The notes under the pieces are model-generated. The model saw only the letters and a list, made by a program, of their open reading frames with translations, was not told the DNA's origin and made no database searches. Shown one piece after another: positions 1 through 64,000 of a DNA stretch of 64,000 bases. The stretch is from positions 284,305 through 348,304 of the forward strand of contig CASFQA010000002.1 of the NCBI GenBank assembly GCA_949296775.1, in the 5' to 3' direction. Source of the DNA: an uncultured bacterium (GTDB lineage Bacteria; Bacillota_I; Bacilli_A; RFN20; CAG-826). The translations under genes were made by a program, and so were the position numbers. Position 1 is the stretch's first letter; every line of letters starts with the position of its first letter.

Positions 1-2
1 CG

Positions 3-932
3 ATAAAAACCATCGCGAAGGAACTCCATATCTCCGCCACCGCGGTCTCAAAAGCCCTAAGCGATTCCCCCGATATCTCGCAACAGACGAAGGATAAGGT
101 GTGGGAGACGGCCAATCGGTTAGGGTATGTCAAAAACTCTTTGGCCGTCTCCTTAAAGCGGGGCACGACGAAAAACGTCGCTATCTTCATTAATGATCTC
201 TATAACCCCTATTTCGCCATCATGGTCGATAAGTTGATGCGCTTACTCGATAAGCGGGTCTATACGGGGTTTATCTGTTTGCTCCATGGCCACGAACTAA
301 CCGCGTCGGGGTTAAAGAGTTTCTTTCAGAACCGTTGTTCGCTAGCGATATCCTTAGTCGACCCCAAACCCGAGGTGGTCAAGACTTTCGCTGAGAACGA
401 TATCCCCTTTTTCCTAATCGGTATCCTTCCTAAAGAAGCGGGGGTGAACTACGCCATTACCGATGACTATGGCGGCGGAAAGCTGGCTGGCCAATACTTT
501 AAATCCAAGGGACATAAGAAAGGGTTATTCGTCACCAACTCGCCATCGGAGACCTCTTATCGCCGGCAAGCGGGTTTCTTAGATGAATGTCAGGGGCTTG
601 ATGTCGGAGTGTTCCGTTATGATGATGGGGTGCATTCTTTGCTTGATGCGGTTAACTATATCAAAGAAGAAGAAGTGGACTTTGCTTTCTGCCATTCTGA
701 TTACGTTGCCATTACCTTAAGAAGGATGCTAAGAAGGCAGAGGGTCGATATCGATATCCTGGGTTATGACAACATCTCCCAATATGTCGATTTGTATGAT
801 CCGGTGTCTTCGATTGGGCCCGATGCCCAGGAGTTAGTCGAAGAGGTGGTGGAAGCGGCTATCTCGTTCCACCAAGGCAAGGAGAAGGAACCGTTACAAA
901 AGGTATTTGGGGTTAAGCTGTATGAAAGGTGA
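3..932 (+). CDS. LacI-family transcriptional regulator, 5'-truncated by window edge
   Basis: The reading frame is open from base 3 and begins inside a LacI-type helix-turn-helix: it reads IAKELHISATAVSKALSD and then runs through the hinge helix (NRLGYVKNS) into a periplasmic-binding-like effector domain. Only the first few residues appear to be missing. A GTG at 99 lies inside the DNA-binding domain and is not the true start. The effector domain contains the family-typical ILGYDN stretch near its end. By family it is a sugar-responsive repressor acting in the cytoplasm. Its target is unknown; it may act on genes upstream of the window or on the sugar locus at 3.4-17 kb. The DNA-binding-domain-less protein at 16347 is a recognisable paralog of its effector domain. 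Confidence 0.9.
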   Translation: MKTIAKELHISATAVSKALSDSPDISQQTKDKVWETANRLGYVKNSLAVSLKRGTTKNVAIFINDLYNPYFAIMVDKLMRLLDKRVYTGFICLLHGHELTASGLKSFFQNRCSLAISLVDPKPEVVKTFAENDIPFFLIGILPKEAGVNYAITDDYGGGKLAGQYFKSKGHKKGLFVTNSPSETSYRRQAGFLDECQGLDVGVFRYDDGVHSLLDAVNYIKEEEVDFAFCHSDYVAITLRRMLRRQRVDIDILGYDNISQYVDLYDPVSSIGPDAQELVEEVVEAAISFHQGKEKEPLQKVFGVKLYER

Positions 933-958
933 GGGGCCGAGGGCTCCTCATTTTATTT
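931..958 (+). terminator. Rho-independent terminator after lacI-type gene
   Basis: An 8-bp GC-rich stem (GAGGGGCC / GGCTCCTC, one G-U pair, 3-base loop) starts at the stop codon of the LacI gene and is followed by a T-rich run (ATTTTATTT). It would end transcription of the regulator. Confidence 0.75.
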
Positions 959-1086
959 GTCGTTCTTCTCTTTCTTTGCGCGTTCATAGTTGCGGATGTA
1001 AACCCGAAGGGCTTGGCTAGCGATACCGACTAAGGCGACTAGGCAAGCGGCGATGATGCTTAGGGTAATTCGATGATTAAGTCCAT
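953..1086 (-). pseudogene. Relic or frameshifted small membrane protein
   Basis: On the minus strand a good ribosome site (AAGGAG) precedes ATG at 1086, but that frame stops after eight residues (MDLIIELP). In the next frame, with no stop, the same DNA reads as a hydrophobic segment (ITLSIIAACLVALVGIA) followed by a positively charged tail ending KKEKNDK and a TAA at 953-955. The total length is not a multiple of three, so a single-base shift near 1060 would restore one small protein of about 44 residues with one membrane helix. It could instead be an ordinary eight-codon leader peptide next to noise. Confidence 0.35.
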
Positions 1087-1244
1087 ATGAGGCTCCTTTT
1101 GGCAGTTATTATATGATTCCGACTAATCATTTTAGGCAGACATGGTTGATATTTACCTGTTATGGGCAAGGGGACTTTGTTGAATTTGGACGAAACCCTT
1201 GAAATTCTTGGGGGAGTATATTTGGAAAAGGAGGAACATCATTT

Positions 1245-1457
1245 ATGAGTCTAGCTTATGTGGAAGAAGGGGCCGTCATTATTTCCGATGATGGGGTGCA
1301 GGTAAAATATCATCCTAAATGCCCTCATTGCGGACACGTCTAGATTGGGACGACCTGTAGTAGAACGGATGTCAGACATGGAATAGTCAACTCCGGCGGT
1401 TTCACTTGCAGCCGGTGTTTAACCGGTTATTCCGTTGTTATCCGCCGGGATTGCTAA
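1245..1457 (+). pseudogene. Zinc-ribbon small protein interrupted by an in-frame amber codon
   Basis: A strong ribosome site (AAAGGAGG) precedes ATG 1245. The frame reads 32 residues ending in CPHCGHV, hits TAG at 1341-1343, and then continues in the same frame for 38 more residues containing CSRC and ending at TAA 1455-1457. The CPHC and CSRC pairs form the two halves of a four-cysteine zinc ribbon separated by the stop. The next gene begins 3 bases after the TAA, as expected if the full 70-residue protein was the original unit. It is either a point-mutated pseudogene or a suppressed/read-through amber. Its function is not recognised; zinc ribbons of this size usually bind nucleic acid or protein. 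Confidence 0.5.
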
Positions 1458-1460
1458 GCA

Positions 1461-1643
1461 ATGAATCGCTGGACCGTATATTACAAGGTTTCTGCATCTG
1501 ACGTTTCGACTTCGGCTAAGCAAGTCCTGGCCAAAACCGAAGACGAGGCTTTGCGGAATTTCCGGACTCTTATGCAAGAAGAGGGATATCGTTTCAGCGA
1601 TATTTTTGTAGTTTCGGTCGTTGAAGACTCGAATATTAACTAG
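1461..1643 (+). CDS. Hypothetical 60-residue protein
   Basis: A short protein beginning MNRWTVYYKVSASD, predicted to be soluble and mixed alpha/beta (a strand-rich start, a central amphipathic helix around EDEALRNFRTLMQEEG, then a strand IFVVSVVED). I do not recognise a family. It starts 3 bases after the zinc-ribbon frame and its stop lies 13 bases before the start of the next gene, so the three probably form one transcript. No clear ribosome site lies before its ATG, which suggests coupling to translation of the gene before it. If the amber codon at 1341 is real, that coupling would be weakened. Confidence 0.6.
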   Translation: MNRWTVYYKVSASDVSTSAKQVLAKTEDEALRNFRTLMQEEGYRFSDIFVVSVVEDSNIN

Positions 1644-1656
1644 ATGGAGGAAAAAT

Positions 1657-2352
1657 ATGGAAGCTTATAACGCTTCTAGTTTCATCCGGGATGGCAAATA
1701 TCATGATTACGCTGTTCGCGAGAAACGCGACTTTATAGTCGGCAAGTATCTCAAGGTTCTTTCAAAGGTGTTGAAGCCAAAAGAAGATATTCTTTTTGCC
1801 TATATTGGAGACGTGAAATTCCCAGGCATTAAGCCGAGCTTGTTGGATATGGGGCGTGCATTCAATCTCGTTCTATTCACGGATAAAAGGATGTTGATTG
1901 GTTCTAGGCATCTATTCAAGAAAACGGTTATTTCCGTTCCTTATGATTCTATCGATCCGTTAGAGATTCGGGAAAAACTCGGTGAGTGGGAATACGAGAA
2001 AAACCATCCGCATGATGATTTAGTCGTGGTTCCGACCAAAAGAGGAACGCTTTACATTGGATTCGACCACCATTCTTATGGCTTTAGCAGCGCTTCGAAA
2101 GCGGTTGAATTAATGGCTCTTTCCGTTGTTATGGATGGAATTTCCAAAAAAACGATGGAACAGACGGAATTCAATAAGATCGTAAGATCATTCCCCGGTG
2201 TTTTTGACTATAAAACCTTAGCCGACGCTCTAGATGATGAGGATGATGCCGATAGTGGGGATGAAAAGGATTCTTCAACTGGACTTACCGAGGAAGAACA
2301 GGCCGAGTTAGACGAATTCAATGATTTCGCAAACGATCCTAATCTTGACTAA
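1657..2352 (+). CDS. Hypothetical protein, possible bacterial PH-like domain
   Basis: Start chosen at ATG 1657 because GGAGG lies 7 bases upstream; the longer frame from TTG 1621 overlaps the previous gene. The product is 231 residues. The central part has alternating strands (VLFTDKRMLIGSRHLFKKTVISVPYDSI, DLVVVPTKRGTLYIGF) in the style of bacterial PH-like domains, but this is a pattern impression only. The C-terminal 40 residues are very acidic (DDEDDADSGDEKD) and probably disordered. No signal peptide or membrane helix. It is the last gene of the 1.2-2.35 kb unit and is followed by a terminator. Confidence 0.65.
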   Translation: MEAYNASSFIRDGKYHDYAVREKRDFIVGKYLKVLSKVLKPKEDILFAYIGDVKFPGIKPSLLDMGRAFNLVLFTDKRMLIGSRHLFKKTVISVPYDSIDPLEIREKLGEWEYEKNHPHDDLVVVPTKRGTLYIGFDHHSYGFSSASKAVELMALSVVMDGISKKTMEQTEFNKIVRSFPGVFDYKTLADALDDEDDADSGDEKDSSTGLTEEEQAELDEFNDFANDPNLD

Positions 2353-2387
2353 ATCAACTCTTTTGAAGATGGTTACTATTTAAATGG

Positions 2388-2425
2388 GTGTCCGGACAAA
2401 ACGCCAGTTCCGGGCATCTTTTTAT
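2388..2425 (+). terminator. Rho-independent terminator
   Basis: GTGTCCGG and CCGGGCAT pair as an 8-bp stem (with G-U pairs) around a 14-base loop, followed by CTTTTTATT. It ends the unit of genes 1245-2352. Confidence 0.65.
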
Positions 2426-2463
2426 TAACGGGGGGTGGCGTTAAATCATTTCGACTACCATGG

Positions 2464-3318
2464 TTATTTAATAGATTTTTTGCGTCTAAATTGAGTTGGC
2501 GATAATGCAAACTTGCCGACAAAAGACCGGATATACGCCGACGGGGATGAATAGCCTAACCGATAGGATATTTCTTGGACCGGATCGTTGGTGTTTAACA
2601 AGAAATACTTCGAATTCTCCAATCGCAACGTTTCGAAGTAGGAGGATGGCGGCTCGCCGTAAGTTTGCTTGAACTTTCGTATAAACGATGTCTTGGACAT
2701 TGAGCAGGCTTTGGCGAGTTGTTCTAGTTTCGGCATCGATCCGGGATTTGATCCAATCAACTCGAAAGCCGGTTCTAACGGTTCGGCGGTCGCGTAACTT
2801 GGAATTCGAAAACCGATATGAATCATTTTCTTTTCATAGAGCGAGAAAAATTCGTAGATCAAACGTTGTTCGGATAAATAGAAAACCGGATTGTTTAAGC
2901 TAAAGAGGAAAAAGGCCGCTTCAAGGACACGAAGGAGGGCAAAGTTTATGTCTTCTTCGATATGCAAAACCCTTTCGTGGGCATAGTAATTAGGCTGGTG
3001 AATCTTCATCCCCTCCAGATCGATTTTGCTGTAGTCCGTGAAGAAAGGGTATACGGAAAAATAGAGGGCCCGATAATCTATGGTCGAGCCAGGCAAAGGG
3101 ATAATCGTTCCCTCTTCTTTTGATAAAACCAAGAACATGAACTGACTGTTCATTTCTTCTTGTTTATCGTTCCACTTCACTAAAACCGGGCCGTTTGATT
3201 TGACTAAGATGACGGCTTGGAGATCTCTTTGATAACTTCCGAAGTATAAGGGCTCGGCTAGCTTAACTTTTTCCTCGTAATGGTAACCATTACGAAGGCA
3301 AATATAACGTTTTGCCAT
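2464..3318 (-). CDS. AraC-family transcriptional regulator
   Basis: A 284-residue protein with an N-terminal cupin-like sensing region and a C-terminal AraC/XylS double helix-turn-helix (about residues 190-284: LEQLAKACSMSKTSFIRKF, then YGEPPSSYFETLRLENSKYFLLNT and ISYRLGYSSPSAYIRSF). Start chosen at MAKRY (3318) because it gives the usual family length. An upstream in-frame ATG at 3387 would add 23 hydrophobic residues unlike the family and has no ribosome site. The gene diverges from the sugar-binding protein gene at 3432, so it most likely senses the transported oligosaccharide and activates that operon. Its own promoter must lie in the shared 110-base gap, next to the cre site. Confidence 0.85.
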   Translation of the reverse strand: MAKRYICLRNGYHYEEKVKLAEPLYFGSYQRDLQAVILVKSNGPVLVKWNDKQEEMNSQFMFLVLSKEEGTIIPLPGSTIDYRALYFSVYPFFTDYSKIDLEGMKIHQPNYYAHERVLHIEEDINFALLRVLEAAFFLFSLNNPVFYLSEQRLIYEFFSLYEKKMIHIGFRIPSYATAEPLEPAFELIGSNPGSMPKLEQLAKACSMSKTSFIRKFKQTYGEPPSSYFETLRLENSKYFLLNTNDPVQEISYRLGYSSPSAYIRSFVGKFALSPTQFRRKKSIK

Positions 3319-3402
3319 CGACTCAAGTTTAGTGGCTTTGGCAATATTTAGCAACAAAATGACAACAAATGATAATTTGGAAAACATATGATAAGCCTAA
3401 TA

Positions 3403-3416
3403 TGTAAGCGGTTTCA
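3403..3416 (+). promoter_or_regulatory. Catabolite-responsive element (cre), CcpA-type operator
   Basis: TGTAAGCGGTTTCA matches the published cre consensus TGWAANCGNTNWCA at every position. It sits 16 bases before the start codon of the binding-protein gene and between the divergent AraC gene and the operon, a position suited to repression by roadblock or promoter occlusion. A LacI-family protein other than CcpA could use the same type of palindrome. Confidence 0.8.
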
Positions 3417-3431
3417 TTGAGGAGATCTTTT

Positions 3432-4997
3432 ATGAAAAAACCTTCGATTCTCTTAGGTATTGGATTGTCTTTTGCCTTGGCTTCGTGCACTCCCGGAGGG
3501 GTGCCGGGATTAACTGACTCAACCGAAGATGAGCAGCCCAGCCAAAGCGAGGACAAGACTGATAATCCAACGTCTTCCAAACCGGATAAAGAAAGCGATT
3601 TGAAATACGACCAGGCGGGCAATCCGATATTTGAAAACGTCGAGATTGATTTCTGGTCGATTTCCATTGGGTCCGACGGTTTAATCCAAAAAGAGATCGT
3701 CGACGCCTTTAACGAAGAATACGAAGGGAAAATCCATGTTAACCGGGCGGAAAGACGGCATGATGAATTCTCCTCTGCTATCGTCAATACCGTCGTAAAC
3801 GATCCGGAGAACGCCCCGGATATAGTCCAAGGGCATGGCGAACGGATCCGCGAATTGCAAAGCCAAGGGATTTATGTCCCCTTAGAAGAGGCGATCGAGC
3901 TTTCGAAGATCGATTATCAACGGTCGAATTATTTTGAGAACATCCTCGACGACCTTTATCTCGAAGACGATTCGGGGTCGGAACACCTTTACGGCTTCCC
4001 GCTGGATATGCATAGCAACGTCATCATCGCGCGGAAGGACATTATCGAGAAAAACGGTTACGAGGTTCCGACTAATCATCAGGAGTTTATTGAAGTTTGC
4101 CAGGGCTTGGCTGACAAAGCTTATGCCGGGACTTACCAATATCTCCCGACCGCTCAAACCAATCCAGATTTGGAATGGATGACTTCAAGCGCCGGTACCG
4201 AACTATATCCTTGGTTTATGTCGATCGAGGCTTTAGATGATGCCTTGACCTACGCCATCACGGGAGCGGTCCAAAACGGCTCGAAGATGGTTGATGAAAG
4301 AGGCTTACCAGCCTGGAATACCCAATCGACCATCGATTACTTCGAGCAGATGCGGGAATATATGTATCCGAGTGACGGCAAACGCCCATTGATTCAGCGT
4401 TCGCTATCCTATGAATTCATCAGCGATTTTTACAAAGGCAATTACATTTTCGCTTCGACCGGCCCGTGGAATTTAACCGGTTACAAGACCATCTTCGATT
4501 CGGCGATCGGCCTTGGTCAGGGCGGTTTCGAAGAAGGGGTGGCGATCATGCCAATCAGCAATCTTTTCGCCCTTGATGAAAACTCAGAGGACGCTTCGAA
4601 GATCGTCGGGACCGCCCACGCTTTCTCTTTGACCCGAACCGTCGAAAGCGACACCGTCAAAGCCGCTTGCATGGTCTTCGCCGATTATATGTCCAAGCAA
4701 TATGTCAAATGGATGGAGGGAGGCCATCTGCCGATGCTGAAATCGGCGATGGAAGACCCCGCTTTACTGGAGAGCGACATCTACAAGAATATTGGCCAAT
4801 ACTTAGGCAATCCCGAGGATTTCACCCTCGGTGGCGTTACCGAGTACTACTCCGAAGTATTTGGGCTTGAAATGAACCAAGGTTTGAATGAAGTCTGGCA
4901 TCAGACCTTCAATACCCAGACCCAAAACAAGAGCATTGCCGATATCGTCAACGAGCAATATCTCAATTCCTTATCGATCATCTCTGACTATCAATGA
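3432..4997 (+). CDS. ABC transporter sugar-binding lipoprotein (CUT1-type)
   Basis: The first gene of the sugar locus. Start at ATG 3432, behind GAGGAG. It has a lipoprotein signal with Cys19 in LASC, then a Ser/Thr/Glu-rich linker, then a family 1 solute-binding fold of about 450 residues (NVEIDFWSISIG opening, GFPLDMHSNVIIARKD hinge segment, FASTGPWNLTGY late segment). The protein is anchored outside the membrane and delivers an oligosaccharide to the permeases encoded next (5021 and 6027). At 521 residues it is longer than many CUT1 binding proteins, mostly because of the linker. The companion GH43 and GH2 enzymes suggest xylan-, arabinan- or galactan-derived oligosaccharides, but the substrate cannot be read from the sequence. 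Confidence 0.9.
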   Translation: MKKPSILLGIGLSFALASCTPGGVPGLTDSTEDEQPSQSEDKTDNPTSSKPDKESDLKYDQAGNPIFENVEIDFWSISIGSDGLIQKEIVDAFNEEYEGKIHVNRAERRHDEFSSAIVNTVVNDPENAPDIVQGHGERIRELQSQGIYVPLEEAIELSKIDYQRSNYFENILDDLYLEDDSGSEHLYGFPLDMHSNVIIARKDIIEKNGYEVPTNHQEFIEVCQGLADKAYAGTYQYLPTAQTNPDLEWMTSSAGTELYPWFMSIEALDDALTYAITGAVQNGSKMVDERGLPAWNTQSTIDYFEQMREYMYPSDGKRPLIQRSLSYEFISDFYKGNYIFASTGPWNLTGYKTIFDSAIGLGQGGFEEGVAIMPISNLFALDENSEDASKIVGTAHAFSLTRTVESDTVKAACMVFADYMSKQYVKWMEGGHLPMLKSAMEDPALLESDIYKNIGQYLGNPEDFTLGGVTEYYSEVFGLEMNQGLNEVWHQTFNTQTQNKSIADIVNEQYLNSLSIISDYQ

Positions 4998-5020
4998 GGT
5001 TTGCCGACTAGGAGAAGGCT

Positions 5021-6082
5021 ATGAAACACGGAAAGGAAAAGGCTGTTTATTACGGGAAAAGCTATTTAACGGCTCTCCTTTTCCTTCTCCCGTTATTAGC
5101 CATGTTCGTTATCTTCTTCCTCATACCCTTTATCTCGGGCATCAACATGTCCTTCTATCACTACAACTTAGCCGATCCCTCAGATACCTACTTTGTCGGT
5201 TTTGAGAACTACAAGTATTTCCTCTTTACCAAAGAAATACCGGTCATGATTGATGGCGAGCCGGTCTTGGGGGCGGACGGGGAACCACTGATGGTGGCGA
5301 ACAACTCTTTCTATTCCTTCTGGTATTCGCTCCTTTACACTTTCCTCTTCGCTTTAGTTATCGTTCCGGTCTCGATTTTCCTCCCGTTGCTATTGGCTTC
5401 GTTTTTGAAGAAGAAGCCGTGGGGGTATCGGTTATGGCGTTCGCTGATTTTCATCCCATCGATATTTGCCGTCAGCGCCACCGGGACCGCCTTCGTTTAC
5501 CTTTTTTCAAACTCGGAGGATGGTTTCATCAATGCGCTGTTCAACACTCACATTGAATGGCTCAACACCCCTTTGACGGCTTGGTTTGTCATCTTGCTTC
5601 TTTGCCTGTATGGCATCGGGGCCAATTTCATCATCCTTTCGGCCGGGTTAGAAAACGTGCCGAAGTCGCTTTATGAATCCTCGTTGATCGATGGCTGCAA
5701 CTCCTGGCAAAAGTTCCTCTATGTCACTCTGCCGGGCATTAAGTACCAATTGTCGGTCTGTCTATTCACGACCTTGATCGGCTATATGAATCTCTATGGG
5801 CAAAACCGAGTGCTCACAATGGGCGGGCCGAGCGACTTCGCCCATCCGGAACGCCCTGGGGTTACCCATACGGTTATTTACGTAATTCAGGATTATCTAA
5901 CTGGATCAGGCAAATTCTCATTAATGGGAAGAATATCGGCGGTTTGCATTGTTTTCGGTCTCTTTGTCGCCGCTTTGTCTTCGATTCGTCTCTTTGTTGA
6001 CCGCGATAAGAAAGGAGGGAATAAACATGCCAAAGAATACCGTGAGTATTTCGCGAAAAAAGAAACCAATCCGGCTCAATAA
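5021..6082 (+). CDS. ABC sugar permease, MalF-type
   Basis: A 353-residue membrane protein with six or seven hydrophobic segments and the permease EAA loop (ESSLIDGCNSWQKFLYVTLPGI) that contacts the ATPase. Start at ATG 5021, behind AGGAG. A periplasmic-side insertion of about 25 residues (EIPVMIDGEPVLGADGE) sits after the first helix, as in larger MalF-type subunits. It lies 23 bases after the binding-protein gene, and its 3' end overlaps the next permease gene by 56 bases. It forms the transmembrane heterodimer with that permease for oligosaccharide import. Confidence 0.9.
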   Translation: MKHGKEKAVYYGKSYLTALLFLLPLLAMFVIFFLIPFISGINMSFYHYNLADPSDTYFVGFENYKYFLFTKEIPVMIDGEPVLGADGEPLMVANNSFYSFWYSLLYTFLFALVIVPVSIFLPLLLASFLKKKPWGYRLWRSLIFIPSIFAVSATGTAFVYLFSNSEDGFINALFNTHIEWLNTPLTAWFVILLLCLYGIGANFIILSAGLENVPKSLYESSLIDGCNSWQKFLYVTLPGIKYQLSVCLFTTLIGYMNLYGQNRVLTMGGPSDFAHPERPGVTHTVIYVIQDYLTGSGKFSLMGRISAVCIVFGLFVAALSSIRLFVDRDKKGGNKHAKEYREYFAKKETNPAQ

Positions 6083-6941
6083 GCTGGCGGTGACTATCTT
6101 TTTCGCCATCTTTTGCTTCCTCTGGATTTTCCCGGTTCTTTATTTGGTCAACGGTTCTTTGAAGTCTTCGTTGGATTGGGCGACTAATCCCCGTTCTTTC
6201 TTCCCGGATTTCGGATACACCTTTGAGAATTTCAAGATCCTTTTCGTCGGCGGAGATCAGAATGGGGCTTATGACTATGGCTTGGATGCCCAGCCGATTA
6301 CGGCCTGGATTTTGAATTCGCTCATCGCTTCCTTGATTCACACCGTCCTATATTTGGTTATCGCTTGCCTGGCTGCTTACGCCTTCACTTTCCTAAAGTT
6401 CAAAGGTCGAGACGCTTTGTTTGCCTTGCTATTGGTTTCGATGGCGATCCCGGGCGTAATGCTCACCACTCCGCAGTTCGAAAACGTCTTGAAGCTTGGT
6501 TTGTCACTCAATATCTGGGCCATTATCTTGCCTGGCTTAGGCGGCATCAGCGGCGTCTATTTGATTCGCCAGTTTTTCAAAGGCGTTCCGAATAGCTTAG
6601 TCGAGTCGGCGAAAATCGATGGGGCGTCGAACTTCCGGGTTTTCTGCCAAGTTGTTTTGCCGCTTGCCAAAAGCGTTCTCTTCGTCCAAGGGTTATTCTC
6701 CTTCATGAGCGTTTGGAACGATTATGCGTGGGCCCAAATCGTTTTGGGCTATGGTGACAAGAAGCTTTGGACGCTGCAACTTGGCCTTACGTATTTAGTT
6801 GATGTCAACAAGGGGCAATTAGGTTCAACCGGGGTCACGATGGCGGCTTCGATTATCTCGATGCTGCCTGTGTTCATCGTCTATTTATTCGCTGAGCGAA
6901 ACATCGTCGAGGGAGTCGCCCTAACGGGGGTGAAGAACTAA
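6027..6941 (+). CDS. ABC sugar permease, MalG-type
   Basis: A 304-residue permease. Start chosen at ATG 6027, preceded by AAAGGAGGG; the open frame upstream to 5949 lies inside the previous gene and lacks a ribosome site. Six membrane segments are visible, and the EAA motif reads ESAKIDGASNFRVFCQVVLPLAK. It is the second half of the permease pair and couples to the MsmX-like ATPase that follows. The 56-base overlap with the upstream permease gene implies translational coupling and a fixed ratio of the two subunits. Confidence 0.9.
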   Translation: MPKNTVSISRKKKPIRLNKLAVTIFFAIFCFLWIFPVLYLVNGSLKSSLDWATNPRSFFPDFGYTFENFKILFVGGDQNGAYDYGLDAQPITAWILNSLIASLIHTVLYLVIACLAAYAFTFLKFKGRDALFALLLVSMAIPGVMLTTPQFENVLKLGLSLNIWAIILPGLGGISGVYLIRQFFKGVPNSLVESAKIDGASNFRVFCQVVLPLAKSVLFVQGLFSFMSVWNDYAWAQIVLGYGDKKLWTLQLGLTYLVDVNKGQLGSTGVTMAASIISMLPVFIVYLFAERNIVEGVALTGVKN

Positions 6942-6955
6942 TGGAGGAAACGAGT

Positions 6956-8485
6956 ATGGCCGAACAACCGATCATTTCTTTAAAGAATGTCTCTAAACGT
7001 TATTCCCGTGGCAATCGGGCGGTTAAGGATTTGAATCTTGATATCGCTCGCCGTGATTTCTTGGTATTGGTCGGGCCATCGGGATGCGGAAAGTCGACGA
7101 CTTTGCGGATGATCGCTGGTTTAGAGGAAATCAGTGACGGTGAACTTTATCTCGATGGCAAGTTCGCGAATTATGTTTCGCCGCAAAAACGGAATCTGGC
7201 TATGGTTTTCCAAAACTATGCCCTTTATCCCCAATTAACCGTCTATGACAATATCGCCTTCTCTTTGAAAATCCGCGGGGTTCCTAAGGAAGAGATTAAG
7301 ACCAAAGTCTTTGAGGCCGCCAAGGTTTTATCGCTTGGTCCTTACCTCGACCGTTATCCGAAAGAGCTGTCCGGTGGCCAGATGCAGCGGGTCGCCTTGG
7401 GCCGAGCGATCGTTAAGGATTGCCCGGTTTACCTTATGGATGAGCCCTTATCGAATCTCGACGCCAAGCTTCGGGTGCAGATGCGGAGCGAGATCGTTCG
7501 GCTGATGAAAAGGCTTAACGGGACCTGCGTTTACGTTACCCACGACCAAACCGAAGCCATGACGATGGCGACCCGGATCGTGGTTATGAACGAAGGCTAC
7601 GTCCAACAGATCGGGACCCCAGATGAGGTATATAACCAACCGGCCAACCTCTTCGTCGCCACTTTCATCGGCAATCCCCCGATGAATGTCGTCGAGGGGC
7701 AAATCTGCGACGATTCGCTTGTGGTTGGCGATTGGAAATTATCTTTGCCTTCAGAACGCTTCGCGGCAGTCAAAAAAGAATACGAGCGGAATCACAGCCG
7801 TTTCCTTGAAGTGCTCAATCTCCAACAGGGACAAGTCTTGCCTTTACTTCGGGATTTCCTTAAGAAAAGCAAAAAAGGCAAGTTCCTGACTTCGAATGAA
7901 GGGATTGAGGCGCTTAATAACCTAAAAGCCAAAATTGAGGAGGAGGGCGGAATCACCAAACGTCGTTATCAAGAACTAGGGAAGGAAAGCCCTTCGCGCG
8001 ATGATTTCCTTTCTTTACTTAATGGTTTGGAGACGACGTTGAACGAGTTCCGGGACGCCGCTTTATCCTCCAGGACTTATCTAAGGAAGGAAGAGACGGT
8101 CGCGAAGAAGAAAAAGTTCTTCGACCGGTTCAAGAAGAAAGAAGAAGGGAAAAGCAAAGAAACCGAACTGACCGAATTCTTAACGGAAGCCATTGGCTTT
8201 TACGAGGAAGCGATGACCAATCCATCCGCTTCCGTCCTTGTGGGTTTCCGGGCCGAAAGCCTGGTGGCGAAAAAAGGTGGGCCCTTAAAAGCCAAGATCG
8301 ATCTAGTCGAACCATTAGGTTCGAGCAACTATCTTCACTTTCCGCTTAACGGGAAAGACGTTATCGCCATCACCGGCGTCAAGCAGCGTTACCAGGCTCA
8401 ATGCGAGGTTGGTTTCGTCTTGCCAGACGAGGACATCTTCATCTTCGATCCGATCACGGGTCGCCGCATCGAGAAAAAGGAGTGA
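6956..8485 (+). CDS. Sugar ABC transporter ATPase, MsmX/UgpC-type, with unusual C-terminal insertion
   Basis: Start chosen at ATG 6956, behind GGAGG; an ATG at 6941 abuts the previous stop and has no ribosome site. The first 250 residues are a standard CUT1 ATPase: Walker A GPSGCGKST near residue 40, Q-loop, signature LSGGQMQRVALGRA, Walker B VYLMDEPLSNLDA, H-loop VTHDQTEAM. The regulatory TOBE region that follows is split by about 150 extra, highly charged residues (roughly 265-425) with long helices and Lys/Glu-rich runs (KKKKFFDRFKKKEEGKSKE). After these the usual ending resumes (VGFRAESL, LGSSNYLHF, IFIFDPITGRRI). MsmX-like proteins are normally about 365-375 residues; this is 509. The insertion may regulate the pump or dock other partners. 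Confidence 0.9.
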   Translation: MAEQPIISLKNVSKRYSRGNRAVKDLNLDIARRDFLVLVGPSGCGKSTTLRMIAGLEEISDGELYLDGKFANYVSPQKRNLAMVFQNYALYPQLTVYDNIAFSLKIRGVPKEEIKTKVFEAAKVLSLGPYLDRYPKELSGGQMQRVALGRAIVKDCPVYLMDEPLSNLDAKLRVQMRSEIVRLMKRLNGTCVYVTHDQTEAMTMATRIVVMNEGYVQQIGTPDEVYNQPANLFVATFIGNPPMNVVEGQICDDSLVVGDWKLSLPSERFAAVKKEYERNHSRFLEVLNLQQGQVLPLLRDFLKKSKKGKFLTSNEGIEALNNLKAKIEEEGGITKRRYQELGKESPSRDDFLSLLNGLETTLNEFRDAALSSRTYLRKEETVAKKKKFFDRFKKKEEGKSKETELTEFLTEAIGFYEEAMTNPSASVLVGFRAESLVAKKGGPLKAKIDLVEPLGSSNYLHFPLNGKDVIAITGVKQRYQAQCEVGFVLPDEDIFIFDPITGRRIEKKE

Positions 8486-8487
8486 AT

Positions 8488-11073
8488 ATGAACAAAAAGA
8501 TCTCGACGTTATTGGCGCTGGGCTTGCTGGCTTTGACCGCCTGTTCGCCCGCCGCTTCATCCACCACCAGCGTTTCCGAGCCTTCGGGAAGCGAAACGCC
8601 GACTAATCCGGAGGAAAGTGAAATGAATGAGGATTTGACCGGCCTCGATCAATTTGCCGAAGAGGAAAGGGCGACCTACGACAACCATTTCGCCCAAGAC
8701 GATCGCTTGCCTGGCGTTTCGGCTGTTCAATGTGCCGATCCGTTCGTCTTGCGCCATGACGGCCGTTATTATCTTTATGCCACCAGCGGCGGTAACCAGT
8801 TGCTTTGCTGGGAGTCGGATGACTTGCTCCATTGGGAAAGAGCGGGCAATAACGGCAATTGCCTCGGTGGGACTTCCTTAGTCAATCCCTGGGCTCCCGA
8901 GGTCACCTACATTAACGGCAAGTTCTATTTGATCTCGAGCTTCGGTGGCCAAAAGCATTCAGTCCTCGTGAGCGATTCCCCGACCGGGCCCTTCGTCGAT
9001 TACTCCACGAACATTTTCCAAAACTGCATCGATGGCAGCTTCTTCATCGATTCCGATGAGCAAGTCTATTGCACGATCGCTTCGAGCCTCGGGATTTTCG
9101 TTAAGCGGTTTACCGATGATTTGAAGGATTTCAAAAACGATCGCTTCGAAGTCACTTATGCTAATACAAAACTGGGCCGATGGAATGAAGGGCCCTACAT
9201 CACTAAGCGGAGCGGACGTTATTATCTAACCTGGACCGGGGTCGATTGTTATGCCCCTTCCTACCGGGTCAATTACAATTACTTCGATGGCGAATCGGTT
9301 ACCTCGATCGCTAATTCGAATGCCTTCAAGCAAAAAGGCGGCTCGATCCTTTTATCGACCGACGAATCTTATATGGGGCTCGGCCATTCAGCGAATTTCG
9401 TCGGGCCGGACCTCGATAGCCTCTATGTCGGTTATCATGATCTCGCCTTGAATTACGGTCCGAATGGCGAAAGCACTTCCAATCGACGTTATTTCAACTT
9501 CGCTCGGCTTTCCTTTAATGGATCCCGGGTGGTAAGCGATACCGGGAACGACAAGGAAGGGAACTTCGTCCCCCGTCAGCCGGATTTAGCCTCGCGAGGC
9601 GGAAGCGGGATGAAGCAAGAAGGAACTTTCCTCTTATCGGAAGCTTCCCACGGAACCTCCTTTACCGCCGAATGGAACGCGAAGGGCGAGAACGGGAAGT
9701 ATGTGTTCGGCTATACCGATTCCTCTAATTACGGTTATGTGACGGCTTCGAATGCCAACGGGTTAGAAGTTCATGTCGTTAAAGACGGGACTGATGCCGT
9801 TGTCGGCGAGGCCGAACTCAACAAAGATTACGACTTCAACGCGCTTCATACCTATCGGTTAAGTTATGATCAAGGGCAATATAACCTCTATTTTGACGAG
9901 ATCGAGAAGATTTCCCTGGGCGAAGCGAATCTCCCGGCGGGGCGATATGGCTATGAAGGGAAAGACTCCGCTTCTATTTCCTATAGCGCTTTCTCCAATT
10001 CCGGCCTCGGCTCCTCCGATGCCTTGGAATACCAGAAGAACCAATCTTTGGCTAATGCTTATGACCGGGAGAACTCGGTATTCGACAATGGGTCGCGCCT
10101 CGCTTATTACGAAGAGGAGTTCGGTTCGGAAATCTCCGACAACGACATTGGTTATATGAATTTGGAGGCAGGCGATCGGGCATCTTATTTGATGCACGCC
10201 GATACCGAATCGACGGCGATTACCCTTAAGGTCCACTCGGATATGTCCGGTAAGCAAGTGGGCATCCGGATCAACGATGGGGAGAAAACCGTCGTCACCA
10301 TCCCGGAAATCGACGGGGAAGGCTTCCACTTTGTTGACCTTGGCTTGTTCCCGACCGAAGTCGGGCGGAATCGGGTTTCCCTCTATTCGGAATCCGATAC
10401 CCTGCAATATAGCGAACTAGCCTATGAAGCGGCGACCGACACCTCTTCTTATCGCTTCGAATCGGGTCTTCGGGCTTATAACCAATCCTTAACCTGGGTT
10501 GATCATGGGCGCGACCGGATTGAATACACTTCCGAAGGCATGCATAGCAAAGGGGTCGATAATGACTTCGTGTATATCAAAGACCGAGAGGACCTTGGCG
10601 ATGTTTCAATCGAGGCTGATGTCGCGGTCAATGAAGAAATCAGCGATAAATTCGCCCATCGGCGCAACGCCCTTGGCAGTTTGACCATGGATGCGCTGGA
10701 TATCGATTTGGCTTATGGGGCCGGGATCGCCTTACGGGTCGATAACCATGAGTATTACTATGGCGGTCCCAATTTCGAATGCTGCATCGATAACCTCCAA
10801 GGCGTCTATTTCGGGATGAATGCCGATAAGGTCTTCGTCAAAGACGCCAATTACGCTGAAACAGTGGTGGTTTATGAGAAGGAACACTCCTTCCCGTTAG
10901 GTGAGAAGCACCATCTGAAGCTTGAGAGTTTAGATGGGGTGGTCACCGCTTATCTTGACGGGGAGAAACTAATTAGTTTCCGTCCGGAAGGGGCTCCGAG
11001 TCGGGGCAAGGTCGGGCTATATTCCTTCTACACAGACTCGACTTACGAGAACCTCGTAGTCGAGGGGAAATAA
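8488..11073 (+). CDS. GH43-family glycoside hydrolase lipoprotein with accessory beta-sandwich domains
   Basis: Start at ATG 8488, behind AAGGAG. An 861-residue lipoprotein (LTAC lipobox) with a Ser/Thr/Glu linker. A five-bladed GH43 propeller occupies about residues 65-370: expected catalytic residues are Asp84 (ADPFVLRHDG), Asp182 (NCIDGSFFID) and Glu234 (NEGPYI). Three beta-sandwich stretches follow: LamG-like (about 375-510), CBM6-like (about 540-640) and a final LamG-like domain (about 655-861, ending SFYTDSTYENLVVEGK). Known GH43 activities are beta-xylosidase, alpha-arabinofuranosidase and arabinanase; the exact one cannot be chosen here. It acts at the cell surface and would release sugars for the adjacent importer. 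It starts 2 bases after the ATPase gene, within the operon. Confidence 0.88.
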   Translation: MNKKISTLLALGLLALTACSPAASSTTSVSEPSGSETPTNPEESEMNEDLTGLDQFAEEERATYDNHFAQDDRLPGVSAVQCADPFVLRHDGRYYLYATSGGNQLLCWESDDLLHWERAGNNGNCLGGTSLVNPWAPEVTYINGKFYLISSFGGQKHSVLVSDSPTGPFVDYSTNIFQNCIDGSFFIDSDEQVYCTIASSLGIFVKRFTDDLKDFKNDRFEVTYANTKLGRWNEGPYITKRSGRYYLTWTGVDCYAPSYRVNYNYFDGESVTSIANSNAFKQKGGSILLSTDESYMGLGHSANFVGPDLDSLYVGYHDLALNYGPNGESTSNRRYFNFARLSFNGSRVVSDTGNDKEGNFVPRQPDLASRGGSGMKQEGTFLLSEASHGTSFTAEWNAKGENGKYVFGYTDSSNYGYVTASNANGLEVHVVKDGTDAVVGEAELNKDYDFNALHTYRLSYDQGQYNLYFDEIEKISLGEANLPAGRYGYEGKDSASISYSAFSNSGLGSSDALEYQKNQSLANAYDRENSVFDNGSRLAYYEEEFGSEISDNDIGYMNLEAGDRASYLMHADTESTAITLKVHSDMSGKQVGIRINDGEKTVVTIPEIDGEGFHFVDLGLFPTEVGRNRVSLYSESDTLQYSELAYEAATDTSSYRFESGLRAYNQSLTWVDHGRDRIEYTSEGMHSKGVDNDFVYIKDREDLGDVSIEADVAVNEEISDKFAHRRNALGSLTMDALDIDLAYGAGIALRVDNHEYYYGGPNFECCIDNLQGVYFGMNADKVFVKDANYAETVVVYEKEHSFPLGEKHHLKLESLDGVVTAYLDGEKLISFRPEGAPSRGKVGLYSFYTDSTYENLVVEGK

Positions 11074-11209
11074 GGAAAGGAGGCGAAAGAAGAGAAAAAT
11101 AAGAAAACGGCTCCCCATCCATTGTTAAGGCCACGGAAAGGAAGCCTTGTCCATTCTACACTCATCACCCAATTATTTGCGGTTTATCCAACCGCGGAAA
11201 GGAAAGAAA

Positions 11210-13504
11210 ATGGTAAAAACCTTTAAAAAGGGTCTGCTGATGGCATTAAGTTTCGCCTTCCTTGGCGGCTTAGCCTCCTGCGGACCGACCGATTCGACGA
11301 GCAGCACGCCGCCCGAATCGACGCCGCCGACTACCGAAACCGATTTGCCAAGCCAATCCGAATCTTCTGAGGAAGAAACGTCGGATAGTTCTTCCTCCTC
11401 TTCTTCGAAAGAAGAACTGAAGATCGAGTCGGTTTCCATTACCAACAAAGATACCGTCAAGAATATCCTCGTCGAAGAAGGGGCGACGGTGACCGCCGAA
11501 GCTATGCCTTCTTCGATCCCCCAGGAATTCACTTATGCCTCAAGCAACGAGGAAATCATCACTGTCGACGCGATGGGGCGGATAACCGCCATCGCCCCTG
11601 GCACCGCCACCCTGACCGTCAGTTGTAGCTATGGCGGGGTCACTAAATCCGATACGGTCGAGATCACCGTCACCAACACCTTCTTCTCCCATTCCCCCGT
11701 CGGGATGGAACTGGCTGACTTTACCCATGAGCTTGATGAGACCAACCCCTATGTCGTCTACGGGGGCGGCGGCTTCATGTTCTTTAGAAACTGCTTCGGG
11801 ACCACTTGGTATGCCGAGACCGATATCACCATCGATGAATTCGCCGTGGGCGAGCTCTTTGCCAAAGTCGGCTTAATGGGAACCGATTTCCACGATCAAA
11901 ACGGCCTCTATTACTTCTTCGATTGCCCGCTTGGCGACAACAACGTCTTGATCGATAACTGGAAGGCGGTCGGGGTCAATGACCGGATCAACGGCAGCTA
12001 TGACATTGGCCAATTCAATTGGAATCTCGTCCATACTCTGACTGCCGAGGAAATGGGCATCACCGACGGCGAACCCTGCCTCCGTTATGGGGATAAGTTC
12101 AATATGGGCTTACTCCGGGATGGCGCCTATTTCCATTTCTACTTCAACCATTATTACGTCTACTCGGTGAAGTCGACCTTACTAGATCCGAGCATCCCGA
12201 CCTATCCTTGCTTCACCGCCAATAACGTTACCGCGACCCTTTCGAATTACTCCTTCCTGGAGGAGGGCGATCCGAAGCTTGATGAGTTGCTGACGACCGC
12301 CAATGCGGCGACCTCCCCGAAAACCATCACCATCGACAAAGGGAGTGAAGCCACGATGTCGATCGATGAGGAAGGGTATCGGGTCCGGGCGACTGTCGCC
12401 TCGGCGACCGCCAACAATTGCGTCGAGACCGGCGTCACTTGGGATTCCTCCGATAAGACCGTCGCCACCATCGATGACCGCGGCTATATCACTCCGTTAA
12501 AGGCCGGCGATACCACCATCACCGCCACCTCCGCCTATCCTTATAGCGAGGCTAAGGCCACCTTATTGCTCCATGTCATCGAAGGGGCGGTAGCTTCGGA
12601 AATCCAAGCCCCGGCGACCCTTTCGGTCCACGATACCGAGACCAAGGCGCTTAACGCTTCGGTCTTGCCGGTCGGGGCTGACAGCCGTTTAACCTACACC
12701 AGCGCCGATCCGAGCATCGCCAAAGTCGATGCCGAGGGCAATGTCACCGGCGAAAAGGCCGGGACTACGACCATCACCATCGCCTCGGTTCAGGTTCCTT
12801 CGCTTAAGAAGACGGTTGAGGTCACGGTGTCCGAGTCGCTTATCTCCTATCAGGTTCCGTCTTATTGCCCGAAGGGCGATATCCCCAACCTCGATTATTC
12901 CCATATGGACGATGCCGAGGATCCTTATGTCAAGGTTAGCATGGCTAAACCCGATGGATTTGAAGGCGGGGCCTACTTCGCTTTGAACCGTTCGGGCACC
13001 AAATGGATGACTACCTTCTCGTTTGAGAATGTCTCTTTCTATCACGGGGAAGTGTGGGGCAAGCTCTTCATCTCGGCCAATACCGCCGACGGGAAAGCCG
13101 GTTCCTTCTTCTTCGTCGATGCTGTCCTCAATGATTCGACGAAAGGCGGCTGGACCGATATCGGCTGGGCCAACTGGATTGGCACGACCGCTGAACAATA
13201 TACCGTCGGGGCTAGTTTCAAGGATGGCCAAGGGGTTATTCCTGCTGGCTGGCGGAATGTTGAGAACGTCCCATCTGGCGGTAGCGCCAAATCCCCGGTC
13301 TTTGGCTTGATCCGGGATGGCGTCGACTATTACTTCATGATCGATGGGGAAATCGTTTTCCATCGCCAGATGAATAACGTCGCCGCCGACGTCGCCTCGG
13401 TTCCCGTCATCGGCGGGTTCCAGGCCGCCATGGAAATCCATGACCTCTCCTACACCGACGACGCGGCCACCATCGATGGCTTAGTCGCCGAATTCAACGC
13501 CTAA
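11210..13504 (+). CDS. Surface lipoprotein with Big2 repeats and a duplicated glycan-binding-like domain
   Basis: Start at ATG 11210 (GGAAAGGAAAG upstream). The 764-residue product has a lipobox (LASC), a Ser/Glu-rich stalk, and Ig-like Big2 domains at about residues 65-155, 355-445 and 450-540, each ending in a G-TAT-LTV style strand (APGTATLTVSCSYGG, KAGDTTITAT, KAGTTTITI). Two copies of an unrecognised domain of about 200 residues surround them: one at 160-350 (NPYVVYGGGGFMFFRN, GLYYFFDCPLGDNN) and one at 550-760 (DPYVKVSMAKPDGFEGGAYF, GSFFFVDAVLND). Both share the order Y-V, F-x-N, W-T, GELFAK/GKLFIS, YFF/FFFVD and a late LIRDGVDYYF-like strand. It is probably a carbohydrate-capture protein of the locus. 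It has no enzyme motif that I can see. Confidence 0.75.
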   Translation: MVKTFKKGLLMALSFAFLGGLASCGPTDSTSSTPPESTPPTTETDLPSQSESSEEETSDSSSSSSSKEELKIESVSITNKDTVKNILVEEGATVTAEAMPSSIPQEFTYASSNEEIITVDAMGRITAIAPGTATLTVSCSYGGVTKSDTVEITVTNTFFSHSPVGMELADFTHELDETNPYVVYGGGGFMFFRNCFGTTWYAETDITIDEFAVGELFAKVGLMGTDFHDQNGLYYFFDCPLGDNNVLIDNWKAVGVNDRINGSYDIGQFNWNLVHTLTAEEMGITDGEPCLRYGDKFNMGLLRDGAYFHFYFNHYYVYSVKSTLLDPSIPTYPCFTANNVTATLSNYSFLEEGDPKLDELLTTANAATSPKTITIDKGSEATMSIDEEGYRVRATVASATANNCVETGVTWDSSDKTVATIDDRGYITPLKAGDTTITATSAYPYSEAKATLLLHVIEGAVASEIQAPATLSVHDTETKALNASVLPVGADSRLTYTSADPSIAKVDAEGNVTGEKAGTTTITIASVQVPSLKKTVEVTVSESLISYQVPSYCPKGDIPNLDYSHMDDAEDPYVKVSMAKPDGFEGGAYFALNRSGTKWMTTFSFENVSFYHGEVWGKLFISANTADGKAGSFFFVDAVLNDSTKGGWTDIGWANWIGTTAEQYTVGASFKDGQGVIPAGWRNVENVPSGGSAKSPVFGLIRDGVDYYFMIDGEIVFHRQMNNVAADVASVPVIGGFQAAMEIHDLSYTDDAATIDGLVAEFNA

Positions 13505-13517
13505 TCATCATCTATTT

Positions 13518-14531
13518 ATGGAAGATACCCGTTTACAGTTTCCCTCCTTGAAAAAGCGTTCGCTCGCTTTATTGCTGGACGCGGGTATCTTCCTGCTTAG
13601 TTTCCTCCTTCTTTATTTCTTGGCCTTCTCCTCCGTTTTCTCGATTGGTAAGGAAACGGAGCTGCGGGCCGAGGCCTTCCTAGCCGCTGGATTATACGAG
13701 CAGAATGAAAGCGGATATGTCATTTATGATTCCGATGAATATTCCGGCTATCTAAATAAGGTCAAATCCTATTACTGCGGCTATGCTGGCGAACCTTCTT
13801 ATTTCGATACCGACTTTTATCTTAACCATGGCGGAGAGCGGAAGAGCTTAACTCCCCAAGAGTTCAACGAATCGATTCTTGGAGTGGAGGATTCGCCATA
13901 CTTCACTTTAACCGAAGTCGATGAAGAGGGTTTCGCTCTCTTAAAAGACGATCTTTATTATCAAGGCGAATTGAAGGATGCGGCCGAGGCGGACCTATTA
14001 ACCTATTGTTCTGGGTTATTTCGGGACTGTTTCACTGATTTATTCAACGATCGTTTCTATGCTGAAGCGGTGGATTCCGCTACCTCGAAAACCCTCGCTC
14101 GGCAATCATTATCGTTTTATTTGCCGTTAGTCGCCTTCCATTTCCTACTTCCTTTATGCTTGCCTAGAGGCAAAACCATTGGGCGATTGATCACGAATAT
14201 CATCGTCGTTTCCAAGGATGGGATTTACCAATCGCGCCTATTTAACTTGCTTCGCCCCTTGCCTTTGGGCCTCATTGGCTTATCGCTCGTCTTTTCAACC
14301 GATTTCTATTTATTCCTCATCCTTCTAACGGTTTATCTAACCGCCGACTTCGTTTCTTTCGCCTTAACTAAAGATCACCGCTCTCTTCGTGATTTGGCGT
14401 CCGGTTCTTTGCAATTAGACGGCGCCCGGAGTCAGCCCTATCAAGATTATGACGAGATCGAAAAGGCTCAAGCGGCGGAAGAAGATGCCTTACTGCAAAT
14501 TAGCGAAGATTATTATCAACACGGAGATTAA
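13518..14531 (+). CDS. RDD-family membrane protein
   Basis: A 337-residue protein beginning with an RDD-type first helix (KKRSLALLLDAGIFLLSFLLLYF). A long extracytoplasmic loop follows (about residues 40-185), then further helices with the family's conserved PRGKTIGRLITNIIVVSKDG loop. RDD proteins are integral membrane proteins of poorly known role, some linked to Na+/H+ or envelope functions. The large loop between the first and second helices is unusual for this family. It starts 13 bases after the Big2 lipoprotein gene and ends 3 bases before the GH2 gene, so it belongs to the sugar operon. No Shine-Dalgarno sequence is evident. Confidence 0.8.
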   Translation: MEDTRLQFPSLKKRSLALLLDAGIFLLSFLLLYFLAFSSVFSIGKETELRAEAFLAAGLYEQNESGYVIYDSDEYSGYLNKVKSYYCGYAGEPSYFDTDFYLNHGGERKSLTPQEFNESILGVEDSPYFTLTEVDEEGFALLKDDLYYQGELKDAAEADLLTYCSGLFRDCFTDLFNDRFYAEAVDSATSKTLARQSLSFYLPLVAFHFLLPLCLPRGKTIGRLITNIIVVSKDGIYQSRLFNLLRPLPLGLIGLSLVFSTDFYLFLILLTVYLTADFVSFALTKDHRSLRDLASGSLQLDGARSQPYQDYDEIEKAQAAEEDALLQISEDYYQHGD

Positions 14532-14534
14532 CTT

Positions 14535-16259
14535 ATGCGGAACGAACACCCCAAGCCCGATTTAGTCCACGAATCCGGATATTTGTCTTTAAATGGAAAA
14601 TGGCAGTTCGCCCTTGATGACGACGGATCGGTCGCGAAAAGCGACTGGCTGGATATTGGTGTGGCCTTGCCGCGGCAGATCGAGGTTCCTTTCGCTCCGG
14701 AATGTGCCCTCTCCGGCATCGCTGATCCTTCTTTCCATGATCATTGCTATTACAAAACGGCGATTGAGATTAAGAAAAAAACGAATCGGTCCTATCGGCT
14801 GACGTTTCTGGCCGTCGACTATGAGACGACCGTTTACGTGAATGGGCAGGAAGTTTGCCGCCATATCGGCGGGGCGACCTCTTGGAGCTGTTTGATTGAA
14901 GACTATTTACATGATGGTTCGAATGAAATCGCCGTCCACGCCTATGATCCAGGGCGCCGGAAAGATATCCCTCGGGGAAAACAATATTGGAAAGAAAAAT
15001 CCGAAATTATCTGGTATACCCGAACCTCTGGCATTTATCGCAGCGTCTTCCTTGAGGAATTGCCTAAAGACCATATCATCCACTTGGCGATCAATGGTTC
15101 GTGGCTTAAAAAACAGGCGATAGTCAAAGCCGAGGTTACCGATCCGAGCCATCCGTTGGTCTTGTCGTTAGTCAAAGACGGGAAAACTATTAACCAAGTC
15201 CAATTTAACCTTCAGAATAATGGGCAATATATTTGGGATTTAGCTGAGCCTGAGCTTGATCCGTGGTCGCCGGAGAGGCCGACCCTTTATGAAGTGGTGG
15301 CCCGATACCAGGATGACTTGGTCCGTACCCGGGTGGGGTTCCGCGACATTGAGATTGAAGAGGGTAAGGTCTTGCTTAACGGGCAACCGCTTTTCCAACG
15401 ACTAGTCTTGATCCAAGGATATTATCCGGGTGGGAATTTGACACCTGAGACCAAAGAGGCATTCTTAAAGGATATCCGTTTGGCCAAAGCGTTAGGGTTC
15501 AATGGGGCCAGAATTCATCAAAAGACTATCGATCCCTGGTTTTATCATTACGCTGATGAAGAGGGGTTCCTATTGTGGGGCGAATCGCCGAGCTGTTTTG
15601 AATTTAGTCCTTCGGGATCGAAAGCCCTGTATGAGGAGTGGACGGCGATCGTCAAAGAATCATTCGGCCATCCTTCGGTTATCGCTTATACGCCAAACAA
15701 TGAGTCTTGGGGGATTGACGATATCTCCCGTTCGGCAGAGCAATTGGCGTTCTCGGAACTGATGTACCATCATCTTAAAGCAATCGATCCGACCCGGATG
15801 ATCGTTTCAAACGATGGGTGGGAGAACCCGATGACCGATTTGGTTGGGGTCCATGACTATAGCGATGACAATGAGCCGAATTATTCGCGCTTTATCTCCC
15901 GCCTTAAATCGAAGGGGGCGATGGAATCCGATCCCCCGAATTTCGACCGGCCGATTTTCGCGCCGGGCCGGGCCGATTTGAGCAAACCGTTCCTATTAAC
16001 GGAATATGGTGGGATTTCCTATAACGCCTCGGGGCAAAAGGCGACATGGGGATATGGTAAACAAGAAAGTCAAAATGGCTTCCTTTCCCGTTATCGGAAA
16101 ACCCAGGAAGCGGTGATCGCTTCGCCATATCTAGTCGGTTATTGCTACACCCAGCTTTATGATGTCGAGCAGGAAAACAATGGGCTGTGCACTTTTGACC
16201 GAAAGCCTAAAGCGGATGTGGCTCTATTGAAGGACATCAATCTTCTTTCCTCTGAATGA
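14535..16259 (+). CDS. GH2-family glycoside hydrolase
   Basis: A 574-residue cytoplasmic enzyme with the GH2 order: jelly-roll sugar-binding domain (about 10-165), Ig-like domain (165-270), TIM barrel (275-570). The expected acid/base is Glu390 in NNESWG and the nucleophile is Glu490 in TEYGG, both present. The first-domain signature EVPFAPECALSGI and the late SYLVGYCYTQLYDVEQENNG-like segment also fit the family. No signal peptide is present, so it acts on sugars after import. It lacks the long C-terminal beta-domain of LacZ and matches the short-form GH2 enzymes (beta-galactosidase, beta-glucuronidase, arabinosidase-like). The substrate cannot be read directly. Ribosome site GGAG, 8 bases before ATG. 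Confidence 0.9.
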   Translation: MRNEHPKPDLVHESGYLSLNGKWQFALDDDGSVAKSDWLDIGVALPRQIEVPFAPECALSGIADPSFHDHCYYKTAIEIKKKTNRSYRLTFLAVDYETTVYVNGQEVCRHIGGATSWSCLIEDYLHDGSNEIAVHAYDPGRRKDIPRGKQYWKEKSEIIWYTRTSGIYRSVFLEELPKDHIIHLAINGSWLKKQAIVKAEVTDPSHPLVLSLVKDGKTINQVQFNLQNNGQYIWDLAEPELDPWSPERPTLYEVVARYQDDLVRTRVGFRDIEIEEGKVLLNGQPLFQRLVLIQGYYPGGNLTPETKEAFLKDIRLAKALGFNGARIHQKTIDPWFYHYADEEGFLLWGESPSCFEFSPSGSKALYEEWTAIVKESFGHPSVIAYTPNNESWGIDDISRSAEQLAFSELMYHHLKAIDPTRMIVSNDGWENPMTDLVGVHDYSDDNEPNYSRFISRLKSKGAMESDPPNFDRPIFAPGRADLSKPFLLTEYGGISYNASGQKATWGYGKQESQNGFLSRYRKTQEAVIASPYLVGYCYTQLYDVEQENNGLCTFDRKPKADVALLKDINLLSSE

Positions 16260-16346
16260 AAGAAACCGATAAAAATCCTTAGTGTTTTTCTTAAAAATCG
16301 AAACTATTCGGGAAAACATTGACGGTTGTTGTAAAATAAGGTGGCA

Positions 16347-17102
16347 ATGAAACTCGTATCCATCGTCGCTGACTCGACGAAAAACCTATATTTTGCCTTA
16401 ATGTCCGACAAATTGGTTTCGCTTTTGACTGGTGATGGGTATTTAGTGGTTTCCTATTTATTAAACGGGAGCCGAACTTTATTCGAGGCTTTAACCGAAG
16501 GCAACGCCATCGGCATCAAAGAGTGTATTTCTTATCTTGAGCCAACCGAAAAAGACGTTGATTATGCGTTAAGCAATGGAATCAATCTCTACTTGGTCGG
16601 GCGTCGAAGCCGGTTCCCCTCGGTCCGTTCTGTTTATACCGATGACGTCAAAGGTGGGCGGTTGGCCGCTGAGTTTTTAGTGGCCAAACAATGCGAGTCG
16701 TTCGTTTATGCCGGATTGCCTGGCAGCGAATGCTCGGTTCGACGGGAGCAAGGATTTGCCCAATACCTCGGATTTAAGAATCGGGAGTATGAGATGGTAC
16801 GAGTCGAGGATATCACCTTGTGCTTTTTGAAACGGAAGTTAGAAAAAGGGCGACTTGGAGTGTTCGTTTATTCCGATGAGGTTCTATTTAATCTAGTGCT
16901 GCTATTTAAGCGGTTCCGCATTCCCAAGGGCAAGATTGAGATGATCGGTTATGACGGGGTAAGCCGCGATTTTGAATGCATCGGGAATTTCCCATCGATT
17001 TGCTTTTCTTATGATGAGATTGCCCAATCGGTCCGGGATATGGTGGAAGGGCGAACCAAGGAACGGGAGATCGTCCATAACGTTAGCCTTTATCGGGTGT
17101 AG
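16347..17102 (+). CDS. LacI/PBP-like effector-domain protein lacking a DNA-binding domain
   Basis: A 251-residue protein that begins directly with the effector core of LacI-type regulators (VSIVADSTKNLYFALMSDKLVSLL) and keeps the later EMIGYDGVSRDF stretch. It aligns by eye over its whole length with the effector half of the LacI regulator at the window start, but no helix-turn-helix is encoded before it: the 87 bases upstream contain no suitable frame. Start taken at ATG 16347 behind AAGGTGG; GTG 16341 is the alternative. It has no signal peptide, so it is not a binding lipoprotein. It may be a co-sensor that heterodimerises with a full-length regulator, or a decayed regulator. It lies at the end of the sugar locus. 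Confidence 0.75.
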   Translation: MKLVSIVADSTKNLYFALMSDKLVSLLTGDGYLVVSYLLNGSRTLFEALTEGNAIGIKECISYLEPTEKDVDYALSNGINLYLVGRRSRFPSVRSVYTDDVKGGRLAAEFLVAKQCESFVYAGLPGSECSVRREQGFAQYLGFKNREYEMVRVEDITLCFLKRKLEKGRLGVFVYSDEVLFNLVLLFKRFRIPKGKIEMIGYDGVSRDFECIGNFPSICFSYDEIAQSVRDMVEGRTKEREIVHNVSLYRV

Positions 17103-17353
17103 TGATACCGAGAGCATCTTAAGGCTGCGTTTCACTATTCTTTAATCCTTTTGATCGTCTTGATAAAACAGCTTGCCAAAGCCGATAAGGGATTGCCGAT
17201 TTTTCAAAAATAAAAAGTGGACACCAGCATAATTATATCGCTCGAACATAGGGTGGTGCCCGCGGCTTTCCGACTTTAATGAAAGCTGATTTGAGATACA
17301 TCTTCTCATTCCTGTTGACCCATCGGATATGGGGAGTCAATGGAGGACAGACG

Positions 17354-17452
17354 ATGTTAAAAGCAAACGGCTCATCTCCCGCGTATGGCTATTCATTGAT
17401 ACAAAATCTACTCATACCATACCTAGAGCAAACTCCAGCATATATCGTATGA
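17354..17452 (+). CDS. Possible 32-residue peptide or gene remnant
   Basis: ATG 17354 follows TGGAGG at good spacing and gives a 32-residue frame ending at TGA 17450-17452. The sequence (SLIQNLLIPYLEQTPAYIV ending) looks like a protein N-terminus cut short. No family is recognised. It could be chance. Confidence 0.25.
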   Translation: MLKANGSSPAYGYSLIQNLLIPYLEQTPAYIV

Positions 17453-17501
17453 ATTCTGAAATATATCAGTGTACATCGATACTTTTTGTAAAAACTTCTT
17501 G

Positions 17502-17529
17502 TTGCCTAAATAGGAAGGGATGTTATAAA
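17502..17529 (+). promoter_or_regulatory. Promoter for lipoprotein gene 17562
   Basis: TTGCCT, 16-base spacer, TATAAA with TG one base upstream of the -10 (extended -10). Followed by a leader with AAAGGAG before ATG 17562. Confidence 0.6.
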
Positions 17530-17561
17530 CGAAAAATAATCACTCAGAAAGGAGCAGATAA

Positions 17562-19442
17562 ATGAAACCGAAAACAACCTTGTTCCCCTTATTGGCGGCC
17601 TTCGCTCTAGTTGGCCTTGCCGCCTGCGGGAACACCCCGAGTTCGTCGAGCTCGACCCCAGTGGCACAATCGACTCCGGAGTCGACGCCAACCACCACCC
17701 CGACTCCCGATTCCCCTTTGACCCCGATGCTAGAGGAACTAAAGGCTGGCTTTGCCTTGACCGGTATCATCGATGAGACCCAGGTCTGGACTTATAACGA
17801 TGGGACCACCAGCAATACCCGGAACGCCCGGATCGTCGAAAGCGAAGCCATCGAGGGCTATGCCCACATCGAGAAGTATTCCGCCGTTTATGCCGAAGAC
17901 GGCAATGACCCGGATGAGGTATTGACGCCAAACAAACTAAATCTTTCGTATGAGTATCGGTTCGCTGCCAATCCGGAGGCGGGGCAATTGAGCCAAGTCG
18001 AATTAGGGGGCGATAACCAACTCCGGTACAACAACATCGTCAATACCTCGACCAATGAGACTTTGGCTTGGGAGGAGACCTTCGCCAATCCCTTTGAATT
18101 GATGACTGCCGATATGTTCGAGGTTGATCCGAGTGACGAAAACCGTTATTGCATGATCACCGATGATTACCTCTATCAGCCGATTCTCCGTCGCCTCGCC
18201 CATTATATATACGGCGAGCCCAATGATTACGTGGTCGCTGAACTCGACCTCATAGTCAAAGACGGTCATATCGTTACCTATGAAGGGCGGTTCGCCGATT
18301 ATGATTACACTGGCTTCGTCTATACCTCGAAGATCAAATTCGAAGGGGACGTGGAGGCCTATGGAGCGGATGTCGCCGAAGCCCCGAGCATCGTGGAAGG
18401 GCCGGAGATCCCGGAGCTGAAGGCGGCCCTAGAATCGCTAAAAGGCCATAACTACACGGTGGTGACGGAAGAGATCGGCACCGATTGGTACGGCAATCCC
18501 GTCAGCACCTTCTATAAAGGGCTAAGCGATGGCGGCGACCACATCCACCAATTGAATTACGTTGGCGATATCGAAGATAACGTCACCAGCGACCAATACC
18601 TCTATACCCAGCTATCGGAAGAAGACAGCTGGGCCGAAGGCGGGATCGCCTATGACACGCAGATAGCGACCAACATCAAAGGAACCTGGTATGCCTTTGG
18701 AAGCCTAGTCGATGGCATGAGGTTGACCGAGGACTTATTGCCTTCCTTCGCCATCTCGACCGCCTTGTTCGAGGCCGGGGACACCGACGGGACTTATGTC
18801 CTAAAGAAGAATCTCCCGGATTATTTCGTTGGCTTTAGCAGTGGGCTCTATTCCCTTTTCACGATGAATGAGGCTGGGGGTTTGACCATCGACATCAATA
18901 ACGATCAGGTCAAGTTCACTTTGACCGCCGCGAGCAGCTACGGGAACGCCGAGGTTACGACCTTCAGCGATATCGGGACGACTACGATCGGCAATACCAC
19001 GGTGAAAACCGAGATCACTGACCTGACCAAGTGGGAGGACTACTTCGTTGACCAGGCGACGGTCGACGAGGTCTTGGCTATTATCCCGACCAATGTCCTG
19101 AATTACGTTGCTTTGCCTAAACTTCCTGATGGCGGGTATGATGGCAACCTCACTAACATCGGCGTCTATACAAGCGCTGAGGATAAGGAGATTCAACTGC
19201 AGATTAGACTCGACGAGTATGGGGATAACGTCGAGGCCCAATACGAGGACCTCTTGGTCTTGATCACCGCGGGATTAGTCAAGAACGGGCTTGAGTTAAC
19301 AAGCCTCGATCCTTGGTACGGGTACACTTTCGAGAAAGACGAGACCATCAACGGTGAGCAGGTGACTCTATCCATTTCCTTAGGAGCTAGCGGTTCCTAC
19401 TTCTTAGTCGACTTCGCCTTGGTAGAGAAGACGGCGGAATAG
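17562..19442 (+). CDS. Lipoprotein of unknown function
   Basis: A 626-residue protein with a typical lipoprotein signal (LVGLAAC) and a Ser/Thr/Pro linker (about residues 25-50). The rest is two acidic, strand-rich halves of about 230-260 residues. Each half opens with a similar segment (LKAGFALTGIIDETQVW near 55, LKAALESLKGHNYTVVTEE near 285) and contains a YxxLxY-rich sheet, so the body may be an old duplication. A third segment begins near 510. I recognise no catalytic motif. It has its own extended -10 promoter and a terminator, so it is a single-gene unit. It probably sits on the outer face of the membrane. Confidence 0.75.
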   Translation: MKPKTTLFPLLAAFALVGLAACGNTPSSSSSTPVAQSTPESTPTTTPTPDSPLTPMLEELKAGFALTGIIDETQVWTYNDGTTSNTRNARIVESEAIEGYAHIEKYSAVYAEDGNDPDEVLTPNKLNLSYEYRFAANPEAGQLSQVELGGDNQLRYNNIVNTSTNETLAWEETFANPFELMTADMFEVDPSDENRYCMITDDYLYQPILRRLAHYIYGEPNDYVVAELDLIVKDGHIVTYEGRFADYDYTGFVYTSKIKFEGDVEAYGADVAEAPSIVEGPEIPELKAALESLKGHNYTVVTEEIGTDWYGNPVSTFYKGLSDGGDHIHQLNYVGDIEDNVTSDQYLYTQLSEEDSWAEGGIAYDTQIATNIKGTWYAFGSLVDGMRLTEDLLPSFAISTALFEAGDTDGTYVLKKNLPDYFVGFSSGLYSLFTMNEAGGLTIDINNDQVKFTLTAASSYGNAEVTTFSDIGTTTIGNTTVKTEITDLTKWEDYFVDQATVDEVLAIIPTNVLNYVALPKLPDGGYDGNLTNIGVYTSAEDKEIQLQIRLDEYGDNVEAQYEDLLVLITAGLVKNGLELTSLDPWYGYTFEKDETINGEQVTLSISLGASGSYFLVDFALVEKTAE

Positions 19443-19453
19443 CAATTCGTAAG

Positions 19454-19491
19454 CCACCGGTTGATATGAAATCAGCCGGTGGTTTTCTTTT
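19454..19491 (+). terminator. Rho-independent terminator
   Basis: A 12-bp stem (CCACCGGTTGAT / ATCAGCCGGTGG, one G-U) with a small loop, followed by TTTTCTTTT. It ends the lipoprotein gene. Confidence 0.85.
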
Positions 19492-19703
19492 GCGAATTTC
19501 GAATGCTTGGAAAAGGTTTTGCGCTTTTTTAGGAGAGACTTTGCTAATTCCTCGCTTTTTCTTGCGATTATGGAAAGCTTATCTGCGCCTAATGAAGGGC
19601 ATTTATTAATTCGTTAAATATGGTTTGCTAGGTTTCGTTTACGCCGAGACCGTAGTTATAAACAATTCTTGGTCCAATGGACGCGGGAATAACGCGATAA
19701 TCA

Positions 19704-20507
19704 TTAGTCGGAATATTTCGCTAGGAAATCCCGGACCTTTGAACAATTATCGATTTCAACGGTCAGCCCGAAGACAAAAGCCAGTAGCACGTATATGACG
19801 GTGGTGTAGTACCGATATATGCATTCGGAAAGGTTATTGCCATCCTTAATCCAATTTCTGCGTTCGTTTAGCTCATTGATCTTATCGATGACTAAAGATG
19901 GGTGTTCCATCACGTTGTTCGAATTGAATTCGCGTTGGTTGTAATCAAGGAATCTCAATGCCAGAGGTTCGAAGTTCCGCTGAATATATTCCATTGAATT
20001 GCAGCCATGGGCATCCTGGTGATGGCGGTTTAGCGGAGCTTTGTATTCTTTCGTGAAAGAATGGAAGGCTTTTTCCGTTCCGGGTATCGCTTCCTCGTCG
20101 GCAAGGACTTCAAAGCAAGGGGAGCTTATAAGGAGTAGCCCTTCGGACTCGTCATCGAATTGGCGAAACATTGCCGACAAGTCCTCTTTATCGTTGTGAT
20201 CGACATCGAAAAGCAAAAAGATTCCCCGGAAATCAAACTGATTTAAATGAAAGAACCTTTCGATGCTGTCGGTGTTCTTGTTGAATTTGGCGACAATGTC
20301 GTGAATTCGGCTTTGGGCTGATTGGGCAATGTAAATTGTTTTGCCGGTTTCGTCCCTCAATTGATCGATTTTGAAATCTTCAATTGAGTCAAACCTGATT
20401 TTCGGAGTGATCAGCGTTTTAAAACCATAACGCTGGAAAACGCTGGAGATGACCTTGACCTCGGCCTTCTCGCCTTCGACGATGAGCAGGTAACGGCTAT
20501 CACTCAT
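19704..20507 (-). CDS. RloB/AbiLii-like Toprim protein (putative defence effector)
   Basis: A 267-residue protein. Start chosen at ATG 20507, which overlaps the end of the ATPase gene by 8 bases (ATGAGTGA), implying coupled translation. Near the N-terminus LLIVEGEKAEVKVI supplies the Toprim glutamate; LLFDVDHND supplies the acidic DxD segment; ISSPCFEVLAD matches the SNPCFE-like motif of RloB proteins. In the RloA/RloB (AbiL) pairs known from restriction loci and abortive-infection systems, RloB-type proteins are the presumed nuclease partner. PARIS (AriA/AriB) is a related alternative. The C-terminal 80 residues include a hydrophobic stretch (YRYYTTVIYVLLAFVFGL) that is unusual for RloB. Confidence 0.7.
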   Translation of the reverse strand: MSDSRYLLIVEGEKAEVKVISSVFQRYGFKTLITPKIRFDSIEDFKIDQLRDETGKTIYIAQSAQSRIHDIVAKFNKNTDSIERFFHLNQFDFRGIFLLFDVDHNDKEDLSAMFRQFDDESEGLLLISSPCFEVLADEEAIPGTEKAFHSFTKEYKAPLNRHHQDAHGCNSMEYIQRNFEPLALRFLDYNQREFNSNNVMEHPSLVIDKINELNERRNWIKDGNNLSECIYRYYTTVIYVLLAFVFGLTVEIDNCSKVRDFLAKYSD

Positions 20508-21654
20508 TTGATTGGTTAATGGCCTCGTCAAACATCGATCCTAAATACATTTTCTCGATGTTGTTGACCTCCCGAATATTAGGGTAGATGGTGGACAAGC
20601 GGAGGAGCGTCGAAAAGCCGCGTTCCCATTTGGCGAAGTATATTTGATCGGGCCGGAGATAACGCATGGCGCTTGTGTTGTGGGAGGAGAATACCAGCTG
20701 TATCTTCTTTTCCCTTGCTACTTCGATGAAAGATTTGATGGTCGAGGGGTGGAGGGCGATATCGAGCTCATCAATAAAGAAAACCGATTGTTGGGGTAAG
20801 GACGTCAGTATCGACAACAATAAAGAGGCGTTGCGCATTCCGTTGCTGATGAACTGGAATCGTAACCTCTCTTTGAACCCGTCTTTGTCTTCAAGGACGA
20901 TGTAATATTGATTGCCAAGCAGTCCATTTGGAAACTTATTGCCTTTTTCGATGGAATAGATTGGGAAATCCTTGAAAGTCGAAAGGATTCTCTTAACGTC
21001 GTTGGACTGCTTAACAAGCAAATCATAAATATTCTGATTAAGATAGAATTTCGAGGTGACGAATCCTCCTTGATTGATTCGCGAGACGTCGGCGTGGACG
21101 AAGGAGGTCAGATAAGAGAAGACCGTTTGGATAACCCCATCGGTGATTTCGCTACTGGCTAGGCGGCGAAGCAACAAAACCAAAGGCGAATCGTTTGGGT
21201 TTAGGGTCCGCTTTTCCCCGTGGTAAAGGTAATTTTGGCCGTTGCGTTCAAAGACGACATCTTGACCCTTGGTTAAGCGTTCGTGCGTTATGCCTTGGTT
21301 GGCTGAGGTGGCAACGATGTACTCAAAGGTAGATTTTTCTAACTCAAACTGAAGGCTGATAGACCCAATGAGACAGGCGGGGTCTTGGTTTTTCTTCGTA
21401 GCGTATTGGCTGAAGAGCAAGTCGTTGACGACAAATGGGGCAAGCTGTTCGACCGGATTGACCAAGAGGCTGATAAATTGAGCGAGGGCGTTGAGAAAAG
21501 ACGATTTACCTGAACCATTATGGCCATAGATGGCGATGGGGTTGACGGCATCGCCTAAGATGTTCTCCCCTTCATACTGGTAGTTCCCTTTGGAAAAATC
21601 TAAGGTTGTTACGCCGATGGAGAAGACGTTTCGAACGGTGATTTTCTTAAGCAT
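20500..21654 (-). CDS. RloA/AbiLi-like AAA ATPase (putative defence sensor)
   Basis: A 384-residue SMC/RecF-like ATPase. Start chosen at ATG 21654 because GAGGAAA lies 5 bases upstream. Walker A is GHNGSGKSS at residues 44-52; Walker B is VFFIDELDIALHP; the late H-motif reads LVFSSHNTSAMRYLRPDQIYFA, where LRPDQI is typical of RloA-type ATPases. The insertion between the motifs is all-helical, as expected. It is the upstream partner of the Toprim gene. In AbiL/PARIS-like systems the ATPase senses phage activity and releases the Toprim effector. Its promoter lies at 21671-21699, only about 290 bases from the insertion element. Confidence 0.75.
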   Translation of the reverse strand: MLKKITVRNVFSIGVTTLDFSKGNYQYEGENILGDAVNPIAIYGHNGSGKSSFLNALAQFISLLVNPVEQLAPFVVNDLLFSQYATKKNQDPACLIGSISLQFELEKSTFEYIVATSANQGITHERLTKGQDVVFERNGQNYLYHGEKRTLNPNDSPLVLLLRRLASSEITDGVIQTVFSYLTSFVHADVSRINQGGFVTSKFYLNQNIYDLLVKQSNDVKRILSTFKDFPIYSIEKGNKFPNGLLGNQYYIVLEDKDGFKERLRFQFISNGMRNASLLLSILTSLPQQSVFFIDELDIALHPSTIKSFIEVAREKKIQLVFSSHNTSAMRYLRPDQIYFAKWERGFSTLLRLSTIYPNIREVNNIEKMYLGSMFDEAINQSNE

Positions 21655-21670
21655 AATTTCCTCGCTGTAT

Positions 21671-21699
21671 ATTTTATACGGCAAGGTTGGTTTGTGCAA
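21671..21699 (-). promoter_or_regulatory. Promoter of the RloA/RloB-like pair
   Basis: On the minus strand: TTGCAC (21699-21694), 17-base spacer, TAAAAT (21676-21671), then a short leader with GAGGAAA before ATG 21654. Confidence 0.5.
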
Positions 21700-21983
21700 T
21701 ATGATCGCCGGTTCGGCCGACAGGCATTAAGTCCCAGACGGTCGGATGCAAAATGTCCCCGTTTCCCACCAAAGAAACGAAAGGACATAGGATATGGCAA
21801 CGCAACCCTGCCATCGGTTCGCCTTCGAATAGAGGAAGGTGATCCAAATCGGCGTCGCCCATCGGCAGAAGGCGGGCCAAATCGCCTTCGCCACCAACGT
21901 CAACCCGTCCTCCGTCCACCGCGATAATAAGAGGAGCCGGATCCCCGACGGCGACGGGACGGTCGGATGCGGGAAGTGCATAC
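21700..21983. other. GC-rich orphan segment between the defence pair and the IS
   Basis: About 280 bases richer in GC than the flanking ATPase gene. Long open frames exist on both strands but are cut by the IS end, and none is recognised. It looks like a fragment of DNA that arrived with or was cut by the insertion element. Confidence 0.35.
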
Positions 21984-22038
21984 GGTAATTTAAAACTGAC
22001 CCACCTACGGGGATTCGGCAATTGAAAATTGACCCACC
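21984..22038 (+). repeat. IS21 left-end double binding repeats
   Basis: Two 22-base copies, GGTAATTTAAAACTGACCCA(CC) and GGCAATTGAAAATTGACCCA(CC), differing at four positions and set 33 bases (three helical turns) apart. Confidence 0.8.
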
Positions 22039-22079
22039 CCCGAAGTAGCCTGGGTCCATTGGATCGGAGGCTGGCAAAG

Positions 22080-22619
22080 ATGGTCAGTGATATGGGCAAG
22101 ACGACGATAATCAACCTGCACAGCAAAGGGCTGTCGAAAAGGAAGATAGCCAATACCCTCGGCATCGCCCGGAACACGGTGAAGCGCTACCTCAGGGAGT
22201 ACGAGGAGGCCAAGGCGAGGATCGACGCCGCCGAGGGCCCCGTCGAGAAGGCTCGGATCCAGAAATCAGCCCTCGAGGCGCCCAGGATGGACACGTCCGG
22301 GCGCAAGCCCAGGGTGTTCGGCGGCGAGCTCGAGAGGCGCTTCAACGAGCTTTACGAGGCCGACTTCGACTTCCGCCAGGCCAAGGTGACGATCGCCGGC
22401 TCGCCGAGGGTCGTCCACCAGGCGACGATTAGCCGCCCGGCCTCCAACCACGTCTTCGTCGCGCTATGCGAGGACGAGACCATGGCCTCGGTCGAGAAGG
22501 CCCTCATAGCCTTCTTTGAGGAATGCGGAGGGGTGTTCGGGGAGGTCGCCTTCGACAACCTGAAGCCGGTCGTCGCCAACGCCATAAACGGCCGCCTGGT
22601 CATCATTCGGCGATCATAA
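22080..22619 (+). pseudogene. istA: istA fragment (IS21 transposase, N-terminal part)
   Basis: Starts with the IstA helix-turn-helix (INLHSKGLSKRKIANTLGIARNTVKRYL) and runs into the beginning of the DDE nuclease domain, with ISRPASNHVFVALCEDE and EVAFDNLKPVV, where D of DNLKP is a family landmark. It ends early at 22619 (VIIRRS), so the final catalytic acidic residue and the C-terminal domain are missing. Confidence 0.85.
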
Positions 22620-22658
22620 GGATCACGGGCCGCTCCTACCGGATCAAGGGGCTGATGG

Positions 22659-23195
22659 ATGAGGAGGGGGGAGGCCACGGAAAGGCGCCCTCGGCAAAGA
22701 GGGCGAGATGCGATTGACGGAGTTTTCGCGAAGAAGTTCGGGGATGGTTTCGGACCTACAAATTCGGCTGACCAAAACCTGCATAATTCGATTGGCTTTT
22801 GCCAGAAAGGCAAATCGGTCCTGTTCGAGCCGGTGCCCAACCTCGCGCCGGAGCTCAAGGAGGCGATGGGCCGAAGGCAGCTGCTCGCCCTGAAGAGGGA
22901 GCTGATGTCCTACGGCCTCCTCGCGCTCGACGGGCTCGGCTACGTCGGCTTCGGCCAGGAGGCGTCGCAACTGCCGTTCAGCCTCCTGTCGAGCCGGGCC
23001 GAGGGGAAGCCGACGCTGGCGACGACCAACCTGGCCTTCGAGAAGCGGCCGGCGCCGTTCGGGGACGCAACGCTCGCCACGGCGATGGTCGACAGGATGG
23101 CCAACAAAGCCACGGCGATCGAGATAATCGGCGAGTCCTGCCGAGTGAGGCGGACCAAGAGATGGATGGAGGGCAGCGGAACCGACACGGATTGA
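22659..23195 (+). pseudogene. istB: istB fragment (IS21 helper ATPase, C-terminal part)
   Basis: The frame from about 22850 on matches IstB: Walker B-like LLALDGLGYVGF, sensor stretch GKPTLATTNLAF, FGDATLATAMVDRM and IIGESCRVRRTKRW. Walker A and the N-terminal region are absent. The segment 22690-22830 has lower GC and does not read as IstB, so something replaced the missing part. GLGY in place of the usual ELGY alters the Walker B acidic pair. Confidence 0.8.
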
Positions 23196-23296
23196 AAACG
23201 GGCTGCTCTTTCCCGAAAGAGTAGCGGCAGAAAGGAACGACTTTCGGGACGGCGGAAAAGCAAACAGAAGAAAGGAATCAGAAACGGAAAAAGGAA

Positions 23297-23344
23297 GGTG
23301 GGTCAATTCCCGATTGCCGGGGCGGGCCAATTCTCAATTGCCGG
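23297..23344 (-). repeat. IS21 right-end double binding repeats
   Basis: Two adjacent 24-base copies (GGTGGGTCAATTCCCGATTG... and GGCGGGCCAATTCTCAATTG...), inverted relative to the left-end repeats. Confidence 0.8.
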
Positions 23345-23481
23345 AAGCGTTATAGCCATGCTTGCACCTTTTTATACTTATTTCCATACCTTTATTGCAC
23401 CTTTTGGCGGGGGTATATAAGACCGGCGTAGTTATCGTTGACGCTTAAAGCATTAAGTGGTTGGTAGAAAGTTTAATGATG

Positions 23482-25761
23482 TTACCGGTAAATAATATGA
23501 TGGTTCTCGATTTGCCAAGCTCTAATTTTGCTTTCGTCAATTTCAATTTTTAAAAATCCTGAATAACCTATAATCCTGTTCTTTTCTATTAACTTGGCGA
23601 TTAATTGGGTTTTCGTTAACCCCTCTCTTTGTTCGCCCCACACGTAATAGCCGTTAATAGGGCGATACTCTCTTTCGATAATTTGGAGAACTTCATCCTC
23701 GTTAGCTGGTCTATTTATTAGTTCGCTTATCTCAACGCTAATTTTGAATGCGCCTTTAATCCAAACTGCATACTTTATTCTTGGATATGAATCCGAGTTT
23801 GTTCTTATAATAGTAGGTCGATTATTTGCGAGATTAGGTTCGTATGCCCTCGGAATAGAACTATAGATTTCTTTGCCGTTATTTCGATTTATAAAGGCCT
23901 CAAATTTTTCTGTCATGTCAGAAAAATTTTGACATTTGATTCTTATTATTCGGTCATTTATTTCATTAATAGCCTTACTATATATGCTATAACCAATCGA
24001 TTCGGCAATATATTCTTGTGTTGGATTGCCTAAAATTTCCTGATCGCTTATTCGCCCTCCATCTCCTGAAGAAGAATTTGAATAAGTGAAGTACTTTAGA
24101 TGATTTTTGAGATATGCATCTATCGCGCGGTTTATTTTATCTAGGTTCTCTTTCTGATCAATGGTTCGGTGCTGACGATCATCAGATTCTATGTTTGTTA
24201 ACAACGCTTTGAATTCTCTTAGATAGTTGTCGATGTAGCCGACGTCAATTTTGTTGAATTTATATATGTTCGCCATTAAGACAACCATTCTTTTTATATT
24301 GTTTGAATCGAATCCGATAGCGGTTATCAAACTGTGAATAATTTCCTTTGTCTCAACTTGCGTTCGGTCGATATTTGCTAATGATGTTTTTAGGACCTCG
24401 ATGCTTATTTTGCTTAAACAAAGACAACTCAGCCAAACTTCAGGCAGTAAAAATCCAGCGTTGTCTTTTGCTTTTACAGTGTATAGTGATTTGAAAAAAA
24501 CATCTAAATCGTTTGTACTATAGAGAGCAATATTTTCGATCGCCTCAATTATTTTGACTGCCAAACCATTTTTTATGATAAAGACAATATTTCTGTATTT
24601 TACGCCTGATATCATCGCTAATATGGGAAGAAGTCCTATTGGAGCTTGGTCTGGTTCTCGCTTGCGGCACAAGAATCTGTCGTGATCTAAAAGGGCTTCG
24701 AAGACAATTAAATTATTTCTAAATATCAATTCTGAAGTTAAAAAAGAATATAAGCATAAGTAAGAACTTCTTTTTCTTTCTTCGTTTGTTTGGCAAAGCA
24801 AAGTATCGATCGCCGAATAAACGATTTCTTTTGCATAGTCGCGATCTATCTTGCTACTTAAGTTGATGACCCAATACATTAAACTTCTATATGACAGGAA
24901 AACCGATTGCAGGTTCTTTTCATTGCTTTCGAGTGAATTAGGAGTTTTCCCGCCTGACTTTCTGAATTCAAATTCATTATCAAAACAATCACATGCGTTA
25001 AAAAACAAATAACAATCATTCGCGCATACCCGAATTTCGGATATTAGTCGAGAAACATCTTCTCTAGAAAGCGGGGCTGAATGAAGACCAATGGTTTCTT
25101 GCATTAGCGCTTCCGCCGCTTTGTTGACTAGTTCATTCAAAGGAATGTTCCGCCCTGTTATGTTTTGGATTTTGTCTCGAGTGCATTTAATTCCGCGTTC
25201 CAGGATATAAGTCGTAAGTAACCGGTTGTACAATTCCGTGCGTTCTGCGAATAATTCGCTGTTCGGTTTGGCGGTTTGTTGTTTCGAATCAGGAGTAAGA
25301 CAAGGACTATTTGCTGATATAACGTTGATGATATGCTTTTCTGACCGAATCAAAAATGGCATCCAACTATATGCAAAAACTGCTGAATATATCAGCCCTA
25401 ATATCGAAGTGGTGAACTGCTGAATTGGGAAATTTAAAAAGGTTCCGAAAAATTCCAAAGCAAAAAATACAATCGTAGTTGCGACAACGAGACTAAAATC
25501 AGGAAACCAAGGTTTTTGCAATTTGGTTATTTCTTTTAACGTCAAGCCATAATACCTCTCGCTTCTTAAGGATATCGCGATTGATATGACGGTTATGATC
25601 ATGGGCAATAAGACCAAAAGCGCATTTAGACTGATGGCACTGGTCGAAAAAATATCTGATTTTTCAATGTCCTCGGCCCAAATTTCGTTAATTCCGATTG
25701 ATATTGTCGATGTGGCAAGCAGAAATGCGGTGTTTAATATGATTTTTGTTGAGGATCGCAC
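23482..25761 (-). CDS. Large membrane-anchored protein of unknown function
   Basis: A 759-residue protein from GTG 25761. Four hydrophobic helices lie in the first 140 residues (about 8-26, 43-65, 89-109, 118-140), followed by some 600 residues of charged, mostly helical cytoplasmic sequence. I find no recognisable enzyme motif. The DNA is markedly AT-rich, unlike the flanking IS and most of the window, which suggests transfer. It stands alone between the IS21 remnant and the capsule locus, near the RloA/RloB-like pair. A membrane-anchored sensor or effector of a defence system is possible, but only the location supports this. No Shine-Dalgarno precedes the GTG; TAATAT lies 6 bases before it. 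Confidence 0.65.
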   Translation of the reverse strand: MRSSTKIILNTAFLLATSTISIGINEIWAEDIEKSDIFSTSAISLNALLVLLPMIITVISIAISLRSERYYGLTLKEITKLQKPWFPDFSLVVATTIVFFALEFFGTFLNFPIQQFTTSILGLIYSAVFAYSWMPFLIRSEKHIINVISANSPCLTPDSKQQTAKPNSELFAERTELYNRLLTTYILERGIKCTRDKIQNITGRNIPLNELVNKAAEALMQETIGLHSAPLSREDVSRLISEIRVCANDCYLFFNACDCFDNEFEFRKSGGKTPNSLESNEKNLQSVFLSYRSLMYWVINLSSKIDRDYAKEIVYSAIDTLLCQTNEERKRSSYLCLYSFLTSELIFRNNLIVFEALLDHDRFLCRKREPDQAPIGLLPILAMISGVKYRNIVFIIKNGLAVKIIEAIENIALYSTNDLDVFFKSLYTVKAKDNAGFLLPEVWLSCLCLSKISIEVLKTSLANIDRTQVETKEIIHSLITAIGFDSNNIKRMVVLMANIYKFNKIDVGYIDNYLREFKALLTNIESDDRQHRTIDQKENLDKINRAIDAYLKNHLKYFTYSNSSSGDGGRISDQEILGNPTQEYIAESIGYSIYSKAINEINDRIIRIKCQNFSDMTEKFEAFINRNNGKEIYSSIPRAYEPNLANNRPTIIRTNSDSYPRIKYAVWIKGAFKISVEISELINRPANEDEVLQIIEREYRPINGYYVWGEQREGLTKTQLIAKLIEKNRIIGYSGFLKIEIDESKIRAWQIENHHIIYR

Positions 25762-25773
25762 GGGAATATATTA

Positions 25774-26307
25774 ACAAATTCTTTTGAAACTTCAGTTGCG
25801 TTTAACAAAAGAATTGATTTGCGTTTTGCTTTTTGTTCGGCTTGAATACCAATATTCATTCTTGATGCTCTCATCGATTGTGCCTGTTTTTGCTTATTTT
25901 GGGCACTGCAAGCATGGCAAAAAGGCCAGCCTTTTTATTGGCGATGGCGTATTGGCTTGCGGCTCTCATCATTATCAACTTGAGCGCGCCCCTTTGGCAT
26001 AGTCGTCGAGAAACATGTCGCGAAGTAGCGAATCCACTTGCTGTAGTTTATGGCATAAAGGCCTTTGGGCATATCGGGGTCTTGGGATTGTCTTTTGAAG
26101 GTCTTTTTCTAACGTGTTGAAATCATTACGCCGGCAGGCGTTTACGTGATTGCGGCCTCTATTCGGAGGCGGATCCTTGTTTAATCCGAAGATTTCAATT
26201 TGGTTTTCGAAACATCTACGGGTGTCCTATTTATAGTTTCCGATCGTCGAACAGCGAGAACGGGATATGATATTGAAGATACAGCGCTGAACGTGGTTTT
26301 GGTTAAA
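25774..26307. other. Intergenic region, about 530 bases
   Basis: No complete gene seen. On the minus strand 25975-26226 is an 84-codon frame without a start (ending LLRDMFLDDYAKGARSS, then TGA) that reads like the tail of a lost protein, not recognised. Composition is mixed, as at a rearranged junction between the accessory region and the capsule locus. Confidence 0.4.
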
Positions 26308-27182
26308 CTACTCGGTTAGAGTTTTTTTGTTTTCTTCTCCAAAAAAGATTTCTGATACGTAGTGGTGAGGTATCCGCTGAGGCTCCGGAGGAAACTGCAT
26401 ATAATCGCCATATAAATATTTGAGTAGACCGTCGTAATTTGCTGGTGCGGCAGCTTTTCGCCCTTCAAATTCTAAGATGGTTTTTCCTTCAAATAGGTTG
26501 GCGGGATAGGCAGCGAGTATTGAGTCGCTCGCGTTGACCCAGCCTGTTGATTCGAAAGCGTGCTTGCGCATTATTTTGTTGCGCAATCCGGTAGCTTTTT
26601 TTGAGAACACCAGAAGAACGTTAACCTCGAAATGAGTTTAGCTATTCTTCCTAATATTGGGTGTTTGGATTTGCTGTCTGGAGCAAGGATGGCTCTTCTT
26701 GGGCGGCATTTGACTATAAGCATGTAGAAGAGAACCTTATGCAAAAAATATTTGATTTTGTGTTCAGGAGACGGAATGCTTACGACTGGGATGATGTCTA
26801 TGAATATACCTTTGGCCATGTCGCATCGTTGTTTCACATATTGTTCGTAGACAGTTCCGTTTTTCATTAGTTTGGCGAAGCTTTGCCAAGTTCTTACGTC
26901 TTTTTCTCGACAATCGAGGCGAAATCCGCTGTCGTCTTTGTGTTCATCGATGAAACGATAATAATCCTCGGCCGGCATATAGATGTCCAAATCGTCATCC
27001 CACGGGATGTATCCTTTGTGGCGGACGGCGCCAAGCAACGTCCCGCCGCAGAGCTGATACTTCAAATTGTGTTCGCGGCAATATTTTAGAAAATAATCGA
27101 AAATCTCTAATTGGGTTTCTTTCAGTCTTTTTCTCTCTTCTTCATTTAATGCCAAACAGGGCTTGATATTTTTCTTTTTCAT
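26308..27182 (-). pseudogene. LicD-family phosphotransferase, frameshifted at an A7 run
   Basis: The N-terminal frame (27182-26571) carries the LicD hallmarks [25 protein letters not shown] and [10 protein letters not shown], then ends prematurely with LPDCATK. The C-terminal frame (26610-26308) carries the family's closing part (LKYLYGDYMQFPPEPQRIPHHYVSEIFF). The two frames meet at seven A residues on the coding strand (T7 at 26596-26602 on the plus strand). One extra A would give a single continuous protein of about 290 residues. LicD proteins transfer phosphocholine or polyol-phosphate to glycans using a CDP-activated donor. The gene may be phase-variable, rescued by slippage, dead, or a sequencing artefact. 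Ribosome site AAAGGCGG before ATG 27182. Confidence 0.8.
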
Positions 27183-27374
27183 GGGAACCGCCTTTGAAGA
27201 TGCTTGCTTCTTTTTTCATATAGATGTGAGGCTATTCTACACAGAATAAGGTGTCTAGTCAGTGGCTGCTTAATGGGACTTATCGTATAGTTTGGTTGCT
27301 AGCGAATAATAAGTGAGAGTGCTATCATTTTTGCCGAAAAAGTTACTTGTTACCAATTTGAAGGCGGACCGCAA

Positions 27375-28424
27375 ATGACCGATAAACAGATTATTAATTC
27401 CAACTCTTTGTATCACGACGACCTTGCCTTAATGTTTTTGCCAGTGCATGAAAAATTTTTCAGAAAATCTTTCCTGATTACTGGAGGCTTGGGGCTTATT
27501 GGCTCAGCCATAGTCGATTACCTTATTTATCTAAATTTGGACCGGAACGCCAACATTAAGGTCACGGTAGCGGATATCAACGAAGAGTACTTTAAAACGA
27601 AGTTTGGCGATTGCGACTCTATTTCCTTTCTTTATCTAGATGCGCGACAACAATCCCCAATCTCCGGAGATTACGATTATGTTATTCACTGCGCCGGCAT
27701 CGCCTCGCCCGAGTTGTTTGTGTCCAAGCCGGTCGATACTTTGTTGTCTCATATCAACGGAACGCTAAGCGTCCTTGAGTATGGGCGCGAACATCCTAAT
27801 ACCAGCATGGTTTACATTTCTTCCAGTGAAGTTTATGGGGCCAAAGGTTGGCAGGATAGTTTTACAGAAGATAAATTCGGAACCATCGACGGAAACAGTC
27901 TCCGTTCCTCATATAGTCTTGCCAAGAAGACAGCGGAGCTTGCCTGCCATTCCTATGCCTATCAATTCGGAGTTAAAGTCAAGATGGTGCGACCTGGCCA
28001 TATTTTCGGGCCTGGGGCAACCAGGAACGATAAACGCATATCATCACAGTTTTGCTATGATGCAGCCGAGGGTAAAGATCTTGTATTAAAAAGCGACGGG
28101 AGCCAACTTCGTTCTTATTGTTATTCGCTTGATTGCGCTGCCGCCATTCTTTACCTTTTGCTTAACGGCCAGAACGGCGAGTCCTATAACATCGGCGCTA
28201 AACAAAAGACTACCATCCTTCAGATGGCGGAGACGATTGCCGCACTAGCGGGCGTTAAACTAGTAAAAGTCAAAGCTACCGCAGAGGAAAGGGCTGCTTT
28301 TAACCCGATGTGCGATTCGAGTTTAGAGACTTTAAAGCTCGAGGCTTTAGGATTTCGATATTTGTTTGATCCCAAAACAGGATTTGACCACACGATTAGG
28401 ATTTTAAAACAATTGATTCAGTAG
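27375..28424 (+). CDS. NAD-dependent epimerase/dehydratase (extended SDR)
   Basis: A 349-residue extended SDR: dinucleotide-binding GGLGLIGSAIVDYL near residue 37, then VIHCAGIASP, active-site serine in YISSSEVYG, and the YxxxK pair in SSYSLAKKTAE, followed by RPGHIFGPG. These enzymes act on nucleotide-activated sugars, usually UDP, dTDP or CDP forms. The AraD-like and IspD-like genes nearby suggest it works on a CDP-linked or sugar-phosphate intermediate for the LicD transferases, but it could be a UDP-sugar epimerase. Promoter: extended -10 TGCTATCAT (27320-27328). Ribosome site AAGGCGG before ATG 27375. It converges with the LicD gene, with only 5 bases between the stops. Confidence 0.85.
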   Translation: MTDKQIINSNSLYHDDLALMFLPVHEKFFRKSFLITGGLGLIGSAIVDYLIYLNLDRNANIKVTVADINEEYFKTKFGDCDSISFLYLDARQQSPISGDYDYVIHCAGIASPELFVSKPVDTLLSHINGTLSVLEYGREHPNTSMVYISSSEVYGAKGWQDSFTEDKFGTIDGNSLRSSYSLAKKTAELACHSYAYQFGVKVKMVRPGHIFGPGATRNDKRISSQFCYDAAEGKDLVLKSDGSQLRSYCYSLDCAAAILYLLLNGQNGESYNIGAKQKTTILQMAETIAALAGVKLVKVKATAEERAAFNPMCDSSLETLKLEALGFRYLFDPKTGFDHTIRILKQLIQ

Positions 28425-28429
28425 GTCCT

Positions 28430-29260
28430 TTATTTACCTTCGCCGAAATCAAGGTGTAGCGGGGCGTGGTTGATTCTTTTTTCGACCGGTGGCAACTCCA
28501 TGTAGTTACCGTATTGTTTTCTCAATACGTCGTCAGAGTTTGCCGGTATTGGAAGCGTTAATGATTCGAATTTTGCTTCTTTAAGCGGGAAATAGTTATA
28601 GTTGGATTCGACGGTAAAAGCAAAGCCACGGGTGCCGATGGTATGCGTATTTGTTTCGTTATACTTTCTTAAAGAGCGGTCGTATTTATCAAAAACCCAT
28701 TGTCGCTTAAATGGAATGGTTAATATGTGCATGAAGAATCTGACGGCAGATAAGACAATTCTTTTCGTTTTGCTATGAACTCCGGTGGCGAATCGATTTT
28801 GCTTCGCTATGAAGAATTGGCGCCAGAACCTTTGTTTCTTTTGAACTTTGGTTCTTGCTCTTTCATCATCCGGAAGATAGTCGTAGGGGAAGATGTCGAT
28901 AAATATGCCTTTCGGCACTTTTAGGCTTCGACTTGAACTCTCGGTGAACAGTGTGCCTTTCTTCATAACTTTGAGGAAATAGTACGGAGTTTTATTGTTG
29001 AGTTTAAAACTCGAAAGTTCAAACTCATCCGATAATTCTTGAGGGGCCAGCTCAATGAATTTTTCGTAGTCTTCTCTCATCATGGCGAAATCCATGTCGT
29101 CATCCCAAGGAATGAATCCTTGATGGCGGATCGTTCCTAATAAGGTCCCGGCGTGGGCAAACACTAAAAGGTTGTTTTTCTCGCATACACGGAGAATCTC
29201 GGCTGCAATTTCCAATTCGATATCGTGGATTTTATTTAACTGTTCTGCAGTATAAGTCAT
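28430..29260 (-). CDS. LicD-family polyol-/choline-phosphate transferase
   Basis: A 276-residue intact LicD protein: HAGTLLGTIRHQGFIPWDDDMDFAMMRED (the DDD cluster near residues 50-60 is the catalytic acidic site), PKGIFIDIFPYDYLPDDE, and the C-terminal LRKQYGNYMELPPVEKRINHAP. It is the third gene of the minus-strand set IspD-AraD-LicD. In human FKRP/FKTN, members of the same superfamily use CDP-ribitol made by an IspD-family enzyme. By analogy this enzyme probably adds a CDP-activated polyol phosphate (or choline) to the surface glycan. No clear ribosome site: its ATG is 12 bases after the upstream stop, so translation is probably coupled. Confidence 0.88.
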   Translation of the reverse strand: MTYTAEQLNKIHDIELEIAAEILRVCEKNNLLVFAHAGTLLGTIRHQGFIPWDDDMDFAMMREDYEKFIELAPQELSDEFELSSFKLNNKTPYYFLKVMKKGTLFTESSSRSLKVPKGIFIDIFPYDYLPDDERARTKVQKKQRFWRQFFIAKQNRFATGVHSKTKRIVLSAVRFFMHILTIPFKRQWVFDKYDRSLRKYNETNTHTIGTRGFAFTVESNYNYFPLKEAKFESLTLPIPANSDDVLRKQYGNYMELPPVEKRINHAPLHLDFGEGK

Positions 29261-29272
29261 GATCTAAGATGA

Positions 29273-29983
29273 TTATTGGCCATAATAAGCACTTTTCCCG
29301 TGTTTTCGGAGATAATGTTTTTTAGCTAAATCAGTATCGGAAATAGGTTTAACATTCGGGGAAAGCAAAGTAGTCAATAAAGCCATTTTGGCGATTTTTT
29401 CCATGGTAATCATGTTTTTGACTGCGTCAATGCCGGACTTTCCCCAAGAGAAAGGGCCATGGGAGCTTACGTTAATACCAGGAATTTCCTCTTTGGCTGA
29501 TTCGAGTAATGCCAAGCCGGTGTTTTTTTCGTAATCAGAATCGATCTCTTCTTTACTTAAATCCCTAGTGCATTTGATTGAAGAAAGGGCAAAATCCGAA
29601 TGAGTGGTGCCGTAATTAGGTATATCCTTCTTAGCTTGGGCCCATGCGACTAGGAATTCCGGGTGAGCGTGGCAAACGCCCATCACCGATGGAAACGCCT
29701 TATATATTACTAGATGGGTTGGTAAATCGGTTGATGGTTTTAGCCTTGATTCCAGGGTGTTTCCGTCCTCATCAACAACTACAATGTCGTCAACTGCCAT
29801 CGTTTCATAAGCAACTCCGGACGGCTTGATAAAAATATAGGTTTTCCCATCGAAGCATGACCGCTCGCTGACATTACCCCAAGTAAGCGGCGCCAGTCCA
29901 GCCGAGTAGAGATATAGATTGGCCTCTAGGACTTTTTCCTTTTCGTTCTTTATGAATTGACTAAAAGAGATGTTATCTTTCAT
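29273..29983 (-). CDS. AraD-like class II aldolase / L-ribulose-5-phosphate 4-epimerase
   Basis: A 236-residue protein matching AraD along its length: GNVSERS, IKPSGVAYE, the first zinc histidines in CHAHPEF, the third histidine in SSHGPFSWGK, then the AraD-specific ending HYLRKHGKSAYYGQ. AraD interconverts L-ribulose-5-phosphate and D-xylulose-5-phosphate using a zinc ion. No other arabinose-catabolism genes are present. Instead it overlaps the IspD-like cytidylyltransferase gene by 11 bases and precedes a LicD gene. A role in supplying a pentulose phosphate for a CDP-pentitol donor is therefore more likely than arabinose use. Confidence 0.88.
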   Translation of the reverse strand: MKDNISFSQFIKNEKEKVLEANLYLYSAGLAPLTWGNVSERSCFDGKTYIFIKPSGVAYETMAVDDIVVVDEDGNTLESRLKPSTDLPTHLVIYKAFPSVMGVCHAHPEFLVAWAQAKKDIPNYGTTHSDFALSSIKCTRDLSKEEIDSDYEKNTGLALLESAKEEIPGINVSSHGPFSWGKSGIDAVKNMITMEKIAKMALLTTLLSPNVKPISDTDLAKKHYLRKHGKSAYYGQ

Positions 29984-30689
29984 TTTTCGAAACCTCTAAC
30001 AGAGCTTTCATGATATCGAGGTCGTCTTGGGTAGTAAGTTTGACATTTTTCTCGGACCCTATCGAATAGTGAACCTTATAGCCTGAACCTAAGAGCATAT
30101 CGGCGGTTGCGATATAGGATTTGCCTTCTTTCCTAGCCTTCTCGTGCATCTCCAATAGCGTTTTTAGGCTTGCGCCTTGTGGTGTCTGGGTGCGTTTCAG
30201 AATGGAACGCGGAATAGTCCGGTCGGCTTCTGTGTTGCTGCCTTCAACGTTTTCTAAGATGACTTCATTACAAGGGATTACCGAGACGGCGTTGCCATGC
30301 TCTTTTATAACTTCGATGCAATCATCGATGATGGTTTTAGACACCAATGGCCTAATCGCGTCATGAATCAAAACAATGTCCCCTTCATCAATATGCGATT
30401 TTAAGAATCGAAGTCCGTTGTAAATCGATTCTTGGCCGGTGGATCCTCCAAGACAGTTACCAACATATTTTGTTATTTTATATTGTTTGGCGATGGCATC
30501 GATCATATGATCCCAACCCTCAACAGAAACAATTGCGATTCCATCGATGTTTTCGTCCTTTTGGAATGCTTCCATCGTATAAGATAGAACCGGGCGATCA
30601 AAGACGCTTAAGAATTGTTTAGGAATATCGGTTCCCATTCGAGCGCCGACGCCACCGGCAATAATTAGGGCATAAGTTTTATTGCTCAT
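29973..30689 (-). CDS. IspD/TarI-family cytidylyltransferase
   Basis: A 238-residue nucleotidyltransferase with the signature GGVGARMGTDIPKQF (residues about 12-26), the substrate loop LIHDAIRPLVS, and RTQTPQGAS. The family includes MEP cytidylyltransferase (IspD, isoprenoid synthesis) and the ribitol-5-phosphate cytidylyltransferase TarI/Bcs1. Its position as first gene of an operon with AraD-like and LicD genes favours the TarI-like role: CTP plus a polyol phosphate giving CDP-polyol and pyrophosphate. The -10 TATAAT (30713-30708, minus strand, preceded by GTG) and CGGAG lead into ATG 30689. Confidence 0.88.
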   Translation of the reverse strand: MSNKTYALIIAGGVGARMGTDIPKQFLSVFDRPVLSYTMEAFQKDENIDGIAIVSVEGWDHMIDAIAKQYKITKYVGNCLGGSTGQESIYNGLRFLKSHIDEGDIVLIHDAIRPLVSKTIIDDCIEVIKEHGNAVSVIPCNEVILENVEGSNTEADRTIPRSILKRTQTPQGASLKTLLEMHEKARKEGKSYIATADMLLGSGYKVHYSIGSEKNVKLTTQDDLDIMKALLEVSKNER

Positions 30690-30707
30690 TATTTAAATCT
30701 CCGAGGT

Positions 30708-30713
30708 ATTATA
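30708..30713 (-). promoter_or_regulatory. -10 box of the IspD-AraD-LicD operon
   Basis: TATAAT on the minus strand, 18 bases before the ATG of the IspD-like gene, with CGGAG between. A clear -35 was not found. Confidence 0.5.
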
Positions 30714-30832
30714 CACGGTAGGTTTTGTTTATACCCGATATACTAATTGTTTTTATGGTAAGAGAATTTGCGCGTTTGCCTATATTACTGAGGTTTCGAA
30801 TACAATTAGTTAATGTTTAGACGGTTTGATTT

Positions 30833-32113
30833 CTATGTTTCAGATTTGTGAGCGAATCTCTCAGAGATTTCCAAAAACCTCTCCGATTGTTCGTTGATTG
30901 AAAAATATTTCTTTGCTGTTTGAAATTGTTTGTCGTATATATCGGGATCGTTAAAACCGTTGGCAATATCTGATATTAAGGTCTCTAAATCGTTATTATT
31001 TGTTGCAATATAACAACATTTGTTTTCAAGCAGGAAGGAGATTGCCCCGGCGTCTTTGTGGCCAAAGGCAATAACTGGTTTTCCCATGCATAGAGTATCA
31101 CCTACTTTTGTAGATAGAGAATATTCAACCATTTTAACATCTGATTTTTTGTTTCCTTCGACTATTAGTAATGCTCCAGCTGATTGAGCAATATCTAGCA
31201 TTTGCGCATACGGTACTGGACCGTGCAAAATTAAATTTGTCAAATTTTTTTCTGGTTTTACCAAATTATAGTCCGCTGAATAAATATGAATTTTAATCTT
31301 TTTATTATATTTTTGTAATGCTTGCGCTATATCTATGAGTGAATCAAAACGTCCGAATTCCAAGTTGCCAAAGTAGTACCAATCTTTCGATAAATCTATC
31401 TCGCTAGATTTCGTTGGTTTTATATTTGATGCGATATAGATTACATCGCCAGGGACTTTAAAATGATCAGTGTATCTTCGCCTAATTTTTTCTGATTCGA
31501 AAACGCAACAAACGTCCCTACTCATGAGATTATTCACTACTTTGTCGAAACGTTTCCTGTATTGTTTGTTTAATAATTGCCCTTTGTATTCATCGTAAAA
31601 ATAGTAATCATCCATTATCGAAACAATAATTGGCAGGTTCAGTTTGTCCGCAAAATGAACGGCTATATCAAATATAAAAAAGTCCTTTGAGAATGCTAGG
31701 AAAATGCAGTTTGGGTTAAAATCACTAACAAATTTTTCCAATTCTTCAGTATCCCAATATTTTTTCTTCCAAATAAATTTCCTCAAAAATCGATATACTG
31801 GCCCCTTTTTCTTTGGCGTGAAACCTTTTTGAGAGGTTTCATAATTCCATTCGTTTGGCAAATCCTCAAATTTAAATATCCTTCCGACTTTTTTACGACC
31901 ATGCAATCTAGCTTTCAATAATTGTTTATCAGTTATTTGATATAAAAGCGAACAATGTCCTTTGCACGGAACTCGGCTGTCGGAAAATATTTGGACTAGG
32001 TTATTCTTGTCGAATTGATGGAAAAAGGAGTCGTATGATCGGGATTGGTTTGTCTTGTTGTATGGCTGTGCGGCCACAATTAGGATTTTTGGCTGTTTCA
32101 TAGTATTAGTCAT
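30833..32113 (-). CDS. Glycosyltransferase, GT4-like (GT-B fold)
   Basis: A 426-residue protein beginning KILIVAAQPYNKTNQSRSYDSF with two Rossmann-like halves. The donor-binding half includes DWYYFGNLEFGRFDSLIDIAQAL, ILHGPVPYAQMLDIAQSAGALLIVEG and STKVGDTLCMGKPVIAFG, the usual GT4 order. It probably transfers one sugar of the capsule repeat at the inner membrane face. The start overlaps the end of the upstream glycosyltransferase gene (ATG inside GATGACTAA), so translation is coupled. The DNA is AT-rich, as is common in capsule loci exchanged between strains. Donor and acceptor cannot be predicted. Confidence 0.8.
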   Translation of the reverse strand: MTNTMKQPKILIVAAQPYNKTNQSRSYDSFFHQFDKNNLVQIFSDSRVPCKGHCSLLYQITDKQLLKARLHGRKKVGRIFKFEDLPNEWNYETSQKGFTPKKKGPVYRFLRKFIWKKKYWDTEELEKFVSDFNPNCIFLAFSKDFFIFDIAVHFADKLNLPIIVSIMDDYYFYDEYKGQLLNKQYRKRFDKVVNNLMSRDVCCVFESEKIRRRYTDHFKVPGDVIYIASNIKPTKSSEIDLSKDWYYFGNLEFGRFDSLIDIAQALQKYNKKIKIHIYSADYNLVKPEKNLTNLILHGPVPYAQMLDIAQSAGALLIVEGNKKSDVKMVEYSLSTKVGDTLCMGKPVIAFGHKDAGAISFLLENKCCYIATNNNDLETLISDIANGFNDPDIYDKQFQTAKKYFSINEQSERFLEISERFAHKSET

Positions 32114-32897
32114 CAAAATTTGCGAAATCTGAATAGTATTGCTTGTGGGTTAATTTTTTTAAAAAGTTTTTTAGTTTTTGCGGAACATGTCTGCCTACGA
32201 ACGTTCGAAAGTTTAATGATATCGTTTCTTTTATAGACCTAATCGGTCTGTTGCTTATATATAAATTGTTTGTTTTTAGGAATTTATAAGCTTTTCTTAA
32301 ATATTTACCTTTTCTTATAGTGTCTTGGAACGGGAAAAGTTTTTTATTAGATACCCAGCCGCAGAAAAGGTTTTTTTCTTTTGCTCTTCGAGTCAATCGT
32401 ACTTCGAATTTCCAAGGATTTTCATTGTATTGCAGCATCTTTTTCAATTCGCTAGTTTTCCAAAAAGATGGATATAGATTTACCTCGTAAGTTTCTTTTG
32501 TGAGCGGCAAGAGATGAATCCCTTCTCCGCGGTCTATCCATCCTTTTGTTTTGGTTCTATTAAAAAGTCGAAGATAAGAGATGTTGTGCTCCGACATATA
32601 ATCGAGCAAACGGTTCATTCTTTTTTGGTCAATTTCATTAGACGGTAGATAGTCATCTAAAGTTAAAAAAACATAATCATCGCGGACGGTAGTTAAAGTG
32701 GCCCTTAGACGCTCCGTATATTCTCCCGGAAAATGCAAAAACGAACAAGGCAACGAATCGCCTAAGCCATTTGGCTTGTCGCTTATAAGAATAATTTGTG
32801 GGTGATTTGGCCAAAATTTGTCAAACAAAAACAAATTGTTCTGCCACAAATCGCTGAACTTATCACAAGTCGTAACAATGATGCTGTATTTTTGCAT
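32106..32897 (-). CDS. Putative glycosyltransferase, GT-A-like
   Basis: A 263-residue protein from ATG 32897. It opens with YSIIVTTCDKFSDLW and carries an acidic metal-site-like motif (YVFLTLDDYLP near residue 90), a GT-A arrangement. The rest includes LRLFNRT and a basic C-terminus (RHVPQKLKNFLKKLTHK) suited to membrane contact. It is the first gene of a two-gene minus-strand unit with the GT4-like gene. An extended -10 (TGATATAGT) ends 6 bases before the ATG and no ribosome site is present, so the mRNA is probably leaderless. Confidence 0.7.
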   Translation of the reverse strand: MQKYSIIVTTCDKFSDLWQNNLFLFDKFWPNHPQIILISDKPNGLGDSLPCSFLHFPGEYTERLRATLTTVRDDYVFLTLDDYLPSNEIDQKRMNRLLDYMSEHNISYLRLFNRTKTKGWIDRGEGIHLLPLTKETYEVNLYPSFWKTSELKKMLQYNENPWKFEVRLTRRAKEKNLFCGWVSNKKLFPFQDTIRKGKYLRKAYKFLKTNNLYISNRPIRSIKETISLNFRTFVGRHVPQKLKNFLKKLTHKQYYSDFANFDD

Positions 32898-32903
32898 AAT
32901 CAA

Positions 32904-32911
32904 ACTATATC
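32904..32911 (-). promoter_or_regulatory. Extended -10 of leaderless glycosyltransferase gene
   Basis: TATAGT (32909-32904, minus strand) with TG one base upstream. Six bases separate it from ATG 32897, so transcription would begin at or next to the start codon. Confidence 0.6.
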
Positions 32912-33135
32912 AATTATAGTTTTAAAAATTAATACAAGATAATGTTGCGTTCAAAAGTGGCGATTTTATGTGGACGGACCGAATTGGTAAATTGAGTTAA
33001 TCGGGTTTGGCGTGACTTATATACTTATATTTCGCCGGCCTATAGAATTTGCATATATGCTTTTGTTCAAGCTTGATGAAATGTGAGAGTTGTTCGACCG
33101 GCATAGATCGGTAATGCTTGTTGGGCATAAACGTT

Positions 33136-33164
33136 TTGCAATTTTCGCAGGCCACAACGATAAT
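33136..33164 (+). promoter_or_regulatory. Promoter of leaderless GT2 gene
   Basis: TTGCAA (33136-33141), 17-base spacer, GATAAT (33159-33164), then 6 bases to ATG 33171. No ribosome site exists. This is the clearest leaderless arrangement in the window. Confidence 0.65.
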
Positions 33165-33170
33165 CATAAT

Positions 33171-33989
33171 ATGAATTATTCGGTTCTTATGTCGGTTTAT
33201 CAAAAAGAAAAACCAGAATTTTTAAAAATGGCTATAGACAGCATTTTGGAACAGTCATTTAAAACGGATGATTTTGTTATTGTTAAGGATGGTCAGCTGA
33301 GCGATCTACTAAATCAGGTTTTAGAGGAGGCGGCAGCGAAAAATCCCGAGGTCGTTCACATTTTCGGGTATGGCGAAAACAAGGGTCTCGGTTTCGCGTT
33401 AAATTATGGGCTTCGATTTTGTAAAAACGAAATTGTCCTTCGAATGGATTCTGACGACTATTCGTTCCCCGATCGCGCCAAGATTCAAGTTAATCGGTTT
33501 ATACAGGATGGAATAGACGTATCATCTTCCGCTATCGTTCTTTTTGAGTCCGATCCTAATAACAGTTTCGGCAAACGTAATTTACCAATAAATTCAGAGG
33601 AGATTGTCAAATTCTCGAAGTCGAGATCACCATTTAATCACCCATCCGTGATTTTCAGAAAATCAAAGGTTTTAGAGGCGGGAGGCTATCAAACTTTGTT
33701 ATACAAAGAAGATTATTATCTTTGGATAAGAATGATTCAAAACGGCTGCAAATTTAATAATTTAGATTGCCCGCTTGTCGCGATGAGAATCGATAAAAAT
33801 ACGTTCTTTAAACGCAAAAACAAGGTTGTCTACAAAAGCGGAAAATGGCTAAACAAATATATGCTTAAAACAAATTATATTAATAAGGGCCAATATTTTA
33901 AAAACGCTATTATTAATTTTGCCAGACAACATTTGCCAGGATGGATTACTGCGAAGCTTACTGTAAAATATTGGAATTCAAAATGTTGA
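33171..33989 (+). CDS. Glycosyltransferase family 2
   Basis: A 272-residue GT-A enzyme: YSVLMSVYQKEKPEFLKMAI opening, VIVKDGQLSD, NKGLGFALNYGL, and the metal-binding LRMDSDDYSFPDR, followed by the acceptor-side INSEEIVKFSKSRSPFNHPSVIFRK. All GT2 landmarks are present. Start at ATG 33171, where the family similarity begins; the upstream frame to 33090 overlaps the promoter and reads as noise. It probably adds a hexose or similar sugar to the undecaprenyl-linked capsule unit. It diverges from the GT-A/GT4 pair across a 270-base gap. Confidence 0.9.
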   Translation: MNYSVLMSVYQKEKPEFLKMAIDSILEQSFKTDDFVIVKDGQLSDLLNQVLEEAAAKNPEVVHIFGYGENKGLGFALNYGLRFCKNEIVLRMDSDDYSFPDRAKIQVNRFIQDGIDVSSSAIVLFESDPNNSFGKRNLPINSEEIVKFSKSRSPFNHPSVIFRKSKVLEAGGYQTLLYKEDYYLWIRMIQNGCKFNNLDCPLVAMRIDKNTFFKRKNKVVYKSGKWLNKYMLKTNYINKGQYFKNAIINFARQHLPGWITAKLTVKYWNSKC

Positions 33990-34287
33990 TTTAAAGAGTT
34001 AAGTCCGTTTCAAAAGCCACGTCTTGCCGATGGGTAATCGGGCCCCGGTATATTTGGTTTTACATGGCCCGGACGGCCCCTCCTCCCCTTCCTCTAGGTC
34101 CTGGGTTGGTTTAAATGGGTTGTAACTAATGCGGCGTCATTAATGAAAATAACCATCAAAATTCGTTTTTTATGAGTTAGTTTATTTTAATTTGGTATGA
34201 GCGCTTTAAGTGTTGCTCCTAGGCGTTGCTTAACCGGTAATATTTGTATAAACTCACATTCAGTCTTCAAAGACTGATTAGATTAAA
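33990..34287. other. Intergenic region, about 300 bases
   Basis: No gene found. It contains a GC-rich patch (about 34040-34110) foreign to the AT-rich surroundings, TATAAA at 34247-34252 as a likely -10 for the flippase gene, and a perfect hairpin CAGTCTTCAAAGACTG (34261-34276) that would form the very 5' end of that mRNA, followed by an 11-base spacer without ribosome site before ATG 34288. Confidence 0.45.
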
Positions 34288-35898
34288 ATGGCACCATCGG
34301 AAGAAAAAAATAAGACGGAAAAAATAGCCGACGTGAACGAATCGGTGGAAATCAGCAGTCGTCGCAACATCAAATTGGGCGGGTTGCTAGGGTATTTAGC
34401 TTTAGGAATCAACATCATATTTGGTCTTTTTTTCACCCCTTGGGTTATTGCCACTTTAGGCACGTCAAATTACGGCGTCTACACCTTAGCTACCAGCATA
34501 ATAAATTTATTCCTAATCGATTTCGGCTTAAGCACTACCACCAGCGTATTTCTTTCCAAATATCGCGCTTCTCATGATGAAGAGGCAGCCGACAAATTTA
34601 TCGGCGTCGTAACTAAAATATATCTTCTCATCGATTTAATAATTTTGGTTGTTTTTGTCGCGGCTTATTTCTTAATTGATTATATGTATGCCGGATTGTC
34701 CGCAACAGAAAAGGAAACCTTAAGAGGCGTTTTCTTGATTGTGGCCGCATTCTCTTTGATATCGTTTCCCTCGACAATTCTTACCGGCATCATCAATTCC
34801 AACGAGAAGTTTATTTTCCTCAAAGCTGTAGATTTGGCTGTAAAAGTCTCCTATGTTGGCTTCACAACTCTATCGCTTGTCCTTGGATGGGGGATATATG
34901 GCTTGGTACTATCCAATGCCCTAACTGGTATTTGCGGTATCATCATACGTTATTTATATATACATTTCCGTCTGCGTATCCGAATTCATTTAAAACAAAA
35001 AGGGGATTCAGCCTATCTAAAAAACATCATTTCCTATTCCCTGTTCGCCGCGGTGGCTTCTATCGCCGCTCGCCTTATCTTTAACATAATGCCTTCGGTT
35101 CTTGGCGTGGTTTCAAACAGCACTGAAATTGCCGTTTTTGGTATTGTCTCAACAATGGAAAGTTATATCTACATGTTTGGCGGCGTTTTCTTTGGCCTCT
35201 TCATGCCCAAAATCTTCAGGGTTAAAGAGAAAACCAATGATCCTGGCGCCATTGAGAGACTTGGCATCAGAATTGGCAGGATTCAAATGTTCTTTATCGG
35301 TTTAATTTTTTGCGGGTTTACCGCCTGCGGTCTGTCTTTTTTGAGATTATGGTTGGATACAACGGAGATACCTGCTTCCAAATTTTTGGATGTTTACTTC
35401 GGAATACTTTTAGTCTCGTCTTATCAAATGACCTACGTTCCAGCATGTATTTTTGATACGGCTTTGATGTCCTCAAAACAGGGAATCAAATGCTGTGCCA
35501 TTTCTCGCGTTTCTGCCGGAGTCATAAATGTGGGCCTGGGTTTTCTTTTTGCTTGGTTATATGGGGCGATGGGTGCCTCCGTTTCGATTTTCATAGCTCG
35601 TTCTCTTGATACAATCGCCCAATATTGTTTTTACAAGAAATACCTCAATGTTTCTGTCAAAAGCGTCATAGTTAAAGTGTATCTATCGTATTTCTTACCA
35701 ATAATCATCGCTTGCGCCGGGGGGCTTTGCATTACTCTATTTGTCCCTTTGCCGGAAGTTGCTACCTTTTTTGTCTCCGCTGCGTTTGTCGTCATATTTT
35801 TTGGCGGGTGCTCGTTCCTGTTTGGCATCGAAAAGCAAGATCGTGATAAAGTGGTTCGCAAGTTGAAAAAGGTTTTTAGAGGGGGATTAACTAAATAG
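34288..35898 (+). CDS. wzx: Polysaccharide flippase, Wzx-type (MOP superfamily)
   Basis: A 536-residue membrane protein with about twelve to fourteen helices. It opens with an extended polar N-terminus (about 25 residues) and then GLLGYLALGINIIFGLFFTPWVIATLGTSNYGVYTLA, the standard Wzx/RfbX start. The internal pattern (FGLFMPKIFRV loop, YGAMGASVSIFIARSLD late segment) fits the family. It moves the undecaprenyl-linked capsule repeat unit across the membrane and is paired with the Wzy-type polymerase at 36536. No ribosome site is visible, and a short hairpin lies at the predicted mRNA 5' end. Confidence 0.88.
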   Translation: MAPSEEKNKTEKIADVNESVEISSRRNIKLGGLLGYLALGINIIFGLFFTPWVIATLGTSNYGVYTLATSIINLFLIDFGLSTTTSVFLSKYRASHDEEAADKFIGVVTKIYLLIDLIILVVFVAAYFLIDYMYAGLSATEKETLRGVFLIVAAFSLISFPSTILTGIINSNEKFIFLKAVDLAVKVSYVGFTTLSLVLGWGIYGLVLSNALTGICGIIIRYLYIHFRLRIRIHLKQKGDSAYLKNIISYSLFAAVASIAARLIFNIMPSVLGVVSNSTEIAVFGIVSTMESYIYMFGGVFFGLFMPKIFRVKEKTNDPGAIERLGIRIGRIQMFFIGLIFCGFTACGLSFLRLWLDTTEIPASKFLDVYFGILLVSSYQMTYVPACIFDTALMSSKQGIKCCAISRVSAGVINVGLGFLFAWLYGAMGASVSIFIARSLDTIAQYCFYKKYLNVSVKSVIVKVYLSYFLPIIIACAGGLCITLFVPLPEVATFFVSAAFVVIFFGGCSFLFGIEKQDRDKVVRKLKKVFRGGLTK

Positions 35899-35958
35899 GA
35901 TTTCGAATTCATCAGAAAAATATTTTGCCTAGCGTTTCCCTTGGCGTGTTTACGTTGT

Positions 35959-35986
35959 TTGAGAACTGATATCGTGGCTCTATAAT
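35959..35986 (+). promoter_or_regulatory. Promoter of the wzy unit
   Basis: TTGAGA (35959-35964), 16-base spacer, TATAAT (35981-35986), 13 bases to ATG 36000. No ribosome site, so the leader is very short. Confidence 0.5.
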
Positions 35987-35999
35987 AAGTAACGTTTAT

Positions 36000-36539
36000 A
36001 TGATGACATATTCGCAGGACACAACAGAAAAAACCCCTAAAACGATTAATAAGCGCCATTTGGGCGTTGTTGTTCGTCGTTTCTTATTTTGCTTCTCGTG
36101 GATTACTGTTTCCGTTTGTCTTGTTGCTGTTATGTTCTCTGTGATGTCTGGGTCAAATATTGATTTTGCCGGTATTGGAATTGTCGGAAATTATGTAGCG
36201 GTTACTAATGGAATGATTTATCGAACTATCGATGTTGCAGCCAATAATGTCTGCGTAATCACTAATTATTTTAACTATTTGGATGAACCTCTAACTCAAC
36301 CTGCAGTATACGAAAGATATTGGCGGATTGCTTATCAGAGCCAATACGCCAATAAAGACGAATCATCATACGGGTATAAAGTTTCACCTTTTATCTTCAC
36401 TGTGAATATTGTTAAAGATGATGGTGAATACGGAACAATCGAAACTTTGTTTTTTGACAAGAACAGCCCGTGTTTGTTTACGAGGCCGCGGGACAATCAA
36501 GAACCGTTTACACAAATGTTTTATGCTAGAGAATTATGA
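36000..36539 (+). CDS. Hypothetical protein with one membrane helix
   Basis: A 179-residue protein: short basic cytoplasmic N-terminus (KTINKRHLGVVVRRF), one membrane helix (about residues 29-52, LFCFSWITVSVCLVAVMFSVM), then an extracytoplasmic domain of about 120 residues rich in Tyr and Asn. No family recognised. It overlaps the Wzy gene by 4 bases (ATGA), so the two are translationally coupled and it may assist chain polymerisation or length control. No Wzz-type motif is present, but no other chain-length regulator is encoded in the window either. Confidence 0.65.
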   Translation: MMTYSQDTTEKTPKTINKRHLGVVVRRFLFCFSWITVSVCLVAVMFSVMSGSNIDFAGIGIVGNYVAVTNGMIYRTIDVAANNVCVITNYFNYLDEPLTQPAVYERYWRIAYQSQYANKDESSYGYKVSPFIFTVNIVKDDGEYGTIETLFFDKNSPCLFTRPRDNQEPFTQMFYAREL

Positions 36540-37771
36540 AAGCGCTAACTATTAACGGGATTGGAAAATATTATAATTTTTTCTTGTTTTTTGGACTTTC
36601 GCTTCTGTTTTTCGGATGTTCAAACATTCTTTCTTTACAGGGATACTTAATAGTTTTAGGTGCTTCGATGTTGTACGTATCCTGTTTGCTTAAAGGTGCT
36701 TTTAAACCGAGCAAGTATTTTTGGCTTTTAGTTTGTTTTTGCGTTTCATACGCTATTTTTTCGTTTTTATCAGGAGATCGCACTGTCCGCAGCCTAATTT
36801 CGGCTTTTTCGTATTCTATATTTGTGCCAATAGGGATCTCGCTCCCTATTTTTCAAGACCCAACAAATGTTAAGTTGCGGAAAGGCATAATATGGTCTAT
36901 GGCTGCTGGCTTAGCCGTTTCAGCGTTTTTTACGGTCTTGGCCACCTATTTGTATGCGGGTAGGGATCTTGGGGATATTTTAATTACTTTTTGGGATGAC
37001 GAATCTACGGTTCGGACTGGTATTCAATTGTATTTCATCCCTTTATTCTCTATTTCATTAGCTTACTTTTTCGGATGGAAACGAAGTCTACACTCTGCAA
37101 CTTATTGGGTTGGATTTATTGGGTTCGCTATATTCGACATTTTTGTACTTTATTTTTCTTTGGAGATAGGCAATAGAGCCATATTTGTTTCTTTTGTCGC
37201 GCTATTTTTGTACGTGCTTATTCGAATTATCAACACCTCAAAATCTAGAACCTTCAAAATTACTTTTTTCGTTTTCCTTTCAATTGTCTTGATTGTTGCG
37301 CTTGGCCTCTTTCTTGGTATTTTGCCCGTCCCTGATTTTTTGGCAAATATTCCTGTTATAGAACGGTTTTTAAATGGAGGTTCAAATAATCGTCGTCTAA
37401 GTCTATATATCGATTTTATTCAAAATTTTTGGAAGTATCCGTTTGGCGGTACTTTTCACGATATAAAAGACGTTTACGTTCATAACTTTATTTTGGATAT
37501 TTACACATTCGGTGGCATTATTCCTTTTGCGTTTTTCTTGGTTCTTTTATTTTTATTTTTTAAAAACTTTAAATATCTAAATTCCAATGCATATTTGCAC
37601 GACGATGTTAAATTTTTGCTGGTTGGTATCTTTTTTCTCGGAATGTTTGAGCCGCTTTTTCAGGCCAATCCGCTTTATATTTCCTTTGTTTTGTTTTTGT
37701 TTAATATCGGTTTTTCTGCTTGTCCAACCAAGATTTATCGGAGAACGCTTTTAAGACGTTTTAATGTGTAA
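36536..37771 (+). CDS. wzy: O-antigen/capsule polymerase, Wzy-type
   Basis: A 411-residue, very hydrophobic protein with about eleven or twelve membrane helices. Between the late helices there is a large polar loop containing NGGSNNRRLSLYIDFIQNFWKYPFGG and YVHNFILDIYTFGGIIPF, the usual signature of Wzy/WaaL-type polymerases (an RxxL / HNxxL pair). It would join capsule repeat units on the outer face after Wzx flipping. AT-rich DNA, as for the rest of this block. Start ATG 36536 overlaps the preceding stop by 4 bases. Confidence 0.82.
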   Translation: MKALTINGIGKYYNFFLFFGLSLLFFGCSNILSLQGYLIVLGASMLYVSCLLKGAFKPSKYFWLLVCFCVSYAIFSFLSGDRTVRSLISAFSYSIFVPIGISLPIFQDPTNVKLRKGIIWSMAAGLAVSAFFTVLATYLYAGRDLGDILITFWDDESTVRTGIQLYFIPLFSISLAYFFGWKRSLHSATYWVGFIGFAIFDIFVLYFSLEIGNRAIFVSFVALFLYVLIRIINTSKSRTFKITFFVFLSIVLIVALGLFLGILPVPDFLANIPVIERFLNGGSNNRRLSLYIDFIQNFWKYPFGGTFHDIKDVYVHNFILDIYTFGGIIPFAFFLVLLFLFFKNFKYLNSNAYLHDDVKFLLVGIFFLGMFEPLFQANPLYISFVLFLFNIGFSACPTKIYRRTLLRRFNV

Positions 37772-37774
37772 GTT

Positions 37775-38971
37775 ATGCCAACAAATTTTGCTCTTTCGCC
37801 TTCGGAACGGCCAATCAACATTACATTTTGCTTTTATTTTTTGTCTGGTCATGTTGTTGCTTTTTGTGACGAACTAGACAAAAGACCTGATGTCAACTTT
37901 TCTTTTGTGTCTGTATGTGGTCCCCAAGGTCTAAAAAAAGATCTAGGAGATTTTTCTGATAGGCCTTATTTAATCAGACCATATTTGAACGATAGCGAGT
38001 TAACCAAAGCCAAACTGGCGATAAAGAAAGCCGATATTCTCATTTCTTACTGTTGCGATTTAACTAAAACTTGTTTGAGTGAATTTAATGGGAATTTATT
38101 TTTAATGTCTGAAAATTTTCTTAGAAAAAAGACTGACTTTTTTAATCCTCTTACTATCGCAAGGGCCGTCCATATTCGTTATTTGATTCGCCCGTTTGTG
38201 AAACACAACGCTTCTCTTCTTTGTAGTGGCTTTTCTTCCTGCTTAGATTTCGGGAAAATCGGTTTGTTCAAAGGAAAGATGCATAAATGGGGATATTTCG
38301 TACAAGACCGATATTTTTGTGAAGAGAACAGATCTTATTTTTCGGATGGGAAAATTCGTTTTTTGTGGAGTGGCAGGTTTATAAAGTGGAAACATCCGGA
38401 AATTCCGTTTTTGGTCGCTGACGTTCTCGACCGATTTGAACCTTCGCTGGATTACGAAATTACCCTTACAACTACTACTTGCGATGAACTTACGCGTTTT
38501 CTTAAGAAAATAGGTTGGCCGATAAAATATCCAAAAATAAAAGTTAAGGGCTTTTTAAAACCAGACGAATTAATTTTAGAAATGCACAAATCCGATGTCT
38601 ATTTATTCCCAAGCGATTGCGGCGAAGGGTGGGGCGTTGTTTTGAGTGAAGCTATGGCTTCCGGGTGTTGTCCCATTGCGAATGTTGCTGCTGGCGCTAG
38701 CGGGTATTTAATTAAAGATGGGGCAAATGGTTTTGGTTATTCATCCCGCAGCGAGTTTATTGATGTTATAAAATCTATTGCCAAAGACAAATTTCAAATT
38801 GTAAAGATGGGCAAGAATGCAAGAAAATTTCTTAAAGAATGTTATTGCTCAAGAGTCGCAGCTGATAATTTGCTTGCCTTTGCCAAAAACAAATTAGTAA
38901 AAGACGCTACGTCTCCGGAACCGTTTTCTGCAGCCGACAAGAATAGCAAAGGAATATGGCTGCCAAATTGA
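37775..38971 (+). CDS. Glycosyltransferase family 4
   Basis: A 398-residue GT-B enzyme. The donor half is clear: FLWSGRFIKWKHPEIPFLVADVL (near residue 195), KGFLKPDELILEMHKSDVYLFPSDCGEGWGVVLSEAMASGCCPIA with the catalytic-region E-x7-E (EGWGVVLSE), and GYLIKDGANGFGY. The N-terminal half is divergent. It probably acts on the capsule repeat unit at the cytoplasmic face. It lies 3 bases after the polymerase gene and is the last gene of the AT-rich unit; the fnl operon that follows has its own promoter and a different composition. Confidence 0.88.
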   Translation: MPTNFALSPSERPINITFCFYFLSGHVVAFCDELDKRPDVNFSFVSVCGPQGLKKDLGDFSDRPYLIRPYLNDSELTKAKLAIKKADILISYCCDLTKTCLSEFNGNLFLMSENFLRKKTDFFNPLTIARAVHIRYLIRPFVKHNASLLCSGFSSCLDFGKIGLFKGKMHKWGYFVQDRYFCEENRSYFSDGKIRFLWSGRFIKWKHPEIPFLVADVLDRFEPSLDYEITLTTTTCDELTRFLKKIGWPIKYPKIKVKGFLKPDELILEMHKSDVYLFPSDCGEGWGVVLSEAMASGCCPIANVAAGASGYLIKDGANGFGYSSRSEFIDVIKSIAKDKFQIVKMGKNARKFLKECYCSRVAADNLLAFAKNKLVKDATSPEPFSAADKNSKGIWLPN

Positions 38972-39004
38972 ATTGTTTCTTTGGTAACTTTTTTGCTGTT
39001 GCCT

Positions 39005-39032
39005 TTGTCATTTTGGTTAATATGAGTATAGT
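39005..39032 (+). promoter_or_regulatory. Promoter of the fnlABC operon
   Basis: TTGTCA (39005-39010), 16-base spacer, TATAGT (39027-39032), followed by a leader with AAGGAG 11 bases before ATG 39067. Confidence 0.65.
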
Positions 39033-39066
39033 ATCAACGTCAATCATATAAGGAGAAACAAACCTG

Positions 39067-40089
39067 ATGAATATACTCAAAGACAAAGTCCTCCTCATCA
39101 CCGGCGGCACTGGCTCTTTCGGCCATGCCGTGGTCGATCGTTTCCTAAACACCGACATCAAGGAAATCCGCATCCTCTCCCGCGACGAGAAGAAGCAAGA
39201 CGACATGCGGAAGGCCTATGATAACGACAAACTTAAGTTCTATATCGGTGACGTGAGGAACCTTGCCTCTATCGACTATGCCTTCCGCGGCGTCGATTAC
39301 GTCTTCTCGGCCGCGGCTTTAAAACAGGTCCCCTCCTGCGAGTTTTACCCGATGGAGGCGGTTCGAACCAATGTTGAAGGTTCAGATAACGTCATCACTG
39401 CCTGCGTCAAAAACAAGGTCAAGAAGGCCATCTTCCTCTCGACCGATAAAGCCGCTTATCCGATTAATGCCATGGGCATGACCAAGGCTTTGATGGAAAA
39501 GAATGTAGTCGCGCGCTCAAGGCAACTATTAGAAGGCGACACCGTCCTTTGCTTAACCCGTTATGGCAACGTCATGGCGAGCCGGGGATCGGTCATTCCT
39601 TTGTTCTTACAGCAAATCCATGCTGGCAAACCCATCACCATCACCAATCCCGAGATGACTAGGTTCATGATGACTCTTGATGACGCGGTCGACCTAGTGC
39701 TATATGCCTTTGAGCATGGCGAACAAGGCGATCTCTTCGTTCAAAAAGCCCCGGCGGCGACCATCGACGTCTTAGCCAAGGCCATCATCGACTTAACCAA
39801 CTCCAATACGGGCATCGACTACATCGGGACCCGACATGGCGAAAAGCTTTATGAGACTTTGGTCACCCAGGAGGAAATGCTCCGGGCCGAGGATATGGGC
39901 AACTTCTTCTGCATCCACGCCGACAACCGCGACCTCAACTACGATAAATATGTCGAGAAAGGGATGAAGCGGACCATCCTCCCCGATTCCTATACCTCCC
40001 ATAACACCGGACGGCTCGATGTTGAGGGAATGAAAGAACTGCTTAAGCGCCTCGAGCTCTTCGGTGGCCCAGTCAAACAGCACGAATAG
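39067..40089 (+). CDS. fnlA: UDP-N-acetylglucosamine 4,6-dehydratase/5-epimerase (FnlA/CapE)
   Basis: A 340-residue SDR of the CapE/FnlA class: GGTGSFGHAVVDRFL nucleotide-binding loop near residue 10, SRDEKKQDDMR, AALKQVPSCEFYP, and the atypical catalytic segment STDKAAYPINAMGMTKALME, where Met replaces the usual Tyr of YxxxK as in CapE. It converts UDP-GlcNAc to a 4-keto-6-deoxy intermediate, the first step to UDP-N-acetyl-L-fucosamine. The next two genes encode the remaining steps, so the assignment is strong. Codons are GC-richer than in the preceding glycosyltransferase genes. Confidence 0.92.
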   Translation: MNILKDKVLLITGGTGSFGHAVVDRFLNTDIKEIRILSRDEKKQDDMRKAYDNDKLKFYIGDVRNLASIDYAFRGVDYVFSAAALKQVPSCEFYPMEAVRTNVEGSDNVITACVKNKVKKAIFLSTDKAAYPINAMGMTKALMEKNVVARSRQLLEGDTVLCLTRYGNVMASRGSVIPLFLQQIHAGKPITITNPEMTRFMMTLDDAVDLVLYAFEHGEQGDLFVQKAPAATIDVLAKAIIDLTNSNTGIDYIGTRHGEKLYETLVTQEEMLRAEDMGNFFCIHADNRDLNYDKYVEKGMKRTILPDSYTSHNTGRLDVEGMKELLKRLELFGGPVKQHE

Positions 40090-40092
40090 ACC

Positions 40093-41202
40093 ATGAAAGT
40101 CCTCGTCACCGGCGCCTCCGGATTCATCGGGAAGAACCTTTGCCTCCGTTTGAAAGAAGCGGGAATGGAAAGCTTGCCGATTGACAAAGAAAACATCGCA
40201 GATTTAGAGAAATCCGTCAAAGCAGCCGATTTTTGCGTCCATTTAGCAGGGATAAATCGTCCGCTTGACCCAAAGGAATTTTACGACGGGAACGCCAATC
40301 TGACCTACCGGTTGGTCGAAGCGGTCAAAGCATCCAACAAGCGCTTGCCGATCGTTTTCGCTTCCTCGACCCAAGCCGCCCTAGATAACGATTACGGCAA
40401 ATCGAAGAAGATGGCTGAGGACGAGTTGTTCGCTTTTCAGCAAGAATGCTCTAACCCCGTCTATGTCTACCGGTTCTCCAATGTCTTCGGCAAATGGTGC
40501 CGGCCCAACTACAACTCGGTGGTGGCGACCTTCTGCTACAACATCGCCCACGATTTGCCGATTAAGGTATCCGACCCCTCCGCCAGACGGGACTTCATCT
40601 ATATCGATGACATATGCGATACCGTTATCGATTTGATCAAAACCAAAGAACACAAAGGCTCAAACGAGATCCTTTACATCAAACCTTCATACGACAAGTC
40701 GATTGGGGAAATCGCCAACCTGATCCAGTCGTTTAAGGATTCCCGATCCAATTTGATGTTGCCTTATCAAGGCGATGAGTTCGATAAGAAGCTTTACGCC
40801 ACCTACTTATCTTATTTGCCGGAGGATAATTGCTTCGCCTATCCGCTTAATAGCCACGTCGATCACCGGGGGTCATTCACCGAGTTCTACCGGACCGATG
40901 GCTATGGCCAGCTAAGCGTCAACGTCTCCAAGCCCGGCATCACCAAAGGCAACCATTATCACCATACCAAAAACGAGAAATTCCTCGTCGTCAAAGGGAC
41001 TTGCTCGATTAGATTCCGGAAAGTCGGGGACACAAAGGTTTGTGAATATGTCTGCTCCGGCGATAATCTGGTGGTCGTGGATGTCCCCTGTGGGTATACC
41101 CATTCGATAACCAACATCGGAACCGAGGATTCGGTTACCATTATGTGGGCATCCGAATTATTCGATCCCAATAACCCCGACACGATTTATGAGGAGGTAT
41201 GA
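40093..41202 (+). CDS. fnlB: UDP-sugar 4-reductase with C-terminal cupin (FnlB/CapF)
   Basis: A 369-residue two-domain protein. The N-terminal SDR half has TGASGFIGKNLCLRL and VYRFSNVFGKWCRPNYNSV; the C-terminal cupin (about residues 255-369) has the metal-binding GNHYHHTKNEKFLVVKG and PCGYTHSITNIG. This fusion is specific to CapF, which reduces the keto intermediate of the UDP-L-FucNAc pathway after an epimerisation step. It starts 3 bases after fnlA and ends overlapping the fnlC leader, with GAGGAGG inside its last codons serving the next gene. Confidence 0.92.
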   Translation: MKVLVTGASGFIGKNLCLRLKEAGMESLPIDKENIADLEKSVKAADFCVHLAGINRPLDPKEFYDGNANLTYRLVEAVKASNKRLPIVFASSTQAALDNDYGKSKKMAEDELFAFQQECSNPVYVYRFSNVFGKWCRPNYNSVVATFCYNIAHDLPIKVSDPSARRDFIYIDDICDTVIDLIKTKEHKGSNEILYIKPSYDKSIGEIANLIQSFKDSRSNLMLPYQGDEFDKKLYATYLSYLPEDNCFAYPLNSHVDHRGSFTEFYRTDGYGQLSVNVSKPGITKGNHYHHTKNEKFLVVKGTCSIRFRKVGDTKVCEYVCSGDNLVVVDVPCGYTHSITNIGTEDSVTIMWASELFDPNNPDTIYEEV

Positions 41203-41207
41203 ACACC

Positions 41208-42335
41208 ATGGCCAATAAACTCAAGTTAATGACAATTCTCGGGACTAGACCTGAGATCATCCGTCTCTGTGAAACCATCAAAGCCTGCGATAAGTACTTT
41301 GATCATATCTTGGTCCATACGGGTCAGAATTATGACTATGAGTTAAACCAAGTCTTCTTCGATGAACTAGGCTTAAGGGCCCCTGATTACTACCTCGACT
41401 GCGCTGGGTCGACGTTAGGGGAAACCATGGGCAACGTCATCGCCAAGTCCTATGCCTTAATCCAACAAGAGAAACCGGATGCCGTTTTGGTGTTGGGCGA
41501 CACCAACAGTGCCCTCTCAGCCATCGCCGCCAAGCGGCTAAAGACACCGATATTCCATATGGAAGCGGGCAATCGGTGTTGGGATTGGAACGTGGCCGAG
41601 ATGACCAACCGGACCATCGTCGACCATATCGCCGACATCAACCTGCCTTACACCGAGAATGCCAGGCGTTACCTATTGCAGGAAGGGATCGACGGCAAGA
41701 CCATCTTCGTAACCGGCTCACCGATGAAAGAGGTCTTGGATAAATACCAAGACAAAATCGATAACAGCAACGTCCTTGAGCAATTAGGTTTGGAGAAGAA
41801 CAAGTACATCGTCGTCTCCGCCCACCGGGAAGAGAACATCGATATCGAAAAGAACTTCCTTGAATTGATGGAGAGCATCAATGCCATCGCCGAGAAGTAC
41901 CAGGTCCCAGTCATCTACTCCACCCATCCTCGAAGCCGGAAGTTCATCGAGAAACGGAATTTCAAGTTCCATCCATTGGTCCAAAACCTCAAGCCATTTG
42001 GCCTATTTGAATACGTTAAATTAGAGAAGAATGCTTTGTGCGTCCTATCCGACTCAGGAACCCTTACCGAGGAGTCGGCCATCGAGCAATTCCCCGGGGT
42101 GTTGATCAGAACATCGACCGAACGGCCTGAAGGCCTAGACGCCGGATCCATCGTCGTCGGCGGCATCGACAAAGAGGACGTGCTAAAAGCTACTGAACTA
42201 GCGATTGCTATGCATAATAACCACGAGCCTTTGCCATTGTCAGATTCTTACGAAGTAACCAATACATCCATTAGGGTGGTTAGGGTTATCCAAAGCTATG
42301 CCAATATCGTCAATATGACGACATGGCGGAAGTAA
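41208..42335 (+). CDS. fnlC: UDP-N-acetyl sugar 2-epimerase, WecB-like (FnlC/CapG)
   Basis: A 375-residue epimerase of the WecB/CapG fold: TILGTRPEIIRLCETIKAC opening, HTGQNYDYELNQVFF, VLGDTNSALSAIAAKRL, HMEAGNRCWDWNVAEMTNR, VVSAHREENI, and LSDSGTLTEESAIEQFPGVLIRTSTERPEG. GNRCWD in place of GLRT is typical of the FnlC/CapG branch. It performs the last step to UDP-L-FucNAc. Start chosen at ATG 41208, 10 bases after AGGAGG; ATG 41199 overlaps the fnlB stop but sits only 1 base from that site. Confidence 0.92.
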   Translation: MANKLKLMTILGTRPEIIRLCETIKACDKYFDHILVHTGQNYDYELNQVFFDELGLRAPDYYLDCAGSTLGETMGNVIAKSYALIQQEKPDAVLVLGDTNSALSAIAAKRLKTPIFHMEAGNRCWDWNVAEMTNRTIVDHIADINLPYTENARRYLLQEGIDGKTIFVTGSPMKEVLDKYQDKIDNSNVLEQLGLEKNKYIVVSAHREENIDIEKNFLELMESINAIAEKYQVPVIYSTHPRSRKFIEKRNFKFHPLVQNLKPFGLFEYVKLEKNALCVLSDSGTLTEESAIEQFPGVLIRTSTERPEGLDAGSIVVGGIDKEDVLKATELAIAMHNNHEPLPLSDSYEVTNTSIRVVRVIQSYANIVNMTTWRK

Positions 42336-42414
42336 AACGGAAAATCGCCATTTCGATTAACGAACGATTCCAATTCTTTTCCCACTTCCCACTGCAACCT
42401 TAGCCTTAAGGCTA

Positions 42415-42420
42415 TATAAT
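42415..42420 (+). promoter_or_regulatory. -10 box directly before the helicase gene
   Basis: TATAAT, then 10 bases to ATG 42431, with no ribosome site. The -35 region is weak. The transcript leader would be about 3-5 bases. Confidence 0.5.
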
Positions 42421-42430
42421 TTCTTTTGCT

Positions 42431-45400
42431 ATGCCAATCGACCAACTCAATAACCCTTCTGCCAACGACAAGATCTACCTTGATATCGAGTCCTCGAAGT
42501 CTATTTGCTATGTTAACTATCGGGCGGAGAAACTGATTAAGATTCGCCGCTCATCCAGCAAGTCCAATATCTTTTCCTTCATCAAGCGGATCTCGATCAA
42601 GAACTTCACCGATAAGGATGTCTATAACGCCTATCTCCATTTCAATTTCCATTCCGAATCGATCTCCATCGATGACGTCCCCCTCGCTTGCCTACAAGCC
42701 CATAAGATAACGACGGTCGATAGCTTTAACCTGATCCTTGATCCTAAATATCTTTACGATTTGTCGGAGGTCGAAGCCCTAACCGTCACCGTTTCCCTTA
42801 TTGGCGAAGACAACGAAACCATCGAGTCCAAAAGCCTCGACATCCGGCTTTTGCCCATCGCCCAATCGGCGGGCGAGGATTTCGTCCCCGAATCGATCGC
42901 CTCTTTTATCACCCCGAATGACGACGAGGTGCAGGAACTCGCCAATAAGGCCGCCTCCATCATGGAGGATAAGTACCACACCTCCTCATTCGTTGGTTAT
43001 CAGACCCATGATCCCGAGACCGTCATGCACGAATTGGACGCCCTCTACCTCGCCTTACAGCAAGCTGGCATCCATTATTCCAATCCCCCGGCATCATTCG
43101 AGAAGACCTTCCAACGGGTCCGGATGCCTAAAGACGTCATCAGCGACAAGACGGCTACCTGCTTGGATTTCTCTTTGCTGTTCGCCTCTTTGTGCGAAGC
43201 GGTGGGGCTTAATCCCTTGCTCATCATCTTGAATGACCATGCCTATAACGGGGTTTGGCTAGAGGACGTCCATTATCCTAACGCCATCTTCGACAACCTT
43301 TCCGTATTGTCCAACGACTGTTCCGATACCGACCGGCGGATGGTCTTGATCGATTCGACCAACGCCGCCTCCGGATCGGACATCAACTTCCAGGCTTCCT
43401 TATCCAAAGCCGCGGCCTTGCTTAACGTCGGCAAGTTCGATTATTGCCTTGATGTTAAGGCGGCTCGCCTGGATTACATCCTCCCCTTGCCGACCCCCCA
43501 TACGGTTAACGGCAAAACCGAGGTCAATTACGATGATGCCATCGGGACCGAATACGACGTCCCGACCGTCGCCCCTTCGGCTGGGTCGCTTTCTTTGGAA
43601 TCCAAGGGCAGCAAGACCAAGTTCGACGTTTGGGAGGAAAACCTCCTCGATTTGGAGATGAGCAACAACCTCATCAACCACAAGATCGGGGCTTCTTCGG
43701 TCCAGCTTGGGGCCGACGATGTCTTCGATTTCTATTCACGGGCCAAAGACGTCGACAAGCTAAGCCTCATCCCCGACAACGATTTAAAGGCCGATGACCT
43801 CAAACGCTTCCTCGCCTTCCAATTCTCCATCGAGGATAAGAAGCGGTTCAAAGGGGCCTTTGCCTCCAAACGGGTCTATGCCTTCAATAAGAAAGGCGAG
43901 GCCGAGGATGTCTTGATCTCTTTAGCCCGAAAGGCCTCAACCCAGATCGAGGAAAGTGGCTGCAACCCCCTCTTCTTGACTTTGGGCATGGTCCATTGGT
44001 ATGACAACAACCTGTCTAAGCAGACCATCGCCGCCCCGATCATCTTGATCCCGGCCTCGATGCCTAAACGCCGGACCGGCCCGTATTTCTCATTGGAACT
44101 GGATTTCGATTCGGCTCAGGTCAACGCCGCCGCCTTCGAATACTTCCGCCGGGCCTTTGACATGGATTTCTCGGAGCTCGATGGCTTCTTCGAGGCCGAA
44201 CGGACGGTCGATGACTTAAAGAGACTATTCAATACCATCCGGGATAAGATCGCCTCCAAAGGCAATTGGATGGTCGACGACACGACCGTGACCTTATCGC
44301 TATTCTCCTTCGCCCATTTCGTCATGTGGAACGACATGAAGACCCATCGGGACCTGTTTATCCAAAACAAAGTCGTGGCTTCGATGGTCCATGGCAAAGA
44401 GGAATACGATACGACCCCTAAGGAGCTATATGAGAACAACCTCGACGATATCATCGCCCCCGATGACCTCGCCGTCCCTTTAAGCGCCGATTCCTCCCAG
44501 CTATTGGCCATCAAAGCCTCGGATATCGGATTGTCGTTTGTCTTGGATGGCCCCCCGGGGACCGGCAAGTCTCAAACCATCGCCAATATCATCGTCAACG
44601 CGATGTATAAGGGCAAAAAGGTGCTTTTCGTCGCCGAGAAGGAAGTCGCCCTCGATGTCGTTAAAAACCGGTTGGATTCCTTATCTTTGGGCCGATTCTG
44701 CTTGCAGATCCATTCGGCGAAGGCCAATAAGAAAGACGTCTTGTCTCAGTTAGGCGAATCCTTAGCCACTGGGCAGACGAGGCCGGTTGAGGGTTTTGCC
44801 GAGGAGGCTAGGAAACTGAAGGAAGAACGGGATGCTTTGAACGCGACCCTGAAGCAGATCCACGTCAAGGGGAGTTATTTCGTCTCGCCCTATACGGCTT
44901 TGATCAAGTACTTGGAGAACGAATCCTCCAAAGGCCATTGCGAGGTCTCCCCCGAATACGCCAAGTCGATCGATGAGAAGAAATATAACGAGGCCATCTC
45001 GGCCATCGAGGATATCGTGGTGCTCGGCCATAACGTCAATGGGTATTATGGCAATCCGTTTATCTACTTTTTCTGCCGGGATTACTCACTTGATTTGCGA
45101 GAGCAATTCCAAGAACGGCTTCCCTCTTTGCTCGCGGCCTTGGACGCTTTTTCGGTGGCTTACGCCTCTTTATCCAAAAAGATCGGGTTCGGGATGAAAC
45201 TATCGAAGAACAATGCTTCCCGGTTGGTTTATATCCTGAACTTGATTAAGGACGATCCGAAGCTGTTCTTCCCCGACTTAATCGAAGGGGGGACCATCCT
45301 TGCCGAGGCGGCCAACATCAAATCCTATTTCGATGGATTGTTGGTATATCTGGCCTTAAAGGAAGAAGTCGGGAAGGCTTTTGATTATGGGGTATTGGAG

Positions 45401-48220
45401 CTACAGGCAGCTGATCTCAAACGCCACCTCGAGAATTCCTTGAATTACGGGTTCTTTGCCAAACGGAAAGCCATCAAGAACACCAAAAAGGCTTTAAAAC
45501 CTTTTGCGAAATCCAAGTTAAAGAACGGGGATTTGCTTTCGATTCTCGATAAACTCATCCTTCTGCGCCAAATGAAGGAGGATTTGGATAACCGGGCCGG
45601 TTATTGCTCAATCATCTTCCCCGACGAGGATAGGAAGAGCTTAGCCGAGGCCCAGCTTGATCAGGGCAAGATCAACCAGAGCCTTCTTTTGCTCGATGCG
45701 ATCCGCGGGCTCGACGTCAGCGAGGATGCCGATTACCGGAAAGCCAATAAGGTGTTCGCCTCGATCATCAAATCGCCGGATAAACTCTACGAAGAGAGAA
45801 TCGCCGATTTCCTCGGCGCCGAAGCCGAACTGAGGAAGGCCAATAAAGGGTTGGAGGATCTTGGCTTCGACATTGACGCCGCGGATGACTCCGATGTCTA
45901 TTACGCCTACGCCTTGACCCAAATCAAGAATTCCTACCAAGGGTTGGAACGGCTTGGCGAGTGGTGCAAGCTGCTATCTTGCCTAGATAGGGCGGAAGCG
46001 GTCTTGCCGAAATCGCTCATCGATAATTACAAAGGGGGCAAGGTCAGCTTAAGCAAGCTCCGTTCCTCCTTCGACTGCGCCCTTTTCTACCGTCTTGTCA
46101 GCTTATCGCTTGGCGAGCTCGGGCTGACCAACCTTTCCTCAGCCGAGACCGAGCAGCAGATCGAGAAATACAAAAAGACCTTATCTGATTTCCAGCGGCT
46201 AACCGTCGAGGAGACCGCCCGGCGGATCACCGCTTCCTTCCCGCGGAATGACATCGAATACGCCGAATCCTCCTTGGCTTACCAGCTGCGGAAACTCGTC
46301 AAGACCGCCGGCCGGGGCAAGACCCTGCGGTCGATCATCGACCAATATAGCGACGATATCTTCCGCCTGTGCCCGATTTTCCTCATGTCGCCTCTTTCGG
46401 TCGCCCAATACCTCGACCCGAATAAGCACCATTTCGATATCGTCATCTTCGACGAGGCCTCCCAGATCCCGACAAGCGAAGCCATCGGGGCCATCGCCCG
46501 GGGCGATTCCTGCATCATCGCCGGCGACCAACAACAGATGCCCCCGACCGATTTCTTCACCTCCTCCTTATCCTTCGCCGATCAGCCTAATGACGACGTC
46601 GTCGTTTATAGCGACCTCGAGTCCCTCCTCGACGACGCGATCGCCTTGAACCTCCCCCGTTATCGCCTGTCCTGGCATTACCGGAGCCATCATGAATCGC
46701 TTATCGCCTTCAGCAACAACCGGTTCTATGACAATACCCTCTGCACCTTCCCTTCCCCTTCGAACCAGCAAAGCCAAGTCCGGCTCATCCGGGTCAATGG
46801 CCATTATGAGAAAGGGCGGGGCGTCAACCGGGAAGAGGCCAAAGCCATCGTCAATGAGGTCATCAGGCGGTGCAAGGACCCAGAGCTAAGCAAGCTTTCG
46901 ATCGGCATCGTCACCTTCAACAAGAAGCAGCAGGACCTCATCACCGATATGCTCGATGCCAAATTCTTCTCCTCCACTACCTTGAACCGAACTCCGGGCG
47001 GGGAAGAGATCTTCGTCAAGAACCTCGAGAACGTCCAAGGGGATGAACGGGACGTCATCCTCTTCTCGGTTTGCTTTGGGCCGGACAAGAAGACGAAAAA
47101 GATGAACCTCAACTTCGGCCCCCTAAGCCGAGAGAAGGGTGAGCGGCGTTTAAACGTCGCCGTCTCGAGGGCTAAGGAGGAGATGGTCGTCTTCTGCTCC
47201 TGCCGCCCCGAGGACATCCGGGCCTATTCGGCCAAGAACAGCGGCGCCGAGTTCCTCCGTTCTTTCCTGATCTACGCCGAAACCGGGGTTCAGAGTTTGG
47301 CCAATCAATCGAGTTGGGACATCAAGCCCGACGATCTGTCGATCGCCTCATTCTTAGCCGGCGACCTGTTACGGGATGGCTATCAAGTCGACATCAACGT
47401 CGGGGCGAGCGAATTCAAGGTCGACATCGCCATCAAGGACCCGCTTGATCCCGACCGTTATGCTCTAGGGGTCATCGTCGATGGCCCGTCCTACGCCTCT
47501 TCCTCCTATACCTGCGATGACCGTAACGTAGTGGCTCCAGGGGTTTTGAATAACCTTTCCTGGCGGCTTATGCGGGTGTGGTCGGTCGAATACCTCGATC
47601 ACCCAGGATTGGTCGTCAGGAAGATCGAGAAAGAGCTAAGCGCCCCCCGTTCGGCCACCGAGGTCAAGGAAGAGGCGACCAAGCCCGTCTCGCTTGTCAA
47701 GGCCACCCCGGATAACCCTTATCCCCATAAGAAAGAGTATCCCCCGGTCAACTATGCCCATTTGGTGAATATCATCAGAGACTTGCCTGGGGCGATCGCC
47801 GGAGTCTTGGCCAATGAATCCCCCATCTCCATGACCCTATTGAAGAAGCGAGTTCGCGACATCTATTCCCTTAAGCGGGTCGACAACAAAATGCTTTATC
47901 GCATTCAGACGATCCTAAGGCAACTATCGGCTTATGGGGAGGAGTTCGATAACGAAACCTACTGGTGGGCCGCTTCCCTCGACCCCGAATCCTACGAAGC
48001 TTATCGGGTCGGTGGGGATCGGGAGATCGGCGATGTCTCCCGGCAAGAGATATTGCTGGCCAAGGATGACATCGAGTCATTGCAAGGGAAAATCAGCGAC
48101 GACGACCTTTGCCACGAGATTCTCGAACTGCTTGGGTTCAGCGTTTTGTCCGAAAGGAGCAAGACTCATATCGTTCGGGCGATCAATGGTGATTTGACGT
48201 CAAGCGACGAGGATATTTGA
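42431..48220 (+). CDS. Giant DUF4011-type helicase with transglutaminase-like N-terminus and nuclease domain (Hhe-like)
   Basis: A 1,929-residue protein. Order: N-terminal beta domain (1-150); transglutaminase-like core with a possible Cys244-His270-Asp308 triad (TATCLDFS, NDHAYNGVW, VLIDSTNA); DUF4011-like segment (WEENLLDLEMSNNLINHKI, near 400); superfamily 1 helicase with Walker A GPPGTGKSQT (near 707), DEASQIP Walker B (1341), SWHYRSHHESLIAF, VQGDERDVI and NVAVSRAKEEM; a Vsr/MTES_1575-like nuclease (about 1630-1740, acidic pair in FKVDIAIKD and VIVDGPSY); and a DUF3320-like tail. This order matches the single-gene phage-defence protein called Hhe, from memory of published surveys. It sits alone inside the capsule locus and appears leaderless. 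Related giant helicases of unknown role exist, so defence is an inference. Confidence 0.85.
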   Translation: MPIDQLNNPSANDKIYLDIESSKSICYVNYRAEKLIKIRRSSSKSNIFSFIKRISIKNFTDKDVYNAYLHFNFHSESISIDDVPLACLQAHKITTVDSFNLILDPKYLYDLSEVEALTVTVSLIGEDNETIESKSLDIRLLPIAQSAGEDFVPESIASFITPNDDEVQELANKAASIMEDKYHTSSFVGYQTHDPETVMHELDALYLALQQAGIHYSNPPASFEKTFQRVRMPKDVISDKTATCLDFSLLFASLCEAVGLNPLLIILNDHAYNGVWLEDVHYPNAIFDNLSVLSNDCSDTDRRMVLIDSTNAASGSDINFQASLSKAAALLNVGKFDYCLDVKAARLDYILPLPTPHTVNGKTEVNYDDAIGTEYDVPTVAPSAGSLSLESKGSKTKFDVWEENLLDLEMSNNLINHKIGASSVQLGADDVFDFYSRAKDVDKLSLIPDNDLKADDLKRFLAFQFSIEDKKRFKGAFASKRVYAFNKKGEAEDVLISLARKASTQIEESGCNPLFLTLGMVHWYDNNLSKQTIAAPIILIPASMPKRRTGPYFSLELDFDSAQVNAAAFEYFRRAFDMDFSELDGFFEAERTVDDLKRLFNTIRDKIASKGNWMVDDTTVTLSLFSFAHFVMWNDMKTHRDLFIQNKVVASMVHGKEEYDTTPKELYENNLDDIIAPDDLAVPLSADSSQLLAIKASDIGLSFVLDGPPGTGKSQTIANIIVNAMYKGKKVLFVAEKEVALDVVKNRLDSLSLGRFCLQIHSAKANKKDVLSQLGESLATGQTRPVEGFAEEARKLKEERDALNATLKQIHVKGSYFVSPYTALIKYLENESSKGHCEVSPEYAKSIDEKKYNEAISAIEDIVVLGHNVNGYYGNPFIYFFCRDYSLDLREQFQERLPSLLAALDAFSVAYASLSKKIGFGMKLSKNNASRLVYILNLIKDDPKLFFPDLIEGGTILAEAANIKSYFDGLLVYLALKEEVGKAFDYGVLELQAADLKRHLENSLNYGFFAKRKAIKNTKKALKPFAKSKLKNGDLLSILDKLILLRQMKEDLDNRAGYCSIIFPDEDRKSLAEAQLDQGKINQSLLLLDAIRGLDVSEDADYRKANKVFASIIKSPDKLYEERIADFLGAEAELRKANKGLEDLGFDIDAADDSDVYYAYALTQIKNSYQGLERLGEWCKLLSCLDRAEAVLPKSLIDNYKGGKVSLSKLRSSFDCALFYRLVSLSLGELGLTNLSSAETEQQIEKYKKTLSDFQRLTVEETARRITASFPRNDIEYAESSLAYQLRKLVKTAGRGKTLRSIIDQYSDDIFRLCPIFLMSPLSVAQYLDPNKHHFDIVIFDEASQIPTSEAIGAIARGDSCIIAGDQQQMPPTDFFTSSLSFADQPNDDVVVYSDLESLLDDAIALNLPRYRLSWHYRSHHESLIAFSNNRFYDNTLCTFPSPSNQQSQVRLIRVNGHYEKGRGVNREEAKAIVNEVIRRCKDPELSKLSIGIVTFNKKQQDLITDMLDAKFFSSTTLNRTPGGEEIFVKNLENVQGDERDVILFSVCFGPDKKTKKMNLNFGPLSREKGERRLNVAVSRAKEEMVVFCSCRPEDIRAYSAKNSGAEFLRSFLIYAETGVQSLANQSSWDIKPDDLSIASFLAGDLLRDGYQVDINVGASEFKVDIAIKDPLDPDRYALGVIVDGPSYASSSYTCDDRNVVAPGVLNNLSWRLMRVWSVEYLDHPGLVVRKIEKELSAPRSATEVKEEATKPVSLVKATPDNPYPHKKEYPPVNYAHLVNIIRDLPGAIAGVLANESPISMTLLKKRVRDIYSLKRVDNKMLYRIQTILRQLSAYGEEFDNETYWWAASLDPESYEAYRVGGDREIGDVSRQEILLAKDDIESLQGKISDDDLCHEILELLGFSVLSERSKTHIVRAINGDLTSSDEDI

Positions 48221-48245
48221 CCTTTCCCACCGACCTGTGTACGAT
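48217..48245 (+). promoter_or_regulatory. Promoter of the sugar-phosphate transferase gene
   Basis: TTGACC (48217-48222, overlapping the helicase stop codon), 17-base spacer, TACGAT (48240-48245), 13 bases to ATG 48259. No ribosome site; leader of about 6 bases. Confidence 0.6.
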
Positions 48246-48258
48246 AGCCACGTTGCCT

Positions 48259-48891
48259 ATGGAAAACCAAAAGACCTCGTATAAATTTAGAACCAGCCAA
48301 AAGATATACCTGCCTTTTAAGCGTTTTTGCGATATTTTCGTGTCTTTATTGGCCATTATCCTGCTTAGCTGGTTGCTAATCATCGCGGCCATCATCACCA
48401 AGTGCTCGTCCAAAGGGCCGGTTTTGTTCAAACAGAAACGGATCGGCAAGAACGAAAAGCTGTTCACCGTCTACAAATTCCGTTCGATGCGGATCGACGC
48501 CCCCCAAGTCGCGACCAGCGAATTGGCGGTCGGAGAGCAAAAGGATCTGACCACCAAGTGGGGCCGGATCATGCGCAAGACCTCGATTGACGAGCTCCCT
48601 CAGTTATTCAACATCCTCTTCGGCCAAATGTCCTTCGTCGGGCCGCGGCCGGGGCAGGACAAGGACCATGAGATGGAACTCTATCTCGCCCGCCATAACT
48701 CCCATCCCTCGGCCTATTTGGTCCGGCCGGGTTTATCGGGCATGGCCCAGATATACATGCATCGGGACCATGATCCGGTCAAGAAGGCCGAATGGGATTC
48801 GAAGTACGTCCGCCAGGTCTCAGCCTGGACGGATATCAAGCTCTTCGCCCTCTCCTTCTTCGTCTTGTTCGGCTATGACGCCGGAAGGTAA
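48259..48891 (+). CDS. Initiating sugar-phosphate transferase (WcaJ/PglC family)
   Basis: A 210-residue bacterial sugar transferase. Start taken at ATG 48259 (MENQKTSYKF), after the promoter; the frame upstream overlaps that promoter. Landmarks: KRFCDIFVSLLAIILLSWLL membrane hairpin, GPVLFKQKRIGKNEKLFTVYKFRSM, RKTSIDELPQLFNILFGQMSFVGPRPG, PGLSGMAQI. It attaches the first sugar-1-phosphate (in this locus possibly FucNAc or a related sugar) to undecaprenyl phosphate at the cytoplasmic membrane face, starting the capsule repeat. Its size fits the short PglC-like form without the extra WbaP/WcaJ membrane domain. Confidence 0.9.
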   Translation: MENQKTSYKFRTSQKIYLPFKRFCDIFVSLLAIILLSWLLIIAAIITKCSSKGPVLFKQKRIGKNEKLFTVYKFRSMRIDAPQVATSELAVGEQKDLTTKWGRIMRKTSIDELPQLFNILFGQMSFVGPRPGQDKDHEMELYLARHNSHPSAYLVRPGLSGMAQIYMHRDHDPVKKAEWDSKYVRQVSAWTDIKLFALSFFVLFGYDAGR

Positions 48892-48920
48892 TTCATAATC
48901 GGACCCAATTGTTCTATAAT
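48892..48920 (+). promoter_or_regulatory. Promoter of gpmA
   Basis: TTCATA (48892-48897), 17-base spacer, TATAAT (48915-48920), leader with AGAAAGG before ATG 48951. Confidence 0.65.
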
Positions 48921-48950
48921 CCCCTTGTTACCAAGAAAGGAAACAAATAA

Positions 48951-49658
48951 ATGGTCAAATTAGTCTTGCTCCGGCACGGGCAGTCGGAATGGAACCTCAA
49001 GAACCTTTTCACCGGCTGGACCGATGTCGAGTTGTCGGAAACCGGCGTTAAGGAAGCCCATGAGGCCGGCAGAGCCCTCAAAGCCAACGGCTATAGCTTC
49101 GACATTGCCTTCTCCTCAGTTCTCAAAAGAGCCAACCACACGATGGATTACGCCTTGGAGGAAATGGGCGAAACCAATATCCCGAAGCATTATTCGTGGA
49201 GATTGAACGAACGCCATTACGGGGCCTTGCAGGGGCTCAACAAAGCCGAATCGGCCAAGAAGTGGGGCGATGAGCAGGTCCACATCTGGCGTCGTTCGGC
49301 CGATGTCCCGCCTCTAGCCTTGACGAAGGATGATGAGCGGTGGCCGGGCAACCAGGAGACTTATAAGAAACTCATCGAGGCCGGGGAGATGACGATCGAG
49401 GATTGCCCCCTCACCGAATGCCTCATCGACACCGCCAAGCGGGTCAAACCCTATTGGGATGAGAAGATCGCCCCCGAGATCAAAGAGGGCAAGAAGGTCT
49501 TGATCGCCGCCCACGGCAACTCGCTTCGGGCCATCGTCATGATGCTGGAGAACCTCACCCCAGAGCAAATCATCTCGGTCGAGATCCCGACTGGCAAGCC
49601 GCTGGTGTATGAACTCGACGAGAAGACCCTCAAGGTCCTTAACAAGTACTATCTCTAA
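48951..49658 (+). CDS. gpmA: 2,3-bisphosphoglycerate-dependent phosphoglycerate mutase
   Basis: A 235-residue protein with the complete GpmA pattern: [27 protein letters not shown] (His of RHG is phosphorylated), [41 protein letters not shown], and [15 protein letters not shown] with the second histidine. It interconverts 3- and 2-phosphoglycerate in glycolysis. The gene has its own promoter and terminator and is not functionally linked to the capsule genes. Its codon usage matches the chromosomal-type genes in the window. Confidence 0.96.
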
Positions 49659-49679
49659 TTCGAGTAACCTCCAACATTT

Positions 49680-49707
49680 GGATGGGCATTGTCCCATCCT
49701 TTTGTTT
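49680..49707 (+). terminator. Rho-independent terminator after gpmA
   Basis: GGATGGG / CCCATCC stem (7 bp, 6-base loop) followed by TTTTGTTTT. Its T-run runs straight into the -10 box of the next gene. Confidence 0.8.
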
Positions 49708-49713
49708 TAAAAT
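49708..49713 (+). promoter_or_regulatory. -10 box of leaderless gene 49720
   Basis: TAAAAT, then 6 bases to ATG 49720. No ribosome site. The -35 region would lie inside the gpmA terminator hairpin and is not recognisable. Confidence 0.5.
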
Positions 49714-49719
49714 AAGCGC

Positions 49720-50637
49720 ATGGATGAGAAGAAAAGGCTAATCGATATCCTGCTCGATCCCGGCTGGGTCGGCTCGTTGCTTTCCTTTTCTTTCGTCGCC
49801 GCCTTCGCCTTGGGGATTTATTTCAATTACGCCTATTACGGCCATATCGCCGTTTATGTCGCTTTGGCGATACTGGATTTATTCTCTTTCGCCTATTTAG
49901 TCTATCTGATCGTCATCTTCTGCATAAGGATATACAAAGGGCATGTCTTTCCTTGGCTATATGGCCATAAGCTCACTAAGCCATTGGTGACTAACTACGC
50001 TTTGCAATCGGCGGTCTCGGCGATCATATCGGTCGCCATCAACGTCGGGTTCGCTATCTTCAACTTGGTCATCGCCATCCTCAATTCCTCGGTATGGTAC
50101 GGGGCCTTCGCCGCCTATTACTTTGTCTTGATTGCCCTGCGGACGAGCATCGTCAGCTCGTATTATCGATCGGCGAGGAAGCATTGGTTCGACAAAAAGG
50201 CCTTGGAATTATCGAAAAAGAAAATATCGCTGGCCAATGGATGCTTCCTTTTCCTAATGGAGGCCTCGATGGCTTTCCTCATCGGCCATATGGTCGTCGA
50301 TACCCCGCCGGTGGTCCAGTCGGTGGCCTTCGCGGTGGTCAACGCCATCTACGCTTTGTATAAGCTGATCGTCGCCATCGTCAACACGGTGATATCGCGC
50401 TTAAGCGGTGATCCGATCGGGAAATCGCTCAAAGACATCTCGTTAGCCGATACCTGCATGTCGCTTATGAGCTTGACGGTGGTCATGATCTCGACCTTTT
50501 CCGCCGATAGCCATACCCTCGTCAAGTCGATCGTCGGCTTCGGGGCTTGCTTAGTGGTCGGCCTCCTCTGCGTCATGACCATCATCCGGGAAGCGGTGGG
50601 GATATACCGCTTCAACCATCAACCCAAGAACGGATGA
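49720..50637 (+). CDS. Multi-pass membrane protein of unknown function
   Basis: A 305-residue protein with about seven hydrophobic segments (among them 13-35, 42-66, 92-115, 120-140 and the last at 270-292) and short polar loops. Many aromatic and small residues line the helices. No family signature recognised. It appears to be transcribed as a leaderless mRNA directly after the gpmA terminator. Its 3' end overlaps the convergent cation transporter gene by 19 bases. The function is open. Confidence 0.7.
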   Translation: MDEKKRLIDILLDPGWVGSLLSFSFVAAFALGIYFNYAYYGHIAVYVALAILDLFSFAYLVYLIVIFCIRIYKGHVFPWLYGHKLTKPLVTNYALQSAVSAIISVAINVGFAIFNLVIAILNSSVWYGAFAAYYFVLIALRTSIVSSYYRSARKHWFDKKALELSKKKISLANGCFLFLMEASMAFLIGHMVVDTPPVVQSVAFAVVNAIYALYKLIVAIVNTVISRLSGDPIGKSLKDISLADTCMSLMSLTVVMISTFSADSHTLVKSIVGFGACLVVGLLCVMTIIREAVGIYRFNHQPKNG

Positions 50638-51815
50638 TCGAGGTGGATGACGAAGTTATGCTTGATCGGCTCGTCTTTGAAGCCGTTCGCTAAGGCTTGC
50701 TTAATGGTCGATAGGTCGGCTTTCTTATCCTCATAAGGGACCACCACGTCGAATAAGACGTTGATGTGGCTCGGCCCTTTGACCAGCCGGAAGTCATGGA
50801 TCGACAAGGAAGAGTCGAAATCGCGGAGTATCGCGAGGCACTTGGCTTTGGCTTTGTCGGTTTCCTCGTCGTTTAAGACCACTGGGTCCATATGGATGGT
50901 GATCTCAACCCCAAAACGCTCCCGGACCTCTTCTTCGATGTTATCGATGTGGTCATGGATATCGACGATGTCCTCGTGGCTATCGACCTCGGCATGGAGG
51001 GAGATAAACATCCTATTCGGCCCATAGGAATGGCAGATGACGTCGTGGACCCCTTTGATCTCCGGGTGGGCCATGACGGCGTCGATGATCTTTTTGGCAT
51101 AGCCTTTATCGGTCGCCTCCCCGATTAAGGGGGAGGAGGTTTCCTTGACCATTTTGATGCCCGAAATGACGATTAATAGCGAGAGGGCGATGCCTAAATA
51201 CCCGTCGAGGAAGCCCAAGGGATAAAACAAAGAGACCAGGGCCAAGATGGCGATGACCATGGTTGAGATCGAATCGGTGAAGGAATCGGTCGCGGTGGCT
51301 TTTAAACTGGGGGAATCGATGGCCCGGCCTAAGCCTAGGTTCACATAGCCTTGGAATATCTTAAGGAATACCGAGGCGAACATGACGATGACGGCGAAGA
51401 GGTCATAGAGAGCCGCTTCCTGATCGATGATCTTCTCGACCGAGGACATCAATAGCTCCAGCCCGGCGGCGATGACGAAGACGGCGACCACCAGCCCGGC
51501 GATGTATTCGATCCGCTGATGGCCGAAAGGATGATCGGCATCGGCCGGTTTCTGGCTCAGCTTGAAGCCGATTAAGGTGATGATTGAGGAGGCGGCGTCG
51601 CTGATGTTATTGACCGCGTCGCCGATCAAGGCCAAGGAGAAGATCCAGTGGTTGTTCATGGCCGAGACGAAGGCCGCCGTAAGCTTAAGGACAATCAACA
51701 GGCAATTGGTGACGATCCCGAAGATGCCCCCGAGCCGGCCGTGGGCATAACGGACCTGTTCGTTATCGACTTGATCGTAGTTCTTGATGAACAGCTTTCT
51801 TAGCAGGGTGACCAT
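50619..51815 (-). CDS. Cation diffusion facilitator (CDF) transporter
   Basis: A 398-residue CDF protein. It has six membrane helices with the metal-binding pairs in ALIGDAVNNISDAASSIITLIG and in the helix after ADADHPFGHQRIEYIAG (Asp/His pattern), then a cytoplasmic ferredoxin-like domain (HPEIKGVHDVICHSYGPNRMFISLHAEVDSHEDI) and an extra C-terminal region of about 90 residues. These proteins export Zn2+, Mn2+ or Fe2+ in exchange for protons. Start chosen at ATG 51815 (MVTLLRKLF), preceded by an extended -10-like TGCTATACC 11 bases away; the longer frame to 51899 overlaps the divergent dehydrogenase gene. The specific metal is not predictable here. Confidence 0.9.
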   Translation of the reverse strand: MVTLLRKLFIKNYDQVDNEQVRYAHGRLGGIFGIVTNCLLIVLKLTAAFVSAMNNHWIFSLALIGDAVNNISDAASSIITLIGFKLSQKPADADHPFGHQRIEYIAGLVVAVFVIAAGLELLMSSVEKIIDQEAALYDLFAVIVMFASVFLKIFQGYVNLGLGRAIDSPSLKATATDSFTDSISTMVIAILALVSLFYPLGFLDGYLGIALSLLIVISGIKMVKETSSPLIGEATDKGYAKKIIDAVMAHPEIKGVHDVICHSYGPNRMFISLHAEVDSHEDIVDIHDHIDNIEEEVRERFGVEITIHMDPVVLNDEETDKAKAKCLAILRDFDSSLSIHDFRLVKGPSHINVLFDVVVPYEDKKADLSTIKQALANGFKDEPIKHNFVIHLDHPFLG

Positions 51816-51888
51816 AACGAGCATAAGGTATAGCACGTAAGGCTGAGGATTTCCACTAGAGGGCCGAAGGTGGGATAATAGGAAAACG

Positions 51889-53094
51889 ATGGGACACAAC
51901 GCTAGGCATATCCTCGTGGTCGGGGCCGGTTACGTCGGCTTATCCAACGCCTTGGTTTTATCGCGGCATAACCAAGTGACTTTAGCCGACATCGACCCCA
52001 ACAGGATAGCGTTATTAAAGCAAGGGCGTTCGCCGATCGAGGATAAGGACATCGCTGAGCGACTGCCCTCCGCCAACTTGTCCTTTGCTTCCATCGACCC
52101 AAATTTGTATAAGGCCAACGATATCGTCGTCATCGCCGTCCCGACCAATTACGACCCTTCCCTCCATCATTTCGATACCGTTAACGTCGATCGGGTCATC
52201 GAGGAGGCTATTTCCGCCAACTCCATGGCCAAGATCGTCATCAAGTCGACGGTCCCCGTCGGCTATACCTGTTCGAAAGCCGCCCAATATCCCAAGAGCC
52301 AGATCTATTTCTCCCCGGAGTTCTTGCGGGAGGGGAAGGCTTTATACGATAATCTGCATCCCTCGCGGATCATCGTCGGCCTCACTTCCAATGACCAAGG
52401 GCGATCATCCTTCGCCGCGGAGCTATTGGCTATGTTCAAATCCGGGTCGGATGAAGCCGATGTCCCCGGCTTCGTCATGGGGGCGAAGGAAGCCGAGGCG
52501 GTGAAGCTATTCGCCAATACCTATTTGGCTTTGCGGATCGCTTATTTCAACGAATTGGATTCTTTCGCCGAAAGCCAGTCGCTGAATAGCCGCCAGATCA
52601 TCGCCGGGGTGTCAGGGGATCCGCGGATCGGGGATTATTACAATAACCCATCGTTTGGCTATGGGGGCTATTGCCTGCCCAAGGACACCAAACAGCTTAA
52701 GGCCAATTTCGATGGCATCCCCAATGACCTCATCGGGGCCATCATCGCCTCCAACAACACCCGGAAGGATTTCATCGCCGAGCAGATCATGAAGAAGGTC
52801 AAAGGGATGGAGGATCCGCTTATCGGGGTATACCGGCTAACGATGAAAAGCCATTCCGATAATTTCCGCGAATCCTCAATCCTCGGGATCATCGAAAGGC
52901 TCCAGGAGAAGCAGGTTCGGCTCCTTATCTATGAGCCTTTGCTTAAGCGTGGCGAATTTCCCGGGGTTAAGGTGACTGACGACTTAAAAGAGTTTAAATC
53001 GGAATGCGATTTGGTCATCAGCAACCGAATGGACGCCGAATTGCAGGATATTGCCGATAAAGTCTATACCCGGGATTTGTATCGTAGGGATTGA
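51889..53094 (+). CDS. ugd: UDP-glucose 6-dehydrogenase-type nucleotide-sugar dehydrogenase
   Basis: A 401-residue dehydrogenase: GAGYVGLSNALVLSR NAD-binding loop near residue 11, KSTVPVGYT, YFSPEFLREGKA, ANTYLALRIAYFNELDSFAE, and the catalytic cysteine (Cys262) in GYGGYCLPKDTKQL. It oxidises a UDP-hexose (UDP-glucose in most relatives, UDP-ManNAc in some) to the uronic acid, giving an acidic donor for the capsule. It diverges from the CDF gene. An extended -10 (TGGGATAAT) ends 9 bases before the ATG, and AGGA in between may act as a weak ribosome site. Confidence 0.92.
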   Translation: MGHNARHILVVGAGYVGLSNALVLSRHNQVTLADIDPNRIALLKQGRSPIEDKDIAERLPSANLSFASIDPNLYKANDIVVIAVPTNYDPSLHHFDTVNVDRVIEEAISANSMAKIVIKSTVPVGYTCSKAAQYPKSQIYFSPEFLREGKALYDNLHPSRIIVGLTSNDQGRSSFAAELLAMFKSGSDEADVPGFVMGAKEAEAVKLFANTYLALRIAYFNELDSFAESQSLNSRQIIAGVSGDPRIGDYYNNPSFGYGGYCLPKDTKQLKANFDGIPNDLIGAIIASNNTRKDFIAEQIMKKVKGMEDPLIGVYRLTMKSHSDNFRESSILGIIERLQEKQVRLLIYEPLLKRGEFPGVKVTDDLKEFKSECDLVISNRMDAELQDIADKVYTRDLYRRD

Positions 53095-53640
53095 TTTTTC
53101 TGTGCATTGAGCCTTGTTTTGCGGGGCTTAAGATCAAACTAAGGATCTAACGCTTAATGACTGTGATTCGGGTTTGGGCTTTCTTATTGCCGATCGGCGA
53201 ACAAACTTATCGATTCTTTTGAAGCGGGATTGGCCTTAGGCAGGACCGTTAAATTAGCCCGTCGTTATCTTTATGCCCTTTACCTTATCGGGCGGGAAAA
53301 ACGGATTACGTCATCATAAAAGCCGTTAGTAACGGCATTTCAATCAAGACGTCGCCCTCATCGTCGAATAAGGTTAAAGTCATGAACGCAACGACATCGA
53401 CCGTGCAGAGAACGGGAAGATTCACCGCCGTTTAAATGGCTTTTCATGACCATATTGGCCTAGTCGGTCGGTTTCAGCTTAGGTGATTCACCAGTTCGGC
53501 GTTGAGGTGAGCTCCAATCGAATTTTCCCATAATCTTTCTTAGATCTCTTATGAAGAGGACAAAATCACCTATGATCCATGAAGTAGGGGTACATCTTTT
53601 TAGAACTGGTTCGCTGTTCGTATTGCTTGGGGTGTAGTGT

Positions 53641-53732
53641 GGATTTAGTCAAACGAAAAGGCTGGATTTAGTCAAATAAAAAGGCTGGATTTGGTCAAAT
53701 GAAAAGGCTGGATTTGGTCAAATGAAGCTACG
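53641..53732 (+). repeat. Four tandem 23-base repeats, core GGATTTRGTCAAA
   Basis: Copies begin at 53641, 53664, 53687 and 53710. The unit is GGATTTRGTCAAAYRAAAAG plus GCT; the fourth copy diverges after the core. The core ATTTGGTCAAAT is close to a palindrome, as in operators. The array ends about 40 bases before the AAA ATPase relic. Confidence 0.85.
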
Positions 53733-53772
53733 GATCTATCAAAATCAGGATCTATTATGATTACAGAAGATC

Positions 53773-53898
53773 ATGAAATGTATTAAACGAACCGCGGGCA
53801 ACGAGGCTGATATCCTATGTCAGGTTTTCGGTTGTGTTGATATTTTAGGACCAAAAGGTTGTAGTAAAACCCGGACCGCTTCAGAACTCGCAAGATAA
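53773..53898 (+). pseudogene. Relic of an AAA_14/DUF4143-type ATPase (N-terminal end)
   Basis: A 41-codon frame from ATG 53773 ends at TAA but contains FGCVDILGPKGCSKTRTASEL, which resembles the N-terminal segment FGAVLIEGPKWCGKTTTA of DUF4143-type ATPases. The P-loop is degenerate (GxxGCSKT). The frame continues beyond the stop only in broken pieces. The resemblance is by eye and moderate. Confidence 0.5.
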
Positions 53899-54357
53899 TT
53901 GTTGCCTTTGGCGGGTCCGTTTGTTCAGGCCGACGCATTCCAATCGCTTAAGGTAAGATGAGGCATAGAGGTCGGCGCCGTTATCGGCGTGGCAGTTCAC
54001 TTTTCATAACGACTAGATAAGCAGCAGAAATCAATTTGGCCTGGCTGTTCTTGTCGAATGGCCCGGTTAAACTAGTTTTGATCTTTTTTACATCCAATAG
54101 CCCTTTGTCCTATGTTACCCGTAACGATCATCTAACTCGGCGATGAAAGCCTCTTTTTATCGAACTTCTATAATTATCATCGTTTTCGCAATGTCGCAAA
54201 GTTCTCGTGGGGATTTCGATTCCGTCAGTTTAGATTTGCTTATCGTTTATCAAATTCATTAGTTTCATCGTACTTGCCCCTAATTGTTTAAAAAGGGGAC
54301 AAAATGATTTCTTATCCTATGCTAAGACGACAATGGTCATAAGTCGTGCTTATTCGG

Positions 54358-54419
54358 AGTGTAGTGAGTGTAGTTTATAGTGTAGTTGCAGTGTAGTATT
54401 GCTACACTGCAACTACACT
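54358..54419. repeat. AGTGTAG heptamer cluster with 18-bp perfect palindrome
   Basis: AGTGTAG occurs at 54358, 54367, 54379 and 54390, then as the inverse CTACACT at 54402 and 54413. Spacing is 9-12 bases. The last two direct and the two inverse copies form a perfect 18-bp stem (54379-54396 with 54402-54419) around the loop TATTG. No T-run follows, so it is not a standard terminator. Confidence 0.85.
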
Positions 54420-54571
54420 GGACCACTAAAAAGCCGCCTCCCATCGGATTTTTCATACTTAACAAATTCAGCGAGACCATAATTGCTAGGAATTTAACTA
54501 ACCAGTTAGAAAAAGGGGTCACGGTTTAAGACATGCCCGATTGATCATTCAGCTAGATGATGAACAGAAAG

Positions 54572-54599
54572 AAAACGACCAGGGGTTCCCGGTCGTTTT
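54572..54599 (-). terminator. Terminator of lipoprotein gene 54614, possibly bidirectional
   Basis: AAAACGACC / GGTCGTTTT stem with GC-rich interior and T-rich flanks on both strands, located just past the stop codon of the minus-strand lipoprotein gene. Confidence 0.75.
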
Positions 54600-54613
54600 C
54601 TTCGTTATGTCCC

Positions 54614-56182
54614 TTAATCTCCGTAAGTCACGTACATCGGCCATTGGACGAGGGTGAAGCGGCCTTCGATTTCGATGTAGGCGGCGTAGGCGTTGAAGGT
54701 GGCGTAGCTTTGGAAGTTGGTATTGGTGAGGGGGGTTCGGGACTCCTGGCTCTGGTTCGGGCCGGCATAGATCCCATAGGCGAAGGGCGACCCATCCGCA
54801 TCGTTATACATTACGAGCAGCCCATCGACCCCGAAGCTATAGGTGGTCAGGCTTTCGGCCGAGTATCCGTTATAGGCGTGGCGGGTCGGCTCGCCGAAAT
54901 CGATTGTGACGTAATAGACCTCGTCATCTATGGTCAGGTAGATGAGGTTTTGGGTTTTGGAGGCTTGCACGTAATCGGCGCGGGTTTGGTAAATTTCCTT
55001 CCCTTCGCAATCATAAAGGGTCAGCTCCTGCCCAGTGAAGTAATAGAAGCAATCGAGCGATTTCGAATAGGTGGCCGAAACCGGCAAGATGGTGATGGGT
55101 TCGAGTTTGTCGTTTAAGATGAGCTTCGACGATTTGTTGTAGTAATTGCCGGAATTCATTTTGACGAAGGAATTGATTTCGCTTGCGCTTATACCCCATT
55201 CCTTAATATCACCGTTTTTATCGATGATCACCGAATCGGCGTCCATCAAGGTCTTGTGGCCGTTGATCTCGCGGATGTCGATGGCGGCCAAAGAATATTC
55301 CCCGTCTTTGTCTTTGAGCAAAGTCGAATAGTTGGTGATCAAGTAGGGCAAATCAATCTCTTTGTATGTCCCTTTCAGGATATCGAGCGAGTAAGACTCG
55401 AGGGCGTATTTGACCCCGTTTTCGTAATAAGCGTAATTCTCGGCTTCCTCGGGCAGGGCGTAGGCTTTCTGGGCGATCAGTTGGCCTCCGACGGTAATGA
55501 CCTCATCGGCGGAGTAGATGGCGTTGGGCAGGCGGAAGGAGGCGATGATCTTGTTGTTTTCGTCAGCCACCATCCATAGATCGCCGCCAAGGTTCAGCTG
55601 GTAGTCCGGGAGGCCGAAGGCTTCTCCGTCGATGAAGCCGGCGAGGGTGTCTTTTCGCCGCCTTTCCCCCTCATAGGTTTTCTCCGGCTGGGCGGAGGTG
55701 TACCAATAGGCGATCTCATTGTCGGTCTCCCCGAATATCGAGAGGGTGTCGTCTTCGACGTAAAATGTCGGGTTGACCATTCCGTAATAGCTGGCGAGCT
55801 TGTTGCCGAAGCCATCGGTGACGGCGGTGTATTTACGGTCAAAGGTGATGAGGAGGAAGCCGGCGAGGGAATTGCCGTAAACGGCGTAGGAGTCGGCATC
55901 GATCTCGGTGGCGATTTCCTTATCGGCGACCAAGGAGTAGAAGCGATAGTCCCCGTTGACGTCGGAATAAACTTCCAAGCCCGAGGAGGAGTCGACCAAC
56001 ATGAATTCGCTCGTGTCGGAGAAAGGGGCGATGGTTTTCAAAGTCGGTTTGTTGTAGCTGACTTTGCTTTCTTCGAGGTTAGCATCGATGATGTCGCTTA
56101 GCCCTTTGCCATATCCTAGGGTAGCCTCGGAACAGCCGGCGAGGGCGAGGATGGGAAGGATGATCCAAACGGATTTTTTCAT
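54614..56182 (-). CDS. Lipoprotein of unknown function, possibly propeller-like
   Basis: A 522-residue protein with a lipoprotein signal (LALAGC, Cys17). The mature part has repeated strand patterns with Tyr/Gly-rich turns (SGLEVYSDVNGDYRFYSLV, VTDGFGNKLASYYG, VYYVTIDFG) about every 45-50 residues, which suggests a beta-propeller, but no family was recognised. No catalytic motif. A ribosome site (TGGAGG) precedes ATG 56182. It is a single-gene unit with its own terminator, and its 5' end lies about 180 bases from the TTGCTCTAA repeats of the divergent AlbA_2 gene. Confidence 0.75.
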   Translation of the reverse strand: MKKSVWIILPILALAGCSEATLGYGKGLSDIIDANLEESKVSYNKPTLKTIAPFSDTSEFMLVDSSSGLEVYSDVNGDYRFYSLVADKEIATEIDADSYAVYGNSLAGFLLITFDRKYTAVTDGFGNKLASYYGMVNPTFYVEDDTLSIFGETDNEIAYWYTSAQPEKTYEGERRRKDTLAGFIDGEAFGLPDYQLNLGGDLWMVADENNKIIASFRLPNAIYSADEVITVGGQLIAQKAYALPEEAENYAYYENGVKYALESYSLDILKGTYKEIDLPYLITNYSTLLKDKDGEYSLAAIDIREINGHKTLMDADSVIIDKNGDIKEWGISASEINSFVKMNSGNYYNKSSKLILNDKLEPITILPVSATYSKSLDCFYYFTGQELTLYDCEGKEIYQTRADYVQASKTQNLIYLTIDDEVYYVTIDFGEPTRHAYNGYSAESLTTYSFGVDGLLVMYNDADGSPFAYGIYAGPNQSQESRTPLTNTNFQSYATFNAYAAYIEIEGRFTLVQWPMYVTYGD

Positions 56183-56363
56183 GGGGATTGACCTCCATCA
56201 ATCAGTAGGTGCTTTTATTTTAAAGCAAATCATCCGCTTGTCTATACATGGGCAGTTCATTCCCCGGCCTCATCGTCAATAGGGTGCAAGAAAGAAATTG
56301 CCATGATTTAGGAAAAAGGGATTAACTGGCAGGCCTGTCGAGTTCCCAAATGCCGTTTGTTTG

Positions 56364-56464
56364 TTGCTCTAAATAGCCAAATAGTTGCTCTAATTTGCTC
56401 TAAGTTGCGTTATTCTAGTAAAAAGTTGCTCTAACTGAATTTTGCATTGATATTGTTGCTCTAA
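56364..56464 (+). repeat. TTGCTCTAA iterons upstream of the AlbA_2 gene
   Basis: Five exact copies of TTGCTCTAA begin at 56364, 56385, 56395, 56426 and 56456, with a degenerate copy (TTGCGTTAT) at 56405. Intervals are 21, 10, 10, 21 and 30 bases, all whole helical turns. The last copy ends 33 bases before ATG 56498. The copy at 56426 could serve as the -35 (TTGCTC, 17 bases, GATATT). Confidence 0.9.
56391..56434 (+). repeat. 44-bp exact direct repeat, left copy
   Basis: Identical over 44 bases to 58011-58054. It contains two TTGCTCTAA copies and the degenerate TTGCGTTAT. The flanking bases differ on both sides. Confidence 0.95.
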
Positions 56465-56497
56465 TCTGGTTTAATTTTGTTAAGAAGGTGGTTAACG

Positions 56498-57952
56498 ATG
56501 GAATCAGCAGAGTTGATTAAACTCGTCGAGCATATTCAGAAAATCCAAACCGAGACGCCCCGCATCGAGGTGAAGGCCGCGGAGGTTAGTTGTCCTACCC
56601 GGCTTTACGATACTTTATCGTCCTTTTCTAACCAAGATAGCGGCGGGGTGATTGTTTTTGGCCTCGACGAGCATAATGGTTTTTCGGTAGCTGGGGTTTA
56701 TGATCCAGCCGACCTCCAAAAGAAAGTTACGGGGCAATGCAATGAAATGCAGCCGCCTGTTCGACCGCTTTTTTCCTTCGCGGAGATTAACGGGAAGACC
56801 GTTGTATCCGCTGAGATCCCCGGGGTCGATTATTCGGAGCGTCCGGTTTTTTACCGAGGCGTCGGGCGGAATAAGGGGTCCTATATTCGCGTTGGGGATT
56901 CCGACGAGCACATGACTGAATTGGAAATCTACTCCTATATTAGTTTCGTTAAACATACCCATGACGATGCTCGGCCGGTCGCGAACGCTGATTTCTCGAT
57001 GCTCAAGGAGTCTTTGCTTGAAACTTTCCTAAATAGGGTCAAAACCGACCGTCCGAATTTAAGCAAAAACGTTTCTGACGAACAGATTTTCAAGTTGTAT
57101 TCAATTGATGTCGATGGTCATCCCAGCTTAGGAGCGTTATTGGCATTCGGGCTTTACCCCCAGTCGCTTTTCCCCCAACTTTGTCTTACCGCGGTAGTGG
57201 TTCCGGGGTTGCATATGGGCGATACCGGGGAATCGGGCGAACGTTTCGTGGACAACGAGAGAATAAATGGTTCGATTGGCGACATCGTCAAAGAAGCGGT
57301 TAACTTTGTTGCCAGAAACTGCCGAAGGATGACTATCATTGATGAAAAAGGAGAGCGCAACGATCGGCTTGAATACCCCCTTACGGCTATTCGGGAAGCG
57401 GTGCTCAACGCTTTGATTCATCGCGATTACAGCAGCTTCAGCGAAAATATTCCCGTAACATTGGAGATGTATAGAGATCGAATTGAGATTCGCAATCCCG
57501 GCGGTCTTTTCGGCCGATCCACCATCGAGGATTTGGGCACGACTAGGCCGCTAAGCCGCAACGCCATGCTAATTAATATGCTTGAGCCTATTTCCGTTTC
57601 CGAGAATCGGTATTCCGGCATCCCTACCATCCGAAAAGAGATAAAAGAGGCTGGTGGCAAACCTCCGGCATTCATTTCTCATAACGGCGAGTTTAAGGTG
57701 ATAATCTATAGCCCCATGGTTGCGAAAGCGGATGAGTCGGATGACCAACCCGATGATTTGGCAAAGCGATTCTACGATATATTGGAATTTTGCTTAACGC
57801 CACGAAGCCGTGAAGAATTGATGCAATTCACCCACTTCAGCCGTTATTATTTGATGGACAAAATCATCAACCCGTTGTTGGGAGCAGGTCTTTTGGCTAT
57901 GACTAGGCCTGATGCCCCTAAAAGCCGTTATCAAAAATATTACAAGGTTTAA
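56498..57952 (+). CDS. AlbA_2-HATPase_c_4 regulator/RecG-like protein
   Basis: A 484-residue protein. Start chosen at ATG 56498, 7 bases after AAGGTGG. The N-terminal AlbA_2 (Schlafen-type nucleic-acid-binding) domain reads RIEVKAAEV, DTLSSFSNQDSGGVIVFGLDE and later YIRVGDSDEHMTE. The middle carries the HATPase_c_4 segment AIREAVLNALIHRDYS with RIEIRNPGGLFG. The C-terminus looks like a winged helix (RSREELMQFTHFSRYYLMDKI, SRYQKYYKV). Such proteins are called RecG-like or transcriptional regulators, with unknown targets. Iterons on both sides, some able to act as -35 elements, suggest that it binds TTGCTCTAA and controls itself and the downstream gene. The same layout would fit a self-contained mobile or selfish unit. 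Confidence 0.88.
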   Translation: MESAELIKLVEHIQKIQTETPRIEVKAAEVSCPTRLYDTLSSFSNQDSGGVIVFGLDEHNGFSVAGVYDPADLQKKVTGQCNEMQPPVRPLFSFAEINGKTVVSAEIPGVDYSERPVFYRGVGRNKGSYIRVGDSDEHMTELEIYSYISFVKHTHDDARPVANADFSMLKESLLETFLNRVKTDRPNLSKNVSDEQIFKLYSIDVDGHPSLGALLAFGLYPQSLFPQLCLTAVVVPGLHMGDTGESGERFVDNERINGSIGDIVKEAVNFVARNCRRMTIIDEKGERNDRLEYPLTAIREAVLNALIHRDYSSFSENIPVTLEMYRDRIEIRNPGGLFGRSTIEDLGTTRPLSRNAMLINMLEPISVSENRYSGIPTIRKEIKEAGGKPPAFISHNGEFKVIIYSPMVAKADESDDQPDDLAKRFYDILEFCLTPRSREELMQFTHFSRYYLMDKIINPLLGAGLLAMTRPDAPKSRYQKYYKV

Positions 57953-58010
57953 CGATCTTCAAAAACATCGGCACAAACAGATGAGGTTGCCCCTTTATAT
58001 TTACTTGCTT

Positions 58011-58054
58011 TAATTTGCTCTAAGTTGCGTTATTCTAGTAAAAAGTTGCTCTAA
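58011..58054 (+). repeat. 44-bp exact direct repeat, right copy
   Basis: Identical to 56391-56434, 1,620 bases away, so the two copies bracket the AlbA_2 gene. Confidence 0.95.
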
Positions 58055-58095
58055 AACGGCAAACAGTTGCTCTAATTTGCTCTAATTTGCGTTAT
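58015..58095 (+). repeat. TTGCTCTAA iterons downstream of the AlbA_2 gene
   Basis: Exact copies begin at 58015, 58046, 58067 and 58077, with degenerate TTGCGTTAT copies at 58025 and 58087. Intervals are 10, 21, 21, 10 and 10 bases. The array ends 24 bases before the -10 box of gene 58132. Confidence 0.9.
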
Positions 58096-58118
58096 TCGCC
58101 TTTATTGGGATTGCCTCC

Positions 58119-58124
58119 TATAAT
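58119..58124 (+). promoter_or_regulatory. -10 box of leaderless gene 58132
   Basis: TATAAT, then 7 bases to ATG 58132. No ribosome site. The TTGCTCTAA array lies directly upstream, where a regulator could act. Confidence 0.6.
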
Positions 58125-58131
58125 TACTTCG

Positions 58132-59094
58132 ATGCCGAACTATACCGATTTCCGTGGCCACTTCCTCTCCTGCACATACGAACAGGGCCGTTTGAGGTTA
58201 TTCGATGACGATGAGTTGGCGGCCGACGTTCATCCCCGTTATCTCAAAAAGGTCGACTGCGTCCCCATCCCTCCTTTCCGGCTGGGGGATGAGCTTTACC
58301 TGTTTGATTACGATACAGGGATCGAGTCCATCGATCTAGTAAGTGGCGAAAGCCGCTTCAGCCCGCTTCGCGCAATCCAAGACATCCATCTTTGCAACGA
58401 ATCGTTGGGTTTTGTCTTTAAGCAGACCAAAGCCTTCCTTTTCGACTTCTCCAGACTAAGCATCGTCAAAGAGGTCAAAACATCGTATGACTGGTCGACT
58501 GGCGACGTCTGTTCCGGTTTAGCCATTTACGGTGGCGGGAAGCTGCGTTATATCCCCGACTCGGACATCGAGACGGCCCATCAGTTCAAGCTCCGGCTCA
58601 AAGGCCCTTGGCGTTGCTATGGCGACGAAATGGGCCATCTGACGATCATCGGTTATTTGCATGTCGATAAGCAGTGGCGCTTTGCCGAAATCAATCTTGA
58701 CCTTCATGACGATTCGCATTCATCGATCCTTTTGCCCTCGCCTTGGGGCGATTTCGCGACCCCCGGTTGGGTCGGTTGGTTTTTGAACACCGCCGATAGG
58801 TGTTCGATCAGCCGTCCGGAGTTGACTTACCCTGCGAAGACGATCCCCGACGCTTTCCACGCGTTCGTCTATCTTCTGCATAAATACAACGTCTTCGCCG
58901 CCTTCCGTTCGGTCGATGGGGCGGCTTTGAGGCAGGATTGCCCCGAGCCGATTCTCAAAGAATACGAGAGATTAATCGAGGCGTTCGAGACTTTCCCCGT
59001 CGGGTACTCGGATTATTCGGCTAGGGAAAAATCCATCGTGAGGCAGGGCGAACGTCTGAAACGACTGACGATCGGCTATCTGGCATTCCATTAA
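58132..59094 (+). CDS. Hypothetical protein
   Basis: A 320-residue soluble protein. Start chosen at ATG 58132 (MPNYTDFRGH), directly after the TATAAT box; the frame upstream runs through the repeat array. Strand-rich with many aromatic residues (ELYLFDYDTGIESIDLVSG, KAFLFDFSRLSIVKEV), possibly a small propeller in the first 200 residues, then a helical tail (EPILKEYERLIEAFETF). No family recognised. Its promoter region carries the same iterons as the AlbA_2 gene, so it is the best candidate for a regulated target of that protein. Confidence 0.65.
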   Translation: MPNYTDFRGHFLSCTYEQGRLRLFDDDELAADVHPRYLKKVDCVPIPPFRLGDELYLFDYDTGIESIDLVSGESRFSPLRAIQDIHLCNESLGFVFKQTKAFLFDFSRLSIVKEVKTSYDWSTGDVCSGLAIYGGGKLRYIPDSDIETAHQFKLRLKGPWRCYGDEMGHLTIIGYLHVDKQWRFAEINLDLHDDSHSSILLPSPWGDFATPGWVGWFLNTADRCSISRPELTYPAKTIPDAFHAFVYLLHKYNVFAAFRSVDGAALRQDCPEPILKEYERLIEAFETFPVGYSDYSAREKSIVRQGERLKRLTIGYLAFH

Positions 59095-59291
59095 CGCGCT
59101 TAGGGAAGTTGTTTTCTTCTAGGCGATCCGTATCCGAATGGCCTGGGTTAGTCGATTTCACCGCAAAAATCCGTTTATTCAGCCGAGTCGGGACTGAATG
59201 CCATTGATTTCCAAGCCCGCCGGAAAATCGGCGAAAGAGCGGTTATTGCCGGTTTCGCTTGCAATCCGCCGATTATCACCCATAATGAGCC

Positions 59292-59308
59292 GCTGCTTTA
59301 TAAGCAGC
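59292..59308. other. Small perfect hairpin before the metalloprotease array
   Basis: GCTGCTT TAT AAGCAGC, a 7-bp stem with a 3-base loop, 25 bases before the protease start codon. No T-run follows. It may be part of the 5' leader. Confidence 0.4.
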
Positions 59309-59333
59309 CATTTGTTGGAGTATGATTTTCCCG

Positions 59334-60863
59334 ATGAAGAAACACCTCGCTTTTTTATTCTTGCCCTTCTTGGTCCTAGGGTTAGCCAGCTGCAATATCT
59401 ATGACCTAGTCGACCGGACCTCCGGCAATTCTTTCGTTCCGCCGCTCACCAGCGACGGCCATTATGTCCTAGAAAACCCAACCCCTTTCACCTACCGGGA
59501 CCTCCAGCTTTCGGCCGAGATGGACGCTTTGCCCTCGACTGGGGAATACACCGTTTTGGTCTTGCCGATCGAGATGAGCGACTTCCCCTTCGCTTCCTCG
59601 GCCATGACCGACTTAGACACCGTCCTCAATTCGCCGGATGGCACCTCGTATTGGGAGTCGCTTTCGAGCTTCTACTACAAGTCGAGCTATGGTCAATTGA
59701 AGGTCGACTTCGAGATCGCCCCCATCTATCAATGCGGGATGACCGCCAGTCAGGCTTATAGCAAATACGGGACCAACATCCAATACCCGGATAACGGCAT
59801 CACCCTGATCGACGCGGCCTTGAAAAACTACAAGAAGGACCATCAGACCACCGGTTTCGACCGCGCACACAACGGCTGGATCGATGGGATCGTCGCCGTC
59901 TACTCCTGCCCCGACTCCCAATCCTACGACTACCCTTTCAACGATTTGACCAACTTCTATTGGGCCTATACCTACTGGGCTCAGCAGGACCCGAACCCCA
60001 TCTCCCCGTCCTTCAACCTTTATTTTTGGCTCTCGATCGACTTCATCTACACCCCGGACGGGGAGCTTGACGCCCATACCCTCATCCATGAGTTCGGCCA
60101 TATGCTCGGGCTTGATGACTATTACCCCTCCAGCACCTCAAAATCCCCGTATAATGCCTTCTTCCCCGTCGGTTGGCTCGATATGATGGATGGGAACGTC
60201 CTTGACCACAACGCTTTCTCGAAGATGGCGCTCGGCTGGATCAAGCCGACCGTCGTCGCCGATGAATGCACGGTTGAGCTCAAGCCTTTGCAAGACGGGG
60301 CCAACGCCATCGTCTTGCCTAGCGCCTCCTGGAACGGCTCGGCCTTCGATGAGTATCTGATCTTCGAACTCTACACCCCGACCGGATTGAATGAGCTCGA
60401 TAGCACCGTCCAATACACCGGGCGGCCGATCGGGTTCCAGCACCCCGGGGTCAAGATACTCCATGTCGACGCCAGGGTGATGGAGATTACCCTGACTTCT
60501 TCGGGCAAAGGAAGCGGCGAATACCTCGAGGGCACGACCCTTAACCCCTCCAGAACCTCCCAATATCTCCGTTATTACCAAGTGGGGGCGACCAATTCCC
60601 AAAAGATCAGCTCCTACGCTGAGGATAAATACTCGCTTGTTTCCTTGATTGACGCCTCCTCCCCTTCCGTCAACCCCTTTTACCGGCAGGGCAACGCCGA
60701 CGATGGATCGCTTTTCCATGCCGGGGACACCTTCTCCTTGCAAGATTATTCGGTCTATTTCCCCGAGGGCACGACCCTCAATAACGGGGAGGAGCTGAAC
60801 TATTCGGTCTCCATCTCTTATTGCGGCTATGACAAAGCCACCCTCACCTTCACCAAATTATGA
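59334..60863 (+). CDS. M6-like zinc metalloprotease lipoprotein
   Basis: A 509-residue lipoprotein (LVLGLASC). Start taken at ATG 59334 (MKKHL); ATG 59322 lies too close to GGAG. After a conserved GEYTVLVLPIEMSDFPF strand it carries the zinc site HEFGHMLGLDDYY with His252, Glu253, His256 and the downstream Asp of GLDD, and a family-typical WLDMMDGNV turn. This is the M6 (immune inhibitor A-like) pattern: a secreted or surface-anchored endopeptidase. The C-terminal region ends with SLFHAGDTFSLQDY and NNGEELNYSVSIS, shared with its two downstream paralogs. First of three tandem genes. Confidence 0.88.
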   Translation: MKKHLAFLFLPFLVLGLASCNIYDLVDRTSGNSFVPPLTSDGHYVLENPTPFTYRDLQLSAEMDALPSTGEYTVLVLPIEMSDFPFASSAMTDLDTVLNSPDGTSYWESLSSFYYKSSYGQLKVDFEIAPIYQCGMTASQAYSKYGTNIQYPDNGITLIDAALKNYKKDHQTTGFDRAHNGWIDGIVAVYSCPDSQSYDYPFNDLTNFYWAYTYWAQQDPNPISPSFNLYFWLSIDFIYTPDGELDAHTLIHEFGHMLGLDDYYPSSTSKSPYNAFFPVGWLDMMDGNVLDHNAFSKMALGWIKPTVVADECTVELKPLQDGANAIVLPSASWNGSAFDEYLIFELYTPTGLNELDSTVQYTGRPIGFQHPGVKILHVDARVMEITLTSSGKGSGEYLEGTTLNPSRTSQYLRYYQVGATNSQKISSYAEDKYSLVSLIDASSPSVNPFYRQGNADDGSLFHAGDTFSLQDYSVYFPEGTTLNNGEELNYSVSISYCGYDKATLTFTKL

Positions 60864-61294
60864 AAAAGACCCTCTTCCTCTTCGCCATCTGCCTAACTTC
60901 GCTCTCTTCCTGCGCCTCGCGCCGCCTTTCCTCCTCTTCTAGCGAATCCGCCATCATCGACGAGTTGGAGGGGCAGGAGGTTAGCAAATATGGCTTCCAG
61001 GATCTTAACGACACCCAATACGCGGATTCGTTGCCGACTAAGGGCCGATATTCGGTTTTGGTGCTGCCGATCGAATTCTACCGGTTCGCCGAGAGGAAGC
61101 TGACGGATTTGGATAAGACGCTAAACGCCGATAACGACAGCCTGTTCCATGCCGGCGATTGCTTTGATATCGATACTTACCGTAATTACTTCCCGGATAA
61201 GGGGAGATTCAATAATGAGGAGGAATTCCCTTACCTCATCGACGTCCTCTCCGTCAGCGAAAAATCGGCCGTTATTCAAATCAAGGAGGTTTAA
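60860..61294 (+). CDS. Mini-paralog of the M6 metalloprotease, catalytic domain deleted
   Basis: A 144-residue lipoprotein (LSSC signal, Ser-rich linker). It joins in one frame the N-terminal element of the protease family (PTKGRYSVLVLPIEFYRFAE, KLTDLDKTLN) to the C-terminal element (NDSLFHAGDCFDIDTYRNYF, RFNNEEEFPYLIDVLSV). About 360 residues, including the HExxH zinc site, are missing between them compared with its neighbours. The join lies at AACGCCGA-like sequence present at the matching site of the upstream gene, which suggests an old deletion between short homologies. The frame and lipobox are intact, so it may be expressed, perhaps as a binding or regulatory protein. Its ATG overlaps the upstream stop by 4 bases. 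Confidence 0.8.
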   Translation: MKKTLFLFAICLTSLSSCASRRLSSSSSESAIIDELEGQEVSKYGFQDLNDTQYADSLPTKGRYSVLVLPIEFYRFAERKLTDLDKTLNADNDSLFHAGDCFDIDTYRNYFPDKGRFNNEEEFPYLIDVLSVSEKSAVIQIKEV

Positions 61295-61296
61295 CC

Positions 61297-62844
61297 ATGA
61301 AGAAAACGCCTTTGCTTTTATCCTTATTGCTGCTAGTCGGCTGCAGATCCACCTCGAGCAGCAGTAGCTCGTCCACCTCGAGCAGCAGCAGCAGCTCGCC
61401 GATCGAATTGAATGGCTTTCATAAAGCCGAATCGATCAATGAGAACATGACCTTGTTCGACGTCTATTCCTCCCAATCGACTCCGAACCTTCCCTCGATC
61501 GGGGAATACGACATCTTGGTCCTGCCGATCGAGATCGAGGGTTATCCTTTCGCCGATGAGGATTTGCAGACGATAGAGATCGCCACCACCGGCAGCGCCG
61601 AGGAGACCGGTTATTGGGAAACTCTCCCCTCCTATTACGAGAAATCCAGTTATGGGGCCTTGCGGATCAATTGCGAGGTCGCCCCGGTCGTCAAGATCGA
61701 CAAGACCCCGCAAGAACTGCTCGATTCGACCAGCGACCCGGCGGCTTATTGCCTGAATGTGGGACTGAACCAATATAAAGGGGACGTCAAGAAATTCGAC
61801 CATAACGGGGACGGGTTGATCGACGCCACGATTATGATTTATTCCTGCCCGGATGCCGGCCATTCGCGGGAAATCGCCTCCATCGACCCCTACGCCGATT
61901 ATTTTTGGGCTTATACCTTTTTCAACGGCGAGGCTTTGCCCGACGCCGATCCCGACGATCCGGTCGGCTTCTATTATTTCTGGTCCTCCCTCGATTTCTT
62001 CCAAGATGCCGGGGAAGGGAAAATCGATTGCCATACCATCATCCATGAGTTCGGGCATATCCTCGGGGCCGACGATTATTACGATGCTGATTTCGCCGTC
62101 AACGGCTACGACAATCCGGCCGGGGGATCGATCATGATGGATTGCAACGTCGGCGACATGGACATGGCCACCAAATTGCTTTATGGCTGGAGCAAGCCTT
62201 ATGTGGTGAGCGAGGATTCCACCCTCACCATCAAGCCCTCCGAGAGCAGCGGGGATTGCATCCTCATCGCCGATAATTGGAACGGGACCGGGTTCGACGA
62301 ATTCCTTTTGCTCGAGCTATATACCCCGACCGGGCTTAACGAGCTTGACTCCAAGCAAGCCTATCCCGATTTGGGGGCGACCCTGCCGAGCGAGGCCGGG
62401 GTTAAGCTTTGGCACGTCGATAACCGGCTGGTGTATGGCCCGGGGTTCTTGGATGGGATGAACTTCCAAGACGTCGCCTATTTGACCGATGAGGAAACCG
62501 CTTCCGGAGAATACAACAAGTATAGCCTAATCGACGGTAGGCTTTATGCCAACGGCTTAGCCATCGCCGCCTCCAATTCCGATTACGCCCGTTGCGTTTC
62601 CTTGCTTGGCCAAGACATCTTCTCCTTGCAGCTTATCCAAGCCGGCGGAGAATATACTTTCGATCGGGCTGACGTCAGCACCGCGAACGCCGACCTCTTC
62701 CATACCGGCGACACCTTTGATATGGAGGGGAGCGAGTTCTTTCCTTCCGGCAAGCTGAACAATGGGGCGAGCCTGCCCATTTCCATACTCTTCGATTCGG
62801 TTAGCGAAAAGGAAGCGAAGATAACCATCACCTACCATGAGTAA
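61297..62844 (+). CDS. M6-like zinc metalloprotease lipoprotein, second full-length copy
   Basis: A 515-residue lipoprotein (LLVGC, Cys16) with a long Ser/Thr run as linker (residues 18-35), then GEYDILVLPIEIEGYPFADED and the zinc site HEFGHILGADDYYD (His250, Glu251, His254, Asp following), and a MMDCNVGDMDM turn. It shares its N- and C-terminal elements with the two upstream paralogs. KKFDHNGDGLIDA is an EF-hand-like Ca2+ loop, also present in degraded form (DRAHNGWIDG) in the first copy. Ribosome site AAGGAGG. A surface peptidase, substrate unknown; the array may act on host or diet proteins. Confidence 0.88.
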   Translation: MKKTPLLLSLLLLVGCRSTSSSSSSSTSSSSSSSPIELNGFHKAESINENMTLFDVYSSQSTPNLPSIGEYDILVLPIEIEGYPFADEDLQTIEIATTGSAEETGYWETLPSYYEKSSYGALRINCEVAPVVKIDKTPQELLDSTSDPAAYCLNVGLNQYKGDVKKFDHNGDGLIDATIMIYSCPDAGHSREIASIDPYADYFWAYTFFNGEALPDADPDDPVGFYYFWSSLDFFQDAGEGKIDCHTIIHEFGHILGADDYYDADFAVNGYDNPAGGSIMMDCNVGDMDMATKLLYGWSKPYVVSEDSTLTIKPSESSGDCILIADNWNGTGFDEFLLLELYTPTGLNELDSKQAYPDLGATLPSEAGVKLWHVDNRLVYGPGFLDGMNFQDVAYLTDEETASGEYNKYSLIDGRLYANGLAIAASNSDYARCVSLLGQDIFSLQLIQAGGEYTFDRADVSTANADLFHTGDTFDMEGSEFFPSGKLNNGASLPISILFDSVSEKEAKITITYHE

Positions 62845-63313
62845 GAAGAAGCGCGATTCCTCGGTATTGTTGGAGAATAGGAAAGCCCATTTCCTCTATT
62901 TTCTTAGCGACTTCATGACCGCCGGGTTGGTTTTGACCGGGACTGAGATCAAGTCGCTGCGGGCCCGGAACGCCTCGCTTTCCGATTCTTATGTCTATAT
63001 CAAAAACGGCGAGGCCTATATCGCCAATATGCATATCGCCCCCTATAAGGACGGGACGGTGTACAACGTCGATCACCTTCGGGACCGGAAGCTGCTCCTC
63101 ACTAAGCAAGAGATTCGCAAGCTCGACTCCCATTTGAAGGGGAGCTCGACCACCTGCGTCCCGACGAAGGTGTTTTTGAAAAACGGCTACGCCAAGGTCG
63201 AGATCGCTTTAGCCAAGGGCAAGCAAGCCCATGACAAGCGGGAATCGATTAAGAAACGCGACGACGAAAGGGCGATGCGTTCAGCCGAGAAAGAAGGACG
63301 GAAATATGATTGA
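62837..63313 (+). CDS. smpB: SsrA-binding protein SmpB
   Basis: A 158-residue protein matching SmpB throughout: ENRKAHFLYFLSDFMTAGLVLTGTEIKSLRA, DSYVYIKNGEAYIANMHIAPY, RKLLLTKQEI, and the basic C-terminal tail GKQAHDKRESIKKRDDERAM that reads the empty mRNA channel. With tmRNA it rescues stalled ribosomes. The start overlaps the protease stop by 8 bases, and the stop overlaps the next gene by 8 bases (ATGATTGA), so it is embedded in an operon with unrelated genes. No tmRNA gene is visible in the window. Confidence 0.96.
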   Translation: MSKKKRDSSVLLENRKAHFLYFLSDFMTAGLVLTGTEIKSLRARNASLSDSYVYIKNGEAYIANMHIAPYKDGTVYNVDHLRDRKLLLTKQEIRKLDSHLKGSSTTCVPTKVFLKNGYAKVEIALAKGKQAHDKRESIKKRDDERAMRSAEKEGRKYD

Positions 63314-64000
63314 TCTGCGTGGCTTCGGCTCTGAATCCGGCAATTTCGACAAGGCTTTGCGCAAATCCGGCTTATTGCCCTCTTGCCCCTTGGTATTGGT
63401 GGCCGGAAGTTCCGGCAAATCAATGACCATCGCCTATTTGGATGCGATTTTGCGCGCTTTGGGGAAGAAAGTCGGGGCTTATTACAATTGCTTCGACGAC
63501 AATGAGGATGACATCAGGGTCGATGGCCAAAGGGGGCGAATCGATACCTCTTTATTGTCTTTGGCGAAGAAATACGACCTATCCGCGGAACAGGCGAAGT
63601 TCCTTTTGGCCTTATCGGCTTATAAAGATTGCGATTATCTGCTCATCGAGCAGCCGCTTGGCGGAGTGTCCTCCCCGATATACAGCGAATTGCTTGAGCC
63701 GTCCCTTACCATCCTGACCTCGGTCGGCTTAGACCACGTCGAGGAGCTGGGAACCACCGAGTCGAGCATCGCCTTAGACTGCGCCGCCCTCGCGGTCAGA
63801 GATTCGGTTTTGCTCTCCTTCGACCTGAACGAGCTCAACGAACCGCCGGTGAAGGAGTATTGCGAGGACAATAAGGTGAAGTGGGTTAAGGCCAACGCCC
63901 CTTTCCGCCCCCATTACGTCGGGGATCGGTTGGTCTTCGACATCCATAACTATCCCAATTTGGCCATCTTTACCCCGGTGGCCATCGAGATGCTCGACGT
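63306..64000 (+). CDS. FolC/Mur-ligase-like protein, 3'-truncated by window edge
   Basis: An open frame from ATG 63306 to the end of the window (231 codons seen). It carries a P-loop LVAGSSGKSMTIAYLDAIL near residue 35, in place of the usual GTNGKGS of folylpolyglutamate synthase, then IRVDGQRGRIDTSL, a YLLIEQPLGG segment and TSVGLDHVEELGTT, which corresponds to the TNIGLDHTEYLG motif of FolC. It probably ligates glutamate to tetrahydrofolate, but the altered P-loop and the missing C-terminus leave room for another amide ligase of the Mur family. It overlaps smpB by 8 bases. Confidence 0.7.
   Translation, partial: MIDLRGFGSESGNFDKALRKSGLLPSCPLVLVAGSSGKSMTIAYLDAILRALGKKVGAYYNCFDDNEDDIRVDGQRGRIDTSLLSLAKKYDLSAEQAKFLLALSAYKDCDYLLIEQPLGGVSSPIYSELLEPSLTILTSVGLDHVEELGTTESSIALDCAALAVRDSVLLSFDLNELNEPPVKEYCEDNKVKWVKANAPFRPHYVGDRLVFDIHNYPNLAIFTPVAIEMLD

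Follow-up and report, generated by a model that had tools for sequence, protein, structure and literature searches.

The gene at position 56498 of the 64-kb stretch of DNA analysed here (the window) is flanked on both sides by arrays of a short repeat, TTGCTCTAA, whose copies recur at helical spacing. Our analysis suggests that it is a stand-alone bacterial Schlafen gene which represses itself through an array of its own phased unit, a model to which we assign a probability of roughly two in three. The phasing of the copies, their family-wide occurrence, the co-variation of repeat unit and protein, the overlap of the arrays with promoters and four gene losses that left a single array were all observed in the sequences compared; DNA binding, repression, RNase activity and a trigger are inferred.

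A recount bore out the nine exact and three degenerate copies given in the preliminary description, and its start-to-start intervals proved right (21, 10, 10, 21 and 30 bp in the left array; 10, 21, 21, 10 and 10 bp in the right one), the copies being helically spaced on both sides of the gene. All exact copies lie on the + strand (Table 1). The degenerate ones (TTGCGTTAT) carry three mismatches and keep the register, and the copy at 58005 carries one mismatch. No further exact TTGCTCTAA was present on either strand of the window, and the whole 1.52-Mb genome contains 19, i.e. the nine array copies and ten scattered singles. The two arrays share a 53-bp block, which suggests that they evolve in concert, but their whole-array identity does not: the left and right arrays are 81–85% identical and arrays of different species 77–82%, and concerted evolution is therefore not claimed.

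Table 1. Features of the gene 56498 region (positions in the window).
Feature	Position	Strand	Details
Left (upstream) phased array	56364..56475	+	exact copies at 56364, 56385, 56395, 56426, 56456; degenerate copy at 56405
53-bp block	56382..56434	+	repeated at 58002-58054 with 96% identity
Predicted sigma-70-type promoter of gene 56498	56447..56475	+	TTGATA (56447-56452), 17 bp, TTTAAT (56470-56475); consensus scoring only
Predicted bacterial Schlafen gene (56498)	56498..57952	+	484 aa: SLFN_AlbA_2 19-140, GHKL HATPase_c_4 319-403, Fic-like_C winged helix 436-481
Codons 19 to 58	56552..56671	+	putative Schlafen RNase triad E19, E24, E58
C-terminal winged helix, residues 426-484	57773..57949	+	predicts the repeat unit better than any other domain
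Right (downstream) phased array	58005..58095	+	exact copies at 58015, 58046, 58067, 58077; one-mismatch copy at 58005; degenerate copies at 58025, 58087
Orphan ORF (58132)	58132..59094	+	320 aa; TATAAT at 58119-58124; probably not a dedicated target

The product of gene 56498 is, by domain content and predicted fold, a bacterial Schlafen, related to the antiviral Schlafen proteins, that combines an RNase-like AlbA_2 lobe with a GHKL ATPase and a winged helix. All three domains scored above curated cut-offs (SLFN_AlbA_2, Pfam PF04326, 45.8 bits against a cut-off of 25.3; HATPase_c_4, PF13749, 78.4 bits; Fic-like_C, 29.1 bits); NCBIfam has no name for the protein. In an AlphaFold2 model built from 84 sequences (mean pLDDT 94.5), residues 1–123 resemble the active-site lobe of Schlafen 13 (5yd0 residues 190–324; Z 9.3, rmsd 3.1 over 113 residues), residues from about 220 to 412 resemble GHKL ATPases (SpoIIAB, Z 10.3; histidine kinases as well), and residues 420–484 match the winged helix of the Fic protein 4rgl (Z 10.2, rmsd 2.2 over 65 residues). 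The cleavage of tRNA by Schlafen 13 requires E205 and E210, and D248 contributes to it (PMC5862951). A profile alignment placed E19, E24 and E58 at these positions of rat SLFN13, the third residue being E rather than D. Among the array-bearing homologues, E19 was conserved in 48/49, E24 in 47/49 and an acidic residue at position 58 in 38/49; the N-box residues E300 and N304 were each present in 49/49. The protein was found to have the sequence and structure features of a bacterial Schlafen RNase (AlbA_2 domain, acidic triad, GHKL domain with N-box, C-terminal winged helix), and its RNA cleavage and anti-phage activity are putative. The earlier label of an AlbA_2 regulator was incomplete: the ATPase-like domain and the winged helix hold, but the N-terminal domain corresponds to the catalytic lobe of Schlafen RNases, which makes a self-controlled effector more likely than a mere regulator.

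Profile comparison also matched the AlbA_2 domain closely to a recently deposited PDB entry, 9ylu (CbCash). The 1.5-Mb genome G000 has nine PF13749 matches; eight HATPase_c_4 genes or gene fragments of the Schlafen family exceed the cut-off, a heavy load, and up to 11 P0001 matches were found in relatives.

The homologue set came from 145 related genomes, named GTDB genomes and viral contigs; many of the genomes are incomplete assemblies, and the first ATG of each frame was taken as the start codon. An alignment spanning the whole family proved too divergent for scanning contigs and a narrower one was used, and a plain 8-mer count, underpowered for short arrays, was replaced by lag and Poisson scores. 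The check suggested in the preliminary description, a search for phased repeats beside each AlbA_2-HATPase_c_4 gene, succeeded: at least two repeat seeds were detected in the 200 bp upstream of 73% of 48 non-redundant same-order homologues, compared with 15% of 93 control regions, and downstream repeats were present in 42% of these homologues and 16% of controls. The repeat lags of the 48 homologues, which had not been selected for phasing, cluster at 9–12, 20–24, 30–33 and 40–43 bp, with a periodicity peak at 10.25–10.5 bp (R 0.45, versus 0.15 for controls), and identical lag peaks were observed in 102 homologues from other genomes and viral contigs. A figure of 97% in register was kept out of the evidence, as the genes behind it were partly selected for phasing. 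By the Poisson score with shuffles, p 1/61 was reached by 31/48 homologues of the same order and 20/72 from other genomes, and none of the 26 viral-contig homologues had an array.

Arrays were undetected in about a third of the own-order homologues and in most distant ones; since many homologues, including all 26 viral ones, lack an array, the Schlafen-type fold does not need it. On a FastTree tree the array state changed 17 times, compared with 40.8 times with shuffled labels, which identifies the array as a clade-wise trait that is missing in large parts of the family. Among 50 array-bearing genes, the array was upstream only in 41, and arrays of the same unit were located on both sides in nine (control 0.5%). 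The neighbours of these genes are mostly housekeeping genes. A defence-island context was considered as a feature of the array class and rejected: few defence genes lie nearby (AbiEi, type I restriction, PDC-S), and defence neighbours are no rarer beside homologues without an array.

As judged from the loci compared, the repeat unit depends on the protein and not on the host, and its best predictor is the winged helix. The unit differs between paralogues in one genome and between genera: TTGCTCTAA was found in the window genome and in G009, and other loci carry TTTTCGTAA, TTCCCGCCA, GTGGACAAG, ACCTAGAAA, CGAAATGTT, TTGAAGT or others. Pairs of loci sharing a unit mainly encode similar proteins (AUC 0.96; Mantel 0 of 500), and the orientation of the unit relative to the gene was the same in 62 such pairs and reversed in five. 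The unit resembling TTGAAGT tracks one protein clade across Bacilli, Clostridia, Selenomonas and two Treponema genomes. With the other domains as covariates, the highest partial correlation with the unit was obtained for the winged helix (0.177, p 0.0005), followed by AlbA_2 (0.116, p 0.0015), and none was obtained for the middle and ATPase domains; because AlbA_2 also predicts the unit, the role of the winged helix as the reader domain is provisional. Such co-variation is to be expected of a protein-DNA recognition pair, in which the protein would bind the array of its own gene. The helically phased, protein-specific operator proposed in the preliminary description can accordingly be extended, through the repeat survey and this co-variation, to a putative operator that is a family-wide feature. 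At five loci (L229, L230, L231, L232 and L224) the TTGAAGT-type arrays have a short palindromic head (TTGAAGTTACTTCAA or TTGAAATAAGTTCAA) in front of their direct copies.

At gene 56498, the copy at 56456 lies inside the spacer of the consensus-matched promoter. An earlier proposal, in which the left copy at 56426 serves as a −35 (TTGCTC, 17 bp, GATATT), is possible but weaker than TTGATA-17-TTTAAT. A copy overlaps the −35 to −10 region of consensus-matched promoters in 39 of the 50 array-bearing genes, against 27 expected from random placement. Such genes have room for a promoter of their own and are located inside an operon in 2% of cases versus 20%. Specific repeated sites, as expected of an autorepressor, are present in the promoter regions of the array-bearing genes themselves, and the position of the copies in or beside the gene's own promoter makes autorepression the best model; the arrangement of a stand-alone gene with an array over its promoter points to it as well. 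It is possible that the array-bound protein activates the gene instead.

According to the autorepression model, the C-terminal winged helix would bind its own 9-bp unit and, since copies ~10.5 bp apart all face one side of the helix, several subunits would bind next to each other over the promoter of the gene. The RNase-like effector would be kept low until a signal releases repression, perhaps through the GHKL ATPase domain. As each paralogue has its own unit, the paralogues should not cross-regulate. At a minority of loci, including gene 56498, a second array copy of the same orientation behind the gene would permit recombination between the two copies, which would delete the gene and leave a solo array.

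The TTGCTCTAA tandem pattern accompanies the gene in G000 and G009, and was found at one further place in G028 and as one two-copy match each in G043 and G068. At the G028 site, both flanks of the G009 locus and one array are present, and the gene is absent. The gene is also absent from the L042-type locus of G028 (one array; flanks 95.6 and 96.8% identical, overlap 57 bp), the L035-type locus (single array, matching flanks) and the L040-type locus (a 67-bp array that matches both G009 arrays). At each of these four sites one array is placed between matching flanks where G009 has array-gene-array. For the TTGCTCTAA and L042 types, the outgroup G000 still has the gene in place, and the most economical interpretation is therefore loss in the sister genome G028. 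A fifth gene, L037, is preceded by an array but not followed by one; G028 retains this array without the gene. Deletion between direct repeats is enough to account for gene loss with a solo array left behind. Arrays without the gene, named in the preliminary description as an observation that would speak against its model, do literally occur, but those of G028 are footprints of gene loss, and the link between gene and array is thus not refuted.

The same loci can be read differently, with the arrays acting mainly as recombination ends: a gene plus one array would be a single-gene cassette entering and leaving resident arrays, and solo arrays would be vacant sites. The same-orientation arrays on both sides of the gene and the four G028 sites agree with this, as do solo L034/L042-type arrays at unrelated places in G010, G013, G022 and G026, near which no Schlafen homologue was found in the 6.5–8 kb examined. 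A site beside a CNNM/CBS hemolysin-like gene (L242 2996–3092, L241 3326–4913) carries a Schlafen paralogue in G009 and the array of this paralogue alone in G028, whereas the solo array found there in G013 belongs to another unit type, an apparent re-use of the site that also fits a cassette. We nevertheless consider this reading unlikely. Most array-bearing genes (41/50) have an upstream array only, and plain deletion explains the two G028 cases in which the outgroup has the gene in place. The gene-array unit consists of one gene with no recombinase within; no recombinase, circle or insertion event was observed, and the losses seen are matched by no polarised insertion. Moreover, promoter overlap and unit-protein co-variation are left unexplained. 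A broader version, in which the operator array of a Schlafen-type protein is the attachment site of a single-gene mobile unit and cassettes with different immune-like effectors move out of and into the arrays of various genomes, solo arrays being vacant sites, is likewise doubtful.

The self-regulating switch of the preliminary description stood in part: the position of the arrays fits autoregulation, but its supposed main output, gene 58132 controlled through the right array, was unsupported, and as a whole it is improbable. The right array does end about 37 bp short of the 58132 ATG. However, this gene is an orphan with no relatives in 60 related genomes and no family in Pfam, NCBIfam or PADLOC, and the DNA of its region is missing from relatives except for a 66-bp tail. 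The next gene is convergent in 5/9 loci with a same-unit downstream array, which argues against a general role of the right array as operator of the gene that follows; in G009 and G028 the gene beyond the right array is a different one, encoding a lipoprotein. The only good −10 of 58132, TATAAT, sits 7 bp before its ATG. Gene 58132 is thus probably not a dedicated target of the array.

The spacing between this −10 and the ATG suggests a leaderless transcript or a wrongly assigned start. The lipoprotein gene is located to the left of the array in the window (54614–56182) and to its right in G009 and G028 (L194/L195), which reflects either differential loss of duplicated genes or movement of the unit past the lipoprotein gene. 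Tandem lipoprotein genes with a HEFGH zinc-peptidase-like motif (59322–60863 and 61297–62844) are separated by a short fragment (region 59322–62844).

Neutral tandem repeats produced by slippage are very improbable, even though some arrays are near-tandem with 10–12 bp units: units remain in register at 20, 30 or 40 bp across unrelated spacers, the unit is conserved between host phyla and the spacers are not, the unit depends on the protein and not the genome, and array frequencies at control genes and homologues (15% versus 73%) are not equal.

Several known systems can be compared with the proposed autorepression. The COG2865 'predicted transcriptional regulators' and RecG-related proteins (3lmm, 2kyy) belong to the same family by sequence and fold. 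Such COG2865/AlbA_2-HATPase proteins occur widely and have long been labelled regulators or RecG-like; to our knowledge, no operator or target has been defined for them, whereas a specific phased operator is proposed here for a large part of the family. Plasmid Rep iterons and autorepressed toxin-antitoxin operators are direct, helically spaced sites beside the gene of the binding protein and serve in autoregulation. The arrays resemble them as repeated, phased sites adjoining the gene of the proposed binding protein; unlike them, they have no replication origin or antitoxin partner, each paralogue in one genome has a private unit, and the arrays are sometimes two-sided. In solo LTRs, recombination between flanking direct repeats removes a gene and leaves one repeat, just as Schlafen loss leaves one array; here, in contrast, there is no transposition machinery and the repeats are operator-like. 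No published description of Schlafen-gene arrays was found in the open literature searched. Bacterial Schlafen RNases with a minimal histidine kinase and wHTH are described as BREX-linked backup effectors (PMC12839542). These share the Schlafen RNase lobe, GHKL ATPase and winged helix, whereas the array-bearing genes are solitary, with mostly housekeeping neighbours; neither 'autoregulation' nor 'iteron' appears in that paper.

The dozens of putative natural protein-site pairs would provide a ready recognition code for the Schlafen winged helix, and solo arrays are a sequence tag for the recent loss of Schlafen genes. The arrays also illustrate a way in which a potentially toxic RNase effector may be silenced.
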